Shown here piece after piece: positions 1 to 64,000 of a stretch of DNA of 64,000 nucleotides. Below the pieces are notes generated by a model that was not told the origin of the DNA, did not search any database, and worked only from the letters and a program-made list of their open reading frames with translations. The translations under genes and the position numbers were made by a program. The first letter of the stretch is position 1. Each line of letters starts with the position of its first letter. Source of the DNA: Pricia antarctica (GTDB lineage: Bacteria > Bacteroidota > Bacteroidia > Flavobacteriales > Flavobacteriaceae); NCBI RefSeq assembly GCF_900101815.1, contig NZ_FNAO01000001.1, positions 372,001 to 436,000 on the forward strand. Direction: 5' to 3'.

Positions 1-145
1 CAAGAATAAAAAGGGATGCCTCCGGATTTCTATATAATATAATAGGAGAATTTATCGGTGAATCGCTGGTTTGCGAAATTAATTGCGTAGGAAACAGAAC
101 CCAGAAACCGGTCAGTCGGTAACAATCAGAACAATCGCTGTTTTT

Positions 146-1315
146 TTAGTAGCGGCCCTGATTTTCCTTACCCGATTTTCCTTTGGGATTTAGGGGAATC
201 GGCCCGTCGTCTTCCTCGAGCACGCCGGACCGTTGTGCCCGTTCCTGCCAGTTTTTTCTGGCCAGTTCCTGAAGATCGGCAACACTGTCGCTTTCATCCA
301 TTATTTCAAGTCCGAGAAGGGTTTCGATGACATCCTCCATCGTCACCAGACCGCTTACCGAGCCATATTCATCTACTACCAGGGCCACATGTTCCCGTTT
401 TTTGACCAAGGTGTCGAACAATTTTGGAATAGGGGTGTTGCGTTCGGTAATTAGAATATCGCGCTTTATTTCGGAAAGCGGAATATCACCCTTATTATTG
501 ATCATTTCTTCAAGAATAGTATCTTTTAGCACAAATCCATCAATATGATCGAGCTTATCGCCGTGCACTGGAATACGGGAAAAGCGCATTTTGGGGTTAT
601 CCTTATAAAAATCGGCTATGGTCTTTTTTTCAGAAGCTATCTTCATCACGGCCCTGGGTGTCATGACATCCTTTACCAGAACCCTGTCAAAACGGAGCAG
701 GTTCTTGATTATGGTGGATTCGGATTTCTGGAATACGCCTTCCTCTTGGGCAACTTCGGTCATGACCGTAAAATCTTCGCGGCTCAATACACTGCCCTCA
801 TGAGCCTTGCCGCCTACTAATTTTGTAAATAACTGCAATACCCATAAAAGTCCAGTGTATTTGAGCGCCAAGACCATGAATTTCAAAGTTTTGGATGTAA
901 AATTCGCTAAGTTACGCCAGTAGGTGGCTCCGATGGTCTTCGGTATAATCTCGGAGGCGACCAAAATCAGTAGGGTCATTAATGTGGAAACAATACCCAC
1001 CATCAAATCTTCGGTAAAAGTCACCCCGAAAACCGTTTGTTCCGAGCTGCCGTACAATTCGGCATATGCGACCTTGGCCTGAACGCCCACTAAAATGGCA
1101 CCTACGGTGTGCGCTATGGTGTTCAATGTCAAAATGGCAATGAGGGGTTGATCAACATCCTTTTTGAGCTCTTCGAAAGTTAGGGCATACGACTTTCCTT
1201 CTCTTTTCTTAACGCTAATAAAGGTGGGAGTGATGCTTAACAGTACCGCCTCGAGTATGGAACAGAGAAAGGAAAAAAAGATGGAAATGAATGCGTAGAA
1301 TAAGAGTAGTCCCAT
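146..1315 (-). CDS. CNNM/CorC-type (DUF21 plus CBS) membrane protein
   Basis: The 389-residue product has an N-terminal hydrophobic DUF21/CNNM domain (about residues 1-185, several membrane segments starting right at the first Met) followed by a cytoplasmic CBS pair (about 200-335). The CBS pair includes the typical stretches VKDVMTPRAVM and ALVVDEYGSVSGLVTMEDV. Family members are proposed divalent cation (Mg2+/Co2+) transporters or regulators. The C-terminal CorC/HlyC domain found in longer relatives is missing; a short charged tail rich in Gly, Lys and Pro takes its place. The gene stands alone and its start is clear from the membrane helix. The family call is strong; the substrate is unknown. 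Confidence 0.9.
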   Translation of the reverse strand: MGLLLFYAFISIFFSFLCSILEAVLLSITPTFISVKKREGKSYALTFEELKKDVDQPLIAILTLNTIAHTVGAILVGVQAKVAYAELYGSSEQTVFGVTFTEDLMVGIVSTLMTLLILVASEIIPKTIGATYWRNLANFTSKTLKFMVLALKYTGLLWVLQLFTKLVGGKAHEGSVLSREDFTVMTEVAQEEGVFQKSESTIIKNLLRFDRVLVKDVMTPRAVMKIASEKKTIADFYKDNPKMRFSRIPVHGDKLDHIDGFVLKDTILEEMINNKGDIPLSEIKRDILITERNTPIPKLFDTLVKKREHVALVVDEYGSVSGLVTMEDVIETLLGLEIMDESDSVADLQELARKNWQERAQRSGVLEEDDGPIPLNPKGKSGKENQGRY

Positions 1316-1504
1316 GAACTGGTTTTGTTGCCCAAGATACCAATTTAATCGCTACGGGCTTACCTCAAATCGCTCGTTGCCGTGCGGTTTTGCATTCTAT
1401 CTTGAGCCAAATCATATATTAAAGCGGTAATTGAAGTTTTGTGTAACTTAAATATAAATTTTGGCAAGTACTGAATAATCCGCTTTTCACATGGCACAGG
1501 GCTA

Positions 1505-2836
1505 TCAATGCTTAGCGCGACCCGCTTGATAAAAAACCTGCTGTACTGCCGAGCGGATGTTCAAATCGTAAATATTTTGATGGTCGCGTGACGGATATAC
1601 CCGATTGGAAAGAAAAATATATACCAATTGGTTTTCCGGATCCGCCCAAACGAAGGTCCCTGTAAAACCACTATGGCCAAAGCTCTGTGCGCTCACTTCC
1701 GGAGCGGGATAGGCATCCTTTAATTGCAGCGTGTCATTGCCCAATAAGGGTTTGTCGAAGCCCAGCCCCCGCCGATTTTCGTTTTCGGGATATTGCACGC
1801 TGCTAAATTCCTTGACCGTATTTTCCGAAAAATAGCGTTTGCCATCGTAAATACCGTATTGCATGTACATTTGCATCAGTTTGGCCAAATCGGCGGCGGT
1901 GGCGAAAAGTCCCGCATTACCGGAAACACCGCCCAACAATGAGGCGTTTTCATCATGTACCCAGCCTTGGGTCAGTGTATGTCGGAATATGGTGTCCTGT
2001 TCCGTAGGAACGATCGCGTTGGTAAAGGTTTTGGTACTAGGCCCAAACCCCATGGTCGGGACACCTAATGGCAAATAAAAATTCTTCTCCAAATAGTATT
2101 CATAGGAATCGCCGGTCAACTGTTCGATAAGTTCGGGAAAGATGAGAAAGGTGAGTCCGGAATATTTGTATTTCTTTTCTTCGGATACCTTCGATCGGTC
2201 GATCATTCGGTACATTTTCCGGTTGAACCGGTCTTTTATGTAAAGCCCATCATAGGCCTGATGCCGGAACCGGTTGTTCGGTTCTGTTTTGACAAAACGA
2301 TGTTTTAGGGTGCCGTTCTTTTTGATGACCTCGTTTAGAAAGATGATATAGGGCTCAAGACCGGATTGATGTGCCAAGATTTCGCGTAGGGTGATATCCT
2401 TTTTGTCTTTTACTTTTTGCCAGCGTTGCCAATATGTGCTAAAAGGCTTGTCAAGGTCTAACTTACCTTCATCGACCAATTTCATTATCGCCGGCAAGGC
2501 CCCTGCGACTTTTGTGACCGATGCCAAGTCAAAGAGGTCGTCTTTTGCGGTGGGTTGGATACTGTCATAAGTGTGGTAGCCGTAGGCTTCCTCGAAAATA
2601 ATTTCACCCTGTTTGGCAACGAGCACGACAGCTCCGGGAAAGGCTTCCTTTCTTATACCGATCGTTAATATGGAATCGACTTTGGTGTGCAGGTAGGTGT
2701 AATCGAGGCCTGCCGATGATGGGTCGGCACGTACAAGGGCATCTTTGGGAATTATATCTAATTTTACCGAAGCACCTCCCTGTGAAAAGACGGAATTAAT
2801 AAATAATCCGACGAGTATGTAAATAGTTGTTTTCAT
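1505..2836 (-). CDS. Secreted serine hydrolase, class C beta-lactamase-like
   Basis: The 443-residue product starts with a signal peptide (MKTTIYILVGLFINSVFSQ). The serine hydrolase core follows: the SxxK motif is SVTK within DLFDLASVTKVAG (about residue 107), a YSG stretch serves as the Tyr motif (YKYSGLTF), and HSGFTGT near the C-terminus stands in for the KTG box. This is the beta-lactamase/D-Ala-D-Ala carboxypeptidase/esterase fold, probably periplasmic. Many such Bacteroidota proteins act on peptidoglycan peptides or esters and not on antibiotics. The sequence gives no basis for calling it a resistance gene. Confidence 0.88.
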   Translation of the reverse strand: MKTTIYILVGLFINSVFSQGGASVKLDIIPKDALVRADPSSAGLDYTYLHTKVDSILTIGIRKEAFPGAVVLVAKQGEIIFEEAYGYHTYDSIQPTAKDDLFDLASVTKVAGALPAIMKLVDEGKLDLDKPFSTYWQRWQKVKDKKDITLREILAHQSGLEPYIIFLNEVIKKNGTLKHRFVKTEPNNRFRHQAYDGLYIKDRFNRKMYRMIDRSKVSEEKKYKYSGLTFLIFPELIEQLTGDSYEYYLEKNFYLPLGVPTMGFGPSTKTFTNAIVPTEQDTIFRHTLTQGWVHDENASLLGGVSGNAGLFATAADLAKLMQMYMQYGIYDGKRYFSENTVKEFSSVQYPENENRRGLGFDKPLLGNDTLQLKDAYPAPEVSAQSFGHSGFTGTFVWADPENQLVYIFLSNRVYPSRDHQNIYDLNIRSAVQQVFYQAGRAKH

Positions 2837-3028
2837 GGTTGTAATCCTAATGGTCAGCGCACCGTTTTATTTTGTCATATTAAGGGCCGCGAAACATCTT
2901 GCGGGGTTTTTAATTAATAAAGTTGGCCTATTACGTGCTACAAACATTGGAGCAAACGTCTGCCCAACCTACTGGTTGAAAATCTCCTCCAGATTCTTCA
3001 GTGTGCCATCAGAATGACCAATTGATGG

Positions 3029-4018
3029 CTATCCCATCAATTTGACCGCATCCTTCGCAAAATAGCTCGCAATAATATTGGCCCCTGCCCTTTTGATACT
3101 AATCAATTGTTCCATCATGACCGCATCGTGATCGAGCCATCCTTTTTCAGCGGCGGCCTTCAGCATGGCATACTCTCCACTAACCTGATATACGGCTACC
3201 GGCACCTCTACGGCATCTCGGATTTCGCGGACGATATCCAAATAACACAGTCCGGGTTTTATCATTACGATATCTGCACCTTCGTCAATGTCCATTTGGG
3301 TTTCCTTAAGAGCTTCTCTACGGTTGGCGGAATCCATCTGATAGGATTTTTTATCCTTAGGCACATTTTTTAAATCTACGGGCGCGGAATCAAGGGCATC
3401 GCGAAACGGGCCATAAAAGGCACTGGCGTATTTCGCACTGTAGGCCATGATACCGGTATCGTTGTGGCCTTCGTCTTCCAAAGCTTCGCGAATTGTAAGG
3501 ATACGGCCATCCATCATGTCACTAGGAGCAACGAAATCAGCGCCAGCGTTGGCATGACTGACACTCATTTCCGCCAATATTTCAGCGCTTTCATCGTTTA
3601 GTATCCTACCGTTTTCAACTATTCCATCATGCCCGTATGACGAATAGGGATCCAAGGCAACATCGGTCATGACCAGCATATCGGGACAAGCGTTCTTGAC
3701 CGTCTTGATGGCTAGTTGCATCAACCCGTTCGCGTTCAGTGCTTCCGAACCCTTGTTATCCTTCAAGTCGTCTGGTACTTTAACGAAAAGTAGTACGGCA
3801 CAGAGACCCATGTTCCACAATTCCTTGACCTCTTTTTCAAGATTGTCCAAGCTCAATCGGTAATAATCGGGCATGGAGGGGATTTCTTCGTGGACACCTT
3901 TGCCCTCTACTACGAAAAGCGGTACCAGAAAATCGCTTGGGGTCAGTATTGTTTCACGCACCAAATGACGAACGGCGTCTGAAGTTCTCAATCTTCTGTT
4001 TCTTCTAAGGGGATACAT
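3029..4018 (-). CDS. hemB: Porphobilinogen synthase (delta-aminolevulinate dehydratase)
   Basis: HemB condenses two 5-aminolevulinate molecules to porphobilinogen. The 329-residue protein has both Schiff-base lysines: K196 in AYSAKYASAFYGPFRDA and K254 in MIKPGLCYLDI. The metal-site segment (about 118-132, MTDVALDPYSSYGHDG) has Asp and Ala where zinc enzymes have a cysteine triad, so this is the Mg-type, zinc-independent class. It is the last gene of the leftward haem cluster and is separated from the gene before it by about 25 bases. The family assignment is very secure. Confidence 0.97.
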   Translation of the reverse strand: MYPLRRNRRLRTSDAVRHLVRETILTPSDFLVPLFVVEGKGVHEEIPSMPDYYRLSLDNLEKEVKELWNMGLCAVLLFVKVPDDLKDNKGSEALNANGLMQLAIKTVKNACPDMLVMTDVALDPYSSYGHDGIVENGRILNDESAEILAEMSVSHANAGADFVAPSDMMDGRILTIREALEDEGHNDTGIMAYSAKYASAFYGPFRDALDSAPVDLKNVPKDKKSYQMDSANRREALKETQMDIDEGADIVMIKPGLCYLDIVREIRDAVEVPVAVYQVSGEYAMLKAAAEKGWLDHDAVMMEQLISIKRAGANIIASYFAKDAVKLMG

Positions 4019-4042
4019 ATATTTCGTTTTGTAGATTCATAG

Positions 4043-4813
4043 TTACTCAACTTCAACAGATATGGATTTATCTGGATTTTCCATTTCTTTCCGACACGCT
4101 ATGAGGTCTTCCAAAGCCCGTCCATGGCCGTATGTGGCCCATAACCCAACATCTTTTTTGATTTTCAGAGGATTTTCATCAGTGTCGATATATTTTCTGA
4201 TGGATGCCACGGCCTCATCGTCAAAGGTGTCGATTTTCAAAATAGAACCTGATCCGGGTATGGTGTAGGCATCCTCATAATCGTAACAGACCACTAGGAC
4301 TTTATCGCCGGTGCCGAGTCCGGATTTATAAAAGCAATCCGTGGCGAAGAACCTTTGATTTTTATAAGTGTTTTCACCAAGTTCCTTGATTTTAAAGACT
4401 TCTTCAATTGCTATAATCCCATTTTGCGGAGTGTACAAGGGCCCCGCTTCGTTGTTAGGCGCTTCCAATTCTTTTATAGTGCCCGAAAAAACGAGCGAAA
4501 GTTCTTGACCGCAGTTGCCAATAAAAGGGCCTGATTCAGGCCACCAGTAGGTGTAACCAACTTCTAAGGTGTCGAGCATAAACTCGATTTCGATGTCGCT
4601 TTTTGATTTTTTGACCAGGTCGCAGGAAGCAATGGAAAAAACAATAAAAATGATGCCGACTATACCTGCCGGATTTCTGATTGCCCATTGCGATCCACAC
4701 GTTCTTAGCTCTCGAACCCGCTGTGCCGGCCCTACCGGAATTTTTTCTGCCGAGTTCGTGACTTCGGTCGCCTTCTTTAGACCTGTTAGGTATATATCAT
4801 ACTTTACACCCAT
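4043..4813 (-). CDS. Unknown lipoprotein between hemF and hemB, start uncertain
   Basis: The reading frame opens with an ATG inside the last codons of hemF (10-base overlap) and runs 256 residues. A lipoprotein signal (IVGIIFIVFSIASC) appears only around residues 50-69. The preceding 50 residues are charged and do not look like a signal peptide, and no in-frame Met lies near the lipobox. An ATG in a neighbouring frame just before the hydrophobic stretch (near 4690) would give a normal lipoprotein leader if a one-base shift were present. The mature part is acidic with several cysteines (GNCGQE, ATDCFYKSG, CYDYED, LIACRKEM); I do not recognise the family. Its place inside the haem operon may be incidental. 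Confidence 0.65.
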   Translation of the reverse strand: MGVKYDIYLTGLKKATEVTNSAEKIPVGPAQRVRELRTCGSQWAIRNPAGIVGIIFIVFSIASCDLVKKSKSDIEIEFMLDTLEVGYTYWWPESGPFIGNCGQELSLVFSGTIKELEAPNNEAGPLYTPQNGIIAIEEVFKIKELGENTYKNQRFFATDCFYKSGLGTGDKVLVVCYDYEDAYTIPGSGSILKIDTFDDEAVASIRKYIDTDENPLKIKKDVGLWATYGHGRALEDLIACRKEMENPDKSISVEVE

Positions 4814-5706
4814 TCCCTTGGAGTTTTAAGTACATCAAGTAATCGCTCTTCCTCACTTCCCGCTGTCGCCCGATGATCATACCGCCATTGTACAAAAGGG
4901 GGAAGGCTCATCAAAATACTCTCGATACGGCCATTGGTTTTTAGACCGAACAGGGTGCCTTTATCATGAACAAGGTTAAACTCCACATATCTACCACGCC
5001 TTATTTCCTGCCAGTCTCGCTGATCCGCAGTAAAATTGATGTTCTTACGTTTTAAAACAATTGGTATATAGCTGTTCAGAAAACTGTTTCCCACTTCCGT
5101 AACGAAATTATACCAATCGGTAATTGCCATTTCATCGGTCGCTTTGCAATAGTCGAAGAAGAGTCCCCCGATTCCCCGGGATTCGTTTCGGTGTTCGTTC
5201 CAAAAATAATCATCACATTTTTTTTTGTACAAGGTATAAAAATCGGGGTGATGTAGATCACAGGCGGTCTTGCAAACGGAATGAAAATGCACGGCATCTT
5301 CTTCGAAAAGATAATAGGGCGTCAAATCTTGCCCCCCGCCGAACCATTGATCCACAAGATTCCCATGCTTATCATACATCTCAAAATACCGCCAGTTGGC
5401 ATGCACCGTAGGCACCATGGGGCTTTTTGGATGCAGCACCAAACTCAGTCCACAAGCAAAGAAATCAGCGTCTTCAACTCCGAAATAGGCCTGCATGCTC
5501 TTCGGAAGCTCTCCATGTACCGCCGAGATATTGACGCCGCCTTTTTCGAAGATTTTCCCATTCTCGATAATCCTTGAGCGTCCGCCGCCGCCTTCCGGGC
5601 GTTCCCAAATATCTTCCCTGAAGTTGGCCTCACCGTCGACTTCTTCGAGTTTTGCGGTTATCGTATTTTGAAGGGTTTTTATATAGTTGTGGAATCTTTC
5701 TTTCAT
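4804..5706 (-). CDS. hemF: Aerobic coproporphyrinogen III oxidase
   Basis: HemF decarboxylates coproporphyrinogen III to protoporphyrinogen IX using oxygen. Recognisable segments are GGGGRSR near the N-terminus, SLVLHPKSPMVPTVHANWRYFE, WFGGGQDLTPYY and the C-terminal RRGRYVEFNLVHDKGTLFGL. The frame extends 16 codons upstream, but the family starts at MKERFHNYIKTL, so the start is placed at 5706, giving 300 residues. It is the oxygen-dependent enzyme, consistent with an aerobic organism. It sits between a GNAT gene and an unknown lipoprotein gene in the haem cluster. Confidence 0.97.
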   Translation of the reverse strand: MKERFHNYIKTLQNTITAKLEEVDGEANFREDIWERPEGGGGRSRIIENGKIFEKGGVNISAVHGELPKSMQAYFGVEDADFFACGLSLVLHPKSPMVPTVHANWRYFEMYDKHGNLVDQWFGGGQDLTPYYLFEEDAVHFHSVCKTACDLHHPDFYTLYKKKCDDYFWNEHRNESRGIGGLFFDYCKATDEMAITDWYNFVTEVGNSFLNSYIPIVLKRKNINFTADQRDWQEIRRGRYVEFNLVHDKGTLFGLKTNGRIESILMSLPPFVQWRYDHRATAGSEEERLLDVLKTPREWV

Positions 5707-5765
5707 TTTACGGTATTGCTTTCTTAGTATAAAGCACAAAGCATGAAGTACCAAAAATTATCGTC

Positions 5766-6311
5766 CTAGCTATGCAATCGGCATTTTAATTCATACAACT
5801 CCATATCCAAGGGCTCTTCTCCTGGCGGGGTATGCTCTTTCCTTAAAGTTCTTTTCCAAAGATAACCACATTTTTCGGCGACTTTAATACTTCCTACATT
5901 ACTTTCATTTGCTATGATCTGTAGCACCTTCAAACCTAGAATATCGAAAGCATACGTCGATAATGTCATGACGGCTTCGGTCATCCAACCCTTTCCCTCA
6001 TATTGGTATCCGATGCAATAGGCCAATTCGGCTTGTCTGGCTTTCCAGTCGATCTCTTTGATATAGACCAGTCCGATGACCTTATGGTCTTCCTTCTCTT
6101 TTAAGACAAAAAGGAATTCTTCTTTGTGGTTGTATTGCCTTACTTTTTCTTCTACAAAGATATGTGATAGCCCTGGATTCAGATTTTGTTCCAAGGTCTT
6201 TGGAAAATAACGCTTCAACCTATCGGAATTGGCGACCATCAAATCACAGATACGCCATGCATATTTTTCATGGATGGGCTCGATAGTGTACTTCGTGAAG
6301 GTCAAGATCAT
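5766..6311 (-). CDS. GNAT family N-acetyltransferase
   Basis: The 181-residue protein resembles RimJ/RimL-type GNAT enzymes: an N-terminal substrate strand region, a central IGLVYIKEIDWKARQAELAYCIG segment, the acetyl-CoA-binding stretch YQYEGKGWMTEAV, and the late NVGSIKVAEKCGY motif. The acceptor (protein N-terminus, antibiotic or small amine) cannot be told from sequence. It lies between hemE and hemF with short gaps and is probably cotranscribed with them. A role in haem metabolism is not implied by the family. Confidence 0.88.
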   Translation of the reverse strand: MILTFTKYTIEPIHEKYAWRICDLMVANSDRLKRYFPKTLEQNLNPGLSHIFVEEKVRQYNHKEEFLFVLKEKEDHKVIGLVYIKEIDWKARQAELAYCIGYQYEGKGWMTEAVMTLSTYAFDILGLKVLQIIANESNVGSIKVAEKCGYLWKRTLRKEHTPPGEEPLDMELYELKCRLHS

Positions 6312-6385
6312 TCTGTTAAACTAAGGAGGTCTTGATATTTCGTGTTGATTTCTTGATAGTAAGCAAAAGAACGGAAATTTATGCT

Positions 6386-7411
6386 TTACACTTCGTACTC
6401 CTTTACAGCATCCACAAAAGCTTTTGCGTTTTCCACCGGAATATTCGGCAGTATACCATGCCCTAAGTTCGCCACATACCTATCCTTTCCGAATTCGTTG
6501 ATCATTTGGGTCACCATTTTTTTAATATCCGCCGGGGGCGAAAGCAATCTTGCGGGATCAAAATTACCCTGTAATGTAATATTTCCGCCGGACAGATATC
6601 GTGCGTTTTTAGCTGAGCAGGTCCAATCTACCCCAAGGGCGGCCGCTCCGGATTTTGCCATGTCGCCCAGCGCGAACCAACAGCCTTTTCCGAATACGAT
6701 TACGGGCGCCTCATCCTTTAGGGCATCGATGATCTGTTGGATATATTGCCACGAAAATTCTTGATAGTCGGTCGGGGATAGCATACCGCCCCACGAATCG
6801 AAGACTTGGACCGCATTTACACCTGCCTTTACCTTTGCTTTTAAATAGGCAATGGTGGTGTCGGTTATTTTTTGCAGCAACTCATGGGCCGCCAAGGGTT
6901 GTGTAAAGCAGAATTCCTTGGCCTTATCGAAGGTCTTGCTGCCCTGCCCTTGCACGCAGTAGCATAGAATCGTCCAAGGTGATCCGGCGAAACCGATCAG
7001 CGGCACCTCATCGTTCAGCTTTTCTTTGGTCGCCTTGATTGCTTGCATTACGTAATCCAATTCCACGTTGACATCGGGCACGATTACATTATCCACGTCC
7101 TTTTGAGTTCGAATTGGTTGGGGTAGATACGGGCCGAAATTGGGTTTCATTTGCACTTCGATATCCATTGCCTGCGGAATCACGAGTATATCGCAAAACA
7201 GGATTGCCGCGTCCATACCGTATCTGCGGATGGGCTGAACGGTAATTTCCGAGGCCAGTTCAGGGGTTCGGCACCTGGTAAAGAAATCGTATTTTTTCTT
7301 GATTTCCATAAACTCAGGAAGATAACGGCCGGCCTGGCGCATCATCCAAACAGGCGGGCGTTCTACGGTTTCGCCCTTTAGGGCTCTTAGGAATAGGTCG
7401 TTTTTTATCAT
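6386..7411 (-). CDS. hemE: Uroporphyrinogen decarboxylase
   Basis: HemE converts uroporphyrinogen III to coproporphyrinogen III. The N-terminal signature [16 protein letters not shown], the Asp in [14 protein letters not shown], and [12 protein letters not shown] are all present. The frame continues 49 codons upstream, but those residues are unlike the family; the Met at 7411 gives [14 protein letters not shown] and 341 residues, the usual length. The C-terminus keeps [15 protein letters not shown]. It is separated from the upstream trkA by about 240 bases and is followed by the GNAT gene and hemF. Confidence 0.97.
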
Positions 7412-7653
7412 CGTTTTATATTGTTCATTATTGAGGAGCCCTTTTTGCTTCAGGAAATCCGGACGTCGTAGTAATCTGTTAAAGTCGGGTGGGAACTTCA
7501 CACAGATTCCTTCTTCGTACTTTAAATTAGCGCAATCCCATTTGGGCGTTCGTTCCAATATTAAAAGGAGTCTCGACCGAGTTTCTAGGGTAGACTAAAT
7601 TGGCGAAACACTTCGACTGGCTACGTGCACCGCGTAGGTCTGTCCACTCACGT

Positions 7654-8358
7654 TCAATTTCCGTCATCTGCTCCATTCTTCTGCAAAAAGGATTTGATAT
7701 CCTCATCCTTTCCAAAAACAAACAAAATATCGCCCCGCCTAAGTACTGTTTCGGGTGTTGGCATACCAATCACCTCTTTTTTATCATACTTGCGCCTAAA
7801 AATATTCCGACCTTCCTCTTCTCGCATTATGGTCACGATATTAAGGTTGTGATTTTCCCTGAAATGGCATTCATCAATAGTTTTACCGACCATCTTTGCC
7901 GGTAAGGCCAACTCGGAAATAAGGTATTCATTATCGATCTCAAAATTGTCAAGACTGCCACTGAGGTTGATGGTCTTGGTGAAACGTTCGGCAAATTCCC
8001 TTTCCGGGTGTATAATCTGATCGACACCCATGGCCTTCAAGATTGTATCTTCAAGGGAGGTGGAAGCCCTCGAAATGATTCTTGCGTCCGTCAGCTTTTT
8101 CACGATGGCCGTGCTCATTATGGCCACCCCGTTTTTCTCGCCTATGGCCACCACTACAATATCGGTGTTCTTCAGGGGTAAAGCTTGATAAGCGTTCTCG
8201 TTTTTAGCGTCGAATGCCACGGCATGGGCCACCTTATCCTTTATCAGCTCTATTTTTTCTGGGTCGATATCCGTAGCGATCACCTCGTTACCGGTTTCGC
8301 TAAGGTTTATGGCCAAAGACATTCCGAAATTTCCCAAGCCTATTACTATTATCTTCAC
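7654..8358 (-). CDS. trkA: TrkA/KtrA-type potassium channel regulatory subunit
   Basis: The 234-residue cytoplasmic protein has a Rossmann RCK_N domain (GLGNFGMSLAINLSETGNEV, nucleotide-binding GxGxxG) followed by an RCK_C domain (about 150-225). With one RCK pair it is of the short KtrA-like type and not the duplicated enterobacterial TrkA. It should gate the TrkH-like channel encoded about 100 bases upstream on the same strand. Together they import K+ in response to nucleotide binding. Confidence 0.93.
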   Translation of the reverse strand: MKIIVIGLGNFGMSLAINLSETGNEVIATDIDPEKIELIKDKVAHAVAFDAKNENAYQALPLKNTDIVVVAIGEKNGVAIMSTAIVKKLTDARIISRASTSLEDTILKAMGVDQIIHPEREFAERFTKTINLSGSLDNFEIDNEYLISELALPAKMVGKTIDECHFRENHNLNIVTIMREEEGRNIFRRKYDKKEVIGMPTPETVLRRGDILFVFGKDEDIKSFLQKNGADDGN

Positions 8359-8458
8359 AATTTTAATTTAAGAATTATGTTTTGTATTTACTACTATTGG
8401 AACCCAGCATATCGAAAGGTCTGTCCTCTAATATCTCATGTAACTCATCTAACATCTA

Positions 8459-10201
8459 TCAGTTGATCATAATGTTCTCTTCAGGATATTGGTATGCGGA
8501 TTGGTTCATACTTCGCAACAGTCCGATCATAAGATTCAGCAATCCTATCCTTCCTAAAAACATTATAAAAATGATTACGTATTTACTATGTTCCGAAAGG
8601 GATGCGGTAATACCCATCGAAAGCCCAACAGTGCTATAGGCAGAAAAGACCTCGAAGGCAATCTGAATCAATGAAAACTCGGGATTAAAAATAAGCAATA
8701 ACAGAATGCCCGTTCCTATGATAACCAAAGAGATTGAAATTATCGCAAATGCCCTTTTTACGGCATCGGATGCAACCCTTCGTGTACCGATCTCGATGTA
8801 GGGACTATCACGGGCAACGGTAATAATATTAAGTGTCGCCAGGGCGAAGGTAGTTGTTTTGATACCCCCACCGGTCGAAGCCGGGGAAGCCCCTACCCAC
8901 ATTAAAAATATCATAAAAAGGATACCGGGGATGGTAAAATCGGCCATATCGACGGTATTGAAACCGGCCGTACGTGAGGTAACGGATGCGAACAGGGCCG
9001 TGGTCAGCTTTCCGAAATTTGTGGTATGTTCCTGTAATACGGTGGGTTGCTCGGAAAACAAAAAGAAAACAGTACCTGCCACAATGAGTATGGCGGTCGT
9101 CACAAGCGTGATTTTGGTATTCAAGAGGACGACCCTTGCAATAAATTTTTTTCTCCTGCCTTTAAAAATATTCGCAATAAAATGACGCAGATACTGCATT
9201 ACGTTGTAGGCAATATGATACCCCAGGCCGCCGAAGACAATCAAAACCATCACCGTCCATTGCATAAAATAATTGAACCGGAGCCCGACATCGTACAATC
9301 CGTCGGACGCCAATGAAAACCCAGCATTACAGTATGCTGAAATAGCATGAAATATGGCGAAAAATCCTCTTTCCTCGACTGCCTCCGGTGAAAGCGATAC
9401 ATAGATAAGCAAGGCACCGAAAGCCTCCACAATTAAAGAAAACACTACAATCTGCATCACCCGGGACATTACCCCGCCCAATTGATCGTGGCCCAAGATA
9501 TTCTGCATGTAAAGACTTTCGCGATACGAGGCGCCCGTTTTGAAAAAATAGGCAAAAAACGAAGTAAACGTTAACATGCCCAGACCACCCAATTGAAACA
9601 GCACCATGATTACAGTTTGCCCGAACGGCGTAAAGTCGAAAGCCGTGTCGACTACGATCAATCCCGTGACCGCCGTAGCACTGGTGGCCGTAAAAAACGC
9701 GTCGACAAAAGAGATTCCGTTTACGGTAGCCGCGGGCAGCATCAGTAAAAAAGTGCCAACAATTGCAATCAAGCCAAAACTACCCACAAAAAGAATGGCG
9801 GGATTAAAATAGAGGGCATATATTCTTCGTAATAGAAAGGAGAGCCTCGTAAGAAAGTAGAATAATAATCCGTATTCTAGTATGTAGCGGGCGTTGAACA
9901 TATCTTGCGCCAAGGTCTGTTCAGAATTTAAAAGCGCAAAAACCATTTCGAACACGACCAAAAAAGAGAGATAGATCAGATTGATCTTGGGTATCGTTCC
10001 GTTTTGCCCGCGTTTTTTAAAAATACGGTATTTGTAGACATTGAAGGCAATTAAGGCGAATACGAGGCAAGGCAGGGCAATGATTTTATATTCCCTAACT
10101 TCCTGAAAATTCTTGAATCCGAAATCGAAAACCAAGAAAACGATCAGAATAAGATCAAGAAACAATAAGGCGATATTGGAAAGTGTGAGTCTATTCCACA
10201 T
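8459..10201 (-). CDS. trkH: TrkH/KtrB-type potassium transporter
   Basis: The 580-residue polytopic inner-membrane protein carries the repeated pore-loop signatures of the Trk/Ktr superfamily: TATSATAVTGLIVVD (first pore loop), SAYCNAGFSLASDG, SVTSRTAGFNTVDM and SAYSTVGLSMGIT. An extra N-terminal hydrophobic region (about 1-140) precedes the core. It lies directly downstream of hemCD (7-base gap) and upstream of trkA, so potassium uptake genes are embedded in the haem cluster. Confidence 0.95.
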   Translation of the reverse strand: MWNRLTLSNIALLFLDLILIVFLVFDFGFKNFQEVREYKIIALPCLVFALIAFNVYKYRIFKKRGQNGTIPKINLIYLSFLVVFEMVFALLNSEQTLAQDMFNARYILEYGLLFYFLTRLSFLLRRIYALYFNPAILFVGSFGLIAIVGTFLLMLPAATVNGISFVDAFFTATSATAVTGLIVVDTAFDFTPFGQTVIMVLFQLGGLGMLTFTSFFAYFFKTGASYRESLYMQNILGHDQLGGVMSRVMQIVVFSLIVEAFGALLIYVSLSPEAVEERGFFAIFHAISAYCNAGFSLASDGLYDVGLRFNYFMQWTVMVLIVFGGLGYHIAYNVMQYLRHFIANIFKGRRKKFIARVVLLNTKITLVTTAILIVAGTVFFLFSEQPTVLQEHTTNFGKLTTALFASVTSRTAGFNTVDMADFTIPGILFMIFLMWVGASPASTGGGIKTTTFALATLNIITVARDSPYIEIGTRRVASDAVKRAFAIISISLVIIGTGILLLLIFNPEFSLIQIAFEVFSAYSTVGLSMGITASLSEHSKYVIIFIMFLGRIGLLNLMIGLLRSMNQSAYQYPEENIMIN

Positions 10202-10208
10202 ATAACGG

Positions 10209-11786
10209 TTACTTATACGCTTCGTTTACCAATTCGATGACACTCTCTATTGTGGGCATCTTGGCCACCCGAACATCTTTGAAATGTTTCCGCGCTTCCG
10301 CTGCGGTAGTATCCCCAATACAGTAAGCGATTTTATCCGGGGCATTTTTGATAAGATAGCTTTCGACGGTAGATGGACTGTAGAACATGACACCCTCAAC
10401 ACGGTCATCGACCCTTCTAGGTGCATGTTTCGTTTGGTATGCCTCGATTTCGTTGACCTTGATATTATTTTCCGACAAAATCGTAGGTATCGTATCCAGC
10501 CGTAGATTACTACAAAAATAAGTGACCTCGAGGCCTTCCATATATTCCACCAGATGCTCGGCCAGTTTTTCTGCATATTTTTCCTGATGCTTGACCGGGC
10601 CGATGTGCCGTTCGATGAGACGTTTGGTCTTTCGGCCGACGCAGTAGATATTTTCAAATTTAAGGTCGCTCGCGTCTACGTTTTTCAACAGAGCCTCGAC
10701 CGCATTTTGACTCGTAAGGATGACGTTGCGCTTTTCTTTCTTAAGCTCATAGGCAGAAATTCGATTGGGACTCACCTTTATAAAATCCTCCGATTTCACC
10801 CGAACGGCATCGGTAAAAAGCGCCAATTGTTCATGGGTCAGGTCTTTTGTGGAAAACAGGTTCGTCTCTAAAGTGGCACCTTGAATCTCGTTCATTAAGA
10901 GCTTCCCGCCACGGCTCAAAATACTGTTCGCGCAATCGCGACCCAAAAATTCGTGCCGACCCAATGGAGCACTGAATTCCGATTCCAGCTTTTTCTTGCC
11001 GTCTACCGTTAACAAGACTCCCTTTAAGGTGACTTCGTTCTCTTTGTTGATATAGGCCAGGGCTCCGATAGGCGCCGTACAGCCTCCTTCAAGAATACGG
11101 AGGAACTCCCGTTCTTGCCGCGTACAGATTTCGGTAGGTTCGTGATTAAGCTGGGCACAGGCTTCACGGACGAATTCGTCATTTTCCATGGCTACGACCA
11201 TAATGGCTCCTTGTGCGGGGGCGGGCACCATCCAAGTAAGTCCCACGGTATTATCCGGCTCGAGACCGATACGTTCCAGTCCAGCAGCGGCAAAAATGGC
11301 GGCGTTCCAGTCGTTAGTTTGCAATTTTTCGTAGCGTGTGTTCACGTTTCCCCGTAGATCGACCACCGTATGGGTCGGATAACGGTTCAACCACTGCGCT
11401 TTTCTGCGTAGGCTTCCCGTTGCGATAACAGCTTCCCGTTCGGCCAGGAACTCCTCGTTCCTTTTAAAAGCAAGGATATCGAGAAAATTGCCGCGTTCGA
11501 GTACTGCGGCCTGAACGATACCTTTGGGAAGTTGTGTAGGTACATCCTTCATACTATGCACCGCAACATCGATTTCACCGCGCAGCATGGCAACATCCAA
11601 AGTTTTGGTAAAAATACCGGTGATGCCCATCTCGTGTAGGGGCTTATCGAGTACCAGGTCTCCAGTAGATTTGACGGGGACAAGCACGGCGCGATGGCCG
11701 AAACCTTCCAATCTATCCTTAACGGTGGTCGCCTGCCACAGCGCCAATTCGCTGTCGCGGGTACCTATGCGAATGATTTTGCTCAT
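10209..11786 (-). CDS. hemC: Fused hydroxymethylbilane synthase / uroporphyrinogen-III synthase
   Basis: One 525-residue frame carries two consecutive steps of tetrapyrrole synthesis. Residues 1 to about 300 are porphobilinogen deaminase: catalytic Asp81 in AVHSMKDVP, ATGSLRRKAQ, and the dipyrromethane-cofactor Cys236 in EGGCTAPIGA. Residues from about 310 to 525 match uroporphyrinogen-III synthase (ILTSQNAVEALL, VGRKTKRLIE, MFYSPSTVESYL, CIGDTTAAEARK). A fusion lets the unstable linear tetrapyrrole pass straight to the cyclising domain. The start ATG overlaps the hemA stop in an ATGA junction, which suggests translational coupling. Confidence 0.96.
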   Translation of the reverse strand: MSKIIRIGTRDSELALWQATTVKDRLEGFGHRAVLVPVKSTGDLVLDKPLHEMGITGIFTKTLDVAMLRGEIDVAVHSMKDVPTQLPKGIVQAAVLERGNFLDILAFKRNEEFLAEREAVIATGSLRRKAQWLNRYPTHTVVDLRGNVNTRYEKLQTNDWNAAIFAAAGLERIGLEPDNTVGLTWMVPAPAQGAIMVVAMENDEFVREACAQLNHEPTEICTRQEREFLRILEGGCTAPIGALAYINKENEVTLKGVLLTVDGKKKLESEFSAPLGRHEFLGRDCANSILSRGGKLLMNEIQGATLETNLFSTKDLTHEQLALFTDAVRVKSEDFIKVSPNRISAYELKKEKRNVILTSQNAVEALLKNVDASDLKFENIYCVGRKTKRLIERHIGPVKHQEKYAEKLAEHLVEYMEGLEVTYFCSNLRLDTIPTILSENNIKVNEIEAYQTKHAPRRVDDRVEGVMFYSPSTVESYLIKNAPDKIAYCIGDTTAAEARKHFKDVRVAKMPTIESVIELVNEAYK

Positions 11787-13039
11787 GGGGTATCCAGTTC
11801 GAGTTGAAAGACACTGCGAATTAGCTCAAGGCTCATATCGGAATCAACATCATCGCCTTTCAGATGATTGGCGAACTGTTTGGTGATTTTTTGGATGATG
11901 CGGTTCGAGATGACATCGGCCTGTTGTTCGTTGAAGTCGGCCAGTTTTTTTGATTGATAGTCCATCTCCTCGTCCTTCATCGTTTTCAATTTCTTTTTGA
12001 GGGCCTTGATCACGGGTGCAAATTTGCGAGTCTCCAGCCATTGACTAAAATCGTGCCGTACCTCGGCAATGATCTCTTCTGCATGGGGCACGTACTCTTT
12101 TCTCCGTTCCAGCGTCTTATCGGTCATTTGGGAAAGATGGTCTAGGTGAATCACCGTTACGTTCTCCAATTCGGATACATTGTCGGATACGTTTTTGGGG
12201 ATGGACAGGTCCAAAATCAACAAAGGTTTGTTGGTGTAGATCAATTCTTTGGATACCGTCGGCGATTGGGCACTGGTAGCCACGATCAGCACATCGGTAT
12301 TACGGATTTCAGTTTGCAGGTCGCCATAATCCTTGACCGTCAATTGGAACTTTCCGGCGATTCTTTCAGCCTTTTCCTTGGTGCGGTTGACAAGCGTTAT
12401 ATGATCGTTCTTGGTGTGCTTTATAAGATTTTCACAGGTATTACGTCCAATTTTTCCTGTTCCGAAGAGTAGAATGTTCTTTTCGGAAACATTGGGAACG
12501 TTTTCCAAAATATAGCGGACGGAAGCAAAGGCGACGGAAGTAGCGCCCGATGATATTTCCGTTTCGTTTTTTATACGCTTACTGGCCTGGATAACCGAAT
12601 TGCAGAGCCGCTCGATAAACGGATTGGCAATACCGAATTTTTTTGAACGGTTAAAGCTTTGTTTCAGTTGGCTTATAATCTCGAAATCCCCGAGAATCTG
12701 GCTGTCAAGCCCAGTACCTACCTTAAATAAATGACCAATGGCATCGTTGTTCTTATAGACATAGGCAACTTCCTGAAACTCCTCTACAGAGCCTGTGGTG
12801 TTATCACAAAGAAGTTTTATGAGTTGAAAGGGATGCTGGGCGAACCCGTACAGCTCGGTACGGTTACAGGTAGAGGTCGCCAAAAGCCCGTCGATGCCCT
12901 GTGCCTTCGCCTGCATCAGCAGTTTTTCGGCGGCCGCTTTTCCGAGGCTGAACTTACCGCGGGTCTCGGCATCCGCTTTTTGGTAGCTGAGCCCTATACT
13001 GTAAAATGAGTTATGTCGCGAAATATGGTAGTCTTTCAT
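11783..13039 (-). CDS. hemA: Glutamyl-tRNA reductase
   Basis: HemA reduces glutamyl-tRNA to glutamate-1-semialdehyde, the first committed step of C5-pathway haem synthesis. Catalytic Cys58 lies in LLATSTCNRTELYG, the NADPH site in LLFGTGKIGRNTCENL, and the C-terminal dimerisation helix region is intact. The frame can be extended one codon to a TTG at 13042, but the ATG at 13039 gives the usual N-terminus (MKDYHISRHNSF), 418 residues. It is the first gene of the cluster, divergent from an AraC regulator. A likely leader of about 190 bases contains a 9-bp tandem repeat. Confidence 0.96.
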   Translation of the reverse strand: MKDYHISRHNSFYSIGLSYQKADAETRGKFSLGKAAAEKLLMQAKAQGIDGLLATSTCNRTELYGFAQHPFQLIKLLCDNTTGSVEEFQEVAYVYKNNDAIGHLFKVGTGLDSQILGDFEIISQLKQSFNRSKKFGIANPFIERLCNSVIQASKRIKNETEISSGATSVAFASVRYILENVPNVSEKNILLFGTGKIGRNTCENLIKHTKNDHITLVNRTKEKAERIAGKFQLTVKDYGDLQTEIRNTDVLIVATSAQSPTVSKELIYTNKPLLILDLSIPKNVSDNVSELENVTVIHLDHLSQMTDKTLERRKEYVPHAEEIIAEVRHDFSQWLETRKFAPVIKALKKKLKTMKDEEMDYQSKKLADFNEQQADVISNRIIQKITKQFANHLKGDDVDSDMSLELIRSVFQLELDTP

Positions 13040-13129
13040 CAACTGGAATGGACGTTAAAACGCTAGAGGAGTATACCATCTTACGTTTTCGGTATGCTAG
13101 AAGAATAGATTTCGGTGTATCGGGCTATT

Positions 13130-13174
13130 GAGCCGTTTGAGCCGTTTGAGCCGTTTGAGCCGTTTGAGCCGTTT
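13130..13174. repeat. Five perfect tandem copies of a 9-bp unit
   Basis: The unit GAGCCGTTT occurs five times without error, followed by a partial GAGC. It lies about 90 bases upstream of the hemA start, between hemA and the divergent araC-like gene. If hemA is transcribed from the TAnnTTTG box at 13232-13239, the array lies in its 5' leader. No surrounding coding frame with plausible homology was recognised. Confidence 0.95.
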
Positions 13175-13231
13175 GAGCTTCAAGGTATTCCCCAAAAACA
13201 ACATGCAAAAAATTCTTTCCACAAACAACAG

Positions 13232-13239
13232 CAAAAATA
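13232..13239 (-). promoter_or_regulatory. Candidate -7 box for hemA
   Basis: On the minus strand this reads TATTTTTG, an exact match to the Bacteroidota TAnnTTTG box. Transcription would begin near 13226 and give a leader of about 190 nt before hemA. No clear -33 element is visible, so the assignment is tentative. Confidence 0.4.
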
Positions 13240-13305
13240 CAGGCTGTTTGCTTTAAAAAATAACGCTAGCGGTACAATTAGTATCGATACCCGTTTTTTA
13301 GTCGG

Positions 13306-13319
13306 ATTTACATGTAAAT
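13306..13319. promoter_or_regulatory. Perfect 14-bp palindrome in the araC promoter
   Basis: ATTTACATGTAAAT is self-complementary over all 14 bases. It sits 14 bases upstream of the TATTTTTG box of the araC-like gene, covering the expected -33 region, where a bound repressor or activator would control that promoter. The regulator is unknown; autoregulation by the AraC protein is possible, although AraC proteins usually prefer direct repeats. Confidence 0.55.
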
Positions 13320-13333
13320 TCCCCTAAAATCGG

Positions 13334-13341
13334 TATTTTTG
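13334..13341 (+). promoter_or_regulatory. Candidate -7 box for the araC-like gene
   Basis: TATTTTTG matches the Bacteroidota TAnnTTTG consensus exactly and lies 73 bases before the ATG at 13415. The palindrome at 13306-13319 lies immediately upstream. Confidence 0.55.
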
Positions 13342-13414
13342 TAGGAAACACAACGCTTAACAGGGACTCTATTTAGAATCCTTCTAAATAAAAAAGCACA
13401 ATCTACAATAGACT

Positions 13415-14305
13415 ATGCAAGAGAAAAATGTCGCTCAAGGTTCGTTTCAGGAAGTTTTTATCGAAGATGGTTTTTTCGTGCTAAAAATCCAGAACGATAC
13501 TACTGAAATTCAGCGCATAGCCCGTGAAATCGACAGTAGCTTTATACAGTTCCACTTTTGTTTGAAGGGCAGTGCCAAGTTTGTTTTCAACCAAGGAAAT
13601 TATGCCTTAGAGGTATCCGAAGAAAACTCCCTTTTGTTGTACAATCCACAAATAGATCTTCCGCTCAACCTCGAGCTGTATCCCAATTCCTGGCTGGTCT
13701 CCGTGGTCATGACCATCCGAAAATTCCATTCGCTTTTCTCCAGGGAGGCGGATTACATTCCGTTTCTAAGCTCCGAAAACAGGGATAAAAAATACTATTC
13801 GCAAGAAGGGGTCAGCCCAGCTATTGCCGTGGTGCTCAGTCAAATTATGAACTACAATCTACATCCCTCCATAAAGAAATTATATATAAAAGGGAAAGCC
13901 TACGAACTTATTTCCCTCTATTTTAATAAGGGGGAAGGTACCGATGTGGAACAATGTCCGTTTTTGGTCGATGAGGATAATGTACGGCGCATCCGCAAGG
14001 CCAAGGAAATTATGATCGCCCGTATGGCCGAGCCGCCTACATTGTCAGAACTATCCGAAGAAATCGGGCTATCCCTTAAAAAACTGAAAGAAGGTTTTAA
14101 ACAGATCTATGGCGATTCGGTCTTCAGTTTTCTTTTCGACTATAAAATGGAATACGCCCGAAAGATGCTCGAGACCGGCCGGCACAACGTCAATGAGGTC
14201 GGTTTAAAGGTGGGCTATAGCACGGCGAGCCACTTTATTTCGGCTTTTAAAAAGAAATATGGGACTACCCCGAAAAAATATTTGATGGCCATGGCCGGTT
14301 CGTAG
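13415..14305 (+). CDS. AraC family transcriptional regulator beside hemA
   Basis: The 296-residue protein has an N-terminal ligand or oligomerisation domain (about 1-185) and a C-terminal double helix-turn-helix: PPTLSELSEEIGLSLKKLKEGF and the signature NEVGLKVGYSTASHFISAFKKKYGTTPKKYL. It is divergent from hemA over about 375 bases and lies between the main haem cluster and hemH, so control of haem genes or of iron/haem acquisition is a reasonable inference from context. No ligand can be read from the sequence. Confidence 0.92.
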   Translation: MQEKNVAQGSFQEVFIEDGFFVLKIQNDTTEIQRIAREIDSSFIQFHFCLKGSAKFVFNQGNYALEVSEENSLLLYNPQIDLPLNLELYPNSWLVSVVMTIRKFHSLFSREADYIPFLSSENRDKKYYSQEGVSPAIAVVLSQIMNYNLHPSIKKLYIKGKAYELISLYFNKGEGTDVEQCPFLVDEDNVRRIRKAKEIMIARMAEPPTLSELSEEIGLSLKKLKEGFKQIYGDSVFSFLFDYKMEYARKMLETGRHNVNEVGLKVGYSTASHFISAFKKKYGTTPKKYLMAMAGS

Positions 14306-14528
14306 GTACTTTGAACTAGTAGACAGCTGAGAAGCCGAAAGATACTTCTCTAGTGGCTGAGGGTATTTAAAGACAATGCTCCAGGTTTAAACTAGGGTTT
14401 ATAATTGCGATTCCAGTTGATAATTTAAGTTTATAGTTGTCATTTTTTCTGCCGAACGAGTTCAAAACCTTTACATAGAGGAGTTTCAAGAATGATAGCT
14501 GTTTTAAATTAGAGCCAAGAAAATTTAT

Positions 14529-14556
14529 AAAAGCCTGACTTTCATCGGCTTTTTTT
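14529..14556 (+). terminator. Intrinsic terminator downstream of the araC-like gene
   Basis: AAAAGCC and GGCTTTT form a 7-bp stem around an 11-nt loop, and the right arm runs into seven T. It lies about 225 bases after the stop of the araC-like gene and 38 bases before the convergent DUF1460 gene ends. The intervening region shows no gene I can support. Confidence 0.6.
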
Positions 14557-14593
14557 AGGTGGTGTTTTGTATTATTATTCGGGGACGTAGGGG

Positions 14594-15445
14594 CTAGGAG
14601 CTTGGTCGCGCCACCATAATGCCCGTATTACTTTTAATTTTTTTCAAGTAATCTACCAAAGGAAGTTCGGAAACCTCAACTTCCATAGAACCAGTCGAAG
14701 CGTGCAACAAATGGATGCGCCCATCTTTCTCACGGGTCGCAATACCGGTATGGGTGATATCAAGACCGGCAATTGAAGTAGTAAGTGCGATAATATCGCC
14801 TGTTTGAATCAGATGTTCGTTCACTTTGATTTGATTCTGCGGAACAATACAAATAGGCTGGTCGTTCAAATTATTTTCGGAGGCTTGAATCATTTTAAAA
14901 TTTTCGTCATCGCTTAAAAACGGATACAGATTACGATGGGTACTCATAAAATCGATGTTCTTTGTGATTTCCGTTCCTCCAATTTCAGCTGTGATGTCTT
15001 TTAACAAACCTTTCTTTTGGTTGTTGGCGATCCATTCTGAGAAATAATGCAGACGTGAGGCATACCCTGCGAGTTGGCCGTCTTTGTAACGGATGTTTTC
15101 CAAGGTTTCGGTAAAGTTATCGAAGCCCGCTTTGCCTTTTTCGAGCATAAGACTAAAGGCCAATATGTTTTCGACATACGTGGTACAGTCTAGGCCTTGA
15201 AGGTTGATGACCAAAGTTTCGGTGTCTCCTATTTCCAAAGTTTTGGCGACATAGGGCGTTCCCATGAATGTTTTTCCTATTGCCACGATGGTCTTGCCAA
15301 AATCGTTTTCGAGCAGACCGTCGATTTCCATGATCTTGTTCTCGACCGCTTTTTTGTCGGCGGGGGAGCAGGTAATCTGTTGGGCGTTGACTGTTGCAAA
15401 AAGGAAGGTACAAACAAATAAACACCAATTTCTTTGATTGATCAT
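14594..15445 (-). CDS. DUF1460 family secreted protein (NlpC/P60-like amidase fold)
   Basis: The 283-residue product begins with a signal peptide (MINQRNWCLFVCTFLFATVNAQ) if the Met at 15445 is used; 14 further in-frame codons upstream do not look like a leader. The body matches the DUF1460 family: LQGLDCTTYVENILAF contains the probable catalytic Cys, HLIQTGDIIAL and DITHTGIATR hold the probable catalytic His. The fold resembles NlpC/P60 peptidases, which suggests periplasmic peptidoglycan amidase activity. Standing alone, its substrate is not evident. Confidence 0.85.
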   Translation of the reverse strand: MINQRNWCLFVCTFLFATVNAQQITCSPADKKAVENKIMEIDGLLENDFGKTIVAIGKTFMGTPYVAKTLEIGDTETLVINLQGLDCTTYVENILAFSLMLEKGKAGFDNFTETLENIRYKDGQLAGYASRLHYFSEWIANNQKKGLLKDITAEIGGTEITKNIDFMSTHRNLYPFLSDDENFKMIQASENNLNDQPICIVPQNQIKVNEHLIQTGDIIALTTSIAGLDITHTGIATREKDGRIHLLHASTGSMEVEVSELPLVDYLKKIKSNTGIMVARPSS

Positions 15446-15652
15446 AATAAAGGAAAATAGACACACTTGACAAATATACCCCATCAAATTAGAACTAGTG
15501 CAAAAATTGATTTTTCAATCCATTATTCATTAAAAACCGTTATGGTTTGATTCGAGAGATATTCAGATTCTTCTAAATACAAGCTAAAAGCGCTTCATTT
15601 ATATTTCAACAAATCAAGATTTGGTGTAGGATATTTTTAATAATTTCTTTAG

Positions 15653-15826
15653 AAAGGCAGCCATACCCATTTTGAAGTAAGCGATACAAATAATAAGTTA
15701 AGTTTCATGATTTTGGAGCGTTACGGAGATTATTTGGAAAGTATTGTTGCATACAACGATTACTCGAACAAGCTAAATGTAAAATTAAGCGGACGGGGAA
15801 GAACCAAACAACCTTTTGCTTTCTAG
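15653..15826 (+). pseudogene. Possible gene remnant in the DUF1460/TraB-like intergenic gap
   Basis: The 407-base gap at 15446-15852 contains an open stretch without an upstream start that reads like protein (HFEVSDTNNKLSFMILERY and onward) and ends at 15826. Starting at the internal ATG (15707) it would encode only 39 residues. I cannot name the family. The lack of a start and its size suggest a decayed fragment, but a real small protein is possible. Confidence 0.3.
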
Positions 15827-15852
15827 GTAGTGTTTATTCGATAAAGCGAAAA

Positions 15853-18800
15853 TCAAAACCCATAATGACCATATCCCCCACCATACCCATTCGGCCGATA
15901 CACATCGGCACGCTGCCGGTCTTTCAGCAAAAACGCCTCGGTCACAAATCCGACGACGTCTTCATCGGTGTCGGTATCCTCGATTCGCATGCCGCCGTTG
16001 TCATAGAAAGATTTGGTCTGTAAGCCTTTATCATTCTCAAAAACTAAAAGATGCAAGTTGAAGTTCTTATCGTAGTCTTCGTTGTTGCGTTTTTTAAAAT
16101 AATAGCCGGTCAATGGCTTATCTTTATATGTCAGGTTTTTTTTGCCAAGAAAAGCAATAGAGTCTCTGTTCGCCGAATAGTTGCCACTTGGAAATAGAAG
16201 GGCTTCCGCCAAATCTTTTTGTGTTTTAAATAGTTCCGGAAACAATTCCAGTTTTCCGGCTTTTTTGAGTTTGTCGAACAGCAGCTGTCGCGAATTTATA
16301 TCGGCTGCCATTGCCATTAGCTTCTTTTGAGGAATAGCTCTGTTGTTTTTCGCCAAAAGGGCAAAATACGTAGTGCGGATATCCGAATCTTCGATAAGGG
16401 CCACCTTTTCAAAGAAGTGTTGTATTCTTCTTTCACCGTTGAACGGGTACAACAGCGTCACATAATCTTCAAGCACACCCTTATTTTGTTTTTGGGTTCC
16501 GGGACTATAAAAATCCTGCGCTTTCGGAACCACGTCCCTACTCAACTGACGCTTCAACTGAATTTTCGCATCGTTTAATATTTGGGATGTATATTTTTTA
16601 TAGACTTTCGGTTTTAGTACACCTTCCGCCACCAATTTGGTCAATAAAGAGAAAATGGGAGCTTTGTACTCGCTTATCGTACTGTATTGCAGTAATTCCG
16701 GGAAAAGTTTTTTAGCCAACGTGAGGTTTTCCCGGTAGGGGGCGAAAATGTAACTGATATGAAAAGTATTGGAAAGCAAAGGCAAATCGGTGGCCATCAA
16801 TTCGAGCAATAGTGCTGCCGAAGCTTCGTCGGATTCTTGTGAAATCGACTGTAATACCATCGCCTGTGCGGTCGAATTGTTATAGGATTCCGCATAGAAA
16901 TCTCTGTAAAATGACGAGGCATCCACATCTTTTAACTGTCCCAATTGCAAGATAAGGTAGGACTGTATCTGACGCATATTCGGACTAAACTCATGCTCGG
17001 AGATATAGTATTGCAGCGAATCAACGTGTTTTTTATTAAATTTCAGATACCTATAGCCATCAAGTACTATACTGTCGTTTTTGCGCAGGGCCGCAAAGAA
17101 ATCCGGGACTTTATCCTCAAGTATACCCCGTCCGATAACGGTATCTTTTGGTTTGAAATTCTCGAAGAATTCGGTTACAAAACGGCTCGGTCTTTCGATG
17201 GTGTCCACAACCGCTTTAAGTTCATAGAGCAGCCCATCCTTAATAATGTTCTTGACTAAAATACCTCGCGTACTTGCCGTATCGGTAAGGGTCAACTGCA
17301 TTTCTTGATAGCCTTCCGGCGAAGTCAGCGTTCGCTCGTTGATGATGTTGAACTGCTTATAGGCATACATCTTCTTTCGCAAGGCCCAGGCGGAATCGAG
17401 CGAACTAAACATCAAAAAATCATGGGTCTTGTTCAATTCTACGGTGATAGCTTCATCATTTTTGTTGCGGTAGACCGTTTTTTTATAGAAAGGGTCGTAG
17501 GCCTTCGCTTTGGGCGCACCACTGTAATAGCCATTACTGCTTTCCACAAATTTTGGCGGTTTGACTATGCTTTTGGTGCTAAAATAGAGCGCGGTATCAA
17601 CAATCGTTTCAAAGGGAACCTTGTATTTCGTCGGTTTTAGCTGAAAGGATTCAAAAAATTCTTCCGCTTCTTTACCATATTCCGTCAAGATGCCCAAAAG
17701 ATAATATTCGCCCGCCCGGAAGGTAGTCATCAAATGTAATCGTTTGCCGGAATCCGTATCGAAAATTGCGGATGAGATCAAACGTTTTCCGTTGCCATCC
17801 CGATAACGGGGTTTCAACTCCAGATCTTGATAAAATCGTTTTTGTATCTGTTTCAGTTCGAAGGTATCGGCCTCGATAAAACCGAAATCGTTCAAAACGG
17901 ACTTTCGAAGAAAATAATAGGATTCATTATTTTGATCATACCCCTCGATTGAGCGGTCGCCAATACGGCTTTTATTGGTAAAATTGTACAAAGCAGGCAT
18001 TTCTACCTCGAAATCTTCAAAATCGGAAAAAAGTTGTACCGGTCCTTTTGCTAGTTTTCTAAACTGCAAACTGCTAAAAACGGCATCTGAATGGGCCGTT
18101 ACGTAATCGCCCTCGCCGCCCATTTTAATGATAAGTATCTCAAGAGGTGTCCTAAAAATTTGATAGCGTTGTCGGTCGCCATTTTTGAGTTGATTTTTGA
18201 TGTCCAATCCCTTAAAGCCATCTTTTTCTATTTTCGACTTCTCTAAAATCTTTCCAGGGATATTTTCGAACAACAACTTATCGATATCATCCAAAGTATA
18301 GACCGCATCCTGCTTTAAGAACGAATATGTGGGGACACGGTTTATGACGACAAAGCTACCATTGGCCAAGTCAGGGGAAACATAGGTGGTCTTGCCCTGA
18401 TCGGATACCGGATAGAGTTTGTTGGGAAGATGTATCGTAAAAAATCCGTCTTCGGGACCATAGGATGCATTCTCGTTTTCACGCTTCTTTTCTTCGAACT
18501 TTAGCTTCAGAACCTTCCCGTTCGCCGATGATTTAGAGACTAAAGGAGCCACGGTATATCCTTTTTTTCGCAAGAGGTCGATAACCCCTTTTTCTCCGGG
18601 GAGATGGGCCGCTCCGATTCCGGCAAACACCTTGCCCTTATGCATTACGGAATCTAAGCGCTCCGTCATGTTGGCATTGCGGATGTGCAACATATTCTTC
18701 ATATAATGGCCGGTATACATGGCGCGATCGATAGAATCGAGCAAGGCGATATTTCGCTCGCGGTAGGCATCCTGCAACAAAAACATAGGGTCGGATTGCT

Positions 18801-19380
18801 GCATTTTTTTTTGCAGCCATTCATCGGGCCTTTGTTTCATGGCGTTCATACTGGCGCGGCCGACCAAAGCGGCCGACTCCTCCATGTCTTCAAGTGCAAT
18901 GATGGGCTTGTCAAACTTTTTGCCTGCCTGGTAGATAAACATATCGAGATAGGTCTCCTCCTCAAAATTTTGGGAGAATTCGTCGGTACGGTATAGGATA
19001 TTGTTGACGATACGGTCTTCATAGGCGAGGTAGGCGCCTAAAAACTCTTTTTTCGGGTTTTCTACCTTGAAGCTATTGGCATAAAATCCTTTGGCAACAT
19101 ATCCGCCGCCATATCCGAAGACGTTGCCGCCCATGGCATCGTTGTTATCGAGCCAGAGACCGGGGTCGGATTCCAAAGCTATCATCTCACTTTTATCCAA
19201 GGCCTCGTAGAAAACATCGTCAAGCCGAAAGGCTATTTTTTTGCTGACGTGCATGGTGCCGTATAGATAAGAGGATTTCTCAAGCCCGTTACCCGATATT
19301 TCCCAGAGCAGACTGTTCTTTTCTTGGGAATATCCCGAAAGGGTAAAAAAACAGCATGAAATGATAAGTAAGGGGCGCAT
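15853..19380 (-). CDS. Very large secreted TraB/GumN-like protein
   Basis: The 1175-residue product has a signal peptide (MRPLLIISCCFFTLSGYSQ) and an N-terminal TraB/GumN domain (about 20-290) marked by SSYLYGTMHVS and GIGAAHLPGEKGVIDLLRKKGY. TraB/GumN proteins are related to Tiki metalloproteases, and the GTMH His and GxxH motifs are probable metal ligands. Most bacterial relatives are about 300 residues. The remaining 880 residues look like a globular or repeat-rich region without a family I recognise, ending in a Gly/Tyr-rich tail (GYGGGYGHYGF). It is probably periplasmic or on the cell surface. Confidence 0.85.
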   Translation of the reverse strand: MRPLLIISCCFFTLSGYSQEKNSLLWEISGNGLEKSSYLYGTMHVSKKIAFRLDDVFYEALDKSEMIALESDPGLWLDNNDAMGGNVFGYGGGYVAKGFYANSFKVENPKKEFLGAYLAYEDRIVNNILYRTDEFSQNFEEETYLDMFIYQAGKKFDKPIIALEDMEESAALVGRASMNAMKQRPDEWLQKKMQQSDPMFLLQDAYRERNIALLDSIDRAMYTGHYMKNMLHIRNANMTERLDSVMHKGKVFAGIGAAHLPGEKGVIDLLRKKGYTVAPLVSKSSANGKVLKLKFEEKKRENENASYGPEDGFFTIHLPNKLYPVSDQGKTTYVSPDLANGSFVVINRVPTYSFLKQDAVYTLDDIDKLLFENIPGKILEKSKIEKDGFKGLDIKNQLKNGDRQRYQIFRTPLEILIIKMGGEGDYVTAHSDAVFSSLQFRKLAKGPVQLFSDFEDFEVEMPALYNFTNKSRIGDRSIEGYDQNNESYYFLRKSVLNDFGFIEADTFELKQIQKRFYQDLELKPRYRDGNGKRLISSAIFDTDSGKRLHLMTTFRAGEYYLLGILTEYGKEAEEFFESFQLKPTKYKVPFETIVDTALYFSTKSIVKPPKFVESSNGYYSGAPKAKAYDPFYKKTVYRNKNDEAITVELNKTHDFLMFSSLDSAWALRKKMYAYKQFNIINERTLTSPEGYQEMQLTLTDTASTRGILVKNIIKDGLLYELKAVVDTIERPSRFVTEFFENFKPKDTVIGRGILEDKVPDFFAALRKNDSIVLDGYRYLKFNKKHVDSLQYYISEHEFSPNMRQIQSYLILQLGQLKDVDASSFYRDFYAESYNNSTAQAMVLQSISQESDEASAALLLELMATDLPLLSNTFHISYIFAPYRENLTLAKKLFPELLQYSTISEYKAPIFSLLTKLVAEGVLKPKVYKKYTSQILNDAKIQLKRQLSRDVVPKAQDFYSPGTQKQNKGVLEDYVTLLYPFNGERRIQHFFEKVALIEDSDIRTTYFALLAKNNRAIPQKKLMAMAADINSRQLLFDKLKKAGKLELFPELFKTQKDLAEALLFPSGNYSANRDSIAFLGKKNLTYKDKPLTGYYFKKRNNEDYDKNFNLHLLVFENDKGLQTKSFYDNGGMRIEDTDTDEDVVGFVTEAFLLKDRQRADVYRPNGYGGGYGHYGF

Positions 19381-19460
19381 AAACTTCTTTTTCCGCTTTA
19401 CGCATTTTGCCTTAAAAAGGGCGATTTACGGTAAGCGTATGGCTACGTAGTAATGATACA

Positions 19461-19468
19461 CAAATGTA
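19461..19468 (-). promoter_or_regulatory. Candidate -7 box for the TraB-like gene
   Basis: The minus strand reads TACATTTG, exact to TAnnTTTG, 81 bases upstream of the ATG at 19380. A TTG lies upstream with 13-base spacing, shorter than the usual 19-21, so the -33 element is unsure. Confidence 0.45.
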
Positions 19469-19534
19469 AGGAAGTACGCGTCAAGACCTATCCCCAAAAA
19501 TTTTTAATCATTTAGCAAGTCTAGGATATAACGG

Positions 19535-20611
19535 CTATTGTTCCGACGTATTTTCCGAGAGATCACTTTTTTCTATTTGAAGTCGGGTACGGGGCAGACT
19601 TTCGGGATAATTTTCCTGTAGAAAGCAAATCAATTTTTCGCGTACCAGAACCCTAAGGTCAAAGACCGCAGAAGAATCTTTGGCACTCATCAACGCCCGA
19701 ATTTCAATACTTTCGAGTTTTGAATCAGTTACCTGCACGACGTTCACCTCACCGTCCCAAAGATCGGTACCGTTTAAAATCCTTGTAAATTCTTCCCGTA
19801 TGGCATCAAAAGGCACATTATAATCGGTGTAGAGAAAAACGGTTCCCAAAATATCGGATGAAGTTTTTGTCCAGTTTTGAAAAGGTTTTTCGATAAAATA
19901 AGTTGTGGGTACAATAAGCCTTCTTTTATCCCATATTTTGATGACAACATAAGTCAGCATGATTTTTTCGATACGGCCCCACTCCCCTTCGACAATGACA
20001 ACATCATCCAATTTTATGGGCTGTGCCAGGGCAATCTGTATTCCGGCCAATATCGTACCTATCATTTTTTGGGCCGAAAACCCAATGATAATGCCCGCGA
20101 CCCCGGCAGAAGCAAAGATGCTCACCCCGATCTCACGGATACTTTCAAAACTCATGAGCGCAATTCCCATGGCAATTATTATGATGATAAACACAAAGAT
20201 GCGTTCCAATATATTGAATTGGGTTGCCACTTTTCGGGCCTTTAAGTTATGGGAAGCTTCTACATCATATTTTTCGATGATATGATGCTTCACGATTTTA
20301 ACGATACTCAACAACAGCCAAGTAAAGGCAAAGATAAATATCAGGGCACTTGTTTTCCGGAACCAATACGTATAGTCTTCCAGACCGAGAACCTGCCGAA
20401 GTGCCTGCAAACGAATTAAGATGGACAGAAATATGATAAAAATAGGTTTACTTACCCGCTTTACAGCCGCTATAGGCATCAGATATTTCGGGTTTTTGCC
20501 CAGACGTCTCAAGAAGGCCAACACCATTAAATAGGTGACAAGAAGACCTATCAAGGTACCGATTACCAAAAGTATTGACTGATTGTTTATACTAAAAATT
20601 TCGTTGAGCAT
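19535..20611 (-). CDS. MscS family mechanosensitive channel
   Basis: The 358-residue inner-membrane protein has four or so N-terminal membrane segments and the MscS core: a pore-lining helix near ASAGVAGIIIGFSAQKMIGTILAG, then the beta domain with IKLDDVVIVEGEWGRIEKIMLTYVVIKIWDKRRLIVPTTYF. It probably opens under membrane tension to release solutes during osmotic downshock. It stands alone and leftward, with a 380-base gap before hemH. Confidence 0.93.
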   Translation of the reverse strand: MLNEIFSINNQSILLVIGTLIGLLVTYLMVLAFLRRLGKNPKYLMPIAAVKRVSKPIFIIFLSILIRLQALRQVLGLEDYTYWFRKTSALIFIFAFTWLLLSIVKIVKHHIIEKYDVEASHNLKARKVATQFNILERIFVFIIIIIAMGIALMSFESIREIGVSIFASAGVAGIIIGFSAQKMIGTILAGIQIALAQPIKLDDVVIVEGEWGRIEKIMLTYVVIKIWDKRRLIVPTTYFIEKPFQNWTKTSSDILGTVFLYTDYNVPFDAIREEFTRILNGTDLWDGEVNVVQVTDSKLESIEIRALMSAKDSSAVFDLRVLVREKLICFLQENYPESLPRTRLQIEKSDLSENTSEQ

Positions 20612-20926
20612 TAAGACCCGGATTTTAAGGATTCGTACGTTTTCGGACTAGTATAGCAATGTTGTGGTGGTGAATTTTTAAAGTATATGAAAAAGTAATG
20701 GTTTTTTAAACAAAAAGGCGAAAATTGATGAAATCTATTATACTATCAAAAAACAATTAGGCCGATATCTCGACGAGATGGTTTTCAAGGCTTATTTTTG
20801 CAATTGGAAATTCTTCTTTCCGAAGTCTATCTTTTCCAAAGTAGATTATCATCTAAAAAGGACTCCCGCCTGCCTTTAAACAAAGGTCAGGCGATATGCG
20901 AAAATTACTAAAAAGAAGCTAGAATG

Positions 20927-20978
20927 AGATTTCTGCCTAAGTTTATGCCGAGCGTAGCCGAGGAGCAGAATGACAAAA
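20927..20978 (+). repeat. Dispersed intergenic repeat, copy before hemH
   Basis: This stretch of about 52 bases matches 40721-40774 at most positions (shared blocks include AAGTTTAT, GAGCG and AGAATGACAAAA). It ends 13 bases before the hemH ATG. The rest of the gap 20612-20926 shows no gene or clear structure. Confidence 0.7.
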
Positions 20979-20991
20979 ATGGAAGTTATCT

Positions 20992-22026
20992 ATGAAAGGC
21001 GTATTACTCGTAAATCTCGGTTCCCCCGAAAGTCCCACCGCAAAAGATGTCAAACCCTATCTCGATGAATTTTTGATGGATGAAAGGGTAATCGATGTCA
21101 ACAAAGTACTTCGCAATATTCTGGTAAGGGGTATTATTTTACAGACCCGACCCAAGAAATCGGCCAAGGCCTATGCCAAAATTTGGTGGGATGAAGGCTC
21201 ACCTCTTATCGTTCTCTCGGAGCGTTTTTCCGAGAAATTGAAAACCCATACCGATATGCCCGTAGCCCTTGGTATGCGCTACGGTACGATGACCATAAAG
21301 ACTGCGTTGCAGGAATTGAATGACAAAGGCGTGGACGAGGTGTTGTTGGTACCGCTGTATCCACATTATGCTATGTCATCCTATGAAACCGTGGTGGTAA
21401 AAACTATGGATGTACAAAAGGAATTTTTTCCGCAAATACATTTGACCACGCTACCTCCCTTTTATCACAATTCCGAATACATTAAGGCCCTGTCCCAAAG
21501 TATCACCGATGGATTGAAGGATTTTGAGTACGACCACATCCTGTTTTCCTATCACGGCATTCCCGAACGGCACATCCGAAAATCGGACCCTACCCGTTAT
21601 CATTGCAAAATTGACGGCAGTTGTTGCCATATCAATTCCGTAGCACACCATACCTGCTATCGCCACCAGGTCTATGAGACGACCGAGCTGGTAAAAGCGG
21701 AACTCGGTTTGGATGAAACTAAGGTCAGCTCGTCGTTTCAATCGCGCTTGGCCGGCGATCCTTGGTTGAAACCTTATACCGATTATGAATTCGAGCGGTT
21801 GGCGAAAGAAGGCAAAAAGCGACTAGCGGTAATCACGCCCGCCTTTGTGTCGGATTGTTTGGAGACCTTGGAGGAAATTGCCATGGAAGGTAAAGAGCAG
21901 TTTACTGAAGCCGGGGGCGAAAGTTATAAGCATATACCTTGTATGAACGATAGCGACACCTGGGTTCAAGTGATGGCCGATTGGGTGAACGCGTGGGAAG
22001 AAACCGGGGCGTTGCCCTCGAATTGA
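20992..22026 (+). CDS. hemH: Ferrochelatase
   Basis: HemH inserts Fe2+ into a porphyrin at the end of haem synthesis. The 344-residue protein starts with KGVLLVNLGSPESPTAKDVKPYL, has the catalytic His region LFSYHGIPERHIRKSDP, and the late PAFVSDCLETLEEIAMEG with the conserved Glu residues. A Cys-rich stretch (CKIDGSCCHINSVAHHTCYR, about 206-225) is of the kind seen in Bacteroidota enzymes and could bind a metal cluster. It lies about 8 kb from hemA, transcribed oppositely, and is followed by a MATE gene 23 bases on. Confidence 0.97.
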   Translation: MKGVLLVNLGSPESPTAKDVKPYLDEFLMDERVIDVNKVLRNILVRGIILQTRPKKSAKAYAKIWWDEGSPLIVLSERFSEKLKTHTDMPVALGMRYGTMTIKTALQELNDKGVDEVLLVPLYPHYAMSSYETVVVKTMDVQKEFFPQIHLTTLPPFYHNSEYIKALSQSITDGLKDFEYDHILFSYHGIPERHIRKSDPTRYHCKIDGSCCHINSVAHHTCYRHQVYETTELVKAELGLDETKVSSSFQSRLAGDPWLKPYTDYEFERLAKEGKKRLAVITPAFVSDCLETLEEIAMEGKEQFTEAGGESYKHIPCMNDSDTWVQVMADWVNAWEETGALPSN

Positions 22027-22049
22027 CCTGCAAAGTGATGGACTGACGT

Positions 22050-23438
22050 ATGGCAAACGTATCTGCAGAACAACTTGGCTCAGAGCCTATCGGCAAATTG
22101 TTGATCCGACAATCGGTACCGGCATCGATCGGTATTTTGGTGATGTCGCTCAATGTTTTGGTCGATTCAATTTTTGTGGGCAATTGGATCGGTTCCATCG
22201 CGATTGCAGCCATAAATGTGGTGCTTCCCGTATCCTTTTTTATCGGTGCACTGGGCATGTCCATCGGTATCGGGGGGTCTAGCATCATATCCCGTGCCCT
22301 CGGTGCCAACAATACGGAAAAAGCTCTAAAGACCTTCGGAAACCAAATTACCCTGACCCTATTGGTGACGGTGATCATGGTCGCTCTGGGATTGTTCTAC
22401 GTCGATACGCTGATTCCCGCTTTCGGGGGAAAGGGCGCCATTTTCGATCCAGCAAAGGTATATTATAGGATTGTGCTGTACGGCGTTCCTTTTTTGGCAC
22501 TCTGTATGATGGGCAACACGGTCATCCGTGCCGAAGGGAAGCCTAAATTCGCGATGATCGCCATGATCATTCCCTCGGTCGGAAATTTGTTGATGGACTA
22601 TGTTTTTATCTATATCTTCGATTGGGGTATGGCAGGGGCAGCTTGGGCGACTACTATCGGCTATTTTTTGTGCTTTGCCTACATACTATACTTCTTTCTA
22701 TCCAAAAATTCCGAACTAAAAATAAGTCTATCCCATTTTGGATTGGACACACCTATTCTAAAGGAAATCGGTTCCCTTGGTTTTGTTACCCTCGCCCGCC
22801 AAGCCGTCGTCAGCATCACTTATCTGTTGATGAACAATATACTTTACGGTTTGGGCGGGGAGGCTATGGTCGCGGTCTATGCCATTATCGGTCGGATGTT
22901 GATGTTCGCCCTCTTTCCCGTTTTCGGGGTGACCCAAGGATTTTTACCGATCGCCGGGTTTAACTACGGGGCTGAAAAATACCAGAGGGTACGGGAAACC
23001 ATTAATACCGCTATAAAGTACGCCGCTATTTTGGCAAGCGTCGTTTTCGTCGGCCTGTTTATTTTCCCTGCCGAAATCGCGGGATTATTTTTAGGAAGCG
23101 GTCCCGATATGTCGGCCGAAGACCTGGCCACAAACGCCTATGTTTTGGAACATACCCCGCTTGCCATGCGGCTTGTATTCGCCGCGACCCCTATAATTGC
23201 ACTACAACTTATCGGGGCTGCCTATTTTCAGGCTATCGGGAAGGCCATTCCCGCTCTTCTTTTAACCTTGACCCGGCAGGGTTTCTTTTTTATTCCCCTG
23301 ATACTGATCCTGCCCCATTATTTTGATGAACTGGGGGTTTGGATATCGTTTCCGATTGCCGATGTCTTGGCTACTCTAGTTACGGGATATTATTTGCGGC
23401 GGGAGGTGAAGCGGACGTTGATAAACAGTGAGGGATAA
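22050..23438 (+). CDS. MATE family efflux transporter
   Basis: The 462-residue protein has about 12 membrane segments in two related halves (SVPASIGILVMSLNVLVDSIFVGNWIG and the later GFVTLARQAVVSITYLLMNNIL), as expected for MATE exporters driven by Na+ or H+. It begins 23 bases after hemH and is probably cotranscribed. The substrate is unknown. It is convergent with the next gene, with a 4-base gap. Confidence 0.92.
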   Translation: MANVSAEQLGSEPIGKLLIRQSVPASIGILVMSLNVLVDSIFVGNWIGSIAIAAINVVLPVSFFIGALGMSIGIGGSSIISRALGANNTEKALKTFGNQITLTLLVTVIMVALGLFYVDTLIPAFGGKGAIFDPAKVYYRIVLYGVPFLALCMMGNTVIRAEGKPKFAMIAMIIPSVGNLLMDYVFIYIFDWGMAGAAWATTIGYFLCFAYILYFFLSKNSELKISLSHFGLDTPILKEIGSLGFVTLARQAVVSITYLLMNNILYGLGGEAMVAVYAIIGRMLMFALFPVFGVTQGFLPIAGFNYGAEKYQRVRETINTAIKYAAILASVVFVGLFIFPAEIAGLFLGSGPDMSAEDLATNAYVLEHTPLAMRLVFAATPIIALQLIGAAYFQAIGKAIPALLLTLTRQGFFFIPLILILPHYFDELGVWISFPIADVLATLVTGYYLRREVKRTLINSEG

Positions 23439-23442
23439 ATTT

Positions 23443-24756
23443 TCACTCCGCTGGGGCCGCATGCAGCAGCTCCATCCCCGTAGAAGACCTGGGCTTGAAC
23501 CCCGGCCAATCTTGAGCATTCGAATTTTCGGGGATATCTAGATATTTGGAGGTGTCCTTACCCTTTAACTGGGCATCGATAAAAGCGGTCACGAAATGCT
23601 GGTTGACGTTGTTGATCTTGCGCTGGTCCCAAGTGGCATCGGCGTAGCGGTAGTATTCGTCGATATGGAGTCCGGGGGCCAAAGCTTCCTTTGGAGGCGG
23701 ATTCGGGGCTATATTATGCCTGGCATCGGTATATGTCAAAAGATAGCGATCGGCATTAATGGCGCCTTCATAAATGGCTTTGATTCCCTTTTCATAGCCC
23801 GAGATATCGTCTTGGCTTCCGGCGACGAAAAAAGTGGGTTTTTTTAATCCCTTTAAACCTTCGGCATCCCAGACGCCGCGCTCCATTCCCCACGGGGCAA
23901 AAGCGACTACGGCCTTGATTCTAGGGTCGGATCGGTTCTGATACTCCGCATTGCTGGCGGCCAGCACTTGGATTGCAGTGCTTCCGTCGGCCATTCCTTT
24001 AAAAAATTGCACCATGCCATCGCTATATCCCGCACCGGCAACGTTCAACACCCCATAACCGCCCATGGAATAGCCGACGATGGCAGTGTTATCGGCATTG
24101 ACTTTTCCGGATAAATTATCTTTGCTATCCGATTTTCCCAGCCGTTCCATTTCATTGATTACAAAGCGGATGTCCTTGGCCCGATTGAGCAAGGTACTTT
24201 GAAAGGCATTGGCATCCTTGAAGGTGGAATCGGTGTGACCTATGGCGACCACAACGTATCCTTTCGAGGCCAGGTTTTCGGTCAAATAGGTCATCAAATA
24301 TCGGGAACCCACGTATCCATGGGAAACCACGATTAAAGGAAAAGCTTTTTCCGAAGCTTTGGGGGCGGCATCTCTAACGGCTCTTCCGTTGAATGTAAAC
24401 GGAATCAATGGGCGGAGAGAATCACCACGGGTACCCATGACCTCATTATAGGTCACCAAGGCCTCTGTACCCGAGGATATCTCTGCGGGATACCATACTT
24501 CAACGGTCAAGGGGCGGTCGTACATGACCTCTTTACCTGCTTTCGAGTTCAAAATATCCACTTGATCGGGATGGAGCAAATCTAGGGTCCGAACTCCGAC
24601 CGTGTAAGACCCCCTTTCCGAAAGTTCTGGGGCATCGGGTAGCATATCACCGTACAGAAATTCCTGGGTCTGGGCCTGAAGCAAGACGCTTGCCCCTAAG
24701 GTCAGAACGATACAACAGACAATACATTTAATGGAAAAAAGGGATTTACTTTTCAT
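23443..24756 (-). CDS. Secreted alpha/beta hydrolase (dienelactone / PAF-acetylhydrolase-like)
   Basis: The 437-residue product has a signal peptide (about 1-29, ending VLLQAQ). The alpha/beta hydrolase core includes the oxyanion region LIVVSHGYVGSRYLMTYL, the nucleophile elbow GYSMGGYG (Ser about 239), the late acid region FVAGSQDDISGYEKG and the His in YTDARHNIAPNPPP. This pattern matches the PAF acetylhydrolase/dienelactone hydrolase-like esterases of Bacteroidota. The substrate is not evident. Confidence 0.87.
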   Translation of the reverse strand: MKSKSLFSIKCIVCCIVLTLGASVLLQAQTQEFLYGDMLPDAPELSERGSYTVGVRTLDLLHPDQVDILNSKAGKEVMYDRPLTVEVWYPAEISSGTEALVTYNEVMGTRGDSLRPLIPFTFNGRAVRDAAPKASEKAFPLIVVSHGYVGSRYLMTYLTENLASKGYVVVAIGHTDSTFKDANAFQSTLLNRAKDIRFVINEMERLGKSDSKDNLSGKVNADNTAIVGYSMGGYGVLNVAGAGYSDGMVQFFKGMADGSTAIQVLAASNAEYQNRSDPRIKAVVAFAPWGMERGVWDAEGLKGLKKPTFFVAGSQDDISGYEKGIKAIYEGAINADRYLLTYTDARHNIAPNPPPKEALAPGLHIDEYYRYADATWDQRKINNVNQHFVTAFIDAQLKGKDTSKYLDIPENSNAQDWPGFKPRSSTGMELLHAAPAE

Positions 24757-24848
24757 AAGTCATCAATTTATTCGGAGAACCTTTTTATAAGATTCAGTGG
24801 TATTGGACGGATAAGGTAACAATTAAATTTTATGTTTAAACTATCTCC

Positions 24849-27110
24849 CTAAAACCAATAGCCCAAACTAAAAAAGAAATTGCTGTTCTTGCCTTCGGGA
24901 GACCATGCATAGTGCACCTGCATCGGTCCTAAAAAAGATTCCCATCCGTAGCCGACACCATACCCCGAATAACTCGGAAGGGCAAACCAATCGCCTGTTC
25001 TGAAAAGATCATCATCGACATTGGCGAAATTGGCCGTGAACATGAGGTGATTTTTAGGTATGAATTCATAATCAAGCCTTCCGTATGCCTTTACGAAGCT
25101 GTTGCCCGGCAGACTTATAAAATCATAACCGAAAAAAGGAATGAAATTATTGATCAGATCCGTGCCGTATCCGCCGAGTAAAAAATCAAACGAGGTAACA
25201 TCGGAGGTGCCCAGTTTAAACCCGCCTTCAGTTTCCATAGTTAGGGAAAGATTTTTTAAAATGGGAATAGCTCCGCCCATACGAGCCTTCGCAATTGAAA
25301 ATTCCTTAAAATTATCGTTGAAATCAGAAGAAAATACGTAAAAATGAAAGTCACCGGCGAAAAGAAGTCCCCTCGAAGGAAAATAGGCATTATCGTACGT
25401 ATCGAGCGTTAACTCGCCGAAGGTGCTGAAAAAATTACTGTTTTCGAACAAGGTCTTCCCATCCGAGGTTTGCTGGGCGAGCGGAGCCTCTTCATCACCG
25501 CGCTGTGCCAAGGTTCTTGTACTATACTTTAACAATTTATGCTCGATTCCGGTCCTGAACGCAAATTCTTCGCGCAGTACGGTCTCAACGTAAATCTGGT
25601 TGGTCAGGTCGGAAACATCTAGGTTTATAGTGTTGACATTGACCCCCGGCGGTACTTCAAAATTACTGCGGATAAGATCAAAATCGATTTCCTTTCCAAA
25701 ATCGTTGAACCTGGAGTTCAAGCCGAAGCTCCAATAGGAACCCTTATCCACATAATACTGAAAATTATAGCGCACATTATCGCCGATGATAAAGTCGAAG
25801 GAGGCCACATCGTCGCGGGTCAAGATCTGTTTTTGGGTCACATTGAGAATGGCGGCCGTTTTGTAAAGATCATCGTAATGGGCGCCCAGACGGACAAAAG
25901 TCTTGACGGGGTTTTCAGAAAGATCTAAAATAAGGTCTTCCCCGGCCCCGTCGTCTTGCAGTTTATAGTGTATGGTCTGAAAGTTTCTGGTCGCTGCCAA
26001 ATTGCCGATTCCCTGTTCCAGCCGAGAAAAGGTAGTCTCTTTGTGCTTGCCCAAACGCAATTTTCCCTTTACGTAGCCCCTGGGGTAATCGGCGCTGCCC
26101 GTCACGGTCAGCTTATCGATTATCAACTTCTCCTGAGGTTCGATTTTGGCCCTCTTTCTTTCGCTATCATTCTGTTTTATCGCAAGCCTTCTAAGATCAC
26201 CATAGCTTTTTTTAGCTGCTTCGGTACCACTTTCTATTATCCGGTCGTAGAGATTGAAATCGATGACCGAAAAATTAGCGACCTCGGGCTTGATGTAGAT
26301 ATCGGTCAGTTTCGATTTTTCTTCCATATCGAGAACGGTGCGGTAATTGTTGATCTGCAGAAGAATCTCGGTGGCCGAAATTAGGCCATCCCTATCTCGG
26401 AGTCCGTGCTGAACATCGACGCCAATGATTACATCCGCGCCCATTTCCTTGACTTTTTGTATAGGATAATTGTTGACCACCCCCCCATCGACCAGTAAGC
26501 GATTACCGATCTTAACAGGTTCGAAAAGCGAAGGCAAGGCCCCACTTGCCATAACGGCCTGTGGTAGATAGCCTTCTTTAAGAACGACCTCGTCGCCCGT
26601 CTCAACATCGGTCGCCAAGCACAGAAAGGGAATCGGCAACTTATCGAACTCTTTTATGTTCTTTACAGGGTAGAGTAATTTTACCAATTCGTTGTACACG
26701 TTCTGCCCTCCCGAAAAAGCGGGAGGCACCGAAATTTTGAACTTATTGAAAGGCAAGGTAATCGCATACCTTTCCGAATCTTCCTTTTCATAGAATGTTT
26801 TGGCACTTCGTGGAAGATTATCCTCTATTAGGTTGGTGAAATCGGTGGTGCGGAAGATTGAATCAAGCTCCGTAGCGGTATATCCTGCAGCGTACAACGC
26901 TCCGACAATCGCGCCCATGCTCGTGCCACCAATGTAGTCGATTCTGATTCCAGCCTTCTCAATAATCTTGAGCGCCCCGATGTGGGCTAGACCTTTTGCC
27001 CCGCCACCGCTTAGCACCAGGCCTATTTTAAGGTCTTTTTTATCGGCGTCTTGTGCCGATACAAAAAGGCCTAAGCCTAGAAATGCAAAAAAAAATAGAA
27101 GCTTTTTCAA
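24849..27110 (-). CDS. Patatin-like phospholipase with outer-membrane barrel
   Basis: The 753-residue product has a signal peptide (MKKLLFFFAFLGLGLFVSA), a patatin domain (about 25-290) and a C-terminal surface-antigen/BamA-like beta-barrel. The patatin domain shows the GGGAKGLAHIGAL oxyanion loop, the GGTSMGAIVG nucleophile elbow and the LVDGGVVNNYP Asp motif. A POTRA-like segment (about 325-400) links them, and the C-terminus ends in aromatic WF. It resembles the PlpD architecture, a patatin passenger carried by its own barrel. The start codon is TTG, chosen because the signal peptide begins there. Confidence 0.92.
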   Translation of the reverse strand: MKKLLFFFAFLGLGLFVSAQDADKKDLKIGLVLSGGGAKGLAHIGALKIIEKAGIRIDYIGGTSMGAIVGALYAAGYTATELDSIFRTTDFTNLIEDNLPRSAKTFYEKEDSERYAITLPFNKFKISVPPAFSGGQNVYNELVKLLYPVKNIKEFDKLPIPFLCLATDVETGDEVVLKEGYLPQAVMASGALPSLFEPVKIGNRLLVDGGVVNNYPIQKVKEMGADVIIGVDVQHGLRDRDGLISATEILLQINNYRTVLDMEEKSKLTDIYIKPEVANFSVIDFNLYDRIIESGTEAAKKSYGDLRRLAIKQNDSERKRAKIEPQEKLIIDKLTVTGSADYPRGYVKGKLRLGKHKETTFSRLEQGIGNLAATRNFQTIHYKLQDDGAGEDLILDLSENPVKTFVRLGAHYDDLYKTAAILNVTQKQILTRDDVASFDFIIGDNVRYNFQYYVDKGSYWSFGLNSRFNDFGKEIDFDLIRSNFEVPPGVNVNTINLDVSDLTNQIYVETVLREEFAFRTGIEHKLLKYSTRTLAQRGDEEAPLAQQTSDGKTLFENSNFFSTFGELTLDTYDNAYFPSRGLLFAGDFHFYVFSSDFNDNFKEFSIAKARMGGAIPILKNLSLTMETEGGFKLGTSDVTSFDFLLGGYGTDLINNFIPFFGYDFISLPGNSFVKAYGRLDYEFIPKNHLMFTANFANVDDDLFRTGDWFALPSYSGYGVGYGWESFLGPMQVHYAWSPEGKNSNFFFSLGYWF

Positions 27111-27190
27111 GATACCAAATTTAGGCAGACTAATCGATTTATTACCGCCAGAACAGATAAAAAACCTACCTCTTCGTTATAAAGGTGTGT

Positions 27191-27228
27191 TCAAAAATTA
27201 CCAGTACATTTCTACTGGTAATTTTTGA
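27191..27228 (-). terminator. Perfect 16-bp hairpin downstream of uvrC
   Basis: Two 16-base arms (27191-27206 and 27213-27228) are perfect reverse complements around a 6-base loop, with five A/T at the arm ends acting as the U tract. It lies about 107 bases past the uvrC stop and just before the patatin gene, so it probably ends leftward uvrC transcripts. Confidence 0.7.
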
Positions 27229-27334
27229 GCAGACCTTGAGCAGGAAACAGGTAGAAACCCCAATTTTTATTTAACTTAGGACTTTGTCATTCAAAACACT
27301 TGCGTTCTTGTCTGACGCCTCATATCCTATGTTT

Positions 27335-29125
27335 CTAAGGATGAAACGTTCCGTAGATTTTCTTGGCTTTGACCATACCTACGATTTCCGCCAGCTTTTC
27401 TAGGGATGCCTCTTTAACGCGCTTGACCGATTTGAAAGTTTTCAACAGATTTTGTGCGGTTTTTTCGCCGACCCCGTCAATACTTTCCAATTCAGAATTA
27501 ATGGCGGCCTTACTGCGTTTGTTCCGGTGGAAGGTAATGCCGAAACGGTGCGCCTCGTTGCGCAGTTGCTGGATAATTTTTAGGGATTCCGATTTCTTGT
27601 CTAGATACAGAGGGATGGGATCTTCCGGAAAATAGATTTCCTCGAGACGTTTTGCGATACCTATGATAGCGATCTTTCCTCTGAGATCCAGAATATCCAA
27701 ACTTTTCAACGCAGATGACAACTGCCCTTTTCCTCCATCTATAACAATCAACTGTGGTAATGATTCCTCCTCGGCCAATAAACGCTTGTACCTTCGATAG
27801 ACGACCTCTTCCATAGATGCAAAATCGTCAGGGCCGTCAACGGTTTTGATATTGTAATGTCGATATTCCTTTTTTGAGGGCTTTCCGTTTCTGAATACCA
27901 CGCAGGCGGCTACAGGATTGCTACCTTGAATATTGCTATTGTCAAAACACTCGATATGCCTTGGCTCGGCTGAAAGGCGTAGATCTTTCTGCATCTGTAC
28001 CATAATTCGGTTCGTATGCCGGTCGGGGTCGATAATCTTGATCTGCTTGAAACGCTCTTGTCTAAAAAACTTGGCATTGCGTTCGGAAAGATCGACAATC
28101 TTTTTTTTGTCCCCCAGTTTGGGCACGGTTACTTTCAAGTGGGGTTCGGCAGTAACTTCAAAAGGCAGATAAAGTTCGGTAGACCGGGAGTCGAAGCGCT
28201 GCCGTATCTCTACAATAGCCAATTGCAAAAGATCGACGTCGCTTTCATCGAGTTTCTTTTTGATTTCCAAGGTATGGGAGCGGATGATCGAACCATGTGA
28301 CAACTGTAAAAAATTAACATACGCATGCGATTCGTCGGAAATGATCGAAAAGACGTCTACATTGTTGATTTTAGGATTGACGATGGTCGATTTCACCTGA
28401 TAATTTTCCAAGACCTCGATTTTCTCTTTGATAAGCTGGGCCTCTTCGAACTGCATATCGACGGCCAAGGATTTCATTCGATGTTTGAAATAGTGTAACG
28501 AGGACTTAAAATTTCCTTTGATAATTTCCCGTATGTCTTCTATCTGGGCATGATAGTCCTCCGCATTTTGCAGACCCTCACAAGGTCCCTTGCAATTGCC
28601 TAGGTGATATTCAAGACACACCTTATACTTACCCGAATCTATTTTTTCTTGGGAAAGATCATAGTTACATGTCCGCAGCGGGTAAACGCTTTTCACCAAG
28701 TCTAAAAGCGTACGTACCGTTTTCATACTGGTGTAGGGGCCATAGTATTCCGAACCATCCTTTATGAGCTTTCGGGTCGGAAAAATCCTAGGGAAGCGCT
28801 CATTTTTGATACATATCCACGGATACGATTTATCATCTTTGAGCAAAACATTGTAACGGGGTCTGTACTTTTTGATTAAGTTGTTCTCTAGCAGTAGCGC
28901 GTCAGATTCGGTGGGCACCACTATATGACGGATACCGCGAATTTTTTTGACCATTACCCGGGTCTTACCATATTCATGGGTCTTGGTAAAATAGGAGGCG
29001 ACCCGTTTCTTAAGGTTCTTTGCCTTGCCTACATACAATATCTTTTCGTCGGCATCATAAAATTGATACACCCCCGGACTATCGGGCAAGGTACTCAACT
29101 GAATTTCTATGGACACCTGGGACAT
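27335..29125 (-). CDS. uvrC: Excinuclease ABC subunit C
   Basis: UvrC makes both incisions in nucleotide excision repair. The 596-residue protein has an N-terminal GIY-YIG nuclease (SPGVYQFYDADEKILYVGKAKNLKKRV), a UVR motif (about 205-240), the C-terminal RNase H-like endonuclease domain (HIECFDNSNIQGSNPVAACVVF, LIVIDGGKGQLSSA) and a helix-hairpin-helix end (LESIDGVGEKTAQNLLKTFKS). All domains are intact. A TAnnTTTG box about 40 bases upstream supports the start. Confidence 0.97.
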   Translation of the reverse strand: MSQVSIEIQLSTLPDSPGVYQFYDADEKILYVGKAKNLKKRVASYFTKTHEYGKTRVMVKKIRGIRHIVVPTESDALLLENNLIKKYRPRYNVLLKDDKSYPWICIKNERFPRIFPTRKLIKDGSEYYGPYTSMKTVRTLLDLVKSVYPLRTCNYDLSQEKIDSGKYKVCLEYHLGNCKGPCEGLQNAEDYHAQIEDIREIIKGNFKSSLHYFKHRMKSLAVDMQFEEAQLIKEKIEVLENYQVKSTIVNPKINNVDVFSIISDESHAYVNFLQLSHGSIIRSHTLEIKKKLDESDVDLLQLAIVEIRQRFDSRSTELYLPFEVTAEPHLKVTVPKLGDKKKIVDLSERNAKFFRQERFKQIKIIDPDRHTNRIMVQMQKDLRLSAEPRHIECFDNSNIQGSNPVAACVVFRNGKPSKKEYRHYNIKTVDGPDDFASMEEVVYRRYKRLLAEEESLPQLIVIDGGKGQLSSALKSLDILDLRGKIAIIGIAKRLEEIYFPEDPIPLYLDKKSESLKIIQQLRNEAHRFGITFHRNKRSKAAINSELESIDGVGEKTAQNLLKTFKSVKRVKEASLEKLAEIVGMVKAKKIYGTFHP

Positions 29126-29164
29126 TCGGATTGCGAATTAAATAATAAAAAGCAACGGGTGCTA

Positions 29165-29196
29165 CAAAGTTAGAGACAAATCATCAACTAAATCAA
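29165..29196 (-). promoter_or_regulatory. Candidate uvrC promoter
   Basis: On the minus strand a TTG (29194-29196) is followed after 21 bases by TAACTTTG (29165-29172), matching the Bacteroidota -33/-7 pattern. The predicted leader is about 34 nt. Confidence 0.6.
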
Positions 29197-29355
29197 TCAA
29201 AAATACTGTAAGAATAAAATGTAAGTCTTTCCTTAACAATTCTAATCTTGAAAATTATGACCATCAATATTCGAGTTCACCAAGGCTTTTAACACTAAAA
29301 TGTTAATATTTAACTAAAAAATGCATTTCATCGGTAAAAACTTCCCCTTGACAGT

Positions 29356-29379
29356 TTAGATAACGATTTTTTTATCTAA
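29356..29379. promoter_or_regulatory. 8-bp inverted repeat upstream of a small ORF
   Basis: TTAGATAA and TTATCTAA are perfect reverse complements separated by 8 bases. They lie about 30-50 bases before the small ORF at 29408, where an operator would sit. A hairpin in RNA is also possible. The function is unknown. Confidence 0.35.
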
Positions 29380-29407
29380 GTTTAACGTATCAAAATCAAT
29401 TACCCCC

Positions 29408-29494
29408 ATGGACAAATATATCATAACCTTAGTTTTATACTTACTTTTGATGATTTCATTCAAGGTGTATTATTATGTAAACGCCAAAGAATAG
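29408..29494 (+). CDS. Putative 28-residue membrane peptide
   Basis: An ATG opens a 28-codon frame, starting MDKYIITLVLYLLLMISFKV: a single hydrophobic segment followed by YYYVNAKE. This is the usual shape of small single-pass membrane proteins. It precedes the folate cyclo-ligase gene by 40 bases on the same strand. It is too short to be sure of by sequence alone. Confidence 0.45.
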   Translation: MDKYIITLVLYLLLMISFKVYYYVNAKE

Positions 29495-29534
29495 GTTTCA
29501 TCGACCCTTCCCGATACCGTTTTTGATTCGAATC

Positions 29535-30110
29535 ATGCTTAAACAGGATTTACGGTCGGAATATAGAAATCGAAGGAAATCAATTTCTGAAAGTTCCCTT
29601 TTAGCTTCAAGCTTGGCTATTGCCAATGCTTCGCTCATACTCCCTATATGGGGTTTCAGTTACTATCATATTTTTCTGCCTATTTCCTACCAAAAAGAAA
29701 TTGATACCCATTTCATCCTTACCATCCTTCAAGGCAAGGATAAAAATGTTGTACTTCCCAAAGTGACCGGCGACGATTCGCTGAAACACTATTTACTTAC
29801 CGACGCTACCAAATTCCGAACCAACAGGTGGAAGATTCCCGAGCCCATTGACGGCATCGAAATCCCAATCGATAAAATTGATGTGGTATTCATTCCTCTT
29901 TTAGCCTTCGATAAAAAAGGAAACCGTGTAGGATATGGCAAGGGATTTTACGATACTTTTCTAAAGGAATGTCGTAAGGATGTAAAAAAAATAGGCCTGT
30001 CCCTATTTCAAGCGGAAGATACCATTGAGGATATCAATGCATACGATATCCCACTTGACTATTGCATCACGCCAAAGAAAATCTATTCTTTTTCTGTTCT
30101 GGCTACATAG
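29535..30110 (+). CDS. 5-formyltetrahydrofolate cyclo-ligase
   Basis: The 191-residue protein converts 5-formyl-THF to 5,10-methenyl-THF with ATP, recycling a folate storage form. The family C-terminal signature is present: FIPLLAFDKKGNRVGYGKGFYDTFL, with the conserved Gly-rich loop, and RSEYRNRRKSIS near the N-terminus. The ATG at 29535 is preferred over an in-frame TTG 12 bases upstream. It overlaps the convergent lspA by 28 bases. Confidence 0.95.
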   Translation: MLKQDLRSEYRNRRKSISESSLLASSLAIANASLILPIWGFSYYHIFLPISYQKEIDTHFILTILQGKDKNVVLPKVTGDDSLKHYLLTDATKFRTNRWKIPEPIDGIEIPIDKIDVVFIPLLAFDKKGNRVGYGKGFYDTFLKECRKDVKKIGLSLFQAEDTIEDINAYDIPLDYCITPKKIYSFSVLAT

Positions 30111-30754
30111 TCGTCCCAGCTATCGGAATAGGCATCCGCCTCTTTTTTTCCAAACGCACTTTTATTAAAGACGATTAAAATACCTACGCCTGTACTGATG
30201 GCCATATCGGCAATGTTGAAGACAGGTTCGAAAAATCGGAAATCCGACCCCCCAAAATAGGGCACCCATTCGGGCCATGTGGAGTCTATAATAGGAAAAT
30301 AGAGCATGTCGACCACCTTACCATGGAAAATATCGCCGTAGGGTTCCGCTGAAAATGCCGTGGCCACCTGTTGGTAACTATCGTTAAAAATCATTCCGTA
30401 AAAAACGGAATCGATAATATTGCCCAGCGCTCCCGCAAAAATTAAAGAAACGGCCCAAATTAAAGTTTTCGACGATTTCTTTCGAACCGTATCGTAAAGC
30501 CAATAACCAATGCCCGCTACGGCAAACAATCGGAATACGGTCAGTATTAGTTTTCCCGTCGATTCCGAAACCGGTAAAAAATCACTGAGTTTCGCGCCCC
30601 AAGCTGCCCCGGAATTTTCGATGAACAGTATTTTAAACCAATTGAAAACATCTACCGATTCTCCCAATACGAAATGGGTCTTTATGTAGTATTTGCTTCC
30701 TTGGTCTATCAGCAATAGTACCGCTATGATTAGCACCGATTTCTTTAAACTCAT
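30083..30754 (-). CDS. lspA: Lipoprotein signal peptidase (signal peptidase II)
   Basis: LspA cleaves prolipoproteins before the lipidated Cys. The 223-residue membrane protein has the two catalytic Asp motifs GALGNIIDSVFYG (about residue 114) and FNIADMAISTGVGIL (about 185), four membrane helices, and an insert between the motifs as is common in Bacteroidota. It ends the leftward group ileS, TraR/DksA-like, DUF2807-like, lspA. The association of ileS and lspA is seen across many bacteria. Confidence 0.96.
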   Translation of the reverse strand: MSLKKSVLIIAVLLLIDQGSKYYIKTHFVLGESVDVFNWFKILFIENSGAAWGAKLSDFLPVSESTGKLILTVFRLFAVAGIGYWLYDTVRKKSSKTLIWAVSLIFAGALGNIIDSVFYGMIFNDSYQQVATAFSAEPYGDIFHGKVVDMLYFPIIDSTWPEWVPYFGGSDFRFFEPVFNIADMAISTGVGILIVFNKSAFGKKEADAYSDSWDDYVARTEKE

Positions 30755-30800
30755 AGTTCCGGATAGAAATTAAGGGCAAAAATAGGAATATTGCGGCATA

Positions 30801-31418
30801 TTATTCGATTTTATCAAGAAGGATGTCGCCAGTTACCGAACTGACATCATAAAACGTATCACCGGATGGAATTTGATTTCGCCCTACCCTGCCATACTTA
30901 CTCGTGGCCTTGATTTTCGCGTTTCTGGCCAATACTGAAATAGTTCCGCTTTGGGTGGCGACTACTGCGGTCCCGGAAATACTTTTTAGATGGCAGCTAC
31001 CGTCGCTAAGGGTGATTTTTAGCTTTTCATAGCTGCCTTTGGCCGTTACATGGCATCCTGTTCCGAAAATCGTTACTCTTTTCTGTTCTGGCAGTAACAA
31101 CTTCAACGCAATGGAAATTACTTTGTGGGCACTGAGTTTGTCGTTCGGTTTTTTGAAATTCGGCTGAAATTCGGTGTCTATAAAAAGGGTATTACCCGAT
31201 GTCTTGACATTTACCAATAAGTCGTTACAATACTCACCATCGATGGCCGCTTCGACTAGTACCTCATTACCCGGCGCCGTATCGACGAACAGTTCGAAAC
31301 TGTTCGTGACATTTAAGATTATCGCCTCAATTTTTGGATTTATGAAAGATTTTTTTACAATTTTTTGGGCGTAGAGGGTATGCGCTAGTAAGAAAAAGAA
31401 GAAGCAGATCCATTTCAT
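30801..31418 (-). CDS. Secreted DUF2807-like (GIN domain) protein
   Basis: The 205-residue product begins with a signal peptide (MKWICFFFFLLAHTLYAQ) if the ATG at 31418 is used; the frame also opens two codons earlier at a TTG. The rest is a series of short beta strands of the GIN/DUF2807 type (VEAAIDGEYCNDLLVNVKTSGNTLFI, KLKITLSDGSCHLKSISGTAVVATQSG), which form a right-handed beta-helix in solved relatives. It is probably periplasmic or surface-bound with an unknown role. It lies between lspA and the TraR/DksA-like gene, 9 bases after the latter's stop. Confidence 0.75.
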   Translation of the reverse strand: MKWICFFFFLLAHTLYAQKIVKKSFINPKIEAIILNVTNSFELFVDTAPGNEVLVEAAIDGEYCNDLLVNVKTSGNTLFIDTEFQPNFKKPNDKLSAHKVISIALKLLLPEQKRVTIFGTGCHVTAKGSYEKLKITLSDGSCHLKSISGTAVVATQSGTISVLARNAKIKATSKYGRVGRNQIPSGDTFYDVSSVTGDILLDKIE

Positions 31419-31427
31419 TACCAACCC

Positions 31428-31811
31428 TTACTGCTGCATATTCTTGGCCTCTATGCTAAGGGTCGCATGCGGCACCAGTTTGAGACGCTCTTTGGCAATA
31501 AGTTTACCGGTTACGCGGCAAATACCATAGGTCTTGTTTTCGATACGCAGCAAGGCGTTCTTCAAATCACGTATAAATTTTTCTTGACGAATGGCTAGTT
31601 GCGTATTCGCTTCTTTGCTCATGGTCTCCGACCCCTCCTCGAAGGCCTTGAAAGTAGGCGAAGTATCGTCCGTACCATTATTGCCATCATTCATATATGA
31701 ACTTTTCAGCAGCTCTAGATGACTCTTGGCCTTTGTTATTTTATCTTCGATCAGCTCCCTGAATTCGGCCAAATCTCTGTCCGAATATCTAACTTTTAAA
31801 TCTTCTGCCAT
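31428..31811 (-). CDS. TraR/DksA-like regulator lacking the zinc cysteines
   Basis: The 127-residue protein has an N-terminal coiled coil (about 8-80) with acidic residues at its centre and the C-terminal DksA segment YGICRVTGKLIAKERLKLVPHATLSIEAK. Classical DksA has a four-cysteine zinc finger here; this protein keeps one Cys only, as I recall for other Flavobacteriia homologues. DksA-type proteins bind the RNA polymerase secondary channel. The gene starts 4 bases after ileS and lies in the ileS-lspA group. Confidence 0.9.
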   Translation of the reverse strand: MAEDLKVRYSDRDLAEFRELIEDKITKAKSHLELLKSSYMNDGNNGTDDTSPTFKAFEEGSETMSKEANTQLAIRQEKFIRDLKNALLRIENKTYGICRVTGKLIAKERLKLVPHATLSIEAKNMQQ

Positions 31812-31814
31812 AAC

Positions 31815-34800
31815 CTAATGTTTTACAATAAATAATTTGGTTTTTACTTCATCAAAGGCCACTTCGATACCTTTTTCTAATTTTTCCTCAAAACGCAGAT
31901 CAGCGGTCAAGGTCTCGGTTTTGATGTATTCGAGATTGCTTTCTACCGCTTTTTCGACAAAGCCATCTTTCAGAATTTTCACTACTATTTTGTCTGTCAC
32001 TTCGTACCCCGAATCCTTTCTAATATTCTGGATCCGGTTCACCAATTCTCTTGCGATTCCCTCTTTTCTGAGTTCATCGTCGATAGAAACATCAAGTGCT
32101 ACGGTAAGCGAGCCCTGATTGGCCACCAACCAACCCTCGATATCCTGTGAAGCTATCTCTACATCTTGTAACTCTAATATAACGCTTTTATTTTCAATGT
32201 CGAGGGATATTTTTCCCTCTCGTTCTATTTTTTGGATATCTTCTTGCTGTAACTTACTGACCGCGTGGGCTATTTTTTTCATGTCCTTGCCAAACTTTGG
32301 CCCTAAGACTTTGAAATTCGGTTTGATCTGTTTGACCAAGATTCCGGAGGCATCGTCCAAGAGCTGTATCTCTTTGACATTGACTTCGGATTTTATAAGA
32401 TCGGCCACCGCTTCGATTTCCTGTTTTTGGATTGAGCTCAACGCGGGAATCATTATTTTCTGTAGCGGTTGGCGCACTTTGATCTTTTCCTTCTGGCGGA
32501 TGGACAGGACCAAGGAGGATATCGTCTGCGCCATTTCCATTTTACTTTCCAGCTCCTTGTTTACGATAGAAGCATCGTAAATCGGAAAATCAGCCAAATG
32601 CACGCTTTCAAATGCATCCTTTTTCGTAGTGGCGGTCAAATCTTTGTACAATCGGTCCATAAAAAAGGGAGCCACAGGTGCCGAAAGTCTGGCCACCGTT
32701 TCCAAACAGGTGTGAAGGGTTTGGTAGGCCGATATTTTATCCTTTTGATATTCCCCCTTCCAAAAACGTCTTCTGCAAAGGCGCACATACCAGTTACTTA
32801 GATTTTCCTGCACATAATCGGATATGGCCCGCGTAGCTTTTGTCGGTTCATAATCGGCGTAGGCCTCATCGACGATTTTTATTAGGGAATGTAATTCGGA
32901 CAGCACCCACCGGTCAATTTCGGGACGCTCGTTAAGCGGGATGTCATCCTCTGAATAATCGAAAGCGTCGATGTTCGCATACAATGCGAAGAAGGAATAG
33001 GTGTTGTACAAGGTGCCAAAAAACTTGCGCTTTACCTCGGCGATACCCTCGATATCGAATTTGAGATTATCCCATGGGTTGGCGTTCGAGATCATGTACC
33101 AGCGGGTGGCATCGGCGCCGTGTTCGTTCATGGTTTCGAACGGATCTGCGGCGTTACCCAAGCGTTTACTCATCTTTTTGCCCTCCTTATCGAGCACCAG
33201 TCCGTTGGAAACTACATTTTTATACGCTACGGAATCGAAGACCATGGTAGCGATGGCGTGCAGGGTATAAAACCAGCCCCGGGTCTGGTCGACCCCCTCG
33301 GCGATAAAATCGGCGGGGAACGGAATGGTTTGTCCGGGGGTAAGGGCTTTAGGGGCATCGAGCTGACCTTTGGGTGTTTCCTTGGGGCCCCTTTCAAAAG
33401 GATAATGCCACTGCGCGTACGGCATGGACCCGCTGTCGAACCAAACGTCGATCAGGTCGGCCTCGCGCTTCATAGCCTTCCCGGATGGGGAAACCAAGGT
33501 AATGTCATCGACGATGTTCTTGTGCAGGTCGATAGTGTCGTAGTTTTCTTCGGATAGGTCGCCCACAACAAAATCCGCAAAAATATCTTTTTTAAGTACT
33601 CCGGATTCGACCGCTTTCGCCATCTCGGACTTCAGTTCGGCCACGGACCCGATGATGATTTCTTCCTGTCCGTCTTCGGTACGCCAAATCGGTAGCGGGA
33701 TGCCCCAATAGCGAGATCGAGAAAGGTTCCAATCATTGGCGTTGGCCAACCAATTGCCGAAACGGCCCTCGCCTGTTGATTTGGGCTTCCAATTGATGGT
33801 GTTGTTCAATTCGACCATACGGTCTTTGACCTCGGTGACCTTGATAAACCACGAATCCAGTGGATAATACAGGATCGGTTTATCGGTACGCCAGCAGTTC
33901 GGGTAGCTGTGTACGTATTTTTCGACCTTGAAGGCCTTGTTCTCTTCTTTTAACTTGATAGCAATTTCGACATCGACCGATTTTTCTGGCTCCTGACCCA
34001 AATCATAATATTCGTTTTTGACATATTTGCCAGCCAGTTCACCCATTTCCGGGCGAAACTTGCCCTGAAGGTCGACCAAGGGAACTGGATTTTCGTTCTC
34101 GTCCAACACCAGCAACGGCGGTACTTCGGGTACGGCCTGTTTGGCGACTAAGGCATCATCGGCACCAAAGGTCGGCGCGGTATGTACGATGCCCGTACCA
34201 TCTTCGGTAGTCACAAAATCCCCTGCAATGACACGAAAGGCGTTTTCAGCGTTTTGGTAGGGCAAGGCATATTTTAGGAGTTGTTCATATTGTATACCGA
34301 CCAAATCTTTTCCTTTAAACTCTTTGACGACATAGAATGGAATCGTCTTATCTCCAGACGTGTACTCTAACAATTCCGGCTTTGATTCGACCAGTAGGAA
34401 TTTTCCCGAAAACTGTTCGTTTACCAAACGTTTGGCCAGAATAACGTTGATAGGCTTAAACGTGTACTGGTTATAGGTCTCCACCAAAACGTAATCGATT
34501 TTCGGCCCAACAGTCAAGGCCGTATTCGAGGGCAGCGTCCAAGGGGTGGTCGTCCAGGCCAAAAAATAGATATCGCCTTCCTCCTTTAAAAAATCAGGGA
34601 GTGATGATTCGACCGCCTTGAACTGCGCTACGGCAGTGGTATCGGTAACATCTTGATAGGTGCCGGGCTGATTAAGCTCATGCGAGCTAAGGCCCGTGCC
34701 CGCTTTGGGCGAATAAGGCTGAATGGTATATCCTTTATAAATTAGTCCCTTATCGTATATCTGCTTCAACAACCACCAGACCGACTCCATATACTTCGGC

Positions 34801-35255
34801 TTGTAGGTAATGTACGGATCCTCCATATCGACCCAATACCCTACCTGTTCGGTCATTCGATTCCATACGTCAGTGTAGCGCATGACCGCTTTTTTGCAGG
34901 CGGCATTGTAATCCTCCACGGATATTTTGGTGCCGATATCCTCTTTTGTGATACCTAATTCTTTTTCGACGCCGAGTTCAATGGGCAACCCGTGTGTATC
35001 CCAACCGGCCTTTCGTTTGACCTGAAAGCCCTTCATGGTCTTATATCTGGGGAAAATATCCTTAATAGTACGTGCCATAACGTGATGGATACCTGGCATA
35101 CCGTTCGCGGACGGAGGCCCCTCGTAGAAAACATAACTAGGCTGGCCTTCCCTTGTGGAAACGCTTTTCTCGAAAATTCCGTGTTGCTTCCAATAACCGA
35201 GAACCTCCTCGGCTACTTTAGGCAGATCTAAACCTTTATATTCGGCGAATTTCAT
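31815..35255 (-). CDS. ileS: Isoleucyl-tRNA synthetase
   Basis: IleS charges tRNA-Ile. The class I signatures are GIHHVMAR (HIGH equivalent) near residue 60 and KKMSKRLGN, with the editing domain between (WTTTPWTLPSNTALTVGP, GTGIVHTAPTFGADD) and a C-terminal tRNA-binding region. The length of 1146 residues is that of the eukaryote-like, longer bacterial type. That type includes many enzymes with natural tolerance to mupirocin, but tolerance cannot be read off here. The frame opens six codons earlier at a TTG; the ATG at 35255 gives the usual MKFAEYKGLDLP start. Confidence 0.97.
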   Translation of the reverse strand: MKFAEYKGLDLPKVAEEVLGYWKQHGIFEKSVSTREGQPSYVFYEGPPSANGMPGIHHVMARTIKDIFPRYKTMKGFQVKRKAGWDTHGLPIELGVEKELGITKEDIGTKISVEDYNAACKKAVMRYTDVWNRMTEQVGYWVDMEDPYITYKPKYMESVWWLLKQIYDKGLIYKGYTIQPYSPKAGTGLSSHELNQPGTYQDVTDTTAVAQFKAVESSLPDFLKEEGDIYFLAWTTTPWTLPSNTALTVGPKIDYVLVETYNQYTFKPINVILAKRLVNEQFSGKFLLVESKPELLEYTSGDKTIPFYVVKEFKGKDLVGIQYEQLLKYALPYQNAENAFRVIAGDFVTTEDGTGIVHTAPTFGADDALVAKQAVPEVPPLLVLDENENPVPLVDLQGKFRPEMGELAGKYVKNEYYDLGQEPEKSVDVEIAIKLKEENKAFKVEKYVHSYPNCWRTDKPILYYPLDSWFIKVTEVKDRMVELNNTINWKPKSTGEGRFGNWLANANDWNLSRSRYWGIPLPIWRTEDGQEEIIIGSVAELKSEMAKAVESGVLKKDIFADFVVGDLSEENYDTIDLHKNIVDDITLVSPSGKAMKREADLIDVWFDSGSMPYAQWHYPFERGPKETPKGQLDAPKALTPGQTIPFPADFIAEGVDQTRGWFYTLHAIATMVFDSVAYKNVVSNGLVLDKEGKKMSKRLGNAADPFETMNEHGADATRWYMISNANPWDNLKFDIEGIAEVKRKFFGTLYNTYSFFALYANIDAFDYSEDDIPLNERPEIDRWVLSELHSLIKIVDEAYADYEPTKATRAISDYVQENLSNWYVRLCRRRFWKGEYQKDKISAYQTLHTCLETVARLSAPVAPFFMDRLYKDLTATTKKDAFESVHLADFPIYDASIVNKELESKMEMAQTISSLVLSIRQKEKIKVRQPLQKIMIPALSSIQKQEIEAVADLIKSEVNVKEIQLLDDASGILVKQIKPNFKVLGPKFGKDMKKIAHAVSKLQQEDIQKIEREGKISLDIENKSVILELQDVEIASQDIEGWLVANQGSLTVALDVSIDDELRKEGIARELVNRIQNIRKDSGYEVTDKIVVKILKDGFVEKAVESNLEYIKTETLTADLRFEEKLEKGIEVAFDEVKTKLFIVKH

Positions 35256-35286
35256 ATCCCCTATTATCTTCAATAATTACTATTCG

Positions 35287-35363
35287 TGCCACTCGGAAAT
35301 TAGGATTTTTGTCTTGGCAAAGAAAAAAATAAATTTGTCAAAACTCCCGATTTCCGAGTGGCA
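35287..35363 (-). promoter_or_regulatory. Long inverted repeat in the ileS leader
   Basis: The outer 14 bases of each arm (35287-35300 and 35350-35363) are perfect reverse complements. Pairing continues with a few mismatches to about 27 bases per arm around a 23-base centre. On the minus strand it lies wholly between a TAATTTTG box (35377-35384) and the ileS start, so it would form a large hairpin at the very 5' end of the mRNA. It could be a cis-regulatory structure or a short inserted element. Confidence 0.6.
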
Positions 35364-35376
35364 AGAATAAAGGCTG

Positions 35377-35384
35377 CAAAATTA
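35377..35384 (-). promoter_or_regulatory. Candidate -7 box for ileS
   Basis: The minus strand reads TAATTTTG, an exact TAnnTTTG match, predicting a start near 35371 and a leader of about 115 nt that contains the inverted repeat. Confidence 0.45.
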
Positions 35385-35481
35385 GGGATTTTGATCGGAT
35401 TTTGCGGATATCCCATCCTTGAAATTGAGACAACAGTGTCACACGCTATAAAATAGAATCCAAAATTCAAATCAATCCGTA

Positions 35482-35489
35482 TATCTTTG
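35482..35489 (+). promoter_or_regulatory. Candidate -7 box for the acidic lipoprotein gene
   Basis: TATCTTTG matches TAnnTTTG and lies 25 bases before the ATG at 35514. No clear -33 element is visible. Confidence 0.55.
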
Positions 35490-35513
35490 CGAAAACAACT
35501 AAAAACTAAAATC

Positions 35514-35762
35514 ATGAAAAAAGTATTTCTAAGTTCCCTTTTGATGCTTGCGTTGAGCGTATCTTTCGTTTCTTGTAGGGACGCCGAAAATAAATCGAAC
35601 GACGCCATGGAAGAGTCTGAAGACGCCATGGACGATGCCGGTGATAAATTGAAGGAAGTAGGGGATGACATTCAAGACGGCGCCGAAGAAGCGGCCGATG
35701 ATGTCGAGGATGCCCTAGACGATGCCGGTGATGCTATCGAGGATGCCGTTGACGATAACTAA
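35514..35762 (+). CDS. Small, highly acidic repeat lipoprotein
   Basis: The 82-residue product starts with a lipoprotein signal (MKKVFLSSLLMLALSVSFVSC; lipobox ending at Cys21). The remaining 61 residues are almost all Asp, Glu, Ala, Gly and Lys in a loose heptad-like pattern (AMEESEDAMDDAGDKLKEVG, then related DDAGDAIEDAV units). Long amphipathic helices or coiled coils are likely. No family with a known function is recognised. A promoter box upstream and a strong terminator downstream make it a single-gene unit. Confidence 0.85.
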   Translation: MKKVFLSSLLMLALSVSFVSCRDAENKSNDAMEESEDAMDDAGDKLKEVGDDIQDGAEEAADDVEDALDDAGDAIEDAVDDN

Positions 35763-35788
35763 ATTGCTATTAATTTATTAGGAAGAAG

Positions 35789-35815
35789 CCCTGACTGAGA
35801 AGTCGGGGTTTTTTT
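35789..35815 (+). terminator. Intrinsic terminator after the acidic lipoprotein gene
   Basis: CCCTGACT pairs with AGTCGGGG (8 bp, one G-T) around a GAGA loop and runs into seven T, 26 bases after the stop codon. It lies just before the end of the convergent recO. Confidence 0.9.
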
Positions 35816-35820
35816 GTGGG

Positions 35821-36540
35821 TTATCCGAATACCTCGTTCAGTACCGCGAGGGATTTGGGCTTTCGGAACCCCTGTAAATGCAGTTCAAAATACAGCACCA
35901 ACGATTGCAAAAGCTCCTGTCGGTTCGTTTTGTTCATTTTTATAGTAGGTAAGGTATCAAAATGTACGCCCAAGAAGCTTTTGAAATAACCCAGATTGTC
36001 TCCGGTAAGTACCGGATGAAGCGACGGGGTATCTGTAAACTCCCCTTCCAAAAGGTCAAAACAAGCCGCTTGTACGTTAGAGGTGTCGGGATAAAAGCCT
36101 AAATATTTGGTGAACTGTATCAAAAAATGGCAATGAAAATTAGCGATTTCATCATGGATGTCCAACCACTGAAAAGAGGCTTCCAAAAATTCGAAAAGCG
36201 CGGGATTGACCTCCTCTTCATGGATACTATGGCCCAACATCTCTGCTAGGAAGAGGGTCATGGCGTTTTTGGCGATATTGCTATGTACCGATTGGTACGG
36301 ATAGTTGATCTTCGCTTCGCGGATACTTTCCAAAGTGCCTTTGTTCTTGTGATTCGCTACAATCTCCAATTGGGTGAGCGGTTGAAAGTAAGCGGCCTTT
36401 AGCTTTCCCTTTTTGGCGGATAATACGCCTTTCAGCATATAGGATTTCAGTCCATCGGAAGCCGTAAACGCCTTTACGATTAGACTGGTATCGCCGTATT
36501 TTAAAGAGGTCAAGACGATGGCTTTGGTGGTTACCTGCAT
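35821..36540 (-). CDS. recO: DNA repair protein RecO
   Basis: RecO helps RecR load RecA on SSB-coated DNA. The 239-residue protein has the N-terminal OB fold (MQVTTKAIVLTSLKYGDTSLIVKAFT, LKGVLSAKKGKLKAAYFQPLTQLEI) and the all-helical C-terminal domain. The zinc-binding cysteines of some RecO proteins are absent. It follows gdhA by 12 bases. Confidence 0.93.
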   Translation of the reverse strand: MQVTTKAIVLTSLKYGDTSLIVKAFTASDGLKSYMLKGVLSAKKGKLKAAYFQPLTQLEIVANHKNKGTLESIREAKINYPYQSVHSNIAKNAMTLFLAEMLGHSIHEEEVNPALFEFLEASFQWLDIHDEIANFHCHFLIQFTKYLGFYPDTSNVQAACFDLLEGEFTDTPSLHPVLTGDNLGYFKSFLGVHFDTLPTIKMNKTNRQELLQSLVLYFELHLQGFRKPKSLAVLNEVFG

Positions 36541-36552
36541 AGGACGGTCGAA

Positions 36553-37896
36553 TTAAATCACCCCCTGCGCCAGCATCGCATCCGCCACTTTCACAAAACC
36601 TGCAATATTGGCTCCTTTCACGTAATTGCAGTAGCCATCTTCTTCCATACCGTATTTGACACAGGAGTCGTGAATGTTTTCCATAATACCACGGAGCCTG
36701 TCGTCCACTTTTTCGCGTATCCAGCTATAGCGTAGAGAGTTTTGAGTCATCTCCAAGCCAGACGCGGAAACGCCACCGGCGTTGGAAGCTTTTCCAGGGG
36801 CGTATAATATTTTAGCTTTTCTAAATGCTTGCATCGCCCCAGGAGTCGAAGGCATATTGGCGCCTTCCGAAACACAGATACAACCGTTTTTCAACAAGTT
36901 TTTGGCATCCCTTTCATCCAACTCATTCTCTGTGGCGCAGGGCATGGCAATATCGCATTTGATATGCCATGGTCTTTTCCCCTTATAATATTTCCCTGAT
37001 GGATACTTTTTGGTATATTCCGAAATTCGGCCCCGCTCTTCGTTTTTTAGATTCATAATGAAGTCTAGTTTCTTCTCGTCAATCCCATCAGAATCATGAA
37101 TGCATCCTCCCGAATCGGAAAGGGCTATAACTTTGCCCCCCAAATCGATGATTTTTTCAGCGGCAAATTGCGCCACGTTTCCGGAACCCGAAACAACTAC
37201 TGTTTTACCCTTCACCTCATCGTTCTTGGTCTTCAGCATACTCTGCGCAAAATATACCGTTCCGTATCCTGTAGATTCCGGCCGAATTTTTGATCCGCCC
37301 CATGAAAGGCCTTTTCCCGTAAGTACCCCGGTAAATTCGTTCTTAATCTTTTTATAGGTACCAAACATGAAGCCGATTTCGCGGGCGCCAACCCCTATAT
37401 CTCCGGCTGGAATATCGGTAAACGGTCCGATATGACGGCAAAGTTCAGTCATGAAAGATTGGCAAAAACGCATGATCTCATTATCGGATTTTCCTTTGGG
37501 ATCAAAATCGGAACCTCCTTTCCCACCACCCATCGGCAATGTGGTCAAACTATTTTTAAAGACCTGCTCAAACGCCAAGAATTTTAGAATACTTGCATTT
37601 ACCGTCGGGTGAAATCGCAAACCTCCTTTGTAAGGTCCGATAGCGGAATTCATCTGTACGCGATAGCCGCGGTTAACGTGTATCTTACCCGTATCATCGT
37701 ACCACACCACCCGAAAGGAAATCAGGCGTTCAGGCTCAACCATTCGCTCCAAAATCTTTTGGTCTTTGTAGATTTTATGTTTGGCGATATAGGGAATAAC
37801 AGATTCCGCCACTTCCTGCACGGCTTGCATAAATTCTGGTTGGTGACTGTTTCTTTTTTTGACCTCGGCCATGAAGCTATTGATACTTGCATCCAT
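36553..37896 (-). CDS. gdhA: NADP-type glutamate dehydrogenase
   Basis: The 447-residue enzyme interconverts 2-oxoglutarate plus ammonium and glutamate. The active-site segment LTTLPMGGGKGGSDFDPKGKSD holds the catalytic Lys, and GSGNVAQFAAEKIIDLGG forms the nucleotide site. The length and the KGLSWGGSKIRPESTGYG segment fit the hexameric, biosynthetic small-subunit class, usually NADP-dependent. Confidence 0.95.
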   Translation of the reverse strand: MDASINSFMAEVKKRNSHQPEFMQAVQEVAESVIPYIAKHKIYKDQKILERMVEPERLISFRVVWYDDTGKIHVNRGYRVQMNSAIGPYKGGLRFHPTVNASILKFLAFEQVFKNSLTTLPMGGGKGGSDFDPKGKSDNEIMRFCQSFMTELCRHIGPFTDIPAGDIGVGAREIGFMFGTYKKIKNEFTGVLTGKGLSWGGSKIRPESTGYGTVYFAQSMLKTKNDEVKGKTVVVSGSGNVAQFAAEKIIDLGGKVIALSDSGGCIHDSDGIDEKKLDFIMNLKNEERGRISEYTKKYPSGKYYKGKRPWHIKCDIAMPCATENELDERDAKNLLKNGCICVSEGANMPSTPGAMQAFRKAKILYAPGKASNAGGVSASGLEMTQNSLRYSWIREKVDDRLRGIMENIHDSCVKYGMEEDGYCNYVKGANIAGFVKVADAMLAQGVI

Positions 37897-38057
37897 AAAG
37901 TTACTTTGATTTTAGTGAACTCGATTTGAGCTATGGTTTAAGCTTGGCATACCTTAACTGCGAAATATATAGAACTCAATTAAATTTGCCAAGCAAAATA
38001 ACGGATTTACAAAATGATTTCGACATACTATGCCCCAAAATTTTCCCATCGCAGGAA

Positions 38058-39212
38058 CTAACCGATGGCCTGTTCCAGATCGGCAACCAGATCTCCTGCA
38101 TCTTCAATACCAACGCTCAATCGTATCAAAGCATCAACGACCCCGCTTTTCTCACGTTCTTCCTTGGGGATGCTCGCATGCGTCATGCTCGCCGGATGGC
38201 CCGCCAAGCTTTCGACCCCGCCCAGAGATTCGGCCAACGTAAAGACCTTTAGTTTTTCCACGATCTTAATGGCATCCGCTTCGGTACGGCTTTTAGGGAT
38301 AAACGAAACCATACCCCCAAAATCCTTCATCTGTCGCTTGGCGATTTCGTGGTTCGGATGGCTTTCAAAGCCGGGCCAAAACACCTTATCAATTTTAGAA
38401 TGTTTGTCCAAATATTCGGCGACCGCCCGTCCGTTCTCGCAATGGCGTTGCATCCGAACGTGTAGCGTTTTGATGCCCCGTAACGTTAAAAAGCTGTCCA
38501 TCGGACCACAGACCGCGCCGCTGGCGTTTTGTATAAAGTAAAGTGCATCCGCCAGCGCTTTATCCTTAACCACTAAGGCCCCGACCACCACATCGCTATG
38601 GCCACCGAGATATTTGGTGGCGGAATGCATGACGATGTCCGCGCCCATATCTAACGGCGTTTGCAGATAGGGGGTGGCAAAAGTATTATCTACCGCCAAG
38701 AGGATATCGTGTTTTTTGGCCAATTCCGCGACCGCTCTAATGTCGATAACGTTCATCATCGGGTTGGTCGGCGTCTCGACCCAAAGCAGCTTTGTATTTT
38801 GGTTGATGTAAGATTGAATAACTTCGGCATCCTGCATCCCTATAAAATGAAAGGTAATTCCGTATTTTTCGAATATCTGTTTAAAGATACGGTAGCTACC
38901 CCCGTACAAATCGTTCGTTGACACCACCTCATCCCCCGGATTCAAAAGCTTGATCACCGCATCAATAGCGGCAAGACCACTGCCGAACGCTAGTCCATAA
39001 GTACCATTCTCAATACTTGCCAACGAATTTTCAAGGGCCGTGCGCGTCGGGTTGGCACTACGGGAGTATTCATAGCCCTTATGCCCGCCAGGCGTGGTCT
39101 GCGCATAGGTCGAGGTCTGGTATATCGGAGGCATCACAGCACCGTAGGCCTTATCGGGACTTTGCCCACCATGAATCGCTTTCGTATTGAATTTTAACTT
39201 TTTTTCTTCCAT
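38058..39212 (-). CDS. metB: Trans-sulfuration PLP enzyme (cystathionine gamma-synthase/lyase)
   Basis: The 384-residue enzyme belongs to the Cys/Met metabolism PLP family: TKAIHGGQSPD, YEYSRSANPTRTALE, and the PLP lysine in MHSATKYLGGHSDVVVG (about 198). Sequence alone does not cleanly separate cystathionine gamma-synthase from gamma-lyase, so the symbol is tentative. The -33 and -7 boxes upstream (39231-39262) fit the consensus closely. Confidence 0.9.
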   Translation of the reverse strand: MEEKKLKFNTKAIHGGQSPDKAYGAVMPPIYQTSTYAQTTPGGHKGYEYSRSANPTRTALENSLASIENGTYGLAFGSGLAAIDAVIKLLNPGDEVVSTNDLYGGSYRIFKQIFEKYGITFHFIGMQDAEVIQSYINQNTKLLWVETPTNPMMNVIDIRAVAELAKKHDILLAVDNTFATPYLQTPLDMGADIVMHSATKYLGGHSDVVVGALVVKDKALADALYFIQNASGAVCGPMDSFLTLRGIKTLHVRMQRHCENGRAVAEYLDKHSKIDKVFWPGFESHPNHEIAKRQMKDFGGMVSFIPKSRTEADAIKIVEKLKVFTLAESLGGVESLAGHPASMTHASIPKEEREKSGVVDALIRLSVGIEDAGDLVADLEQAIG

Positions 39213-39230
39213 TTTTTACAATTATTCCTA

Positions 39231-39262
39231 CAAATGTATCGTTATCTTTGATAGCATACAAA
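39231..39262 (-). promoter_or_regulatory. Consensus promoter for the trans-sulfuration gene
   Basis: On the minus strand TTTG (39259-39262), a 20-base spacer and TACATTTG (39231-39238) match the Bacteroidota consensus, 19 bases before the ATG. The spacer contains the -7 box of a promoter facing the other way. Confidence 0.75.
39243..39250 (+). promoter_or_regulatory. Candidate -7 box for the DUF3298 gene, inside the opposing promoter
   Basis: TATCTTTG on the plus strand matches TAnnTTTG, 61 bases before the ATG at 39311. It lies in the spacer of the leftward promoter, so both cannot easily be occupied at once. Confidence 0.5.
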
Positions 39263-39310
39263 GGTGTGCGCGTACTGATTGCGCTATAAACCAACCCAAT
39301 ACCCAAATTC

Positions 39311-40057
39311 ATGAAGGCCCCATTGCCCTGTTTCCTGATTTTTTTAGTGCTGATCGGCTGCCAAAAAAAAGAGAATAACCTGACCTTTGAACCTCTTAAA
39401 TTAGGCGATACCCTATGTGAAGACTGCCCCCATATCTCTATTACGATACCTCGGGCCATTGAACACACCAGAACGGCTAACACTATTAATACGGCCTTAC
39501 AGGAAGAAATTATTTCCTTGCTTCTATTTGATGATGACCTAAAAATCGCCAATCTTGATGACGCCCTTATGTCATTTAAAAATGGCTATTCCGAACTAAA
39601 GGACCTATATCCGGAAGAAACCACGCCCTGGGAAACCAAAATTGACGGAAACGTCGTTTATGAGGATGAAAAGATACTTACCTTAGAGCTGAATTCCTAC
39701 GTGTTTACAGGAGGCGCCCATGGTTACAGTGCCAAACGTATCTTAAACTTCGACAAAAAAAGAGGCGTAGAACTCGAAAATTGGCAGCTTTTTCGAAACC
39801 GTAAGGATTTTCAACAATTTGCCGAGGCAAAATTCCGTGAGCAGGAAGCCATTCCCGCGGAAGCCTCCATCAATTATACCGGACTTATGTTCGAAAAGGA
39901 CAGTTTTTACCTGCCGGAGAATATCGGTTTTACCAAGGAAGGTGTGAAGTTACTTTACAACCCCTACGAAGTTGCTTCCTATGCCGATGGGCCCATTGTT
40001 CTCACCCTGCCGTTCAAAGAAGTGAAACGGTATTTGGCGAAGGAGACGAAGTTGTGA
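39311..40057 (+). CDS. DUF3298 domain lipoprotein
   Basis: The 248-residue product has a lipoprotein signal (MKAPLPCFLIFLVLIGCQ, lipobox LIGC). The body matches the PdaC/RsiV-like DUF4163 plus DUF3298 arrangement: NSYVFTGGAHGYSAKRILNFD in the middle and a C-terminal YNPYEVASYADGPIVLTLPF, typical of DUF3298 ends. These domains appear in Bacillus RsiV, which binds lysozyme, and PdaC deacetylase; no such activity can be assumed here. It is probably periplasmic. Confidence 0.85.
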   Translation: MKAPLPCFLIFLVLIGCQKKENNLTFEPLKLGDTLCEDCPHISITIPRAIEHTRTANTINTALQEEIISLLLFDDDLKIANLDDALMSFKNGYSELKDLYPEETTPWETKIDGNVVYEDEKILTLELNSYVFTGGAHGYSAKRILNFDKKRGVELENWQLFRNRKDFQQFAEAKFREQEAIPAEASINYTGLMFEKDSFYLPENIGFTKEGVKLLYNPYEVASYADGPIVLTLPFKEVKRYLAKETKL

Positions 40058-40172
40058 TTCACTAGGTCTTGGCGGCCGCAAAATCCCTTTAAAAAATTTC
40101 GAGATATATCTTTCCTGCGCATTTTGGCAATACGCATATCGCTGTGCGCCAGAATCTTCAAAGCACTCCTAT

Positions 40173-40634
40173 CTATTTATTAACCGCTTTCTGCAACCCA
40201 AGTATAGTTCCCAAATGCAGGTCTTCATGAAATACGTTGAAAGTCATCGCATCCTCAACGCTGTTCAAGGTCACATTTACACTGGTGGTATACGTGTTGA
40301 AATCCTTGAAAAGTCCGGACTCATAATCTTGCTTCGCCCATTCGGCGGTAGAGATTAAAAAATCGCCGATTTCCTTGATTTCCGCATCGGTCGCCGAGCC
40401 GTCGGGCACCGTTCCCTTTTTAAACTTTTCTATGAACTGCTCGGGTATGCGCATTTTCAATCCGCTGAACTTGTAAACCAGTATCTGTTGGGTCGCGACT
40501 ACATGGGCTATATTCCACCAAATATTGTTACGGAACCCGGTGGGGATTTCCAGTAATTGCTCTCTAGACGTGTTGTCGAGAATTTTATAGAGCAGTTTGC
40601 GGTTCTGTAGCGTGGTATCGAAAATTTTTTCCAA
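40173..40634 (-). CDS. DinB family protein
   Basis: The 153-residue four-helix protein has the DinB/YfiT metal-ligand pattern: WWNIAHVVATQQILVYKFSG and the late HEDLHLGTILGLQKAV. DinB-like proteins are often thiol-dependent hydrolases or transferases that use bacillithiol and similar thiols. The function here is unassigned. The start is TTG, because a stop lies two codons upstream and no ATG fits. Confidence 0.85.
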   Translation of the reverse strand: MEKIFDTTLQNRKLLYKILDNTSREQLLEIPTGFRNNIWWNIAHVVATQQILVYKFSGLKMRIPEQFIEKFKKGTVPDGSATDAEIKEIGDFLISTAEWAKQDYESGLFKDFNTYTTSVNVTLNSVEDAMTFNVFHEDLHLGTILGLQKAVNK

Positions 40635-40720
40635 AGCGTATCATTTTTAATGTGGATTCCAAAAATAGTACAATTGAATAGAAATTGGTTTCTTTGTAGG
40701 ACGCAAAATTCCAGTTCAAC

Positions 40721-40774
40721 AGATTCCTGCCGAAGTTTATCCTGAGCGAAGTCGAAGGGCAAGAATGACAAAAG
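40721..40774 (+). repeat. Dispersed intergenic repeat, copy before the arsC-like gene
   Basis: It matches 20927-20978 at most positions and, like that copy, ends within 15 bases of a start codon (ATG at 40781). It resembles the short interspersed repeats with a TGAGCGAAGTCGAA core that recur between genes in many bacteria. Confidence 0.7.
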
Positions 40775-40780
40775 TTTTTT

Positions 40781-41131
40781 ATGAAAGTTTACCATCTCAG
40801 CACCTGCGACACCTGCCAACGCATCATCAAAGAACTGCAACCTTTAGACGACGCCGATTTGCAGGACATCAAAACGGAAGCCATCACCGAAAAACAAATT
40901 GATCAAATGCAGGCTCTGGCCGGAAGTTACGAAGCTCTGTTTAGCAAACGCGCCCGCCTCTACCGCCAAAGGGGACTGCATGAAAAACAACTTTCGGAAA
41001 CCGATTATAAAAACTTGATTTTAGAGCAGTACACCTTTCTCAAACGCCCCGTAATAGTGGGCGACGGCCAAATTTTTATCGGAAACAGCAAAAAAACGGT
41101 CGCTGCGGCCAGGGAAGCCATTCACGATTGA
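40781..41131 (+). CDS. ArsC/Spx-type thioredoxin-fold protein
   Basis: The 116-residue protein has the CxxC motif CDTCQRI near the N-terminus and the family's later KRPVIVGDGQIFIGNSK, which holds the cis-Pro region. The family includes glutaredoxin-coupled arsenate reductases, Spx regulators and YffB. Without an arsenic operon around it, arsenate reduction is not established. Its stop overlaps the start of the next gene in TTGA. Confidence 0.87.
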   Translation: MKVYHLSTCDTCQRIIKELQPLDDADLQDIKTEAITEKQIDQMQALAGSYEALFSKRARLYRQRGLHEKQLSETDYKNLILEQYTFLKRPVIVGDGQIFIGNSKKTVAAAREAIHD

Positions 41132-42051
41132 GCAAAAGAACCCTTGCCATACTTGCTGCCATTGGGGCCACTACCATATACGGACTTAACCATACGATTG
41201 CCAAGGGGGCAATGCCCGAATACGTGCAGCCTTTCGGATTTATTATGTTTCGGGTTATCGGTGCGGCGCTATTATTTTGGATGCTATCGCCATTTGGACC
41301 GAAGGAAAAAATAGATCGCAAAGATTATGGCAGAATGCTACTTTGTGCATTTTTGGGCATGGGTATTAATATGTTGGCCTTTTTTAAGGGGCTTTCACTA
41401 TCCACGCCGATTAACAGTTCTGTACTCGTTACAACCACCCCGATAATCGTGCTGATACTTTCCGCCATTTTTATCAAGGAAAAAATTGGGGCAAAAAAGA
41501 TTTTTGGCATCGCTATCGGACTCACAGGCGCGGTCGCCCTTATCTTCTTTGGACCTTCGTTGCGGGAAGATGCCCCTAATATTCCCTTGGGCAATTTCTT
41601 AGTATTGATGAACTCGGTATTCTATGGTTCGTACTTGATCGGGGCGAAAACCTTGATTGTCAAATACCACCCGTTCACATTTATGAAATGGTTGTTCACC
41701 TTGGGTATTTTTATCTGCCTGCCCTTTGGCTATCGGGATTTTGTTCAGGTCGATTTTGTCAACCTGCCCTTTGAGGCCGTTTGGCGTATCGGTTTCGTTA
41801 TCTTGGGTACCACGTTTTGCACTTATCTTTTCAACATTTTTGCACTCACCCAGTTAAAGGCATCCACGGTAAGTGCCTTTGTATATATCCAGCCCTTAAT
41901 CGGAATTCTTTTTGCGGTTGCCATGGGAAAGGACAGTCTATCCATTTTGAAAATATCGGCCGCATGTTTGGTGCTTCTTGGGGTGTATTTGGCGAGTAGC
42001 AAGTCTTCTAGCCCCAAAGCGAAAAACGCTCGTCCAAGCCATAAGAATTGA
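41128..42051 (+). CDS. EamA/DMT family transporter
   Basis: The 307-residue protein has ten predicted membrane helices in two EamA repeats (LAAIGATTIYGLNHTIAKGAMPEY and the C-terminal ASTVSAFVYIQPLIGILFAVAMGKD), typical of drug/metabolite exporters. The start is TTG in a TTGA overlap with the preceding stop; the first ATG in frame would delete the first helix. The substrate is unknown. Confidence 0.9.
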   Translation: MSKRTLAILAAIGATTIYGLNHTIAKGAMPEYVQPFGFIMFRVIGAALLFWMLSPFGPKEKIDRKDYGRMLLCAFLGMGINMLAFFKGLSLSTPINSSVLVTTTPIIVLILSAIFIKEKIGAKKIFGIAIGLTGAVALIFFGPSLREDAPNIPLGNFLVLMNSVFYGSYLIGAKTLIVKYHPFTFMKWLFTLGIFICLPFGYRDFVQVDFVNLPFEAVWRIGFVILGTTFCTYLFNIFALTQLKASTVSAFVYIQPLIGILFAVAMGKDSLSILKISAACLVLLGVYLASSKSSSPKAKNARPSHKN

Positions 42052-42069
42052 GAAGTCCTCTTTTGAGTC

Positions 42070-42558
42070 TTATGCCAAATCTTTCGGAACTTTGGCGAAC
42101 TTGCGCGTATCCTCTTTGGTCAACACCCGAAAACCCTCCGCTTTTTCGACGCCGCTGAAAGCGCTCAACAAATCATTGGTCAAGCCGGTGAGCTTTCGCG
42201 TCTTTAAATCCATCCAAGAGCCCATCATTTCACAATGGGCAAAATTATTCCCCTTGTAGTCATAAAAATTATGTAGGAACTCGAAAAATTGGGCATCTTC
42301 GCTCATTCCCGTGATTTCCATGGATACCCTTATCGGTTTGCCGGGAAATACTTCCTTAAAATAATAGATATGTTCGTAGAATACCACCGGACCGATTTGG
42401 TTTGCGGCCAGTGTTTTTTGGTTAAAGCCGATTTCCATCAAAAAGGCCATTCGGGTATGGCTCATAAAATTAAGATATGCGGAATTGGCCAAATGGCGAT
42501 TGGCATCGATATCACTCCAGCGGATTTCAAAGTCTTTTAAGTACATTTTTCTCAACAT
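42070..42558 (-). CDS. Hotdog-fold acyl-CoA thioesterase
   Basis: The 162-residue protein has the 4-hydroxybenzoyl-CoA thioesterase-like segment FEIRWSDIDANRHLANSAYLNFMSHTR with the catalytic Asp, followed by hotdog strands (GPVVFYEHIYYFKEVFPGKPI). A second ATG at 42546 (MYLKDFEI) fits the family equally well. A TAnnTTTG box (42582-42589) lies upstream. The acyl substrate is unknown. Confidence 0.88.
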   Translation of the reverse strand: MLRKMYLKDFEIRWSDIDANRHLANSAYLNFMSHTRMAFLMEIGFNQKTLAANQIGPVVFYEHIYYFKEVFPGKPIRVSMEITGMSEDAQFFEFLHNFYDYKGNNFAHCEMMGSWMDLKTRKLTGLTNDLLSAFSGVEKAEGFRVLTKEDTRKFAKVPKDLA

Positions 42559-42581
42559 TTATTATGCGTGCATAAGATTCG

Positions 42582-42589
42582 CAAAAGTA
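42582..42589 (-). promoter_or_regulatory. Candidate -7 box for the thioesterase gene
   Basis: The minus strand reads TACTTTTG, an exact TAnnTTTG match, 24-36 bases before the two possible starts. Confidence 0.5.
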
Positions 42590-42831
42590 GGATAGTTTCG
42601 GGAATTGACTAAGCGGGATTCAAGAAATTTTTACGGACCTCCCCATTTTCTTGAGGAACGTGCTTCATTTTTGCACGGATGTTCTTTTTCTTTGGATGGA
42701 TTTTTTTTGAGGATACCTATTTCGCTACACTTCCTTTCGCAAGGCACCCCTCTTTAGCCATTTGAAATTCTACTTTATGACGTTATTAGGATGCAAATAG
42801 CATCCGTATAGATGCACTCCAGTTTTACCGT

Positions 42832-42839
42832 TATATTTG
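42832..42839 (+). promoter_or_regulatory. Candidate -7 box for the nitronate monooxygenase gene
   Basis: TATATTTG matches TAnnTTTG exactly and lies 23 bases before the ATG at 42862. The divergent gap 42590-42831 shows nothing else. Confidence 0.6.
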
Positions 42840-42861
42840 TATCTCGTACAAAAAATTTCAT

Positions 42862-43836
42862 ATGTTGTCAAAACCCGCCTTCATCAAAGACCTATCCCTA
42901 CCCGTTATAGCTGCACCCATGTTTCTGATTTCCGGACCGAAACTCGTTATCGAATGCTGTAAAAACGGTATTGTCGGCACATTTCCCGCCCTTAACCAGC
43001 GCACCAGCGAAGGGTTTGAGGAATGGCTGATCGAAATCAAGTCCGAACTCGCAAAATTCGAAAAGGAAACCGGTAAAAAAGCGGCCCCGTTTGGTGTCAA
43101 TCTTATCGTACACCAAACCAATCCCCGGGTTGAGGCCGATCTTAAACTTTGCGTAAAACACAAGGTGCCGATTGTCATTACCTCATTGGGCGCGGTCAGC
43201 CAAGTCGTAGATGCCATACATAGTTATGGCGGTCTGGTCTTTCACGACATCATCAAAAAACGCCATGCCGAAAAAGCACAGGAGGCCGGAGTAGACGGAT
43301 TGATCTTGGTAGCTGCTGGTGCAGGCGGACATGCCGGCACCATCAACCCAATGACCTTGGTAGCTGAAATCAAGAAATTCTTTAAAAAGACTCTCATCCT
43401 TGCCGGATGTATCAGTAGCGGGCGCGACATTGCCTCAGCCCTTCAAATGGGTGCTGACATCGCCTACATGGGCACCCGATTTATCAACACGGAGGAAAGC
43501 AAGGCCACTGATGAGTATCGCCAAATGATTATCGATGCCGGCGCGAACGATGTGGTCTATACCGCTTCGATTTCCGGGGTACACGCCAACTTTTTAGGGG
43601 CCAGCCTAACGGCCGCCGGCATCACCGAGGAAGATTTAAAAAAGGACACCAAAATCGACTTTGGAAAAGAGCTCGATACCGAAGCAAAGGCTTGGAAGAC
43701 CATTTGGTCGGCCGGGCAGGGATCGGCCATGATCGATGATTCGCTGCCGGTCTCGGAATTGGTAGGACACTTGAAATCGGAGTTTAAAGAAGCTATTGAA
43801 GAGCAGGCTAAGCTATTAGAGGATTATCCGAAGTAA
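42862..43836 (+). CDS. Nitronate monooxygenase family flavoprotein
   Basis: The 324-residue TIM-barrel FMN protein matches the 2-nitropropane dioxygenase/nitronate monooxygenase family: LPVIAAPMFLISGPKLVIEC, VAAGAGGHAGTINPM (phosphate and FMN site, His in GGHAG), AGCISSGRDIASALQMGADIAYMGTRF. Family members oxidise alkyl nitronates or act as enoyl reductases; the precise activity is uncertain. Confidence 0.92.
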   Translation: MLSKPAFIKDLSLPVIAAPMFLISGPKLVIECCKNGIVGTFPALNQRTSEGFEEWLIEIKSELAKFEKETGKKAAPFGVNLIVHQTNPRVEADLKLCVKHKVPIVITSLGAVSQVVDAIHSYGGLVFHDIIKKRHAEKAQEAGVDGLILVAAGAGGHAGTINPMTLVAEIKKFFKKTLILAGCISSGRDIASALQMGADIAYMGTRFINTEESKATDEYRQMIIDAGANDVVYTASISGVHANFLGASLTAAGITEEDLKKDTKIDFGKELDTEAKAWKTIWSAGQGSAMIDDSLPVSELVGHLKSEFKEAIEEQAKLLEDYPK

Positions 43837-43899
43837 ATAAACTACCTCGACACAAGCATCCGAGGTATAAAATCTCAAAAAAACCAACTCCCTTTTCCG

Positions 43900-44862
43900 A
43901 TGCCGCTACTTTCATCCGATTATAGACCGCCCCTTCATTTCAGGAGCGGACACCTATCCACCATCTATTCCGGATTGTTCAGAAAGGTCGACGGACTCGA
44001 CCAAGAACGCGAGCGTATCGAGCTTTCCGACGGTGATTTTATGGATGTGGATTGGAGCTTCGCCAAAAAACCATCTAAAAAAGTCGCCATTCTGTTGCAC
44101 GGTCTCGAAGGCAACGCCCAGCGTCCCTACATCACCGGAAGTGCCAAGGCTTTTAATGAGGCGGGCGTAGATGCCTGCGCCGTCAATTTTCGGGGCTGTA
44201 GTGGAGAGACCAATCGGCTGTACCGTTCGTACCACTCAGGGGCTACAGAAGATTTGGATGCCGTGGTGCAGCACATCCTACATACTAAAGATTATGGAGA
44301 AATCTATATCAAAGGCGTCAGTCTCGGTGGAAATATGGCCCTGAAATATGTTGGGGAACCGCGAAATATTCCCAAAGAACTGAAGGCCGTCATAGCTGTA
44401 TCCGCGCCGTGCAAACTCTATAGCTCGCTAAAAGAACTGCTGAAACCCAAAAACTACCCCTACGCGATCCGGTTCCGTAAACATCTTGTTGATAAACTGC
44501 GGTTAAAACTGCCCCTTTTTCCCGACCGTATTTCAAGATCGGAGATTAAAGCAATCAAGAACCTTAAAGACTTCGACGACATCTACACGGCTCCAGCTCA
44601 CGGTTTCAAAGATGCGATTGATTATTACGAACAATGCAGTTGCCGACAGTTTTTATTGGAGATTCAAGTGCCATCACTCATCATCAATGCTGAAAACGAT
44701 TCCTTTCTAGGGCCGGAATGCTATCCTTACCAAGAAGCGGAGAAAAACCCAAATATACATTTGGAAACCCCGAAATATGGTGGCCATGTTGGATTCATCG
44801 ACTCTGAAAATCGCTATTATTCTGAAAAAAGAGCAATAAAATTTCTGGAAGAGGTCATTTAA
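43900..44862 (+). CDS. YheT-type alpha/beta hydrolase
   Basis: The 320-residue protein matches the YheT/ABHD1-3 family: YRPPLHFRSGHLSTIYSGLF at the N-terminus, ILLHGLEGNAQRPYI (oxyanion region), IYIKGVSLGGNMALKY (nucleophile Ser), a late Asp in INAENDSFLGPE and His in YGGHVGF. All three catalytic residues are visible. The physiological substrate in bacteria is unknown. Confidence 0.92.
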   Translation: MPLLSSDYRPPLHFRSGHLSTIYSGLFRKVDGLDQERERIELSDGDFMDVDWSFAKKPSKKVAILLHGLEGNAQRPYITGSAKAFNEAGVDACAVNFRGCSGETNRLYRSYHSGATEDLDAVVQHILHTKDYGEIYIKGVSLGGNMALKYVGEPRNIPKELKAVIAVSAPCKLYSSLKELLKPKNYPYAIRFRKHLVDKLRLKLPLFPDRISRSEIKAIKNLKDFDDIYTAPAHGFKDAIDYYEQCSCRQFLLEIQVPSLIINAENDSFLGPECYPYQEAEKNPNIHLETPKYGGHVGFIDSENRYYSEKRAIKFLEEVI

Positions 44863-44944
44863 TTTTCACTATTCCTTATATTAGTACCAGAAAATTAAGC
44901 TCTTGCCACTTACAACCATCAAAGCGGCACAAATAGACACACAA

Positions 44945-45430
44945 ATGAAAAAAATACTCGTAGTATTTGCCTTAGGTGGATTAATCATCGGCTGTGGCGA
45001 ATCGAAAAAGGAAGAAAAGAAAGAAGGTTTTGAGATGAACCGCGCCAAAACAGCCGACAAAGCGACCGAAGCCCAAGCGGAAAGCGTACCCGTTGATATG
45101 GACAATGAAGGTGTCGGTCCGTTCAAAAATATATCTTTTGACAGCGACATCGATCAAGAGCTGGCCTCTGCAGGTGAAGCCAAGTTCAACACCATCTGTA
45201 CCGCCTGCCATATGGCCGAAAAGCGTATGATCGGTCCCGCCTTAAAAGGCGTTTACGAACGAAGAAACCCAGCCTGGGTGATGAACATGATAATAGGCCC
45301 TGACAAAATGCTCAAGGAAGATCCTATTGCAAAGGCATTGCTCAAAGAGCATAACAATGCCATTATGCTTAACCAGAATCTATCAGAAGACGAAACCAGG
45401 CAAGTGGCAGAGTATTTGCGGACACTGTAG
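44945..45430 (+). CDS. Class I cytochrome c lipoprotein
   Basis: The 161-residue product has a lipoprotein signal (MKKILVVFALGGLIIGC) and a single haem-binding CxxCH in KFNTICTACHMAEKRMIGPALKGVYERR, with a later Met (NNAIMLNQNLSEDE) as probable sixth ligand. It is a periplasmic electron carrier anchored in a membrane. The frame opens 14 codons earlier, but the ATG at 44945 begins the signal peptide. A strong terminator follows. Confidence 0.93.
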   Translation: MKKILVVFALGGLIIGCGESKKEEKKEGFEMNRAKTADKATEAQAESVPVDMDNEGVGPFKNISFDSDIDQELASAGEAKFNTICTACHMAEKRMIGPALKGVYERRNPAWVMNMIIGPDKMLKEDPIAKALLKEHNNAIMLNQNLSEDETRQVAEYLRTL

Positions 45431-45451
45431 ACTTTGCGAAGAAGTTATTTG

Positions 45452-45496
45452 AAAGTGCTTTTATCCGGTGGCATACAGGGGATAAAAGCACTTTTT
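45452..45496 (+). terminator. Intrinsic terminator after the cytochrome c gene
   Basis: Two perfect 15-base arms (45452-45466, 45480-45494) enclose a 13-base loop, and the right arm ends in five T. It lies 22 bases after the stop. Confidence 0.9.
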
Positions 45497-45571
45497 GTGT
45501 TTATTCTTTGGAAGTTAACTGTACTTTGCAATAAAAGCAGAATTTGAGAAACAACACAAAAACCGATTCGT

Positions 45572-46357
45572 ATGGGGTCAAATAAGATTCAAGGAGCACT
45601 TTGGGGAAAGAAACCTGAAGATTGGGCATTAATACAAGAAGCTACAGGTAACTCAGGTTATGAACACGTATTCGAATTTCTAAAATCGACTTCTGCCGAT
45701 ACAATTTTAGATGTGGGTTGCGGTTCTGGCTTCTTTAGTAATCTTGCTCACTTGAAAGGGTTAAATGTAACAGGATTAGATGCAAGTGCCCCTTTAATTG
45801 AACAAGCGAAAAAGAGAAATCCATCAATAAATTTGCATGTTGGGGAAATGGAAGAACTACCTTTTGAGGACCACTCTTTTGATATAGTTTGTGCCTTTAA
45901 TTCAATCCAATATGCAGAATCCGTTAAAAATGCAGTATTTGAAAGTAAACGAGTTTTGAAGAGGAATGGAAAATTAGTTATTATGATCTGGGGGAACAAG
46001 GAAGATTGCGAAACTGGTACTTTCTTAAAGGTAGTAGGTAGCTTACTTCCACCTCCAACGCCCGGAGCAGGAGGTCCCTTTGCTCTTTCAGATAATCGAT
46101 TATTGGAAACAATTTTAGAGAATAGTGGATTAAAAATTATCGATAATACGGATGTTGTCGCCATTTGGGAGTATCCGGATTCTGATACCGCTTTGAGAGG
46201 GTTATTGTCAGCTGGCCCTGCTGCCAAAGCAATTGAGAATAGTGGATTTGAAAAAGTGTATAGAGAATCGTTTAAAGCCATCAAACCCTACATTCAGAAA
46301 AATGGACGTGTCATTTATAGAAATAAGTTTAGAGTTGTCATTTCTGAAAAATCATAG
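45572..46357 (+). CDS. Class I SAM-dependent methyltransferase
   Basis: The 261-residue protein has the SAM-binding glycine loop TILDVGCGSGFFSNLA, the acidic NVTGLDAS motif and the later DIVCAFNSIQYAESV. This is the UbiE/type 11 fold; the acceptor is unknown. Base composition is visibly more AT-rich than its neighbours, and codons such as TTA, ACA and AAT are common, hinting at later acquisition. A broken frame follows directly downstream. Confidence 0.9.
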   Translation: MGSNKIQGALWGKKPEDWALIQEATGNSGYEHVFEFLKSTSADTILDVGCGSGFFSNLAHLKGLNVTGLDASAPLIEQAKKRNPSINLHVGEMEELPFEDHSFDIVCAFNSIQYAESVKNAVFESKRVLKRNGKLVIMIWGNKEDCETGTFLKVVGSLLPPPTPGAGGPFALSDNRLLETILENSGLKIIDNTDVVAIWEYPDSDTALRGLLSAGPAAKAIENSGFEKVYRESFKAIKPYIQKNGRVIYRNKFRVVISEKS

Positions 46358-46369
46358 AAAACATTACTT

Positions 46370-46660
46370 CCCATACAGCAAATAATAAGAAACAACTGTC
46401 AGTAGGTTCCATTCTTACCATAAAAGTTAAATGTAACTTAAGCGAATTAGTTGCCGAATTAAAGCCTAAACCATATAAAGGATTTAAATATCGGGAAGGA
46501 GCTTTTACCCCTATTCGACTCTTCACTGAATATGTTCGCCAGAAAAAAATACTTGAGATTTTAAAAACACCTTTGGCATCGAGAACCATATACGGTCTGA
46601 GTAAATTCAAAAATTCGTCAGCCCAGTTTTACCTACCAACTAAAAATAGGATGGTCTGAT
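46370..46660 (+). pseudogene. Start-less coding remnant after the methyltransferase
   Basis: In a different frame from the methyltransferase, an open stretch without a usable ATG reads LSELVAELKPKPYKGFKYRE and continues through GAFTPIRLFTEYVRQKKI to a stop at about 46660. The composition looks like real protein, so a truncated gene is likely. I do not recognise the family. The rest of the gap to 46781 holds only a promoter box. Confidence 0.4.
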
Positions 46661-46749
46661 TTTAAAATAGGTAGCATACTATTCGAAAAAGAAGGTTTGA
46701 ATAAAATGGTAAGCTGACCAATGTCATATTCTGCTCTGGCTTAAATACT

Positions 46750-46757
46750 TATTTTTG
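46750..46757 (+). promoter_or_regulatory. Candidate -7 box for the cytochrome c peroxidase gene
   Basis: TATTTTTG matches TAnnTTTG and lies 25 bases before the ATG at 46782. No clear -33 element is visible. Confidence 0.55.
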
Positions 46758-46781
46758 TAATTTTCGATTCTAAACTTCGCC

Positions 46782-47963
46782 ATGCGGAAAGCAGCAAAGC
46801 TTGTACTTTATATTCTATTGCCCTTGTTTTTGGCCAAATGCGCCGACGTTGGGAAAGAACAAAAAAAGACAGCGAAGAAAACTCGGTTCATACCCCGTAT
46901 TACCGCCTTGCCCCAAACGGTAAAATCCCCCAAAGACAATCCTGCATCCCCTGAAAAAGAAATTTTAGGGAAACTGCTTTTTTACGATCCCATTCTTTCG
47001 GGTAACAAAGATGTGGCATGTGCCACTTGCCATCACCCCAATAACGGCTATGCGGAGTTTTTGGATATTAGCATTGGTCCCAATTCGCGCGGTTTGGGCA
47101 GCAAACGAAAATTCAATAGCCCAAATGACATTCCTTTTGTAAAACGCAATGCGCAAACGATAATCAATACCGCCTTTAACGGCATCGATTCTTACAATCG
47201 GTACAAGCCCGAACAGGCCAGCATGTTCTGGGACGACCGGGCAAAAAGTCTGGAAAAGCAGGCTTTGGAGCCCATAATTGCGTTTGCGGAAATGCGGGGG
47301 CACGGTAGTACCGAATCCGACATCCTGGAAACGGTCATCATGCGATTACAGGAAATACCCGAATACCAAAAATTGTTCGAACGGGCATTTGGCGGAACAG
47401 ATGCGGTTACGGTAGATAATTTGGGAAAGGCCATTGCCGCTTTTGAACGAACAATAGTCACTAACAACTCCCGGTTCGACCAATACATGCGGGGTGATGA
47501 AGATGCCATTTTGATTTCGGAAAAAGAGGGTTTTAAACTTTTTAAATCGGTAGGCTGTGCCAATTGCCACAACGGGCCGATGTTCTCCGATTACAAAAAG
47601 CATGTTTTAGGAGCTCCCGAAAACAATAAGTTGCCCATTCCCGATGCGGGGGTTCAAGATACCTTTGCTTTTCGCACCCCTTCATTGCGCAATCTGCGAT
47701 TTACCGCCCCGTACATGCATAACGGAAGCCTTCAAAACTTAAGGCGGGTTCTGGAGTTCTACGAGGATATATCCAACGGAAAAGTCCGCAATCCGAACGT
47801 ACCCAAAGAGCGGTTCGACCCCTTTGTCCGCGAGCTTCAACTAAGTGTAAAGGAAATGTCACAAATCATTTCCTTTTTAAATACGTTGAATGACGACAGT
47901 TTTGACAAGGTAATTCCGGAAACCGTGCCCAGCGGTCTTTCAGTAGGGGGAGATATTCAGTAA
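46782..47963 (+). CDS. Di-haem cytochrome c peroxidase (MauG/CcpA family) lipoprotein
   Basis: The 393-residue product has a lipoprotein signal (MRKAAKLVLYILLPLFLAKC). Two CxxCH sites (DVACATCHHPNNGY about residue 83, SVGCANCHNGPMF about 262) bind the two haems, and FRTPSLRNLRFTAPYMHNGS with the Met and His is typical of the family. It reduces hydrogen peroxide or performs MauG-like oxidations in the periplasm. Many Bacteroidota have several copies. Confidence 0.94.
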   Translation: MRKAAKLVLYILLPLFLAKCADVGKEQKKTAKKTRFIPRITALPQTVKSPKDNPASPEKEILGKLLFYDPILSGNKDVACATCHHPNNGYAEFLDISIGPNSRGLGSKRKFNSPNDIPFVKRNAQTIINTAFNGIDSYNRYKPEQASMFWDDRAKSLEKQALEPIIAFAEMRGHGSTESDILETVIMRLQEIPEYQKLFERAFGGTDAVTVDNLGKAIAAFERTIVTNNSRFDQYMRGDEDAILISEKEGFKLFKSVGCANCHNGPMFSDYKKHVLGAPENNKLPIPDAGVQDTFAFRTPSLRNLRFTAPYMHNGSLQNLRRVLEFYEDISNGKVRNPNVPKERFDPFVRELQLSVKEMSQIISFLNTLNDDSFDKVIPETVPSGLSVGGDIQ

Positions 47964-48192
47964 AGCTGGTTCTTAAAAAATAGTATAATCAAGTAAGCTC
48001 ACGGTTTAGTAATTGAACTCAATTAGACTTTTTCTTTTACCTACGAATAGCACATTCTGAGGCCCTATTTCGTTATTTTAAAAACCGTAGTCCTGCTATA
48101 CCGTAAAAAATGACTTCATTTGACCTTAAAAGCCGATATTCCCCGTTCCAAACCATACCTCTAAAGGAGTTCATCATCCAAATGATACGCCT

Positions 48193-48765
48193 ATGACCGA
48201 AAAAGAAAAAATGCTCAAAGGAGATTTCTACGATTCAAGAGATCCCGAATTGTTACGGATGTACCACAATGCCCGAAAATTGCTAAAAGAATACAACCAT
48301 CTCGATTCGGAACTCACACAAGAACGCAATCGGATTCTAACCGAACTATTCCATCATAAAGGCCCAGGCTTATGGATAGAAATCCCGTTTTTCTGCGATT
48401 ACGGAAAAAACATATCCATCGGAGAAAATACCTTCATCAATACGAACTGCATATTTTTGGACAACAATACAATAACCATTGGAAAAAATGGACTAATTGC
48501 CCCCTATGTTCAAATATATACCGCAAATCATCCTTTAAAAGCATCCGAACGAATCATCGAAACGGGAGACGGTTCCCGTTATCGAACGTTTGCCAAGCCG
48601 GTCAGTATTGGAGACAATGTTTGGATTGGAGGGAATTCAGTAATTTTTCCCGGAGTTACCATTGGGAATAATGTTACCATTGGCGCGGGAAGTGTGGTCA
48701 CGAAATGTATTCCGGATAATGTCTTGGCGTTTGGAAATCCTTGTGAAATAAAAAAAGAACTTTGA
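48193..48765 (+). CDS. Maltose O-acetyltransferase-like hexapeptide enzyme
   Basis: The 190-residue protein has a left-handed beta-helix of hexapeptide repeats (ISIGENTFINTNCIFLDNN, VSIGDNVWIGGNSVIFPGVTIGNNVTIGAGSVVTK) and the catalytic His in IYTANHPLKA. The N-terminal EKEKMLKGDFYDSRDPEL is the maltose/galactoside acetyltransferase domain. It transfers acetyl from acetyl-CoA to a sugar. It stands alone; the gap after it (48766-49028) holds nothing I can support. Confidence 0.94.
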   Translation: MTEKEKMLKGDFYDSRDPELLRMYHNARKLLKEYNHLDSELTQERNRILTELFHHKGPGLWIEIPFFCDYGKNISIGENTFINTNCIFLDNNTITIGKNGLIAPYVQIYTANHPLKASERIIETGDGSRYRTFAKPVSIGDNVWIGGNSVIFPGVTIGNNVTIGAGSVVTKCIPDNVLAFGNPCEIKKEL

Positions 48766-49028
48766 AAAATAAATCACAATAATAGCAGTAAGCACTGCTG
48801 GCGTCTAATGCGGAAATAGAGGTCTGCGTATGGATTAACCAATATTCGATAATACGCGTCATTTAGCGATTTCTCAGCTAGCCAACGTTCCAGACCCTTT
48901 GACTTATATTTCTATTTTGCAAATACTTCAACTTCAAAACTAGAGTCCTCTGAAATATCAATTGATGATTTAAAAAAGCTTTCTGCCTAAATTACCGCAA
49001 AAAAAACGCTCACCATTGTGTATAACCG

Positions 49029-50657
49029 CTAAAGCCCCCAAATCTCATAAGGGTTTTTCAAATCATCATTCCCCTTCTTTTTCACTTTATCGACCATTAC
49101 CTTGTAAGTAGGGTCTTCCAGTACATTCACGTCAATAATTTCCTCTGCGTTTTCGAGAAGTCGGATGCAATCCTTGCTTAAATGACGTAGGTGGACTTTC
49201 TTCCCTACCTTGGCATAACGTTGGGTAATCTTGTTCAAGGCCTCGATGCCGGACATGTCGGCGATTCGGCTTTCCTTGAAATCGATAATGACCTCGTCGG
49301 GATCGTTCTGTACATCGAACTTTTCTCCGAAAAGGGTGGTCGATCCGAAGAACAACGGACCGTAGATTTCATAATGTTTGATACCATTTTCGTCGATACG
49401 TTTTCTCGCCCGGATCCGCTTGGCGTTTTCCCATGAATAGGCTAACGCGGATATGATTACACCCAATAGAACGGCAATTGCCAAGTTGTGGGTAATCGCT
49501 GTAATGAGGGTCACGAGAACCATGACCACCACATCGGAGTTGGGCATTTTCCGAAAAGTCTTAAAACTCGCCCATTCAAAGGTGCCTATGGCGACCATAA
49601 ACATCAGGCCGACCAAGGCCGCCATAGGCAAACGTTCGATCAAGCTGGAGCCGAACATAATAAATACCAGCAACATGATAGCTGCAGTAATGCCAGACAA
49701 GCGGGCCCTAGCCCCTGCGGAAACATTGATCAAACTCTGCCCGATCATGGCGCAGCCGCCCATACCGGAAAGAAATCCGGAAAAGATATTCGCTGTGCCC
49801 TGGGCAACACACTCTTTATTGCCGCTACCTCGGGTCTCTGTGATTTCATCAATGATGTTTAGGGTCAAGAGACTTTCGATCAAACCTACCCCCGCCACGA
49901 TGGCCGCATAAGGTAAAATAATCATTAAGGATGCAAAGGTCAGCGGGATCTGCGGAATGGTTAGCGGTGGAAATCCGCCTTTGATGGATTCGCCTTCGCC
50001 CATGATGCCCGCTACCGTCAAAGTATCGACTCCAAAACCGATGACAATGGCCGAAACCACAACGATGGCCACCAAGGAAGACGGCACGGCCTTGGTCAGT
50101 TTCGGCAGGCCCCAAATGATTAACATGGTCAACAAAGCCAGCCCCAGCATGGTTAAAAACGGAGCCGTAGGCAATAGAGTATCGGTGCCTTTTTGATAGA
50201 AATTGGGGAACTGGGCCATGAAAATAATGATGGCCAATCCGTTTACAAAACCAAACATCACAGGCTGCGGCACCAAACGGATGAATTTCCCCAAACGGAG
50301 CAATCCCACCGCAATCTGTAGCACGCCAGCTACGATTACGGTGGCGAAGACATAGTTCAATATGGTTTCGGGCTCGATACCGGGAAAGTTGCGTTTTAGC
50401 TCTAAAATTAATCCGATAAAGACGACCGCTACCGCTCCCGTGGCCCCGGAAATCATGCCGGGACGTCCACCAAAAATTGAGGTAATCAAGCAGAGTACGA
50501 AGGCAGCATAAAGACCGGTCAGGGGCGAAAAACCGGGAATTAGGGCAAAGGCGATAGCCTCTGGCACCAAAGCCAAGGCTACGGTAAGTCCCGATAGGAT
50601 TTCCGTTTTATAATCGACTTTTTGCTGAAAGTTAAAGAGGTTGAGGTACTTTTTCAC
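49029..50657 (-). CDS. SulP family anion transporter with STAS domain
   Basis: The 542-residue protein has the SulP membrane domain (about 10-415; TVALALVPEAIAFALIPGFSPLTGLYAAF, SGATGAVAVVFIGLILE) and a C-terminal cytoplasmic STAS domain (about 430-530; VIIDFKESRIADMSGIEAL). SulP members carry sulfate, bicarbonate or other anions. The open frame extends to a TTG at 50681, but that lies inside a TATTTTTG promoter box, so the GTG at 50657 (MKKYLNLFNFQQK) is chosen. Confidence 0.92.
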   Translation of the reverse strand: MKKYLNLFNFQQKVDYKTEILSGLTVALALVPEAIAFALIPGFSPLTGLYAAFVLCLITSIFGGRPGMISGATGAVAVVFIGLILELKRNFPGIEPETILNYVFATVIVAGVLQIAVGLLRLGKFIRLVPQPVMFGFVNGLAIIIFMAQFPNFYQKGTDTLLPTAPFLTMLGLALLTMLIIWGLPKLTKAVPSSLVAIVVVSAIVIGFGVDTLTVAGIMGEGESIKGGFPPLTIPQIPLTFASLMIILPYAAIVAGVGLIESLLTLNIIDEITETRGSGNKECVAQGTANIFSGFLSGMGGCAMIGQSLINVSAGARARLSGITAAIMLLVFIMFGSSLIERLPMAALVGLMFMVAIGTFEWASFKTFRKMPNSDVVVMVLVTLITAITHNLAIAVLLGVIISALAYSWENAKRIRARKRIDENGIKHYEIYGPLFFGSTTLFGEKFDVQNDPDEVIIDFKESRIADMSGIEALNKITQRYAKVGKKVHLRHLSKDCIRLLENAEEIIDVNVLEDPTYKVMVDKVKKKGNDDLKNPYEIWGL

Positions 50658-50678
50658 TGGGCTGGTTTTTTGAGCGTG

Positions 50679-50686
50679 CAAAAATA
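50679..50686 (-). promoter_or_regulatory. Candidate -7 box for the SulP gene
   Basis: The minus strand reads TATTTTTG, exact to TAnnTTTG. It predicts transcription from about 50673, just upstream of the GTG start, and rules out the longer TTG start. Confidence 0.6.
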
Positions 50687-50698
50687 CGGCTTATTATT

Positions 50699-51691
50699 TT
50701 ACCACTTCCGTGACCCCAACAACTTCTCCCCTAGCGCCGTCAGTTGGGCGGTTCCGTATTTCTCCTGCTCCCAATTTCTGGGGTCGCCCGGAAAAGCATA
50801 CCCCTCGGGCGCTATACGTTCCTTCCAAGAATTGATGCGCCATTGCCGCATCTCTTCGTTATCCTCTTCGGCTGGCATCATGGAAATATATTGGGCGATA
50901 CGCACTTTATCTTTCGACTTGTTCGGGCGGATACCATGGGGTTCTGTACTGTTGAAAATAAGCAGATCTCCTGCTTGCATTTTTACCTTTACGATTTTAT
51001 CCTCCAAATCAGAGATATCTGGCTGAAACCGGTCGCGGTCTTCGGGTTGGGTCAGCTTCCAGGTGTCGTAGTTGCGGTAGAGCCATGGAATACATTGAAA
51101 GCCGCCCATATTTTCATCAGTCTGGTCGGCGAGGGCCAAAACGCCCTGTACATTCTGCGGACGGGTCTCGGGGTCATAATCCCAATGTATGAAACCCTTC
51201 TTATCGGTTCCCGGCGGTAAGGGAAAATTGAGGTTTGCCCTGTCGATGGTCACCCACAGCTTTTCAGTGCCCCAGACGTCGACAAAGGCATCATACACGC
51301 GGGGCATTTGTCGGTTGTTCCAAAGTTGCTGATGGTTGTAGACCTCGACCATACCCGTACCGGTCAATTCTTTCATCTTCATTTCAGCCCTGGGCGGCGC
51401 ATACCAAGTCTTTGGGTCATCTGGGTCTTTTTCATCGAACTCCCAGATAAAATTGGCCGTTGCTAGTGCCTGTTCTTTGGGAACGGCGTTTTTTATAACA
51501 ATATATCCGTTGTACTTCCAAAATTTCCAGTCTGACTCGCTCAAGACACGCAAAGGCTTCCCATTACTTCGGTCGTTCAGTTTTTGCTTGCTGCTTGTTG
51601 CGGTAGATGGATTTCCGGGGATTTCCTCATGGGCTTTGTTAGCCATCTCCGCTTTATACTTCGAATCCATAGTGGTACATTTTTGATGCAT
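50699..51691 (-). CDS. Phytanoyl-CoA dioxygenase (PhyH) family protein
   Basis: The 330-residue protein matches Fe(II)/2-oxoglutarate dioxygenases of the PhyH family: WKFWKYNGYIVIKNAVP at the N-terminus of the core, the HxD motif in GFIHWDYDPE, and the distal His in STEPHGIRPNKSKDKVR. A low-complexity charged start (about 1-45) precedes the core, and a second ATG at 51670 is also possible. The substrate is unknown. Confidence 0.87.
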   Translation of the reverse strand: MHQKCTTMDSKYKAEMANKAHEEIPGNPSTATSSKQKLNDRSNGKPLRVLSESDWKFWKYNGYIVIKNAVPKEQALATANFIWEFDEKDPDDPKTWYAPPRAEMKMKELTGTGMVEVYNHQQLWNNRQMPRVYDAFVDVWGTEKLWVTIDRANLNFPLPPGTDKKGFIHWDYDPETRPQNVQGVLALADQTDENMGGFQCIPWLYRNYDTWKLTQPEDRDRFQPDISDLEDKIVKVKMQAGDLLIFNSTEPHGIRPNKSKDKVRIAQYISMMPAEEDNEEMRQWRINSWKERIAPEGYAFPGDPRNWEQEKYGTAQLTALGEKLLGSRKW

Positions 51692-51873
51692 TTAAATTAC
51701 GGAAATTTGCCGAATTTATATCCAATAGACCCCCACACTTTGAAATCATTTAGACTTTTTGTTTCGAACCGAGATATTCGACTTCTTTGCCTTTAGCACT
51801 AGAAAAATAGCCTTCAGGGGCAAAATGTATCGAATAGATCGGTTATTTTACGATAAACTAAATATAAGTATCC

Positions 51874-52263
51874 ATGAAAGTAAAATCATTCTATTTTATA
51901 TTCATTTCACTACCATTCCTTTTAACCTCATGCGCGCAAAGATTAGTCGGTACGTGGACGGTCCAAAAATATGAGAACGTGAGCCCCGGTGAAAAGGGAG
52001 TTTCCGTTCAAAATGTCGGCTCGATTTCCTTTGATAAAAATGGTACCGGCCAAAAGGAAATGAACTACACGGTGCTCGGCGTTGAAAAGGATGACAGCAC
52101 TCCTTTCGAATGGTCAGCGACCGAAAGTTATATTACCATCAAAAGTGAGGATTCGGATATCTCAAAAACATGGATTTATCTTGAAAACAAGAACAAAAGC
52201 CAAAAATGGAAGTCCACCGACGGTAAAAATCAGGTGCAGACCTTGGAGCTGGTAAAGCAATAA
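51874..52263 (+). CDS. Small lipocalin-like lipoprotein
   Basis: The 129-residue product has a lipoprotein signal (MKVKSFYFIFISLPFLLTSC) and then LVGTWTVQKYENVSPGEKG, the opening typical of lipocalin-like domains, with SISFDKNGTGQKE and further strands. The role is unknown. Confidence 0.8.
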   Translation: MKVKSFYFIFISLPFLLTSCAQRLVGTWTVQKYENVSPGEKGVSVQNVGSISFDKNGTGQKEMNYTVLGVEKDDSTPFEWSATESYITIKSEDSDISKTWIYLENKNKSQKWKSTDGKNQVQTLELVKQ

Positions 52264-52357
52264 AAAGAAAAACTCTTCCCGAGACTTCGGCCCTAAATTC
52301 CAAATTCAAGGAAGCGTAAATCTTTTCTAAGAGTCATCCTATAAAATTAGAAAAAAT

Positions 52358-52879
52358 ATGGAAATCTTTACTTCGTTGAAACCGTGGACCATTGTTCAGA
52401 TGTGCGTTGCGGCCATCTCTATCTACCTATATGTCATGTTGATTACGCGAACTGCAGGAAAACGGACTTTTGCCAAGATGACGAGTTTCGATTTTGCAGT
52501 GACTATCGCCATGGGTTCGATTTTGGCAGATGCGGTGAACAAGCCGACATCGAATTTGATGCCCGCCTTTGTCTCCTTGGCACTATTGGCTTTTTTACAG
52601 GTAGTATTCGCCAAAATACTATCGTCTTCGGACAGGGTGGAAAAATTACTCACCAATACACCCATCCTTTTAATGAAGGATGGAAAAATCTTTGAGAAGA
52701 ACCTTAAAAAAGCGCTGGTCAGCCGGGCGGATTTGATGGGGAAATTACGAGAAGCCAACGTGCTGCAGCTTTCTCAGGTGAGAGCAGTCGTTTTTGAGAC
52801 TACAGGAGATATTTCGGTGCTGCATACCACGGATACTACAGAGTTGGATGAAATTATAATGGAAGATGTTGGGGATTAA
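52358..52879 (+). CDS. DUF421 (YetF-like) membrane protein
   Basis: The 173-residue protein has about three N-terminal membrane segments and the YetF/DUF421 signature RTAGKRTFAKMTSFDFAVTIAMGSILADAV, followed by a small cytoplasmic domain with NTPILLMKDGKIFEKNLKKALVSRADLMGKLREANV. It is associated with envelope and spore-related functions elsewhere; the molecular role is unknown. Confidence 0.9.
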   Translation: MEIFTSLKPWTIVQMCVAAISIYLYVMLITRTAGKRTFAKMTSFDFAVTIAMGSILADAVNKPTSNLMPAFVSLALLAFLQVVFAKILSSSDRVEKLLTNTPILLMKDGKIFEKNLKKALVSRADLMGKLREANVLQLSQVRAVVFETTGDISVLHTTDTTELDEIIMEDVGD

Positions 52880-53018
52880 ATCCCATAATCCAAACACCCA
52901 ATTTCAAAAAACTAAGGAAAACCTTTAAATCTATGGATAAAGGCCGATGTGAATCTCTGTCGATACCGATAGGTATGTGAAATAGCTTCTACTCATCAGC
53001 GTAAAACCACAAAACAAA

Positions 53019-53048
53019 ACCACCCTGGCTTTTTCAAACCAGGGCGGT
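53019..53048 (-). terminator. Orphan hairpin with a minus-strand U tract
   Basis: The arms 53019-53028 and 53039-53048 pair over 10 bases with one mismatch on the plus strand (A-C) that becomes G-U on the minus strand. On the minus strand the right arm runs into TTTTGTTTTG. No leftward gene lies above it, so it may end a small RNA from the gap 53050-53350 or serve as a weak terminator for other transcripts. Confidence 0.5.
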
Positions 53049-53269
53049 CTCTAAATAAATAACCAACCAAAAACATTTTAAGTGCGATTTTGAACCGCAG
53101 AAATAGTATCCAATAGTTCTTCTAATACTAACGCCGACAATTTCAAAATCTTGCCTTATAGGACCCAAGTACACGTTAAAATTTTAAGTATTTCATCGAA
53201 TTTGGACTTGAGGTTCCAAAAAACCGCTTTGCCCTTAATTTTAAGTAATTTTGTAGTGAATCGTGAAAT

Positions 53270-53333
53270 AGACCTGGCAGGTCTTGATTGTCCGCAGGGT
53301 TTTTACCGCGGAAGATAAAGACCTGTCAGGTCT
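53270..53333. repeat. Two palindromic repeats before gpsA
   Basis: Two near-identical 15-base palindromes (AGACCTGGCAGGTCT at 53270-53284, AGACCTGTCAGGTCT at 53319-53333) lie within 70 bases of each other, directly upstream of gpsA. GTCCGC and GCGGAC flank the second as an outer inverted repeat. A related ACCTGCAAGGT occurs just after gpsA near 54370. They resemble short dispersed palindromes. Confidence 0.7.
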
Positions 53334-53351
53334 GGCGGACTTAAACGTAAC

Positions 53352-54353
53352 ATGAAAAATCCAAAAAGATTCGCCGTTATCGGTGGCGGAAGCTGGGCAA
53401 CGGCCCTGGTTAAAATGCTTTGTGTCAACCAAGACAAGGTAGGCTGGTACATGCGGAATTCTGATGCGGTGGGTTTCATCAAAATCCAAAAGCACAATCC
53501 GAACTATTTGACCTCGGTTACCTTCGATACCGACAAACTCGATTTGACCGATGATATCAATGTTGCCGTTGGTAAGGCGGATATTTTAATCTTTGCCGTT
53601 CCTTCAGCCTTTTTGGGCGGTGAACTCGAAAAACTGACGGTTGACATAAAGGATAAAATCATTTTTTCGGCCATAAAAGGAATAGTTCCCGAATCTGGAA
53701 TGATTGTCGGAAAGCATTTTCATACGAAATATGGCATCCCCTTCGAAAATATCGGGGTAATTACCGGACCCTGCCATGCGGAAGAGGTTGCCTTGGAGCG
53801 ACTTTCTTATCTCACCATCGCCTGCGCGGACGCCGAAAAAGCTGAATATTTGGCCGAAAACCTCAGCAGCGACTACATCAGGACCAAAGTTACTGAAGAT
53901 ATAATAGGCGCTGAATACGCGGCTATGCTCAAGAACATTTACGCCATCGCAGCGGGCATCGCCCATGGTCTAGGGTATGGCGATAATTTTCAAGCCGTTC
54001 TAATGAGCAACGCTATTCGCGAAATGAAGCGGTTTACCAAACGAATTCATAAAATTGACCGAAATATCAACAATTCCGCGTATTTGGGGGATCTATTGGT
54101 TACCGGATATTCCACTTTTAGCCGTAACAGAATGTTCGGCAATATGATTGGTAAAGGCTATACCGTAAAAAGTGCCCAGATGGAAATGAGTATGGTAGCA
54201 GAAGGCTACTATGCAGCCAAAAGTGCCTTTGAAATTAAGTCGAAATTCGAGAAAAAAGCGAGAACACCAATTATCGATGCAGTTTACGCTGTTTTGTACG
54301 AGGGAAAGAACGCGAGAAGGATTTTTTTGGATTTGACGGAAAAGTTGGATTGA
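53352..54353 (+). CDS. gpsA: NAD(P)-dependent glycerol-3-phosphate dehydrogenase
   Basis: GpsA makes glycerol-3-phosphate from dihydroxyacetone phosphate for phospholipid synthesis. The 333-residue protein has the nucleotide site FAVIGGGSWATALVKML, the segment VITGPCHAEEVAL and the catalytic Lys region AEYAAMLKNIYAIAAGIAHGLGYGDN. It is convergent with glpD, the catabolic enzyme, over a 60-base gap. Confidence 0.95.
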   Translation: MKNPKRFAVIGGGSWATALVKMLCVNQDKVGWYMRNSDAVGFIKIQKHNPNYLTSVTFDTDKLDLTDDINVAVGKADILIFAVPSAFLGGELEKLTVDIKDKIIFSAIKGIVPESGMIVGKHFHTKYGIPFENIGVITGPCHAEEVALERLSYLTIACADAEKAEYLAENLSSDYIRTKVTEDIIGAEYAAMLKNIYAIAAGIAHGLGYGDNFQAVLMSNAIREMKRFTKRIHKIDRNINNSAYLGDLLVTGYSTFSRNRMFGNMIGKGYTVKSAQMEMSMVAEGYYAAKSAFEIKSKFEKKARTPIIDAVYAVLYEGKNARRIFLDLTEKLD

Positions 54354-54415
54354 ATCGCAAAGTGTTACCGACCTGCAAGGTATAAGTGAGACACGAGCAA
54401 TTCATGTACGTCAGA

Positions 54416-56086
54416 CTAATTGCGCTCCAAAGAAAAATTCGAATGTTCTTGCAATTCAGCCTGCAGTGTTTCACGCCACTCTATAATCTGGGTATCCTCG
54501 ACTTTGTATATCGCTTTGAATTCTTCCAAAATAGGTTCCATCAAATTACGGACGCTGTCAATATCAAAATATAACCTACCGGTTCTGCGGATAAAGAAAT
54601 CCATCGGATTTTGAACCATTTCGTAGTCGATACAGAAACGCAGTTCGGCTTTCGCCATACGTACATACTGATCGGTATCTTTTAAACTTCTATAGGTTTT
54701 TAGAATCGTGTCGGTCTGTTTGCCGTAACGCGTAACCAAGGCCCAGGCATCATGTTCGGTGAAACCCTCCGGTTTGATGCCGTCGTATACGTCCGAAATA
54801 TATTTTGTGACCTGTTTGAATTTTTTAAAACCGTCATTGCCACTTAAGGGGATATCTTCCGTATAGCATTCTTTGAGTTGCCTATTATCGTCCTCTTCCA
54901 TTTTCTTTGCGATACGGTCCACTACCCTTTCGGCCATTTTGCGGTAGCCTGTCAATTTTCCTCCGGCAATGCTTATGAGTCCGGTGTCGGATGTGAAAAT
55001 TTCATCCTTTCTTGACAGTTCGGAGGCGGATTTGCCTTCTTCATGAATTAGGGGGCGAAGACCGGCCCAAGAGGATATGATGTCCTCCATTTCCAAATTA
55101 ATTTTGGGAAACATGTTGTTGACCGCCGATATTAAGTAGATGGCGTCAGCTAAATCGGTACGTACCTCATTCTTGTCCTTACTAAAATTAGTATCGGTAG
55201 TACCAATGTAGGTAACTTTTCCTCGCGGGATAGCGAACATCATTCGACCATCGGGCACATCAAAATATACCGACTGTTTTATCGGTAGTTTTTCCTTGGG
55301 AAACACCAAATGCACCCCTTTGGTCAAATGCAATTGCTTCCCTTTTTTCGAATTGTTGACGCTGCGTAAATCGTCGACCCAGGGCCCGGCTGCACTGATG
55401 ACATATTTAGATTTTATAGCGAACGTTTTATTTGACAAGACATCCTTCACATTGACACCCGCGACTTTTTCATCATTATAGATAAAATCATCCACAGCGG
55501 CATAGTTAAGCGCTTGTGCCCCGAATTGAAGGCTGGTCTTAATATTTTCTATAGTCAGTCGGGCATCGTCGGTCCGGTATTCGGCATAATAGCCTGCACC
55601 CTTCAATATCTTTTTGGGCAGTAAGGGCTCCAATTTTAGGGCCTCTTTTTTGTCCAACATTTTCCGCTTATCCTCACCTTCGACCTGAGCTAAGATATCG
55701 TAAACCTTTAAACCAATCGAAGTCAACCATTTACCATACGAGCCATGCTCGATTAACGGCAACAACATTTTCTCGGGAAGTACCAAATGCGGCGCCAATT
55801 TATGCACAATGGCCCGTTCCGAACCTACTTCCTTTACCAACCAAAAGTCAAACTGTTTCAAGTATCGTAATCCCCCATGAATCAGTTTGGTGGATTTACT
55901 GCTTGTGCCCGAAGCAAAATCGCCTTTTTCGACCAAAGCCACTTTCAATCCGCGGGAAGCGGCGTCCAAAGCGATACCCCCGCCCGTGATTCCGCCACCG
56001 ATCACCACAAGGTCATATTCGGTTTTGGTAAGGGTTTCAATGGTTTTTTTTCTATCTAGGTTTGAAAATTTTATATTTTTTACCAT
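54416..56086 (-). CDS. glpD: FAD-dependent glycerol-3-phosphate dehydrogenase
   Basis: GlpD oxidises glycerol-3-phosphate to dihydroxyacetone phosphate at the membrane and passes electrons to quinone. The 556-residue protein opens with the FAD-binding YDLVVIGGGITGGGIALDAASRGLKVALVEKGDFASGTSSKSTKLIHGGLRYL, has the CQ-like mid region SKYVISAAGPWVDDLR and a C-terminal helical domain. No glycerol kinase or facilitator lies beside it. Confidence 0.95.
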   Translation of the reverse strand: MVKNIKFSNLDRKKTIETLTKTEYDLVVIGGGITGGGIALDAASRGLKVALVEKGDFASGTSSKSTKLIHGGLRYLKQFDFWLVKEVGSERAIVHKLAPHLVLPEKMLLPLIEHGSYGKWLTSIGLKVYDILAQVEGEDKRKMLDKKEALKLEPLLPKKILKGAGYYAEYRTDDARLTIENIKTSLQFGAQALNYAAVDDFIYNDEKVAGVNVKDVLSNKTFAIKSKYVISAAGPWVDDLRSVNNSKKGKQLHLTKGVHLVFPKEKLPIKQSVYFDVPDGRMMFAIPRGKVTYIGTTDTNFSKDKNEVRTDLADAIYLISAVNNMFPKINLEMEDIISSWAGLRPLIHEEGKSASELSRKDEIFTSDTGLISIAGGKLTGYRKMAERVVDRIAKKMEEDDNRQLKECYTEDIPLSGNDGFKKFKQVTKYISDVYDGIKPEGFTEHDAWALVTRYGKQTDTILKTYRSLKDTDQYVRMAKAELRFCIDYEMVQNPMDFFIRRTGRLYFDIDSVRNLMEPILEEFKAIYKVEDTQIIEWRETLQAELQEHSNFSLERN

Positions 56087-56199
56087 TGTTTACTGTTTGA
56101 TTTTATATTACTTCTATTAGAAACGAGTTGCACAAATTGACAAGACGTTATTGGGTTTTTATACTTCCAGAGTCAGTTCCAATATACCCTATAATCCCA

Positions 56200-59100
56200 T
56201 CAGACCCTCTCGACAATAATCCTATCATTAATATAAACAAGTAATCGATTTTGAACTTGATAACCCATGGCTTCCAAGGCATCGGAATACGTGTATAACT
56301 GTTCTTTGTACCTTGGGTCGGGCCCGCCAGTTTTATAATCGATAAGGTGGGCGTAATTTCCCTGAAAGACAATCTTATCAGGCCTTAATATCCGACCCTT
56401 TTCGGTAATAATGTCCTTTTCGTTTTTGATGATCTTACCCGGTTGAAAATATACGGCTAATTCTGGATGACTCAGCACCTGTAGGATACTTTTCTTGATG
56501 CTTTTGATGTCATTACTGGCCATATCGCCGTTTCTCATAAGAAAATCAAAAGCGGCATCAACGTCCTTTTCGGTTTCCACTAGACCCAGTAGATGATGTA
56601 TCAAATTCCCTTTTGAAATAGCTTCTTGCCGATCTGTATCCCAAAGCATTCCCGATTTGGTCAAAATGCGGAAACCCGGCCTGTTTTTATAGGTGTATCG
56701 ATAGGTAATATTTTCGTGAGACGTAACGGTAGAGGCGCTGGTATTTTCCTCCAGAGTGCCAAAACTATAGCTGCGCTCGTCATCCTTCCATAGCCCTTTC
56801 TTTTTCAGATAGTCAATAAAAAGTCCGGAATAAAGGTCTGTTTTATGTTCACCGTCTTTAGTGAGGTCCTTTTCGCTGATCACGTACAAAGCCTTTTCGG
56901 CGCGGGTCAGTGCCACATAAAGTACGTTGAACGCATCGAGTTCCATTTTATGCTCTTCCTCATAATACAGTTCGGCCGCCACCTCGCCATAATTTTCCAC
57001 CTCTTTTTTTTCATTGACCAGCACCTCCTCGAAGCCATTAAAAGCATCCGCATCCAAGGGTAGCCATAGTTTTTTATCCATCCGTTTATACATATTCTCA
57101 TTGGCGAAGGGAAAAATAACGATAGGAAACTCAAGTCCTTTGGCCTTATGAATGGTCATAATACGCACTGCGTCGATATTATCCGGGGCGGAAATGCACA
57201 GCCTGTCCTTTTTCTTTTCCCAATGGGATAAAAAGGTTTGAATACCTGTACCTTTCTTTTGCTCGACTTCCAATACTACATCCATAAAATAAGTAAGGTA
57301 GGCATCCGATTTTGGGGCAAGGTCGAACTGTTTTATGGCCAGCTCCATCCCATCGTAGACCGAAATTTGTTGGAGAACGTGCAAATCAAAACCGTAATCG
57401 GCCTTTAAGAGCTTTGCTATCTGGCGTAGGTTATCAAAAATAAAGGAATGCCGGTCTTTCTTTTCAGCCGATAAAAAGGATAGTATTCCATACGCTACTT
57501 CCAGATTTTTCACGTCTTCGCTATAGGCCAGCACGTGGGCTAAAAAACGTACTTTATCGCTACTGTTTAGCAAAAGACTTTCTGAGGAAATGGTAGGAAT
57601 CTCCCGATGCGCCAAGAAATCGGCCAGTACAACCCCTTCCTTTTTGCCCCTCACCAAAATACAAACGGAGTCATAGCTATAGTTTTTTTCGATTACCGAC
57701 CGGATGGTTTTTAGGACTTCTTCGCAATAGAGGCCGTTCTTATCCTCTTCTTGATCTTTTTCGATAAAGCTCAGCTGAACCTTTCCTCCTTTTTTGGGAT
57801 TGTAGCCTTGCCGGTTGCCCTCGACGAATAGGGTATTATACAATTCATTATTCAGAAACGGACTCGTAGCGGTGAAAAAATCATTATTAAATTTGATGAC
57901 CTCTTCATGACTTCGGTAATTGATGGGGAGAAACTCGGTTTTAGGAGTCGCTACAAACGGATTCTCAACGCCGTTCGCCAAATTCAAAAATTGCTCTGCC
58001 CTACCGCCACGCCAGCGATAAATGGCCTGTTTCGCATCGCCGACGAGAAACAAGGAGCCACGTCGGCCCTGCATGTCCTCACTTTCGAGGGCATTCGCTA
58101 TCAACGGTACCAGATTATTCCATTGCAGGGTAGAGGTGTCCTGAAATTCGTCAACAAAATAATGTCGGTATTTCTCCCCGAGACGTTCATATATAAAAGG
58201 GGCAGGTTGGTTTTTTATTTCTTTGGATATCAACGTGTTGAATTCCGAAATCGATAGTTGATCGTTCTCGGATTGCAGGGTTTTCACTTCGTGCTGGATG
58301 GCATTGAGCACCGTCAGCGGTACGATGTTGTTATAGGCATTCTTCAGAAAGGCCAATTCGTAATACCCCGTTTGTAATGCATTAAAAACAATCGTGAATT
58401 CCGAATGTAGTCTATCCAGCGTTGCCTTCACCTTTTCAGGTGCGGATTTGTTGTACAGCGTCACGGTTTCGAAATTTTGCTTCCATGCGGCGCTGAAATC
58501 CATATTCAAATCTCCATCTGCAATTTTTATCAGGAACTTTGGAAAATAGCTTCCGGTAAAATCCGACGTTTCCAATCCTTCTTCTTCTATTACGCGCAAT
58601 GTCTGTGAAGCGGTATCGACCAATCTTTCCTTTAGTGCCTTTGCCCTTTTGCGCAGTATTCCCTTTAATCCCAAAAAATCGTCAATTCCCTTATCCTTTA
58701 GCTTTTCGAGATGCTGTGTATGGGTTTCGTTGAACAGCAGTTTTCCGATATTGAAAAGGTCGAGGCCAATATCCCAACTTTTATCGTCATCTATTTTTTC
58801 CAAAGCAAAATCCAAGAGTACTTTGGTCAGTTTTTTGTTTGTACCCGCCTTATAGACCAGTCTTGCCACAGCCTCGTCCAATAAAAGATCCGTATCGAGA
58901 ACCACTTCGAAGTTTTGAGGAAGCTTCAAGTCCTTGGCAAAAGTGCGTATAAGACGATGCGTGAACCGGTCGATGGTCGAGATATCAAAAAAAGCATAGT
59001 TGTGCAAAATTTCCTTCAGGGTAGATTTCGATCGTTGGCGAAGTGCTCGAGCATCAATCTGTAGCTCTTTCATGAGATCGTGGAAAAGGGGAGGCGCATT

Positions 59101-59310
59101 CTTCGGGTCATCGATATTACCAAATTGGTACAGACTGTCGAGAATACGGTGTTTCATCTCGTTTACCGCTTTGTTGGTGAAGGTAATAGCCAGTATTTTC
59201 TTAAAACGTCCGGCAGAAGACAGGGCGATTTTAAGATAGGCCTTGGTCAGGGTGTGGGTCTTGCCCGAACCGGCGGAAGCATTGTATATTTTGAAAGGGG
59301 CGTCTTGCAA
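56200..59310 (-). CDS. AddA/RecB-type UvrD-like helicase with nuclease domain
   Basis: The product of about 1036 residues has the superfamily 1 helicase motifs: Walker A NASAGSGKTHTLT, Walker B YFVDEFQDTS, LVGDAKQAIYRWRGG, MTIHKAKGLEFPIVIFPF and VALTRAEKALYV. A C-terminal RecB nuclease core (PDKIVFQGNYAHLIDYKTG) follows. It should process double-strand breaks for recombination with an AddB-like partner, which is not next to it here. The frame opens at a TTG at 59355; the TTG at 59310 (MQDAPFKIYNASAG) fits the family better. Either start is non-ATG. Confidence 0.92.
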   Translation of the reverse strand: MQDAPFKIYNASAGSGKTHTLTKAYLKIALSSAGRFKKILAITFTNKAVNEMKHRILDSLYQFGNIDDPKNAPPLFHDLMKELQIDARALRQRSKSTLKEILHNYAFFDISTIDRFTHRLIRTFAKDLKLPQNFEVVLDTDLLLDEAVARLVYKAGTNKKLTKVLLDFALEKIDDDKSWDIGLDLFNIGKLLFNETHTQHLEKLKDKGIDDFLGLKGILRKRAKALKERLVDTASQTLRVIEEEGLETSDFTGSYFPKFLIKIADGDLNMDFSAAWKQNFETVTLYNKSAPEKVKATLDRLHSEFTIVFNALQTGYYELAFLKNAYNNIVPLTVLNAIQHEVKTLQSENDQLSISEFNTLISKEIKNQPAPFIYERLGEKYRHYFVDEFQDTSTLQWNNLVPLIANALESEDMQGRRGSLFLVGDAKQAIYRWRGGRAEQFLNLANGVENPFVATPKTEFLPINYRSHEEVIKFNNDFFTATSPFLNNELYNTLFVEGNRQGYNPKKGGKVQLSFIEKDQEEDKNGLYCEEVLKTIRSVIEKNYSYDSVCILVRGKKEGVVLADFLAHREIPTISSESLLLNSSDKVRFLAHVLAYSEDVKNLEVAYGILSFLSAEKKDRHSFIFDNLRQIAKLLKADYGFDLHVLQQISVYDGMELAIKQFDLAPKSDAYLTYFMDVVLEVEQKKGTGIQTFLSHWEKKKDRLCISAPDNIDAVRIMTIHKAKGLEFPIVIFPFANENMYKRMDKKLWLPLDADAFNGFEEVLVNEKKEVENYGEVAAELYYEEEHKMELDAFNVLYVALTRAEKALYVISEKDLTKDGEHKTDLYSGLFIDYLKKKGLWKDDERSYSFGTLEENTSASTVTSHENITYRYTYKNRPGFRILTKSGMLWDTDRQEAISKGNLIHHLLGLVETEKDVDAAFDFLMRNGDMASNDIKSIKKSILQVLSHPELAVYFQPGKIIKNEKDIITEKGRILRPDKIVFQGNYAHLIDYKTGGPDPRYKEQLYTYSDALEAMGYQVQNRLLVYINDRIIVERV

Positions 59311-59453
59311 GTGCTTTTTTACGCAAAATACGGATTCTATTACTGTTCTTAACAAATAATTAGGGGGTTTTACCTGTTAAAAAATGTACATTAGCTATAT
59401 AGCAGCATGCGTGTTGCAAAGAATAAACTTATTAATCTAAAAAACACTATAAA

Positions 59454-60062
59454 ATGGCTTTTGATCTACCAAAATTACCGTATGCATTCGATGCATTGGA
59501 ACCGAATATAGATGCTCGTACCATGGAAATACACCACGACAAACACCATGCGGGCTATACAAATAAATTGAATGCCGCCATAGAAGGAACCGAAATGGAA
59601 GATAAGAAAATAGAGGATATTTTGCAGCATCTCGACATGTCAAAAACCGCGGTGAGAAATAACGGGGGCGGATTTTATAACCATTCCCTATTCTGGAAAA
59701 TGTTGTCTCCCGACGGTGGTGGAAAACCCTCCGGTGAGGTTGCCAAAGCAATTGATGCGGCTTTTGGTTCTTTCGACAGTTTCAAAGAGAAGTTTAGTGA
59801 CGCCGCAGGTTCACGCTTCGGATCGGGCTGGGCTTGGTTGTGCGTACACAAGGGCGGAAAATTAGAAATCTGCTCCACTCCGAATCAGGATAGTCCACTG
59901 ATGCCCGATACCGGTTGTGGAGGTCATCCCATTTTAGGACTTGATGTATGGGAACATGCGTATTACCTGCACTATCAGAATAAAAGACCTGAATATATCA
60001 ATGCGTTTTTCAATGTAATTAATTGGGACGAGGTAGCAAAGCGATATGCCGACGGCAAGTAA
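59454..60062 (+). CDS. Iron/manganese superoxide dismutase
   Basis: The 202-residue cytoplasmic enzyme dismutates superoxide. Metal ligands are visible as His in [16 protein letters not shown], His in [14 protein letters not shown], and Asp and His in [19 protein letters not shown]. The Fe or Mn preference is not settled from these positions. A 20-bp perfect hairpin terminates the gene, and an array of small RNA genes faces it from the other side. Confidence 0.96.
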
Positions 60063-60082
60063 GACTTAAAGGAGTCCCTTAA

Positions 60083-60126
60083 ATTAAAAAGCCCGGAACC
60101 AACTTTGGTTCCGGGCTTTTTAATTC
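60083..60126. terminator. 20-bp perfect terminator hairpin after superoxide dismutase
   Basis: The arms 60083-60102 and 60107-60126 are perfect reverse complements around the loop ACTT. A and T tracts flank the GC-rich core, so it can end transcripts from either side: the dismutase gene from the left and the small RNA array from the right. Confidence 0.93.
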
Positions 60127-60136
60127 TTATTTTTAA

Positions 60137-60211
60137 TAGAAAAGGGCGGAGAAGTCTCCACCCTTTTCGTCCCAAATCTTACCATAAACTTAACCTACTT
60201 ATGCTATGGCA
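60137..60211 (-). ncRNA. Small RNA gene, copy 1 of a tandem family
   Basis: On the minus strand an exact TATTTTTG box (60216-60223) is followed after 5 bases by CCATAGCATAAGTAGG and the rest of the conserved 40-base block. The terminator hairpin 60141-60168 (arms of about 13 bases) and a T-rich end follow. The mismatched stem position is A-C on the plus strand but G-U on the minus strand. This copy differs from copies 2-4 at a few bases (G for the first A, T for C before ATGGT), and the ACCAT/ATGGT stem is kept by a G-U pair. The predicted RNA is about 75 nt. Confidence 0.72.
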
Positions 60212-60279
60212 ATTCAAAAATACTAGGATTGTTGCGAATAAAAAAAGTTTTTATTAAAAATAATGGTTTTTTTTATTCG

Positions 60280-60334
60280 AAACTGGGGTTAATCTCGGTT
60301 CAAACTGGGGTTAACCTTATCTTTAAATGGGGTT
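60280..60334. repeat. Phased GGGGTT direct repeats between small RNA copies 1 and 2
   Basis: AAACTGGGGTTAA occurs at 60280-60292 and 60302-60314, and a weaker AAATGGGGTT follows at 60325-60334. The spacing is 22-23 bases, about two helical turns, upstream of copy 1 on the minus strand. This is the layout expected of protein-binding sites. Confidence 0.5.
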
Positions 60335-60340
60335 GGTACC

Positions 60341-60414
60341 AATAAAAAGGCGGAACAATTTGCTCCGCCTTTTCCCCAAATCTTACCATGAACTTAACCT
60401 ACTTATGCTATGGT
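60341..60414 (-). ncRNA. Small RNA gene, copy 2 of a tandem family
   Basis: An exact TATTTTTG box (60419-60426) lies 5 bases before CCATAGC on the minus strand. The conserved block is followed by a terminator hairpin (60344-60373; stem GGCGGA with TCCGCC, extended by a G-U and further pairs only on the minus strand) and five T. All 74 bases are identical to copy 3. Confidence 0.75.
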
Positions 60415-60640
60415 CCTTCAAAAATACAGCAAGGTTGACCTTTTAAAAAAGGTTTTAGATGAATGACCGTTTCCTAGGACGAAATGCAAGATTCAATAGT
60501 AAGGTGGTTGAGTGTGCTGAAACCATTAGGAGGCTTTTTAAAGACTAAGCAGGCTTTTTGGCATATAGACTCATTTGAATGGTGATATGGGGCCTAAAAA
60601 AGAGACTAAGCCATTCCTCAGTATGACAAAAAAGTCTATA

Positions 60641-60714
60641 AATAAAAAGGCGGAACAATTTGCTCCGCCTTTTCCCCAAATCTTACCATGAACTTAACCT
60701 ACTTATGCTATGGT
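60641..60714 (-). ncRNA. Small RNA gene, copy 3 of a tandem family
   Basis: It is identical to copy 2 over 74 bases and lies exactly 300 bases from it. Its own -7 box is different but still exact (TACATTTG, 60719-60726), again 5 bases before CCATAGC. The sequences between copies are unrelated, so only the promoter pattern and the RNA are conserved. Confidence 0.75.
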
Positions 60715-60816
60715 GAGACAAATGTATTGCAAAAGCGCACCTATAGAAATTTTATTTGTTGAAAGGGACTAATATGGGATGAATCGCGTACATCAAATTT
60801 TGATGGGGATTTGAAA

Positions 60817-60890
60817 ATAAAAAAGGTGGAGAAGTCTCCACCTTTTTTGCCCCAAATCTTACCATGAACTTAACCTACTTATGCTATGGT
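60817..60890 (-). ncRNA. Small RNA gene, copy 4 of a tandem family
   Basis: The -7 box is TAAATTTG (60896-60903), 6 bases before CCATAGC. The conserved block matches copies 2 and 3, while the terminator stem (60819-60848) changes to GGTGGAGA with TCTCCACC, a paired change against GGCGGA with TCCGCC. Six T follow on the minus strand. It lies about 130 bases beyond the end of purF, which reads in the same direction. Confidence 0.75.
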
Positions 60891-61019
60891 AAGCTCAAAT
60901 TTACCTTGAGAAAGCCGTTAAAACGCTGAAAAAACGATATAGAACTTAAATTATCGATGAAATGCATATTTACCTGTATTTCATCGATGGGAACCCATTC
61001 ATTCGAACATCGAAGCAAT

Positions 61020-62918
61020 TCAATACGCCCGTTCGTTCTTGCCTTCATAAAAATTGATAAAGGCCCTGTTGACAACACGATTTCCTCCCGGAGTCGGATA
61101 GTTTCCGGTAAAATACCAGTCCCCCAAATTCTTCGGACAGGCCTGATGTAAATGTTCTATGGTCTGATAAATAATCTGTACCTCGGCCTTCATATCATCG
61201 GGACTCAATAATTCCCCTATTTTCTGGGAAATTTCCTGGGCGGTAAATGGTGCATAGAAGTCTTTGACATGGTTTATGACCTCAACATCCCTTGAATCGG
61301 CCTGTGCCATACATTTATCGTAAATATCGTCTACCATGTTCATGGTTAAACGTTCTTGGTGCAGCGCCAATGCCGCTTTAAAGGCAATAAAATCTTCTAA
61401 CTTGGCCATATCGATACCGTAGCAGTCGGGATAACGGATTTGCGGAGCGGAAGAGACTACGACTATTTTTTTCGGCGATAGCCGGTCCAAAATACGGAGG
61501 ATACTCTTTTTCAGGGTTGTACCCCTAACAATGCTGTCGTCTATAATTACAAGGTTATCCCCTTTTTCAACAGAGCCATATGAAATGTCGTAAACATGGG
61601 CCACCAAGTCGTCCCTACTACTGTCTTGCGTAATGAAGGTACGTAGTTTAGCATCCTTTATGGCCACTTTTTCAATACGCGGACGTACTTCCAGAATTTC
61701 GTGGAGCTGCTCGCTCGTGATTTTTGTTCCGATGGAAAGAATCTGTTCTTCCTTTCTCTTGTTGAGGTAGTTCTGCGCCTCCTTTACCATACCGAAAAAA
61801 GAGGTTTCCGCTGTATTCGGAATATAGGAGAACACGGTGTTTTTTATATCATTTTCTATGGACGACAATATCTGGGGGAAAAGTAGTTTGCCCAGCATTT
61901 TTCGTTCCTGATAAATTTCCTTATCGCTACCTCGTGAAAAATAGATCCGTTCAAAAGAACAGGCCTTTCTTTCTACTGGGGTCAAGATTTTTTTTAGGGA
62001 TGTTTTACCATTCTTTTCTACAATGATGGCATGTCCCGGATCCAATTCCTTGACTTCTTCGTAGGGCACATTGAACACGGTCTGTATCGCCGGTCGTTCG
62101 GATGCGATGGCGACCACTTCGTCATCTTGGTAATAGTAGACCGGACGTATACCTGCAGGATCTCGCAATACAAAAGCATCGCCATGGCCCAGAAGTCCGG
62201 CCATAGCATAGCCTCCGTCAAAGTTTTTGGCCGCCCTTCTCAAAATTTTGTGCACTTTGAGCCTTTCTGCAATAAGCGGGGAGGCTTCCTGTTTGGTATA
62301 CCCTTCTTTTTTTATCTGTTTATAGAGCTTGGCAACAGCATCATCCAAAAAATGACCTATTTTTTCCATCACGGTGACCGTATCTGCCATTTCCTTGGGA
62401 TGTTGCCCTAATTGGATCAGGTTATCGAACAACTCGTTCACATTGGTCATGTTGAAGTTTCCGGCAATGATAAGGTTCCGGTGCATCCAGTTGTTTTGGC
62501 GTAGGAACGGATGTACGTTTTCGATACTATTTTTTCCAAAAGTACCATAGCGCACGTGCCCTAATAACACTTCCCCGATATATGGGATATGCTTTTTTTG
62601 CATGGCGACGTCGTCAACATATTCCGGATGCTCCTTTAGTGTAGTATTGATGCGGTCGTTGATCTGGTCGAAAATATCCTGAATGGGCTGTTGTGCCACG
62701 GAACGTACCCGGCTCATATAACGCTCACCGGCCTCCATATCCAATTTGATGCTAGCAAAACCCGCACCGTCCTGACCCCGGTTATGCTGCTTTTCCATCA
62801 TCAGGTACATTTTGTTTACCCCATAAAAGGCTGTACCGTACTTTTTCTTATAGTATTCCAAGGGTTTCAATAACCGAATCAAAGAAATACCACATTCATG
62901 TTTGATAGCGTCACTCAT
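61020..62918 (-). CDS. purF: Amidophosphoribosyltransferase, 632-residue Bacteroidota type
   Basis: PurF makes phosphoribosylamine from PRPP and glutamine, the first step of purine synthesis. The N-terminal glutamine amidotransferase domain has its nucleophile at Cys9 (MSDAIKHECGISL) after an 8-residue leader, with QHNRGQDGAGFAS and LLGHVRYGTFGKNS. The PRPP-binding site is NLVIIDDSIVRGTTLKKSI. The protein is longer than enterobacterial PurF (about 505) and has extra segments in both domains, and other purine genes are not adjacent. A second-type amidophosphoribosyltransferase-like enzyme is the alternative. Confidence 0.9.
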   Translation of the reverse strand: MSDAIKHECGISLIRLLKPLEYYKKKYGTAFYGVNKMYLMMEKQHNRGQDGAGFASIKLDMEAGERYMSRVRSVAQQPIQDIFDQINDRINTTLKEHPEYVDDVAMQKKHIPYIGEVLLGHVRYGTFGKNSIENVHPFLRQNNWMHRNLIIAGNFNMTNVNELFDNLIQLGQHPKEMADTVTVMEKIGHFLDDAVAKLYKQIKKEGYTKQEASPLIAERLKVHKILRRAAKNFDGGYAMAGLLGHGDAFVLRDPAGIRPVYYYQDDEVVAIASERPAIQTVFNVPYEEVKELDPGHAIIVEKNGKTSLKKILTPVERKACSFERIYFSRGSDKEIYQERKMLGKLLFPQILSSIENDIKNTVFSYIPNTAETSFFGMVKEAQNYLNKRKEEQILSIGTKITSEQLHEILEVRPRIEKVAIKDAKLRTFITQDSSRDDLVAHVYDISYGSVEKGDNLVIIDDSIVRGTTLKKSILRILDRLSPKKIVVVSSAPQIRYPDCYGIDMAKLEDFIAFKAALALHQERLTMNMVDDIYDKCMAQADSRDVEVINHVKDFYAPFTAQEISQKIGELLSPDDMKAEVQIIYQTIEHLHQACPKNLGDWYFTGNYPTPGGNRVVNRAFINFYEGKNERAY

Positions 62919-62993
62919 TTTGCGTTGCGGGTTAAAAAAGGTTACGGGCTATAAAGTCATTTATTGGTTGCAATCTATATGCCAACTTGCATT

Positions 62994-63016
62994 AAAAAAG
63001 CCCCAAATGTTGGGGC
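62994..63016 (-). terminator. Intrinsic terminator after the PfkB-type kinase gene
   Basis: On the minus strand GCCCCAA and TTGGGGC form a 7-bp stem with a 3-base loop (63000-63016), followed by six T. It lies 12 bases after the stop of the kinase gene. Confidence 0.9.
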
Positions 63017-63027
63017 AGATTTTATAC

Positions 63028-63954
63028 CTATTTTAATTCTATGTCGAATTGGGTCAAGGTCTTGAACTGGTGTAAGCGTTGGTTGACTTCTTCCCTTTTC
63101 AGGTCTTGCATCCGTCTTGTACCAAAACGTTCCACACAGAACGAGGCCAGGTTGGAGCCGTGAATGACAGCATTTTTCAGATTGGCGAACGAAATAGTAT
63201 CGGTAGCTGCCAAATAGCCCGAAAATCCACCGGCAAAAGTATCACCGGCGCCTGTTGGGTCAAACACTTCTTCTAAAGGCAAAGCAGGGGCAAAGAACAC
63301 CTTTTCGTTATGGAACAATAAAGCCCCATGTTCTCCCTTTTTAATAACCACATACTTGGGTCCCATTTTTTGTATTTCCTCTGCGGCCTTGACCAGTGAA
63401 TATTCATCGGTAAGTTGCCGGGCCTCTGCATCGTTTATCGTGATTACATCAATATGCTTTATGACCTGCTCTAGTTCTTCGAGGGCATTATCCATCCAAA
63501 AATTCATGGTATCAAGTACGATGAGCTTGGGGGTAGCTTTCATTTGTTCGATGACACTCATTTGAGTATTCGGGTGAAGATTGCCCAACATGACGATATC
63601 GGCATCCTTAAAATTATCGGGGACAACGGGGTTGAAATCCGCTAAGGTATTCAGCTCAGTGGCCAAGGTATCCCTAGAATTTAAATCGTTGTGGTATTTA
63701 CCTTTCCAATAAAAAGTTTTACCACCCTTGACAATTTCTACTCCCGACAGGTCGATATTTTTGTTTCTGAGAAGATCTAAATATTCTTCGGGCAGGTCGT
63801 CGCCAACAATGGAGACAATGGCCGAGTCGACTTCGAACTGTGAAGCGGCCAGCCCGATAAAAGTAGCGGCACCGCCAAGTATTTTATCCGTTTTACCGAA
63901 AGGAGTCTCTATTTCGTCAAAGGCAACAGTGCCTACGATCAGAAGTTTGCCCAT
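63028..63954 (-). CDS. PfkB family sugar kinase
   Basis: The 308-residue protein has the N-terminal GGAATFIGLAASQF segment and the C-terminal PfkB signature DPTGAGDTFAGGFSGYLA with the catalytic Asp in GAGD. It phosphorylates a sugar or nucleoside with ATP; candidates include ribose, fructose or adenosine-type substrates, and none is decided. The frame runs 15 codons further to 63999, but MGKLLIVGTVAFDEIET at 63954 is the normal start. Confidence 0.92.
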   Translation of the reverse strand: MGKLLIVGTVAFDEIETPFGKTDKILGGAATFIGLAASQFEVDSAIVSIVGDDLPEEYLDLLRNKNIDLSGVEIVKGGKTFYWKGKYHNDLNSRDTLATELNTLADFNPVVPDNFKDADIVMLGNLHPNTQMSVIEQMKATPKLIVLDTMNFWMDNALEELEQVIKHIDVITINDAEARQLTDEYSLVKAAEEIQKMGPKYVVIKKGEHGALLFHNEKVFFAPALPLEEVFDPTGAGDTFAGGFSGYLAATDTISFANLKNAVIHGSNLASFCVERFGTRRMQDLKREEVNQRLHQFKTLTQFDIELK

Positions 63955-64000
63955 GTAGTATTGTGTTGAATTGGAAATGTGTACGTATCTAATTGCCACT

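What the first reader, a model, noticed from the sequence alone, without database searches (positions are those of the whole stretch)
60137..60903. Four tandem copies of a probable small RNA gene between superoxide dismutase and purF
Seen directly: four units on the minus strand, each with an exact TAnnTTTG box (TATTTTTG, TATTTTTG, TACATTTG, TAAATTTG) 5-6 bases before CCATAGC, then a shared block of about 40 bases and a GC-rich hairpin with a T run. The sequences between units are unrelated, so selection has kept the promoter, the 5' block and the terminator and nothing else. ACCAT and ATGGT can pair around a conserved 20-base loop, leaving AAGATTTGGGG as a single-stranded link before the terminator. 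Inference: a multicopy trans-acting small RNA family. I cannot rule out that it matches an Rfam family such as a Flavobacteria-specific motif.
Basis: partly seen in the sequence, partly recalled or inferred. Interest (0 to 1): 0.87.

Follow-up and report, generated by a model that had tools for sequence, protein, structure and literature searches.

The report
Family-wide tandem small RNA genes
Four near-identical copies of a short regulatory RNA gene sit side by side here, and the same RNA, usually at the same place in the chromosome, turns up in most sampled genomes of its bacterial family but matches no entry of the public RNA-family library, so it is probably an undescribed regulator.

Summary
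Four minus-strand units each have a TAnnTTTG box, a ~40-nt block and a terminator; a fifth copy lies elsewhere. It is a noncoding RNA family: terminators covary, the loop is nearly frozen, frame-shifting indels exclude a peptide. 95 of 120 sampled genomes of the family match; at order level 33 of 246, one of them, weak, outside the family. 148 of 157 arrays with enough flank follow a PurF-like gene. No Rfam family reaches its cut-off.

New here: 243 of 303 upstream regions of non-last units carry a tandem repeat 20-22 bp apart (shuffles 1.5) resembling the site of E. coli LytTR regulator YpdB; last units have another conserved promoter. Loop complements lie at gene starts in sense more than antisense, modestly (32 vs 15 of 151); a bulk energy test gave nothing clear. 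Best candidate target: a PorP/SprF gene, CTTAACCTA kept in the own genome and 5 of its 6 closest matches. Transcription, regulator and target remain inferred. Verdict: new sRNA family of a known kind.

The parts
60818..60890 (-). unit 1 (first-type) small RNA: 5' hairpin with 13-nt loop, AAGATTTGGGG linker, terminator
   Evidence: (101.6 bits with model R1, which was built with this unit)
60645..60714 (-). unit 2 (middle-type) small RNA
60345..60414 (-). unit 3 (middle-type) small RNA
60138..60210 (-). unit 4 (last-type: GTTTATGG and GGGACG variants) small RNA
60896..60903 (-). -7 promoter box TAAATTTG of unit 1
   Evidence: position-specific enrichment across the family
60719..60726 (-). -7 promoter box TACATTTG of unit 2
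60419..60426 (-). -7 promoter box TATTTTTG of unit 3
60215..60222 (-). -7 promoter box TATTTTTG of unit 4
60930..60966 (-). putative tandem operator upstream of unit 1; first repeat TGCATTTCATCG, second weak (TTCTATATC)
   Evidence: 1 mismatch; score 20.4
60752..60788 (-). putative tandem operator (direct repeat, 20 bp apart) upstream of unit 2
   Evidence: 1 mismatch; score 21.0
60452..60488 (-). putative tandem operator upstream of unit 3, best score in 803 kb of own genome
   Evidence: no mismatch; score 25.8
60215..60250 (-). last-type promoter region of unit 4 (family consensus CTTTgTTATTTCnCACAATACCAGTAATTTAG, here diverged); no tandem operator recognised
61020..62918 (-). PurF-like gene; its homologue precedes the array in 148 of 157 arrays with enough flank
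59454..60062 (+). Fe/Mn superoxide dismutase, convergent; homologue found in 124 of 145 arrays with enough flank

Best explanation
The locus holds four genes of a ~72-nt noncoding RNA. Each has its own promoter (TAnnTTTG) and its own intrinsic terminator. Units 1-3 are switched on by a regulator that binds a tandem repeat about 37 and 57 bp upstream of the box, probably a LytTR-type response regulator; unit 4 has a different conserved promoter, so the same RNA answers to at least two inputs. The RNA presents the frozen loop AGUAGGUUAAG on a 5' hairpin and pairs with the translation start region of envelope and secreted-protein mRNAs, for example a PorP/SprF gene behind a SprB-repeat adhesin, and lowers their translation. 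Shown by comparison: a noncoding RNA family, promoter and terminator conservation, tandem repeat, positional types, synteny. Inferred: transcription, LytTR identity, pairing, repression.
For: Terminator covariation and near-frozen loop (AGTAGGTTAAG intact in 147 of 150 aligned copies). Frame-breaking indel in the linker, AG in 198 and G in 135 of 336 distinct bodies. Exact box at a fixed place in 221 of 355 units, at most 6 units at any other offset from 9 to 49. Tandem repeat 20-22 bp apart in 243 of 303 non-last upstream regions; 20 shuffles give mean 1.5, maximum 3. Its first half-site GCATTTCAT equals 9 of the 10 bases of YpdB's GGCATTTCAT, and the spacing lies at the lower edge of the LytTR range in PMC4847170; 14 LytTR matches in the genome. 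All 48 last-type units are the last or only unit seen in their array. Loop complements that exclude the RNA genes lie at gene starts in sense 32 and antisense 15 of 151 sites, p 0.009; same-composition words of the own genome lean the other way, 435 vs 541 of 5753. Signal-peptide-like products 19 of 32 against 195 of 598 own ORFs, p 0.002. In the sprB-sprF gap CTTAACCTA is kept in the own genome and 5 of its 6 closest matches, 7 to 14 nt before the ATG; 8 of 24 sprF loci beat all 100 shuffled loops.
Against: No expression data. Duplex energies over 564 genes: loop 9 strong hits at starts, 2 in gene bodies, 5.6 expected, single shuffles 2-13; linker 15 at starts but 16 in bodies; whole block 22 at starts but 19 in bodies. 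The target excess is about two-fold, and start codons were called mechanically. 16 of 24 sprF loci do not beat all shuffles, G037 among the seven closest included; the seven are related by descent and the gene was picked from many. Part of the signal-peptide excess may come from sites inside signal-peptide codons; counting only sites called wholly 5' of the ATG it is 17 of 29, and two of those (L338, L396) probably start earlier (my reading). PMC4847170 says that LytTR sites share no common consensus, so the likeness to YpdB's site is weak proof. No LytTR locus of the genome carries the element (best score 8.5; 5% quantile of known sites 19.7). The matrix was trained on family sites that include units 2 and 3 of this window. 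The solo copy shows the element only in part (my reading).
Confidence: 0.6

Rival explanations
1. The RNA is a decoy: the nearly invariant hairpin, loop and linker form a binding site for an unknown RNA-binding protein, which the copies titrate (as CsrB or 6S RNA do, recalled), and mRNA pairing is incidental.
For: Stem, loop and linker are almost invariant across genera, more than a short seed would need; two or more matches in 77 of the 95 matching genomes; weak bulk target signal.
Against: No RRM_1 protein in the own genome, so a partner of the RbpB type is missing, and no Hfq; loop complements are in excess at gene starts and kept at sprF.
Confidence: 0.25
2. The units are cis elements of the PurF-like gene: stacked 3'-end terminators or attenuators made by read-through, not independent genes.
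For: The array follows the PurF-like gene on the same strand in 148 of 157 cases, median 106 nt behind the protein match.
Against: A box at a fixed distance and an upstream tandem element at most units; a fifth copy elsewhere; the block is far more conserved than termination needs.
Confidence: 0.05
3. A mobile or REP/MITE-like repeat.
For: Repeated, compact, with hairpins.
Against: Shared synteny across genera, positional types and conserved promoters; 0 pattern matches in viral contigs and no BLAST match in plasmids.
Confidence: 0.02
4. A gene for a short peptide starting at ATGGTA.
For: An ATG lies in the block of nearly every copy.
Against: One-base linker indels and A runs of variable length shift the frame; the terminator arm is conserved as pairs, not codons.
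Confidence: 0.01

Closest known systems
FopS / GibS sRNAs of Bacteroides thetaiotaomicron (PMC11697453: passages and section 8 read; PMC7366714: passages read)
   Same: Multicopy sRNA paralogues of Bacteroidota with promoter and terminator of their own; pairing near start codons of outer-membrane protein mRNAs (SusC there, PorP/SprF proposed here).
   Different: FopS is described as a single-stranded 5' stretch plus terminator and bound by the RRM protein RbpB; here the 5' end is a hairpin, the genome has no RRM_1 match, copies are mostly clustered at one syntenic locus, and no Rfam family reaches its cut-off.
Rfp18 sRNA of Flavobacterium psychrophilum (PMC9723704: abstract, section 20 and passages read)
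   Same: Conserved flavobacterial sRNA acting on secreted proteins; one predicted site lies in an operon gap, as here.
Multicopy sRNA families Qrr, LhrC and the Cia-dependent sRNAs (named in passages of PMC11697453; their regulators recalled)
   Same: Several similar copies under shared control.
   Different: Other phyla; no sequence kinship is claimed or tested.
YpdB operator of E. coli yhjX (PMC4847170, passages read)
   Same: Direct repeat of GGCATTTCAT; LytTR sites are described as two repeats of 9-11 nt separated by 11-13 nt.
   Different: Spacing there 21 bp, here mostly 20; the regulator here is not identified, and the same paper says LytTR sites share no common consensus.

Membership tests
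any Rfam 15 family | score at or above the family's gathering cut-off | tested here: not met
   (window 58000-63000, 21 matches up to E 1): none reaches its cut-off; best 32.8 bits against 55 (Thr_leader)
FopS | single-stranded 5' stretch before the terminator | tested here: not met
   5' hairpin predicted, 97% of its cells paired (alignment fitted to the model)
FopS | RRM-domain partner RbpB | tested here: not met
   0 RRM_1 matches in the own genome; a Bacteroides control genome is positive
FopS | sequence homology to the R1 seed | not tested
   FopS sequences not at hand; I did not check by name that FopS is among the 4227 models
Rfp18 | same sequence | not testable with these tools
Rfp18 | pairing by a third stem-loop | tested here: inconclusive
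   two stem-loops here; Rfp18 seen only in words
multicopy trans-acting sRNA (kind) | own promoter and terminator per copy | tested here: met
   (exact box in 221 of 355 units); by sequence only, no transcripts
multicopy trans-acting sRNA (kind) | conserved pairing with target mRNAs | tested here: inconclusive
LytTR-controlled promoter | two 9-11-nt direct repeats, 11-13-nt spacer, upstream of the promoter | tested here: met
   (period mostly 20, lower edge of the range)
LytTR-controlled promoter | a LytTR protein binds it | not testable with these tools
   14 LytTR matches, none singled out

The most novel reading that the evidence does not exclude
A core two-component-to-small-RNA relay of the family Flavobacteriaceae: a LytTR regulator fires a dedicated sRNA battery, with a separately controlled last copy, that tunes the type IX secretion and gliding surface (SprB/SprF type) and other envelope proteins, in a genome without recognisable Hfq or RRM protein.
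Probability: 0.3. Interest if true: 0.88.

Novelty: new member of a known kind. Interest (0 to 1): 0.74.

Why it matters
Few small RNAs of Bacteroidota have a described function (general knowledge and the papers read), and the passages I read describe none shared across the family Flavobacteriaceae. An RNA whose loop is intact in 147 of the 150 best-matching copies aligned, held beside one gene and placed behind a conserved tandem operator, would be a direct entry to post-transcriptional control in a large group of marine, soil and freshwater bacteria, and to how surface secretion and gliding are tuned.

Tried and rejected
Rfam: no family reaches its cut-off. Model hits at class level outside the family: 17 genomes with E 1e-4 to 0.01; I read two of them (L069, L070), both terminators without the block, and left 15 unread. 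Peptide gene: spoken against by indels. Plasmid or phage carriage: no match. Linker or whole block as seed: no start-region preference. LytTR autoregulation through the same operator: not found at 14 LytTR loci. A first sense/antisense count, 36 vs 8 of 162, was biased because about 80 loci lacked flank on the antisense side; of sites testable on both sides it was 12 vs 8 of 77. I fetched the missing flanks and report the corrected 32 vs 15 of 151. Compared with same-composition words the sense fraction looks larger (32 of 152 against 75 of 1901 in the same loci and 429 of 5787 in the own genome), but the antisense fraction is raised too, so I rely on the strand comparison. The reversed pattern that the genome search gives as its control was much commoner than the loop complement; I did not use it, because the words differ in more than direction. 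In one search two of five control windows further upstream gave 16 and 17 of 303 (the others 0, 1, 1); their second repeat falls on the first repeat of the element. Other operator-like hits in the 803 kb (C15:478707, C14:97662, window 30614 and 29322) were looked at, not pursued. Literature: seven searches on sRNAs and one on LytTR sites; the two flavobacterial transcriptome papers found (PMC9723704, PMC5395568; passages) report sRNA candidates whose tables I could not see, so one of them may be a copy of this RNA.

Full report
Observation. The minus strand of 60138-60903 holds four units as described. Aligned, they share an almost identical block, and each folds into a 5' hairpin and a terminator with z-scores of -3.9 to -5.6. 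In the whole genome a 22-nt stretch of the block (up to 3 mismatches) occurs five times: the four units and a solo copy on another contig with its own TACATTTG box and terminator; the reversed control gives 0.

A family of RNAs. A DNA search with one unit matched 95 of 120 sampled genomes of the family, 77 of them with two or more matches. A covariance model from 47 units matched 33 of 246 order-level genomes: 32 in the own family and one weak match (E 3.7e-4) outside. At class level 23 of 295 genomes match at E up to 0.01: 6 of the family and 17 outside with weak scores; the two of these that I read are terminators without the block. Viral contigs and plasmids gave none. From 178 fetched loci I kept 168 distinct arrays with 1 to 6 units (69, 44, 29, 18, 7, 1); some loci are cut by contig or locus ends, so copy numbers are lower bounds.

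Noncoding, structured. On 125 distinct rows of the 150 best copies 98.2% of cells are paired (shuffled 91.2%; partners slid by one to three columns 31-56%); the alignment is fitted to the model and leans towards it. Ten of eleven terminator pairs have changes on both sides, 99.2% of cells paired. In the 5' helix (97.2%) one pair has such a change and five of eleven never vary, so covariation supports the terminator strongly and the 5' hairpin mainly through its constancy. AGTAGGTTAAG is intact in 147 of 150 copies; some lower-scoring copies outside that alignment have altered loops. The linker has AG in 198 and G in 135 of 336 distinct bodies, which shifts any reading frame.

Promoters and positional types. 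TAnnTTT[GA] ends within 9 nt of the block in 221 of 355 units and at any other offset from 9 to 49 in at most 6. Non-last units carry two copies of TTnRnC 20-22 bp apart in 243 of 303 distinct upstream regions (236 pairs at 20 bp, 42 at 21 bp in all); shuffling the region gives 1.5 on average, 3 at most. The first copy reads TGCATTTCATCG in consensus. In E. coli the LytTR regulator YpdB binds a direct repeat of GGCATTTCAT (PMC4847170, passages). The paper describes LytTR sites as two repeats of 9-11 nt with 11-13 nt between, and adds that they share no common consensus, so the likeness is a lead, not proof. In 803 kb of the own genome the three best scores of the 211-site matrix are the first three units of this array; units 2 and 3 were in the training set. 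In the window alone the count of such sites is not significant. Units with the GGGA[CT]G variant (48 of 354) are always the last or only unit seen in their array, 44 of 55 arrays of three or more units end with one, and they have another conserved promoter, CACAATACCAGTAATTTAG.

Place. The array follows a PurF-like gene on the same strand in 148 of 157 arrays with enough flank (median 106 nt), a superoxide dismutase gene faces it in 124 of 145, and both hold in 111 of 134. The PurF-like protein is below the NCBIfam purF cut-off.

Targets. A duplex-energy scan of 564 genes of the own genome gave no clear preference for starts over gene bodies. I then searched for exact 11-nt complements of the loop with an end letter that excludes the RNA genes: 40 genomes for one pattern, 60 for two others. 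Of 151 sites testable on both strands, 32 lie at a gene start in sense and 15 in antisense (p 0.009); with the ATG 8-35 nt from the site it is 18 and 7. Same-composition words of the own genome show no sense bias (435 vs 541 of 5753). Products are signal-peptide-like in 19 of 32, against 195 of 598 own ORFs and 4 of 15 antisense (a simple hydrophobicity rule, mechanical start codons). The own genome and a second genus carry the site in front of the same gene, a PorP/SprF protein (PF11751, E 9e-72) behind a SprB-repeat protein with a type B sorting domain. Of 31 genomes searched, 22 gave 24 sprF loci. CTTAACCTA is kept in the own genome and 5 of its 6 closest matches, 7 to 14 nt before the ATG, although the rest of the gap varies; G037 lacks it. 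Two more distant loci (G009, G021) have strong sites that I read as lying inside the first codons. 8 of 24 beat all 100 shuffled loops, 16 do not. The six are related by descent, so this is at most three independent events, and the gene was picked from many.

Reading. I take the array as a battery of one sRNA under two kinds of control, acting through its loop on translation starts of envelope genes. RNA family and promoter architecture are solid comparative results; the LytTR regulator is a resemblance; target pairing is suggestive. Known relatives in kind are FopS and GibS (PMC11697453, PMC7366714), but the 5' hairpin and the missing RRM protein argue against membership; Hfq is not found either. 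Rfp18 (PMC9723704) could not be compared by sequence.

Known or not. Rfam 15 has no match at cut-off. In seven literature searches on sRNAs I saw no title, abstract or passage that describes this array; transcriptome tables of F. psychrophilum and F. columnare, not seen, may list copies.

Noticed in passing
L271 1499-1517 (own genome C15, about 642,916-642,934): Gap of 19 nt between a SprB-repeat T9SS protein and a PorP/SprF gene holds a 12-nt perfect complement of the RNA loop.
   Followed up: yes
own genome C15:478707-478743 (L232 2707-2743): Operator-like tandem site (score 17.8) upstream of a small lipoprotein-like ORF whose start region also pairs with the RNA loop (-11.8 kcal/mol); possibly coincidence.
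   Followed up: partly
own genome C14:19423-19500 (L002): Solo fifth copy with box and terminator but a CCATAAC start and a longer linker (AATGATTTGGGG); the upstream tandem element is only partly recognisable.
   Followed up: partly
window 60080-60127: GC-rich inverted repeat with A and T runs on either side between the last unit and the dismutase gene, probably a bidirectional terminator.
   Followed up: no
window 60280-60314: TTAACCCCAGTTT occurs twice, 9 bases apart, upstream of unit 4.
   Followed up: no
L110, L120, L122, L144, L159 (upstream of weak extra units): Diverged extra units in five loci share AT[CT]CCAATATA about 50-60 nt upstream, where other units have the tandem repeat.
   Followed up: no
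window 61020-62918: The gene called purF is a 632-aa PurF-like protein scoring 135 bits against a cut-off of 350; its function may differ from the usual one.
   Followed up: no
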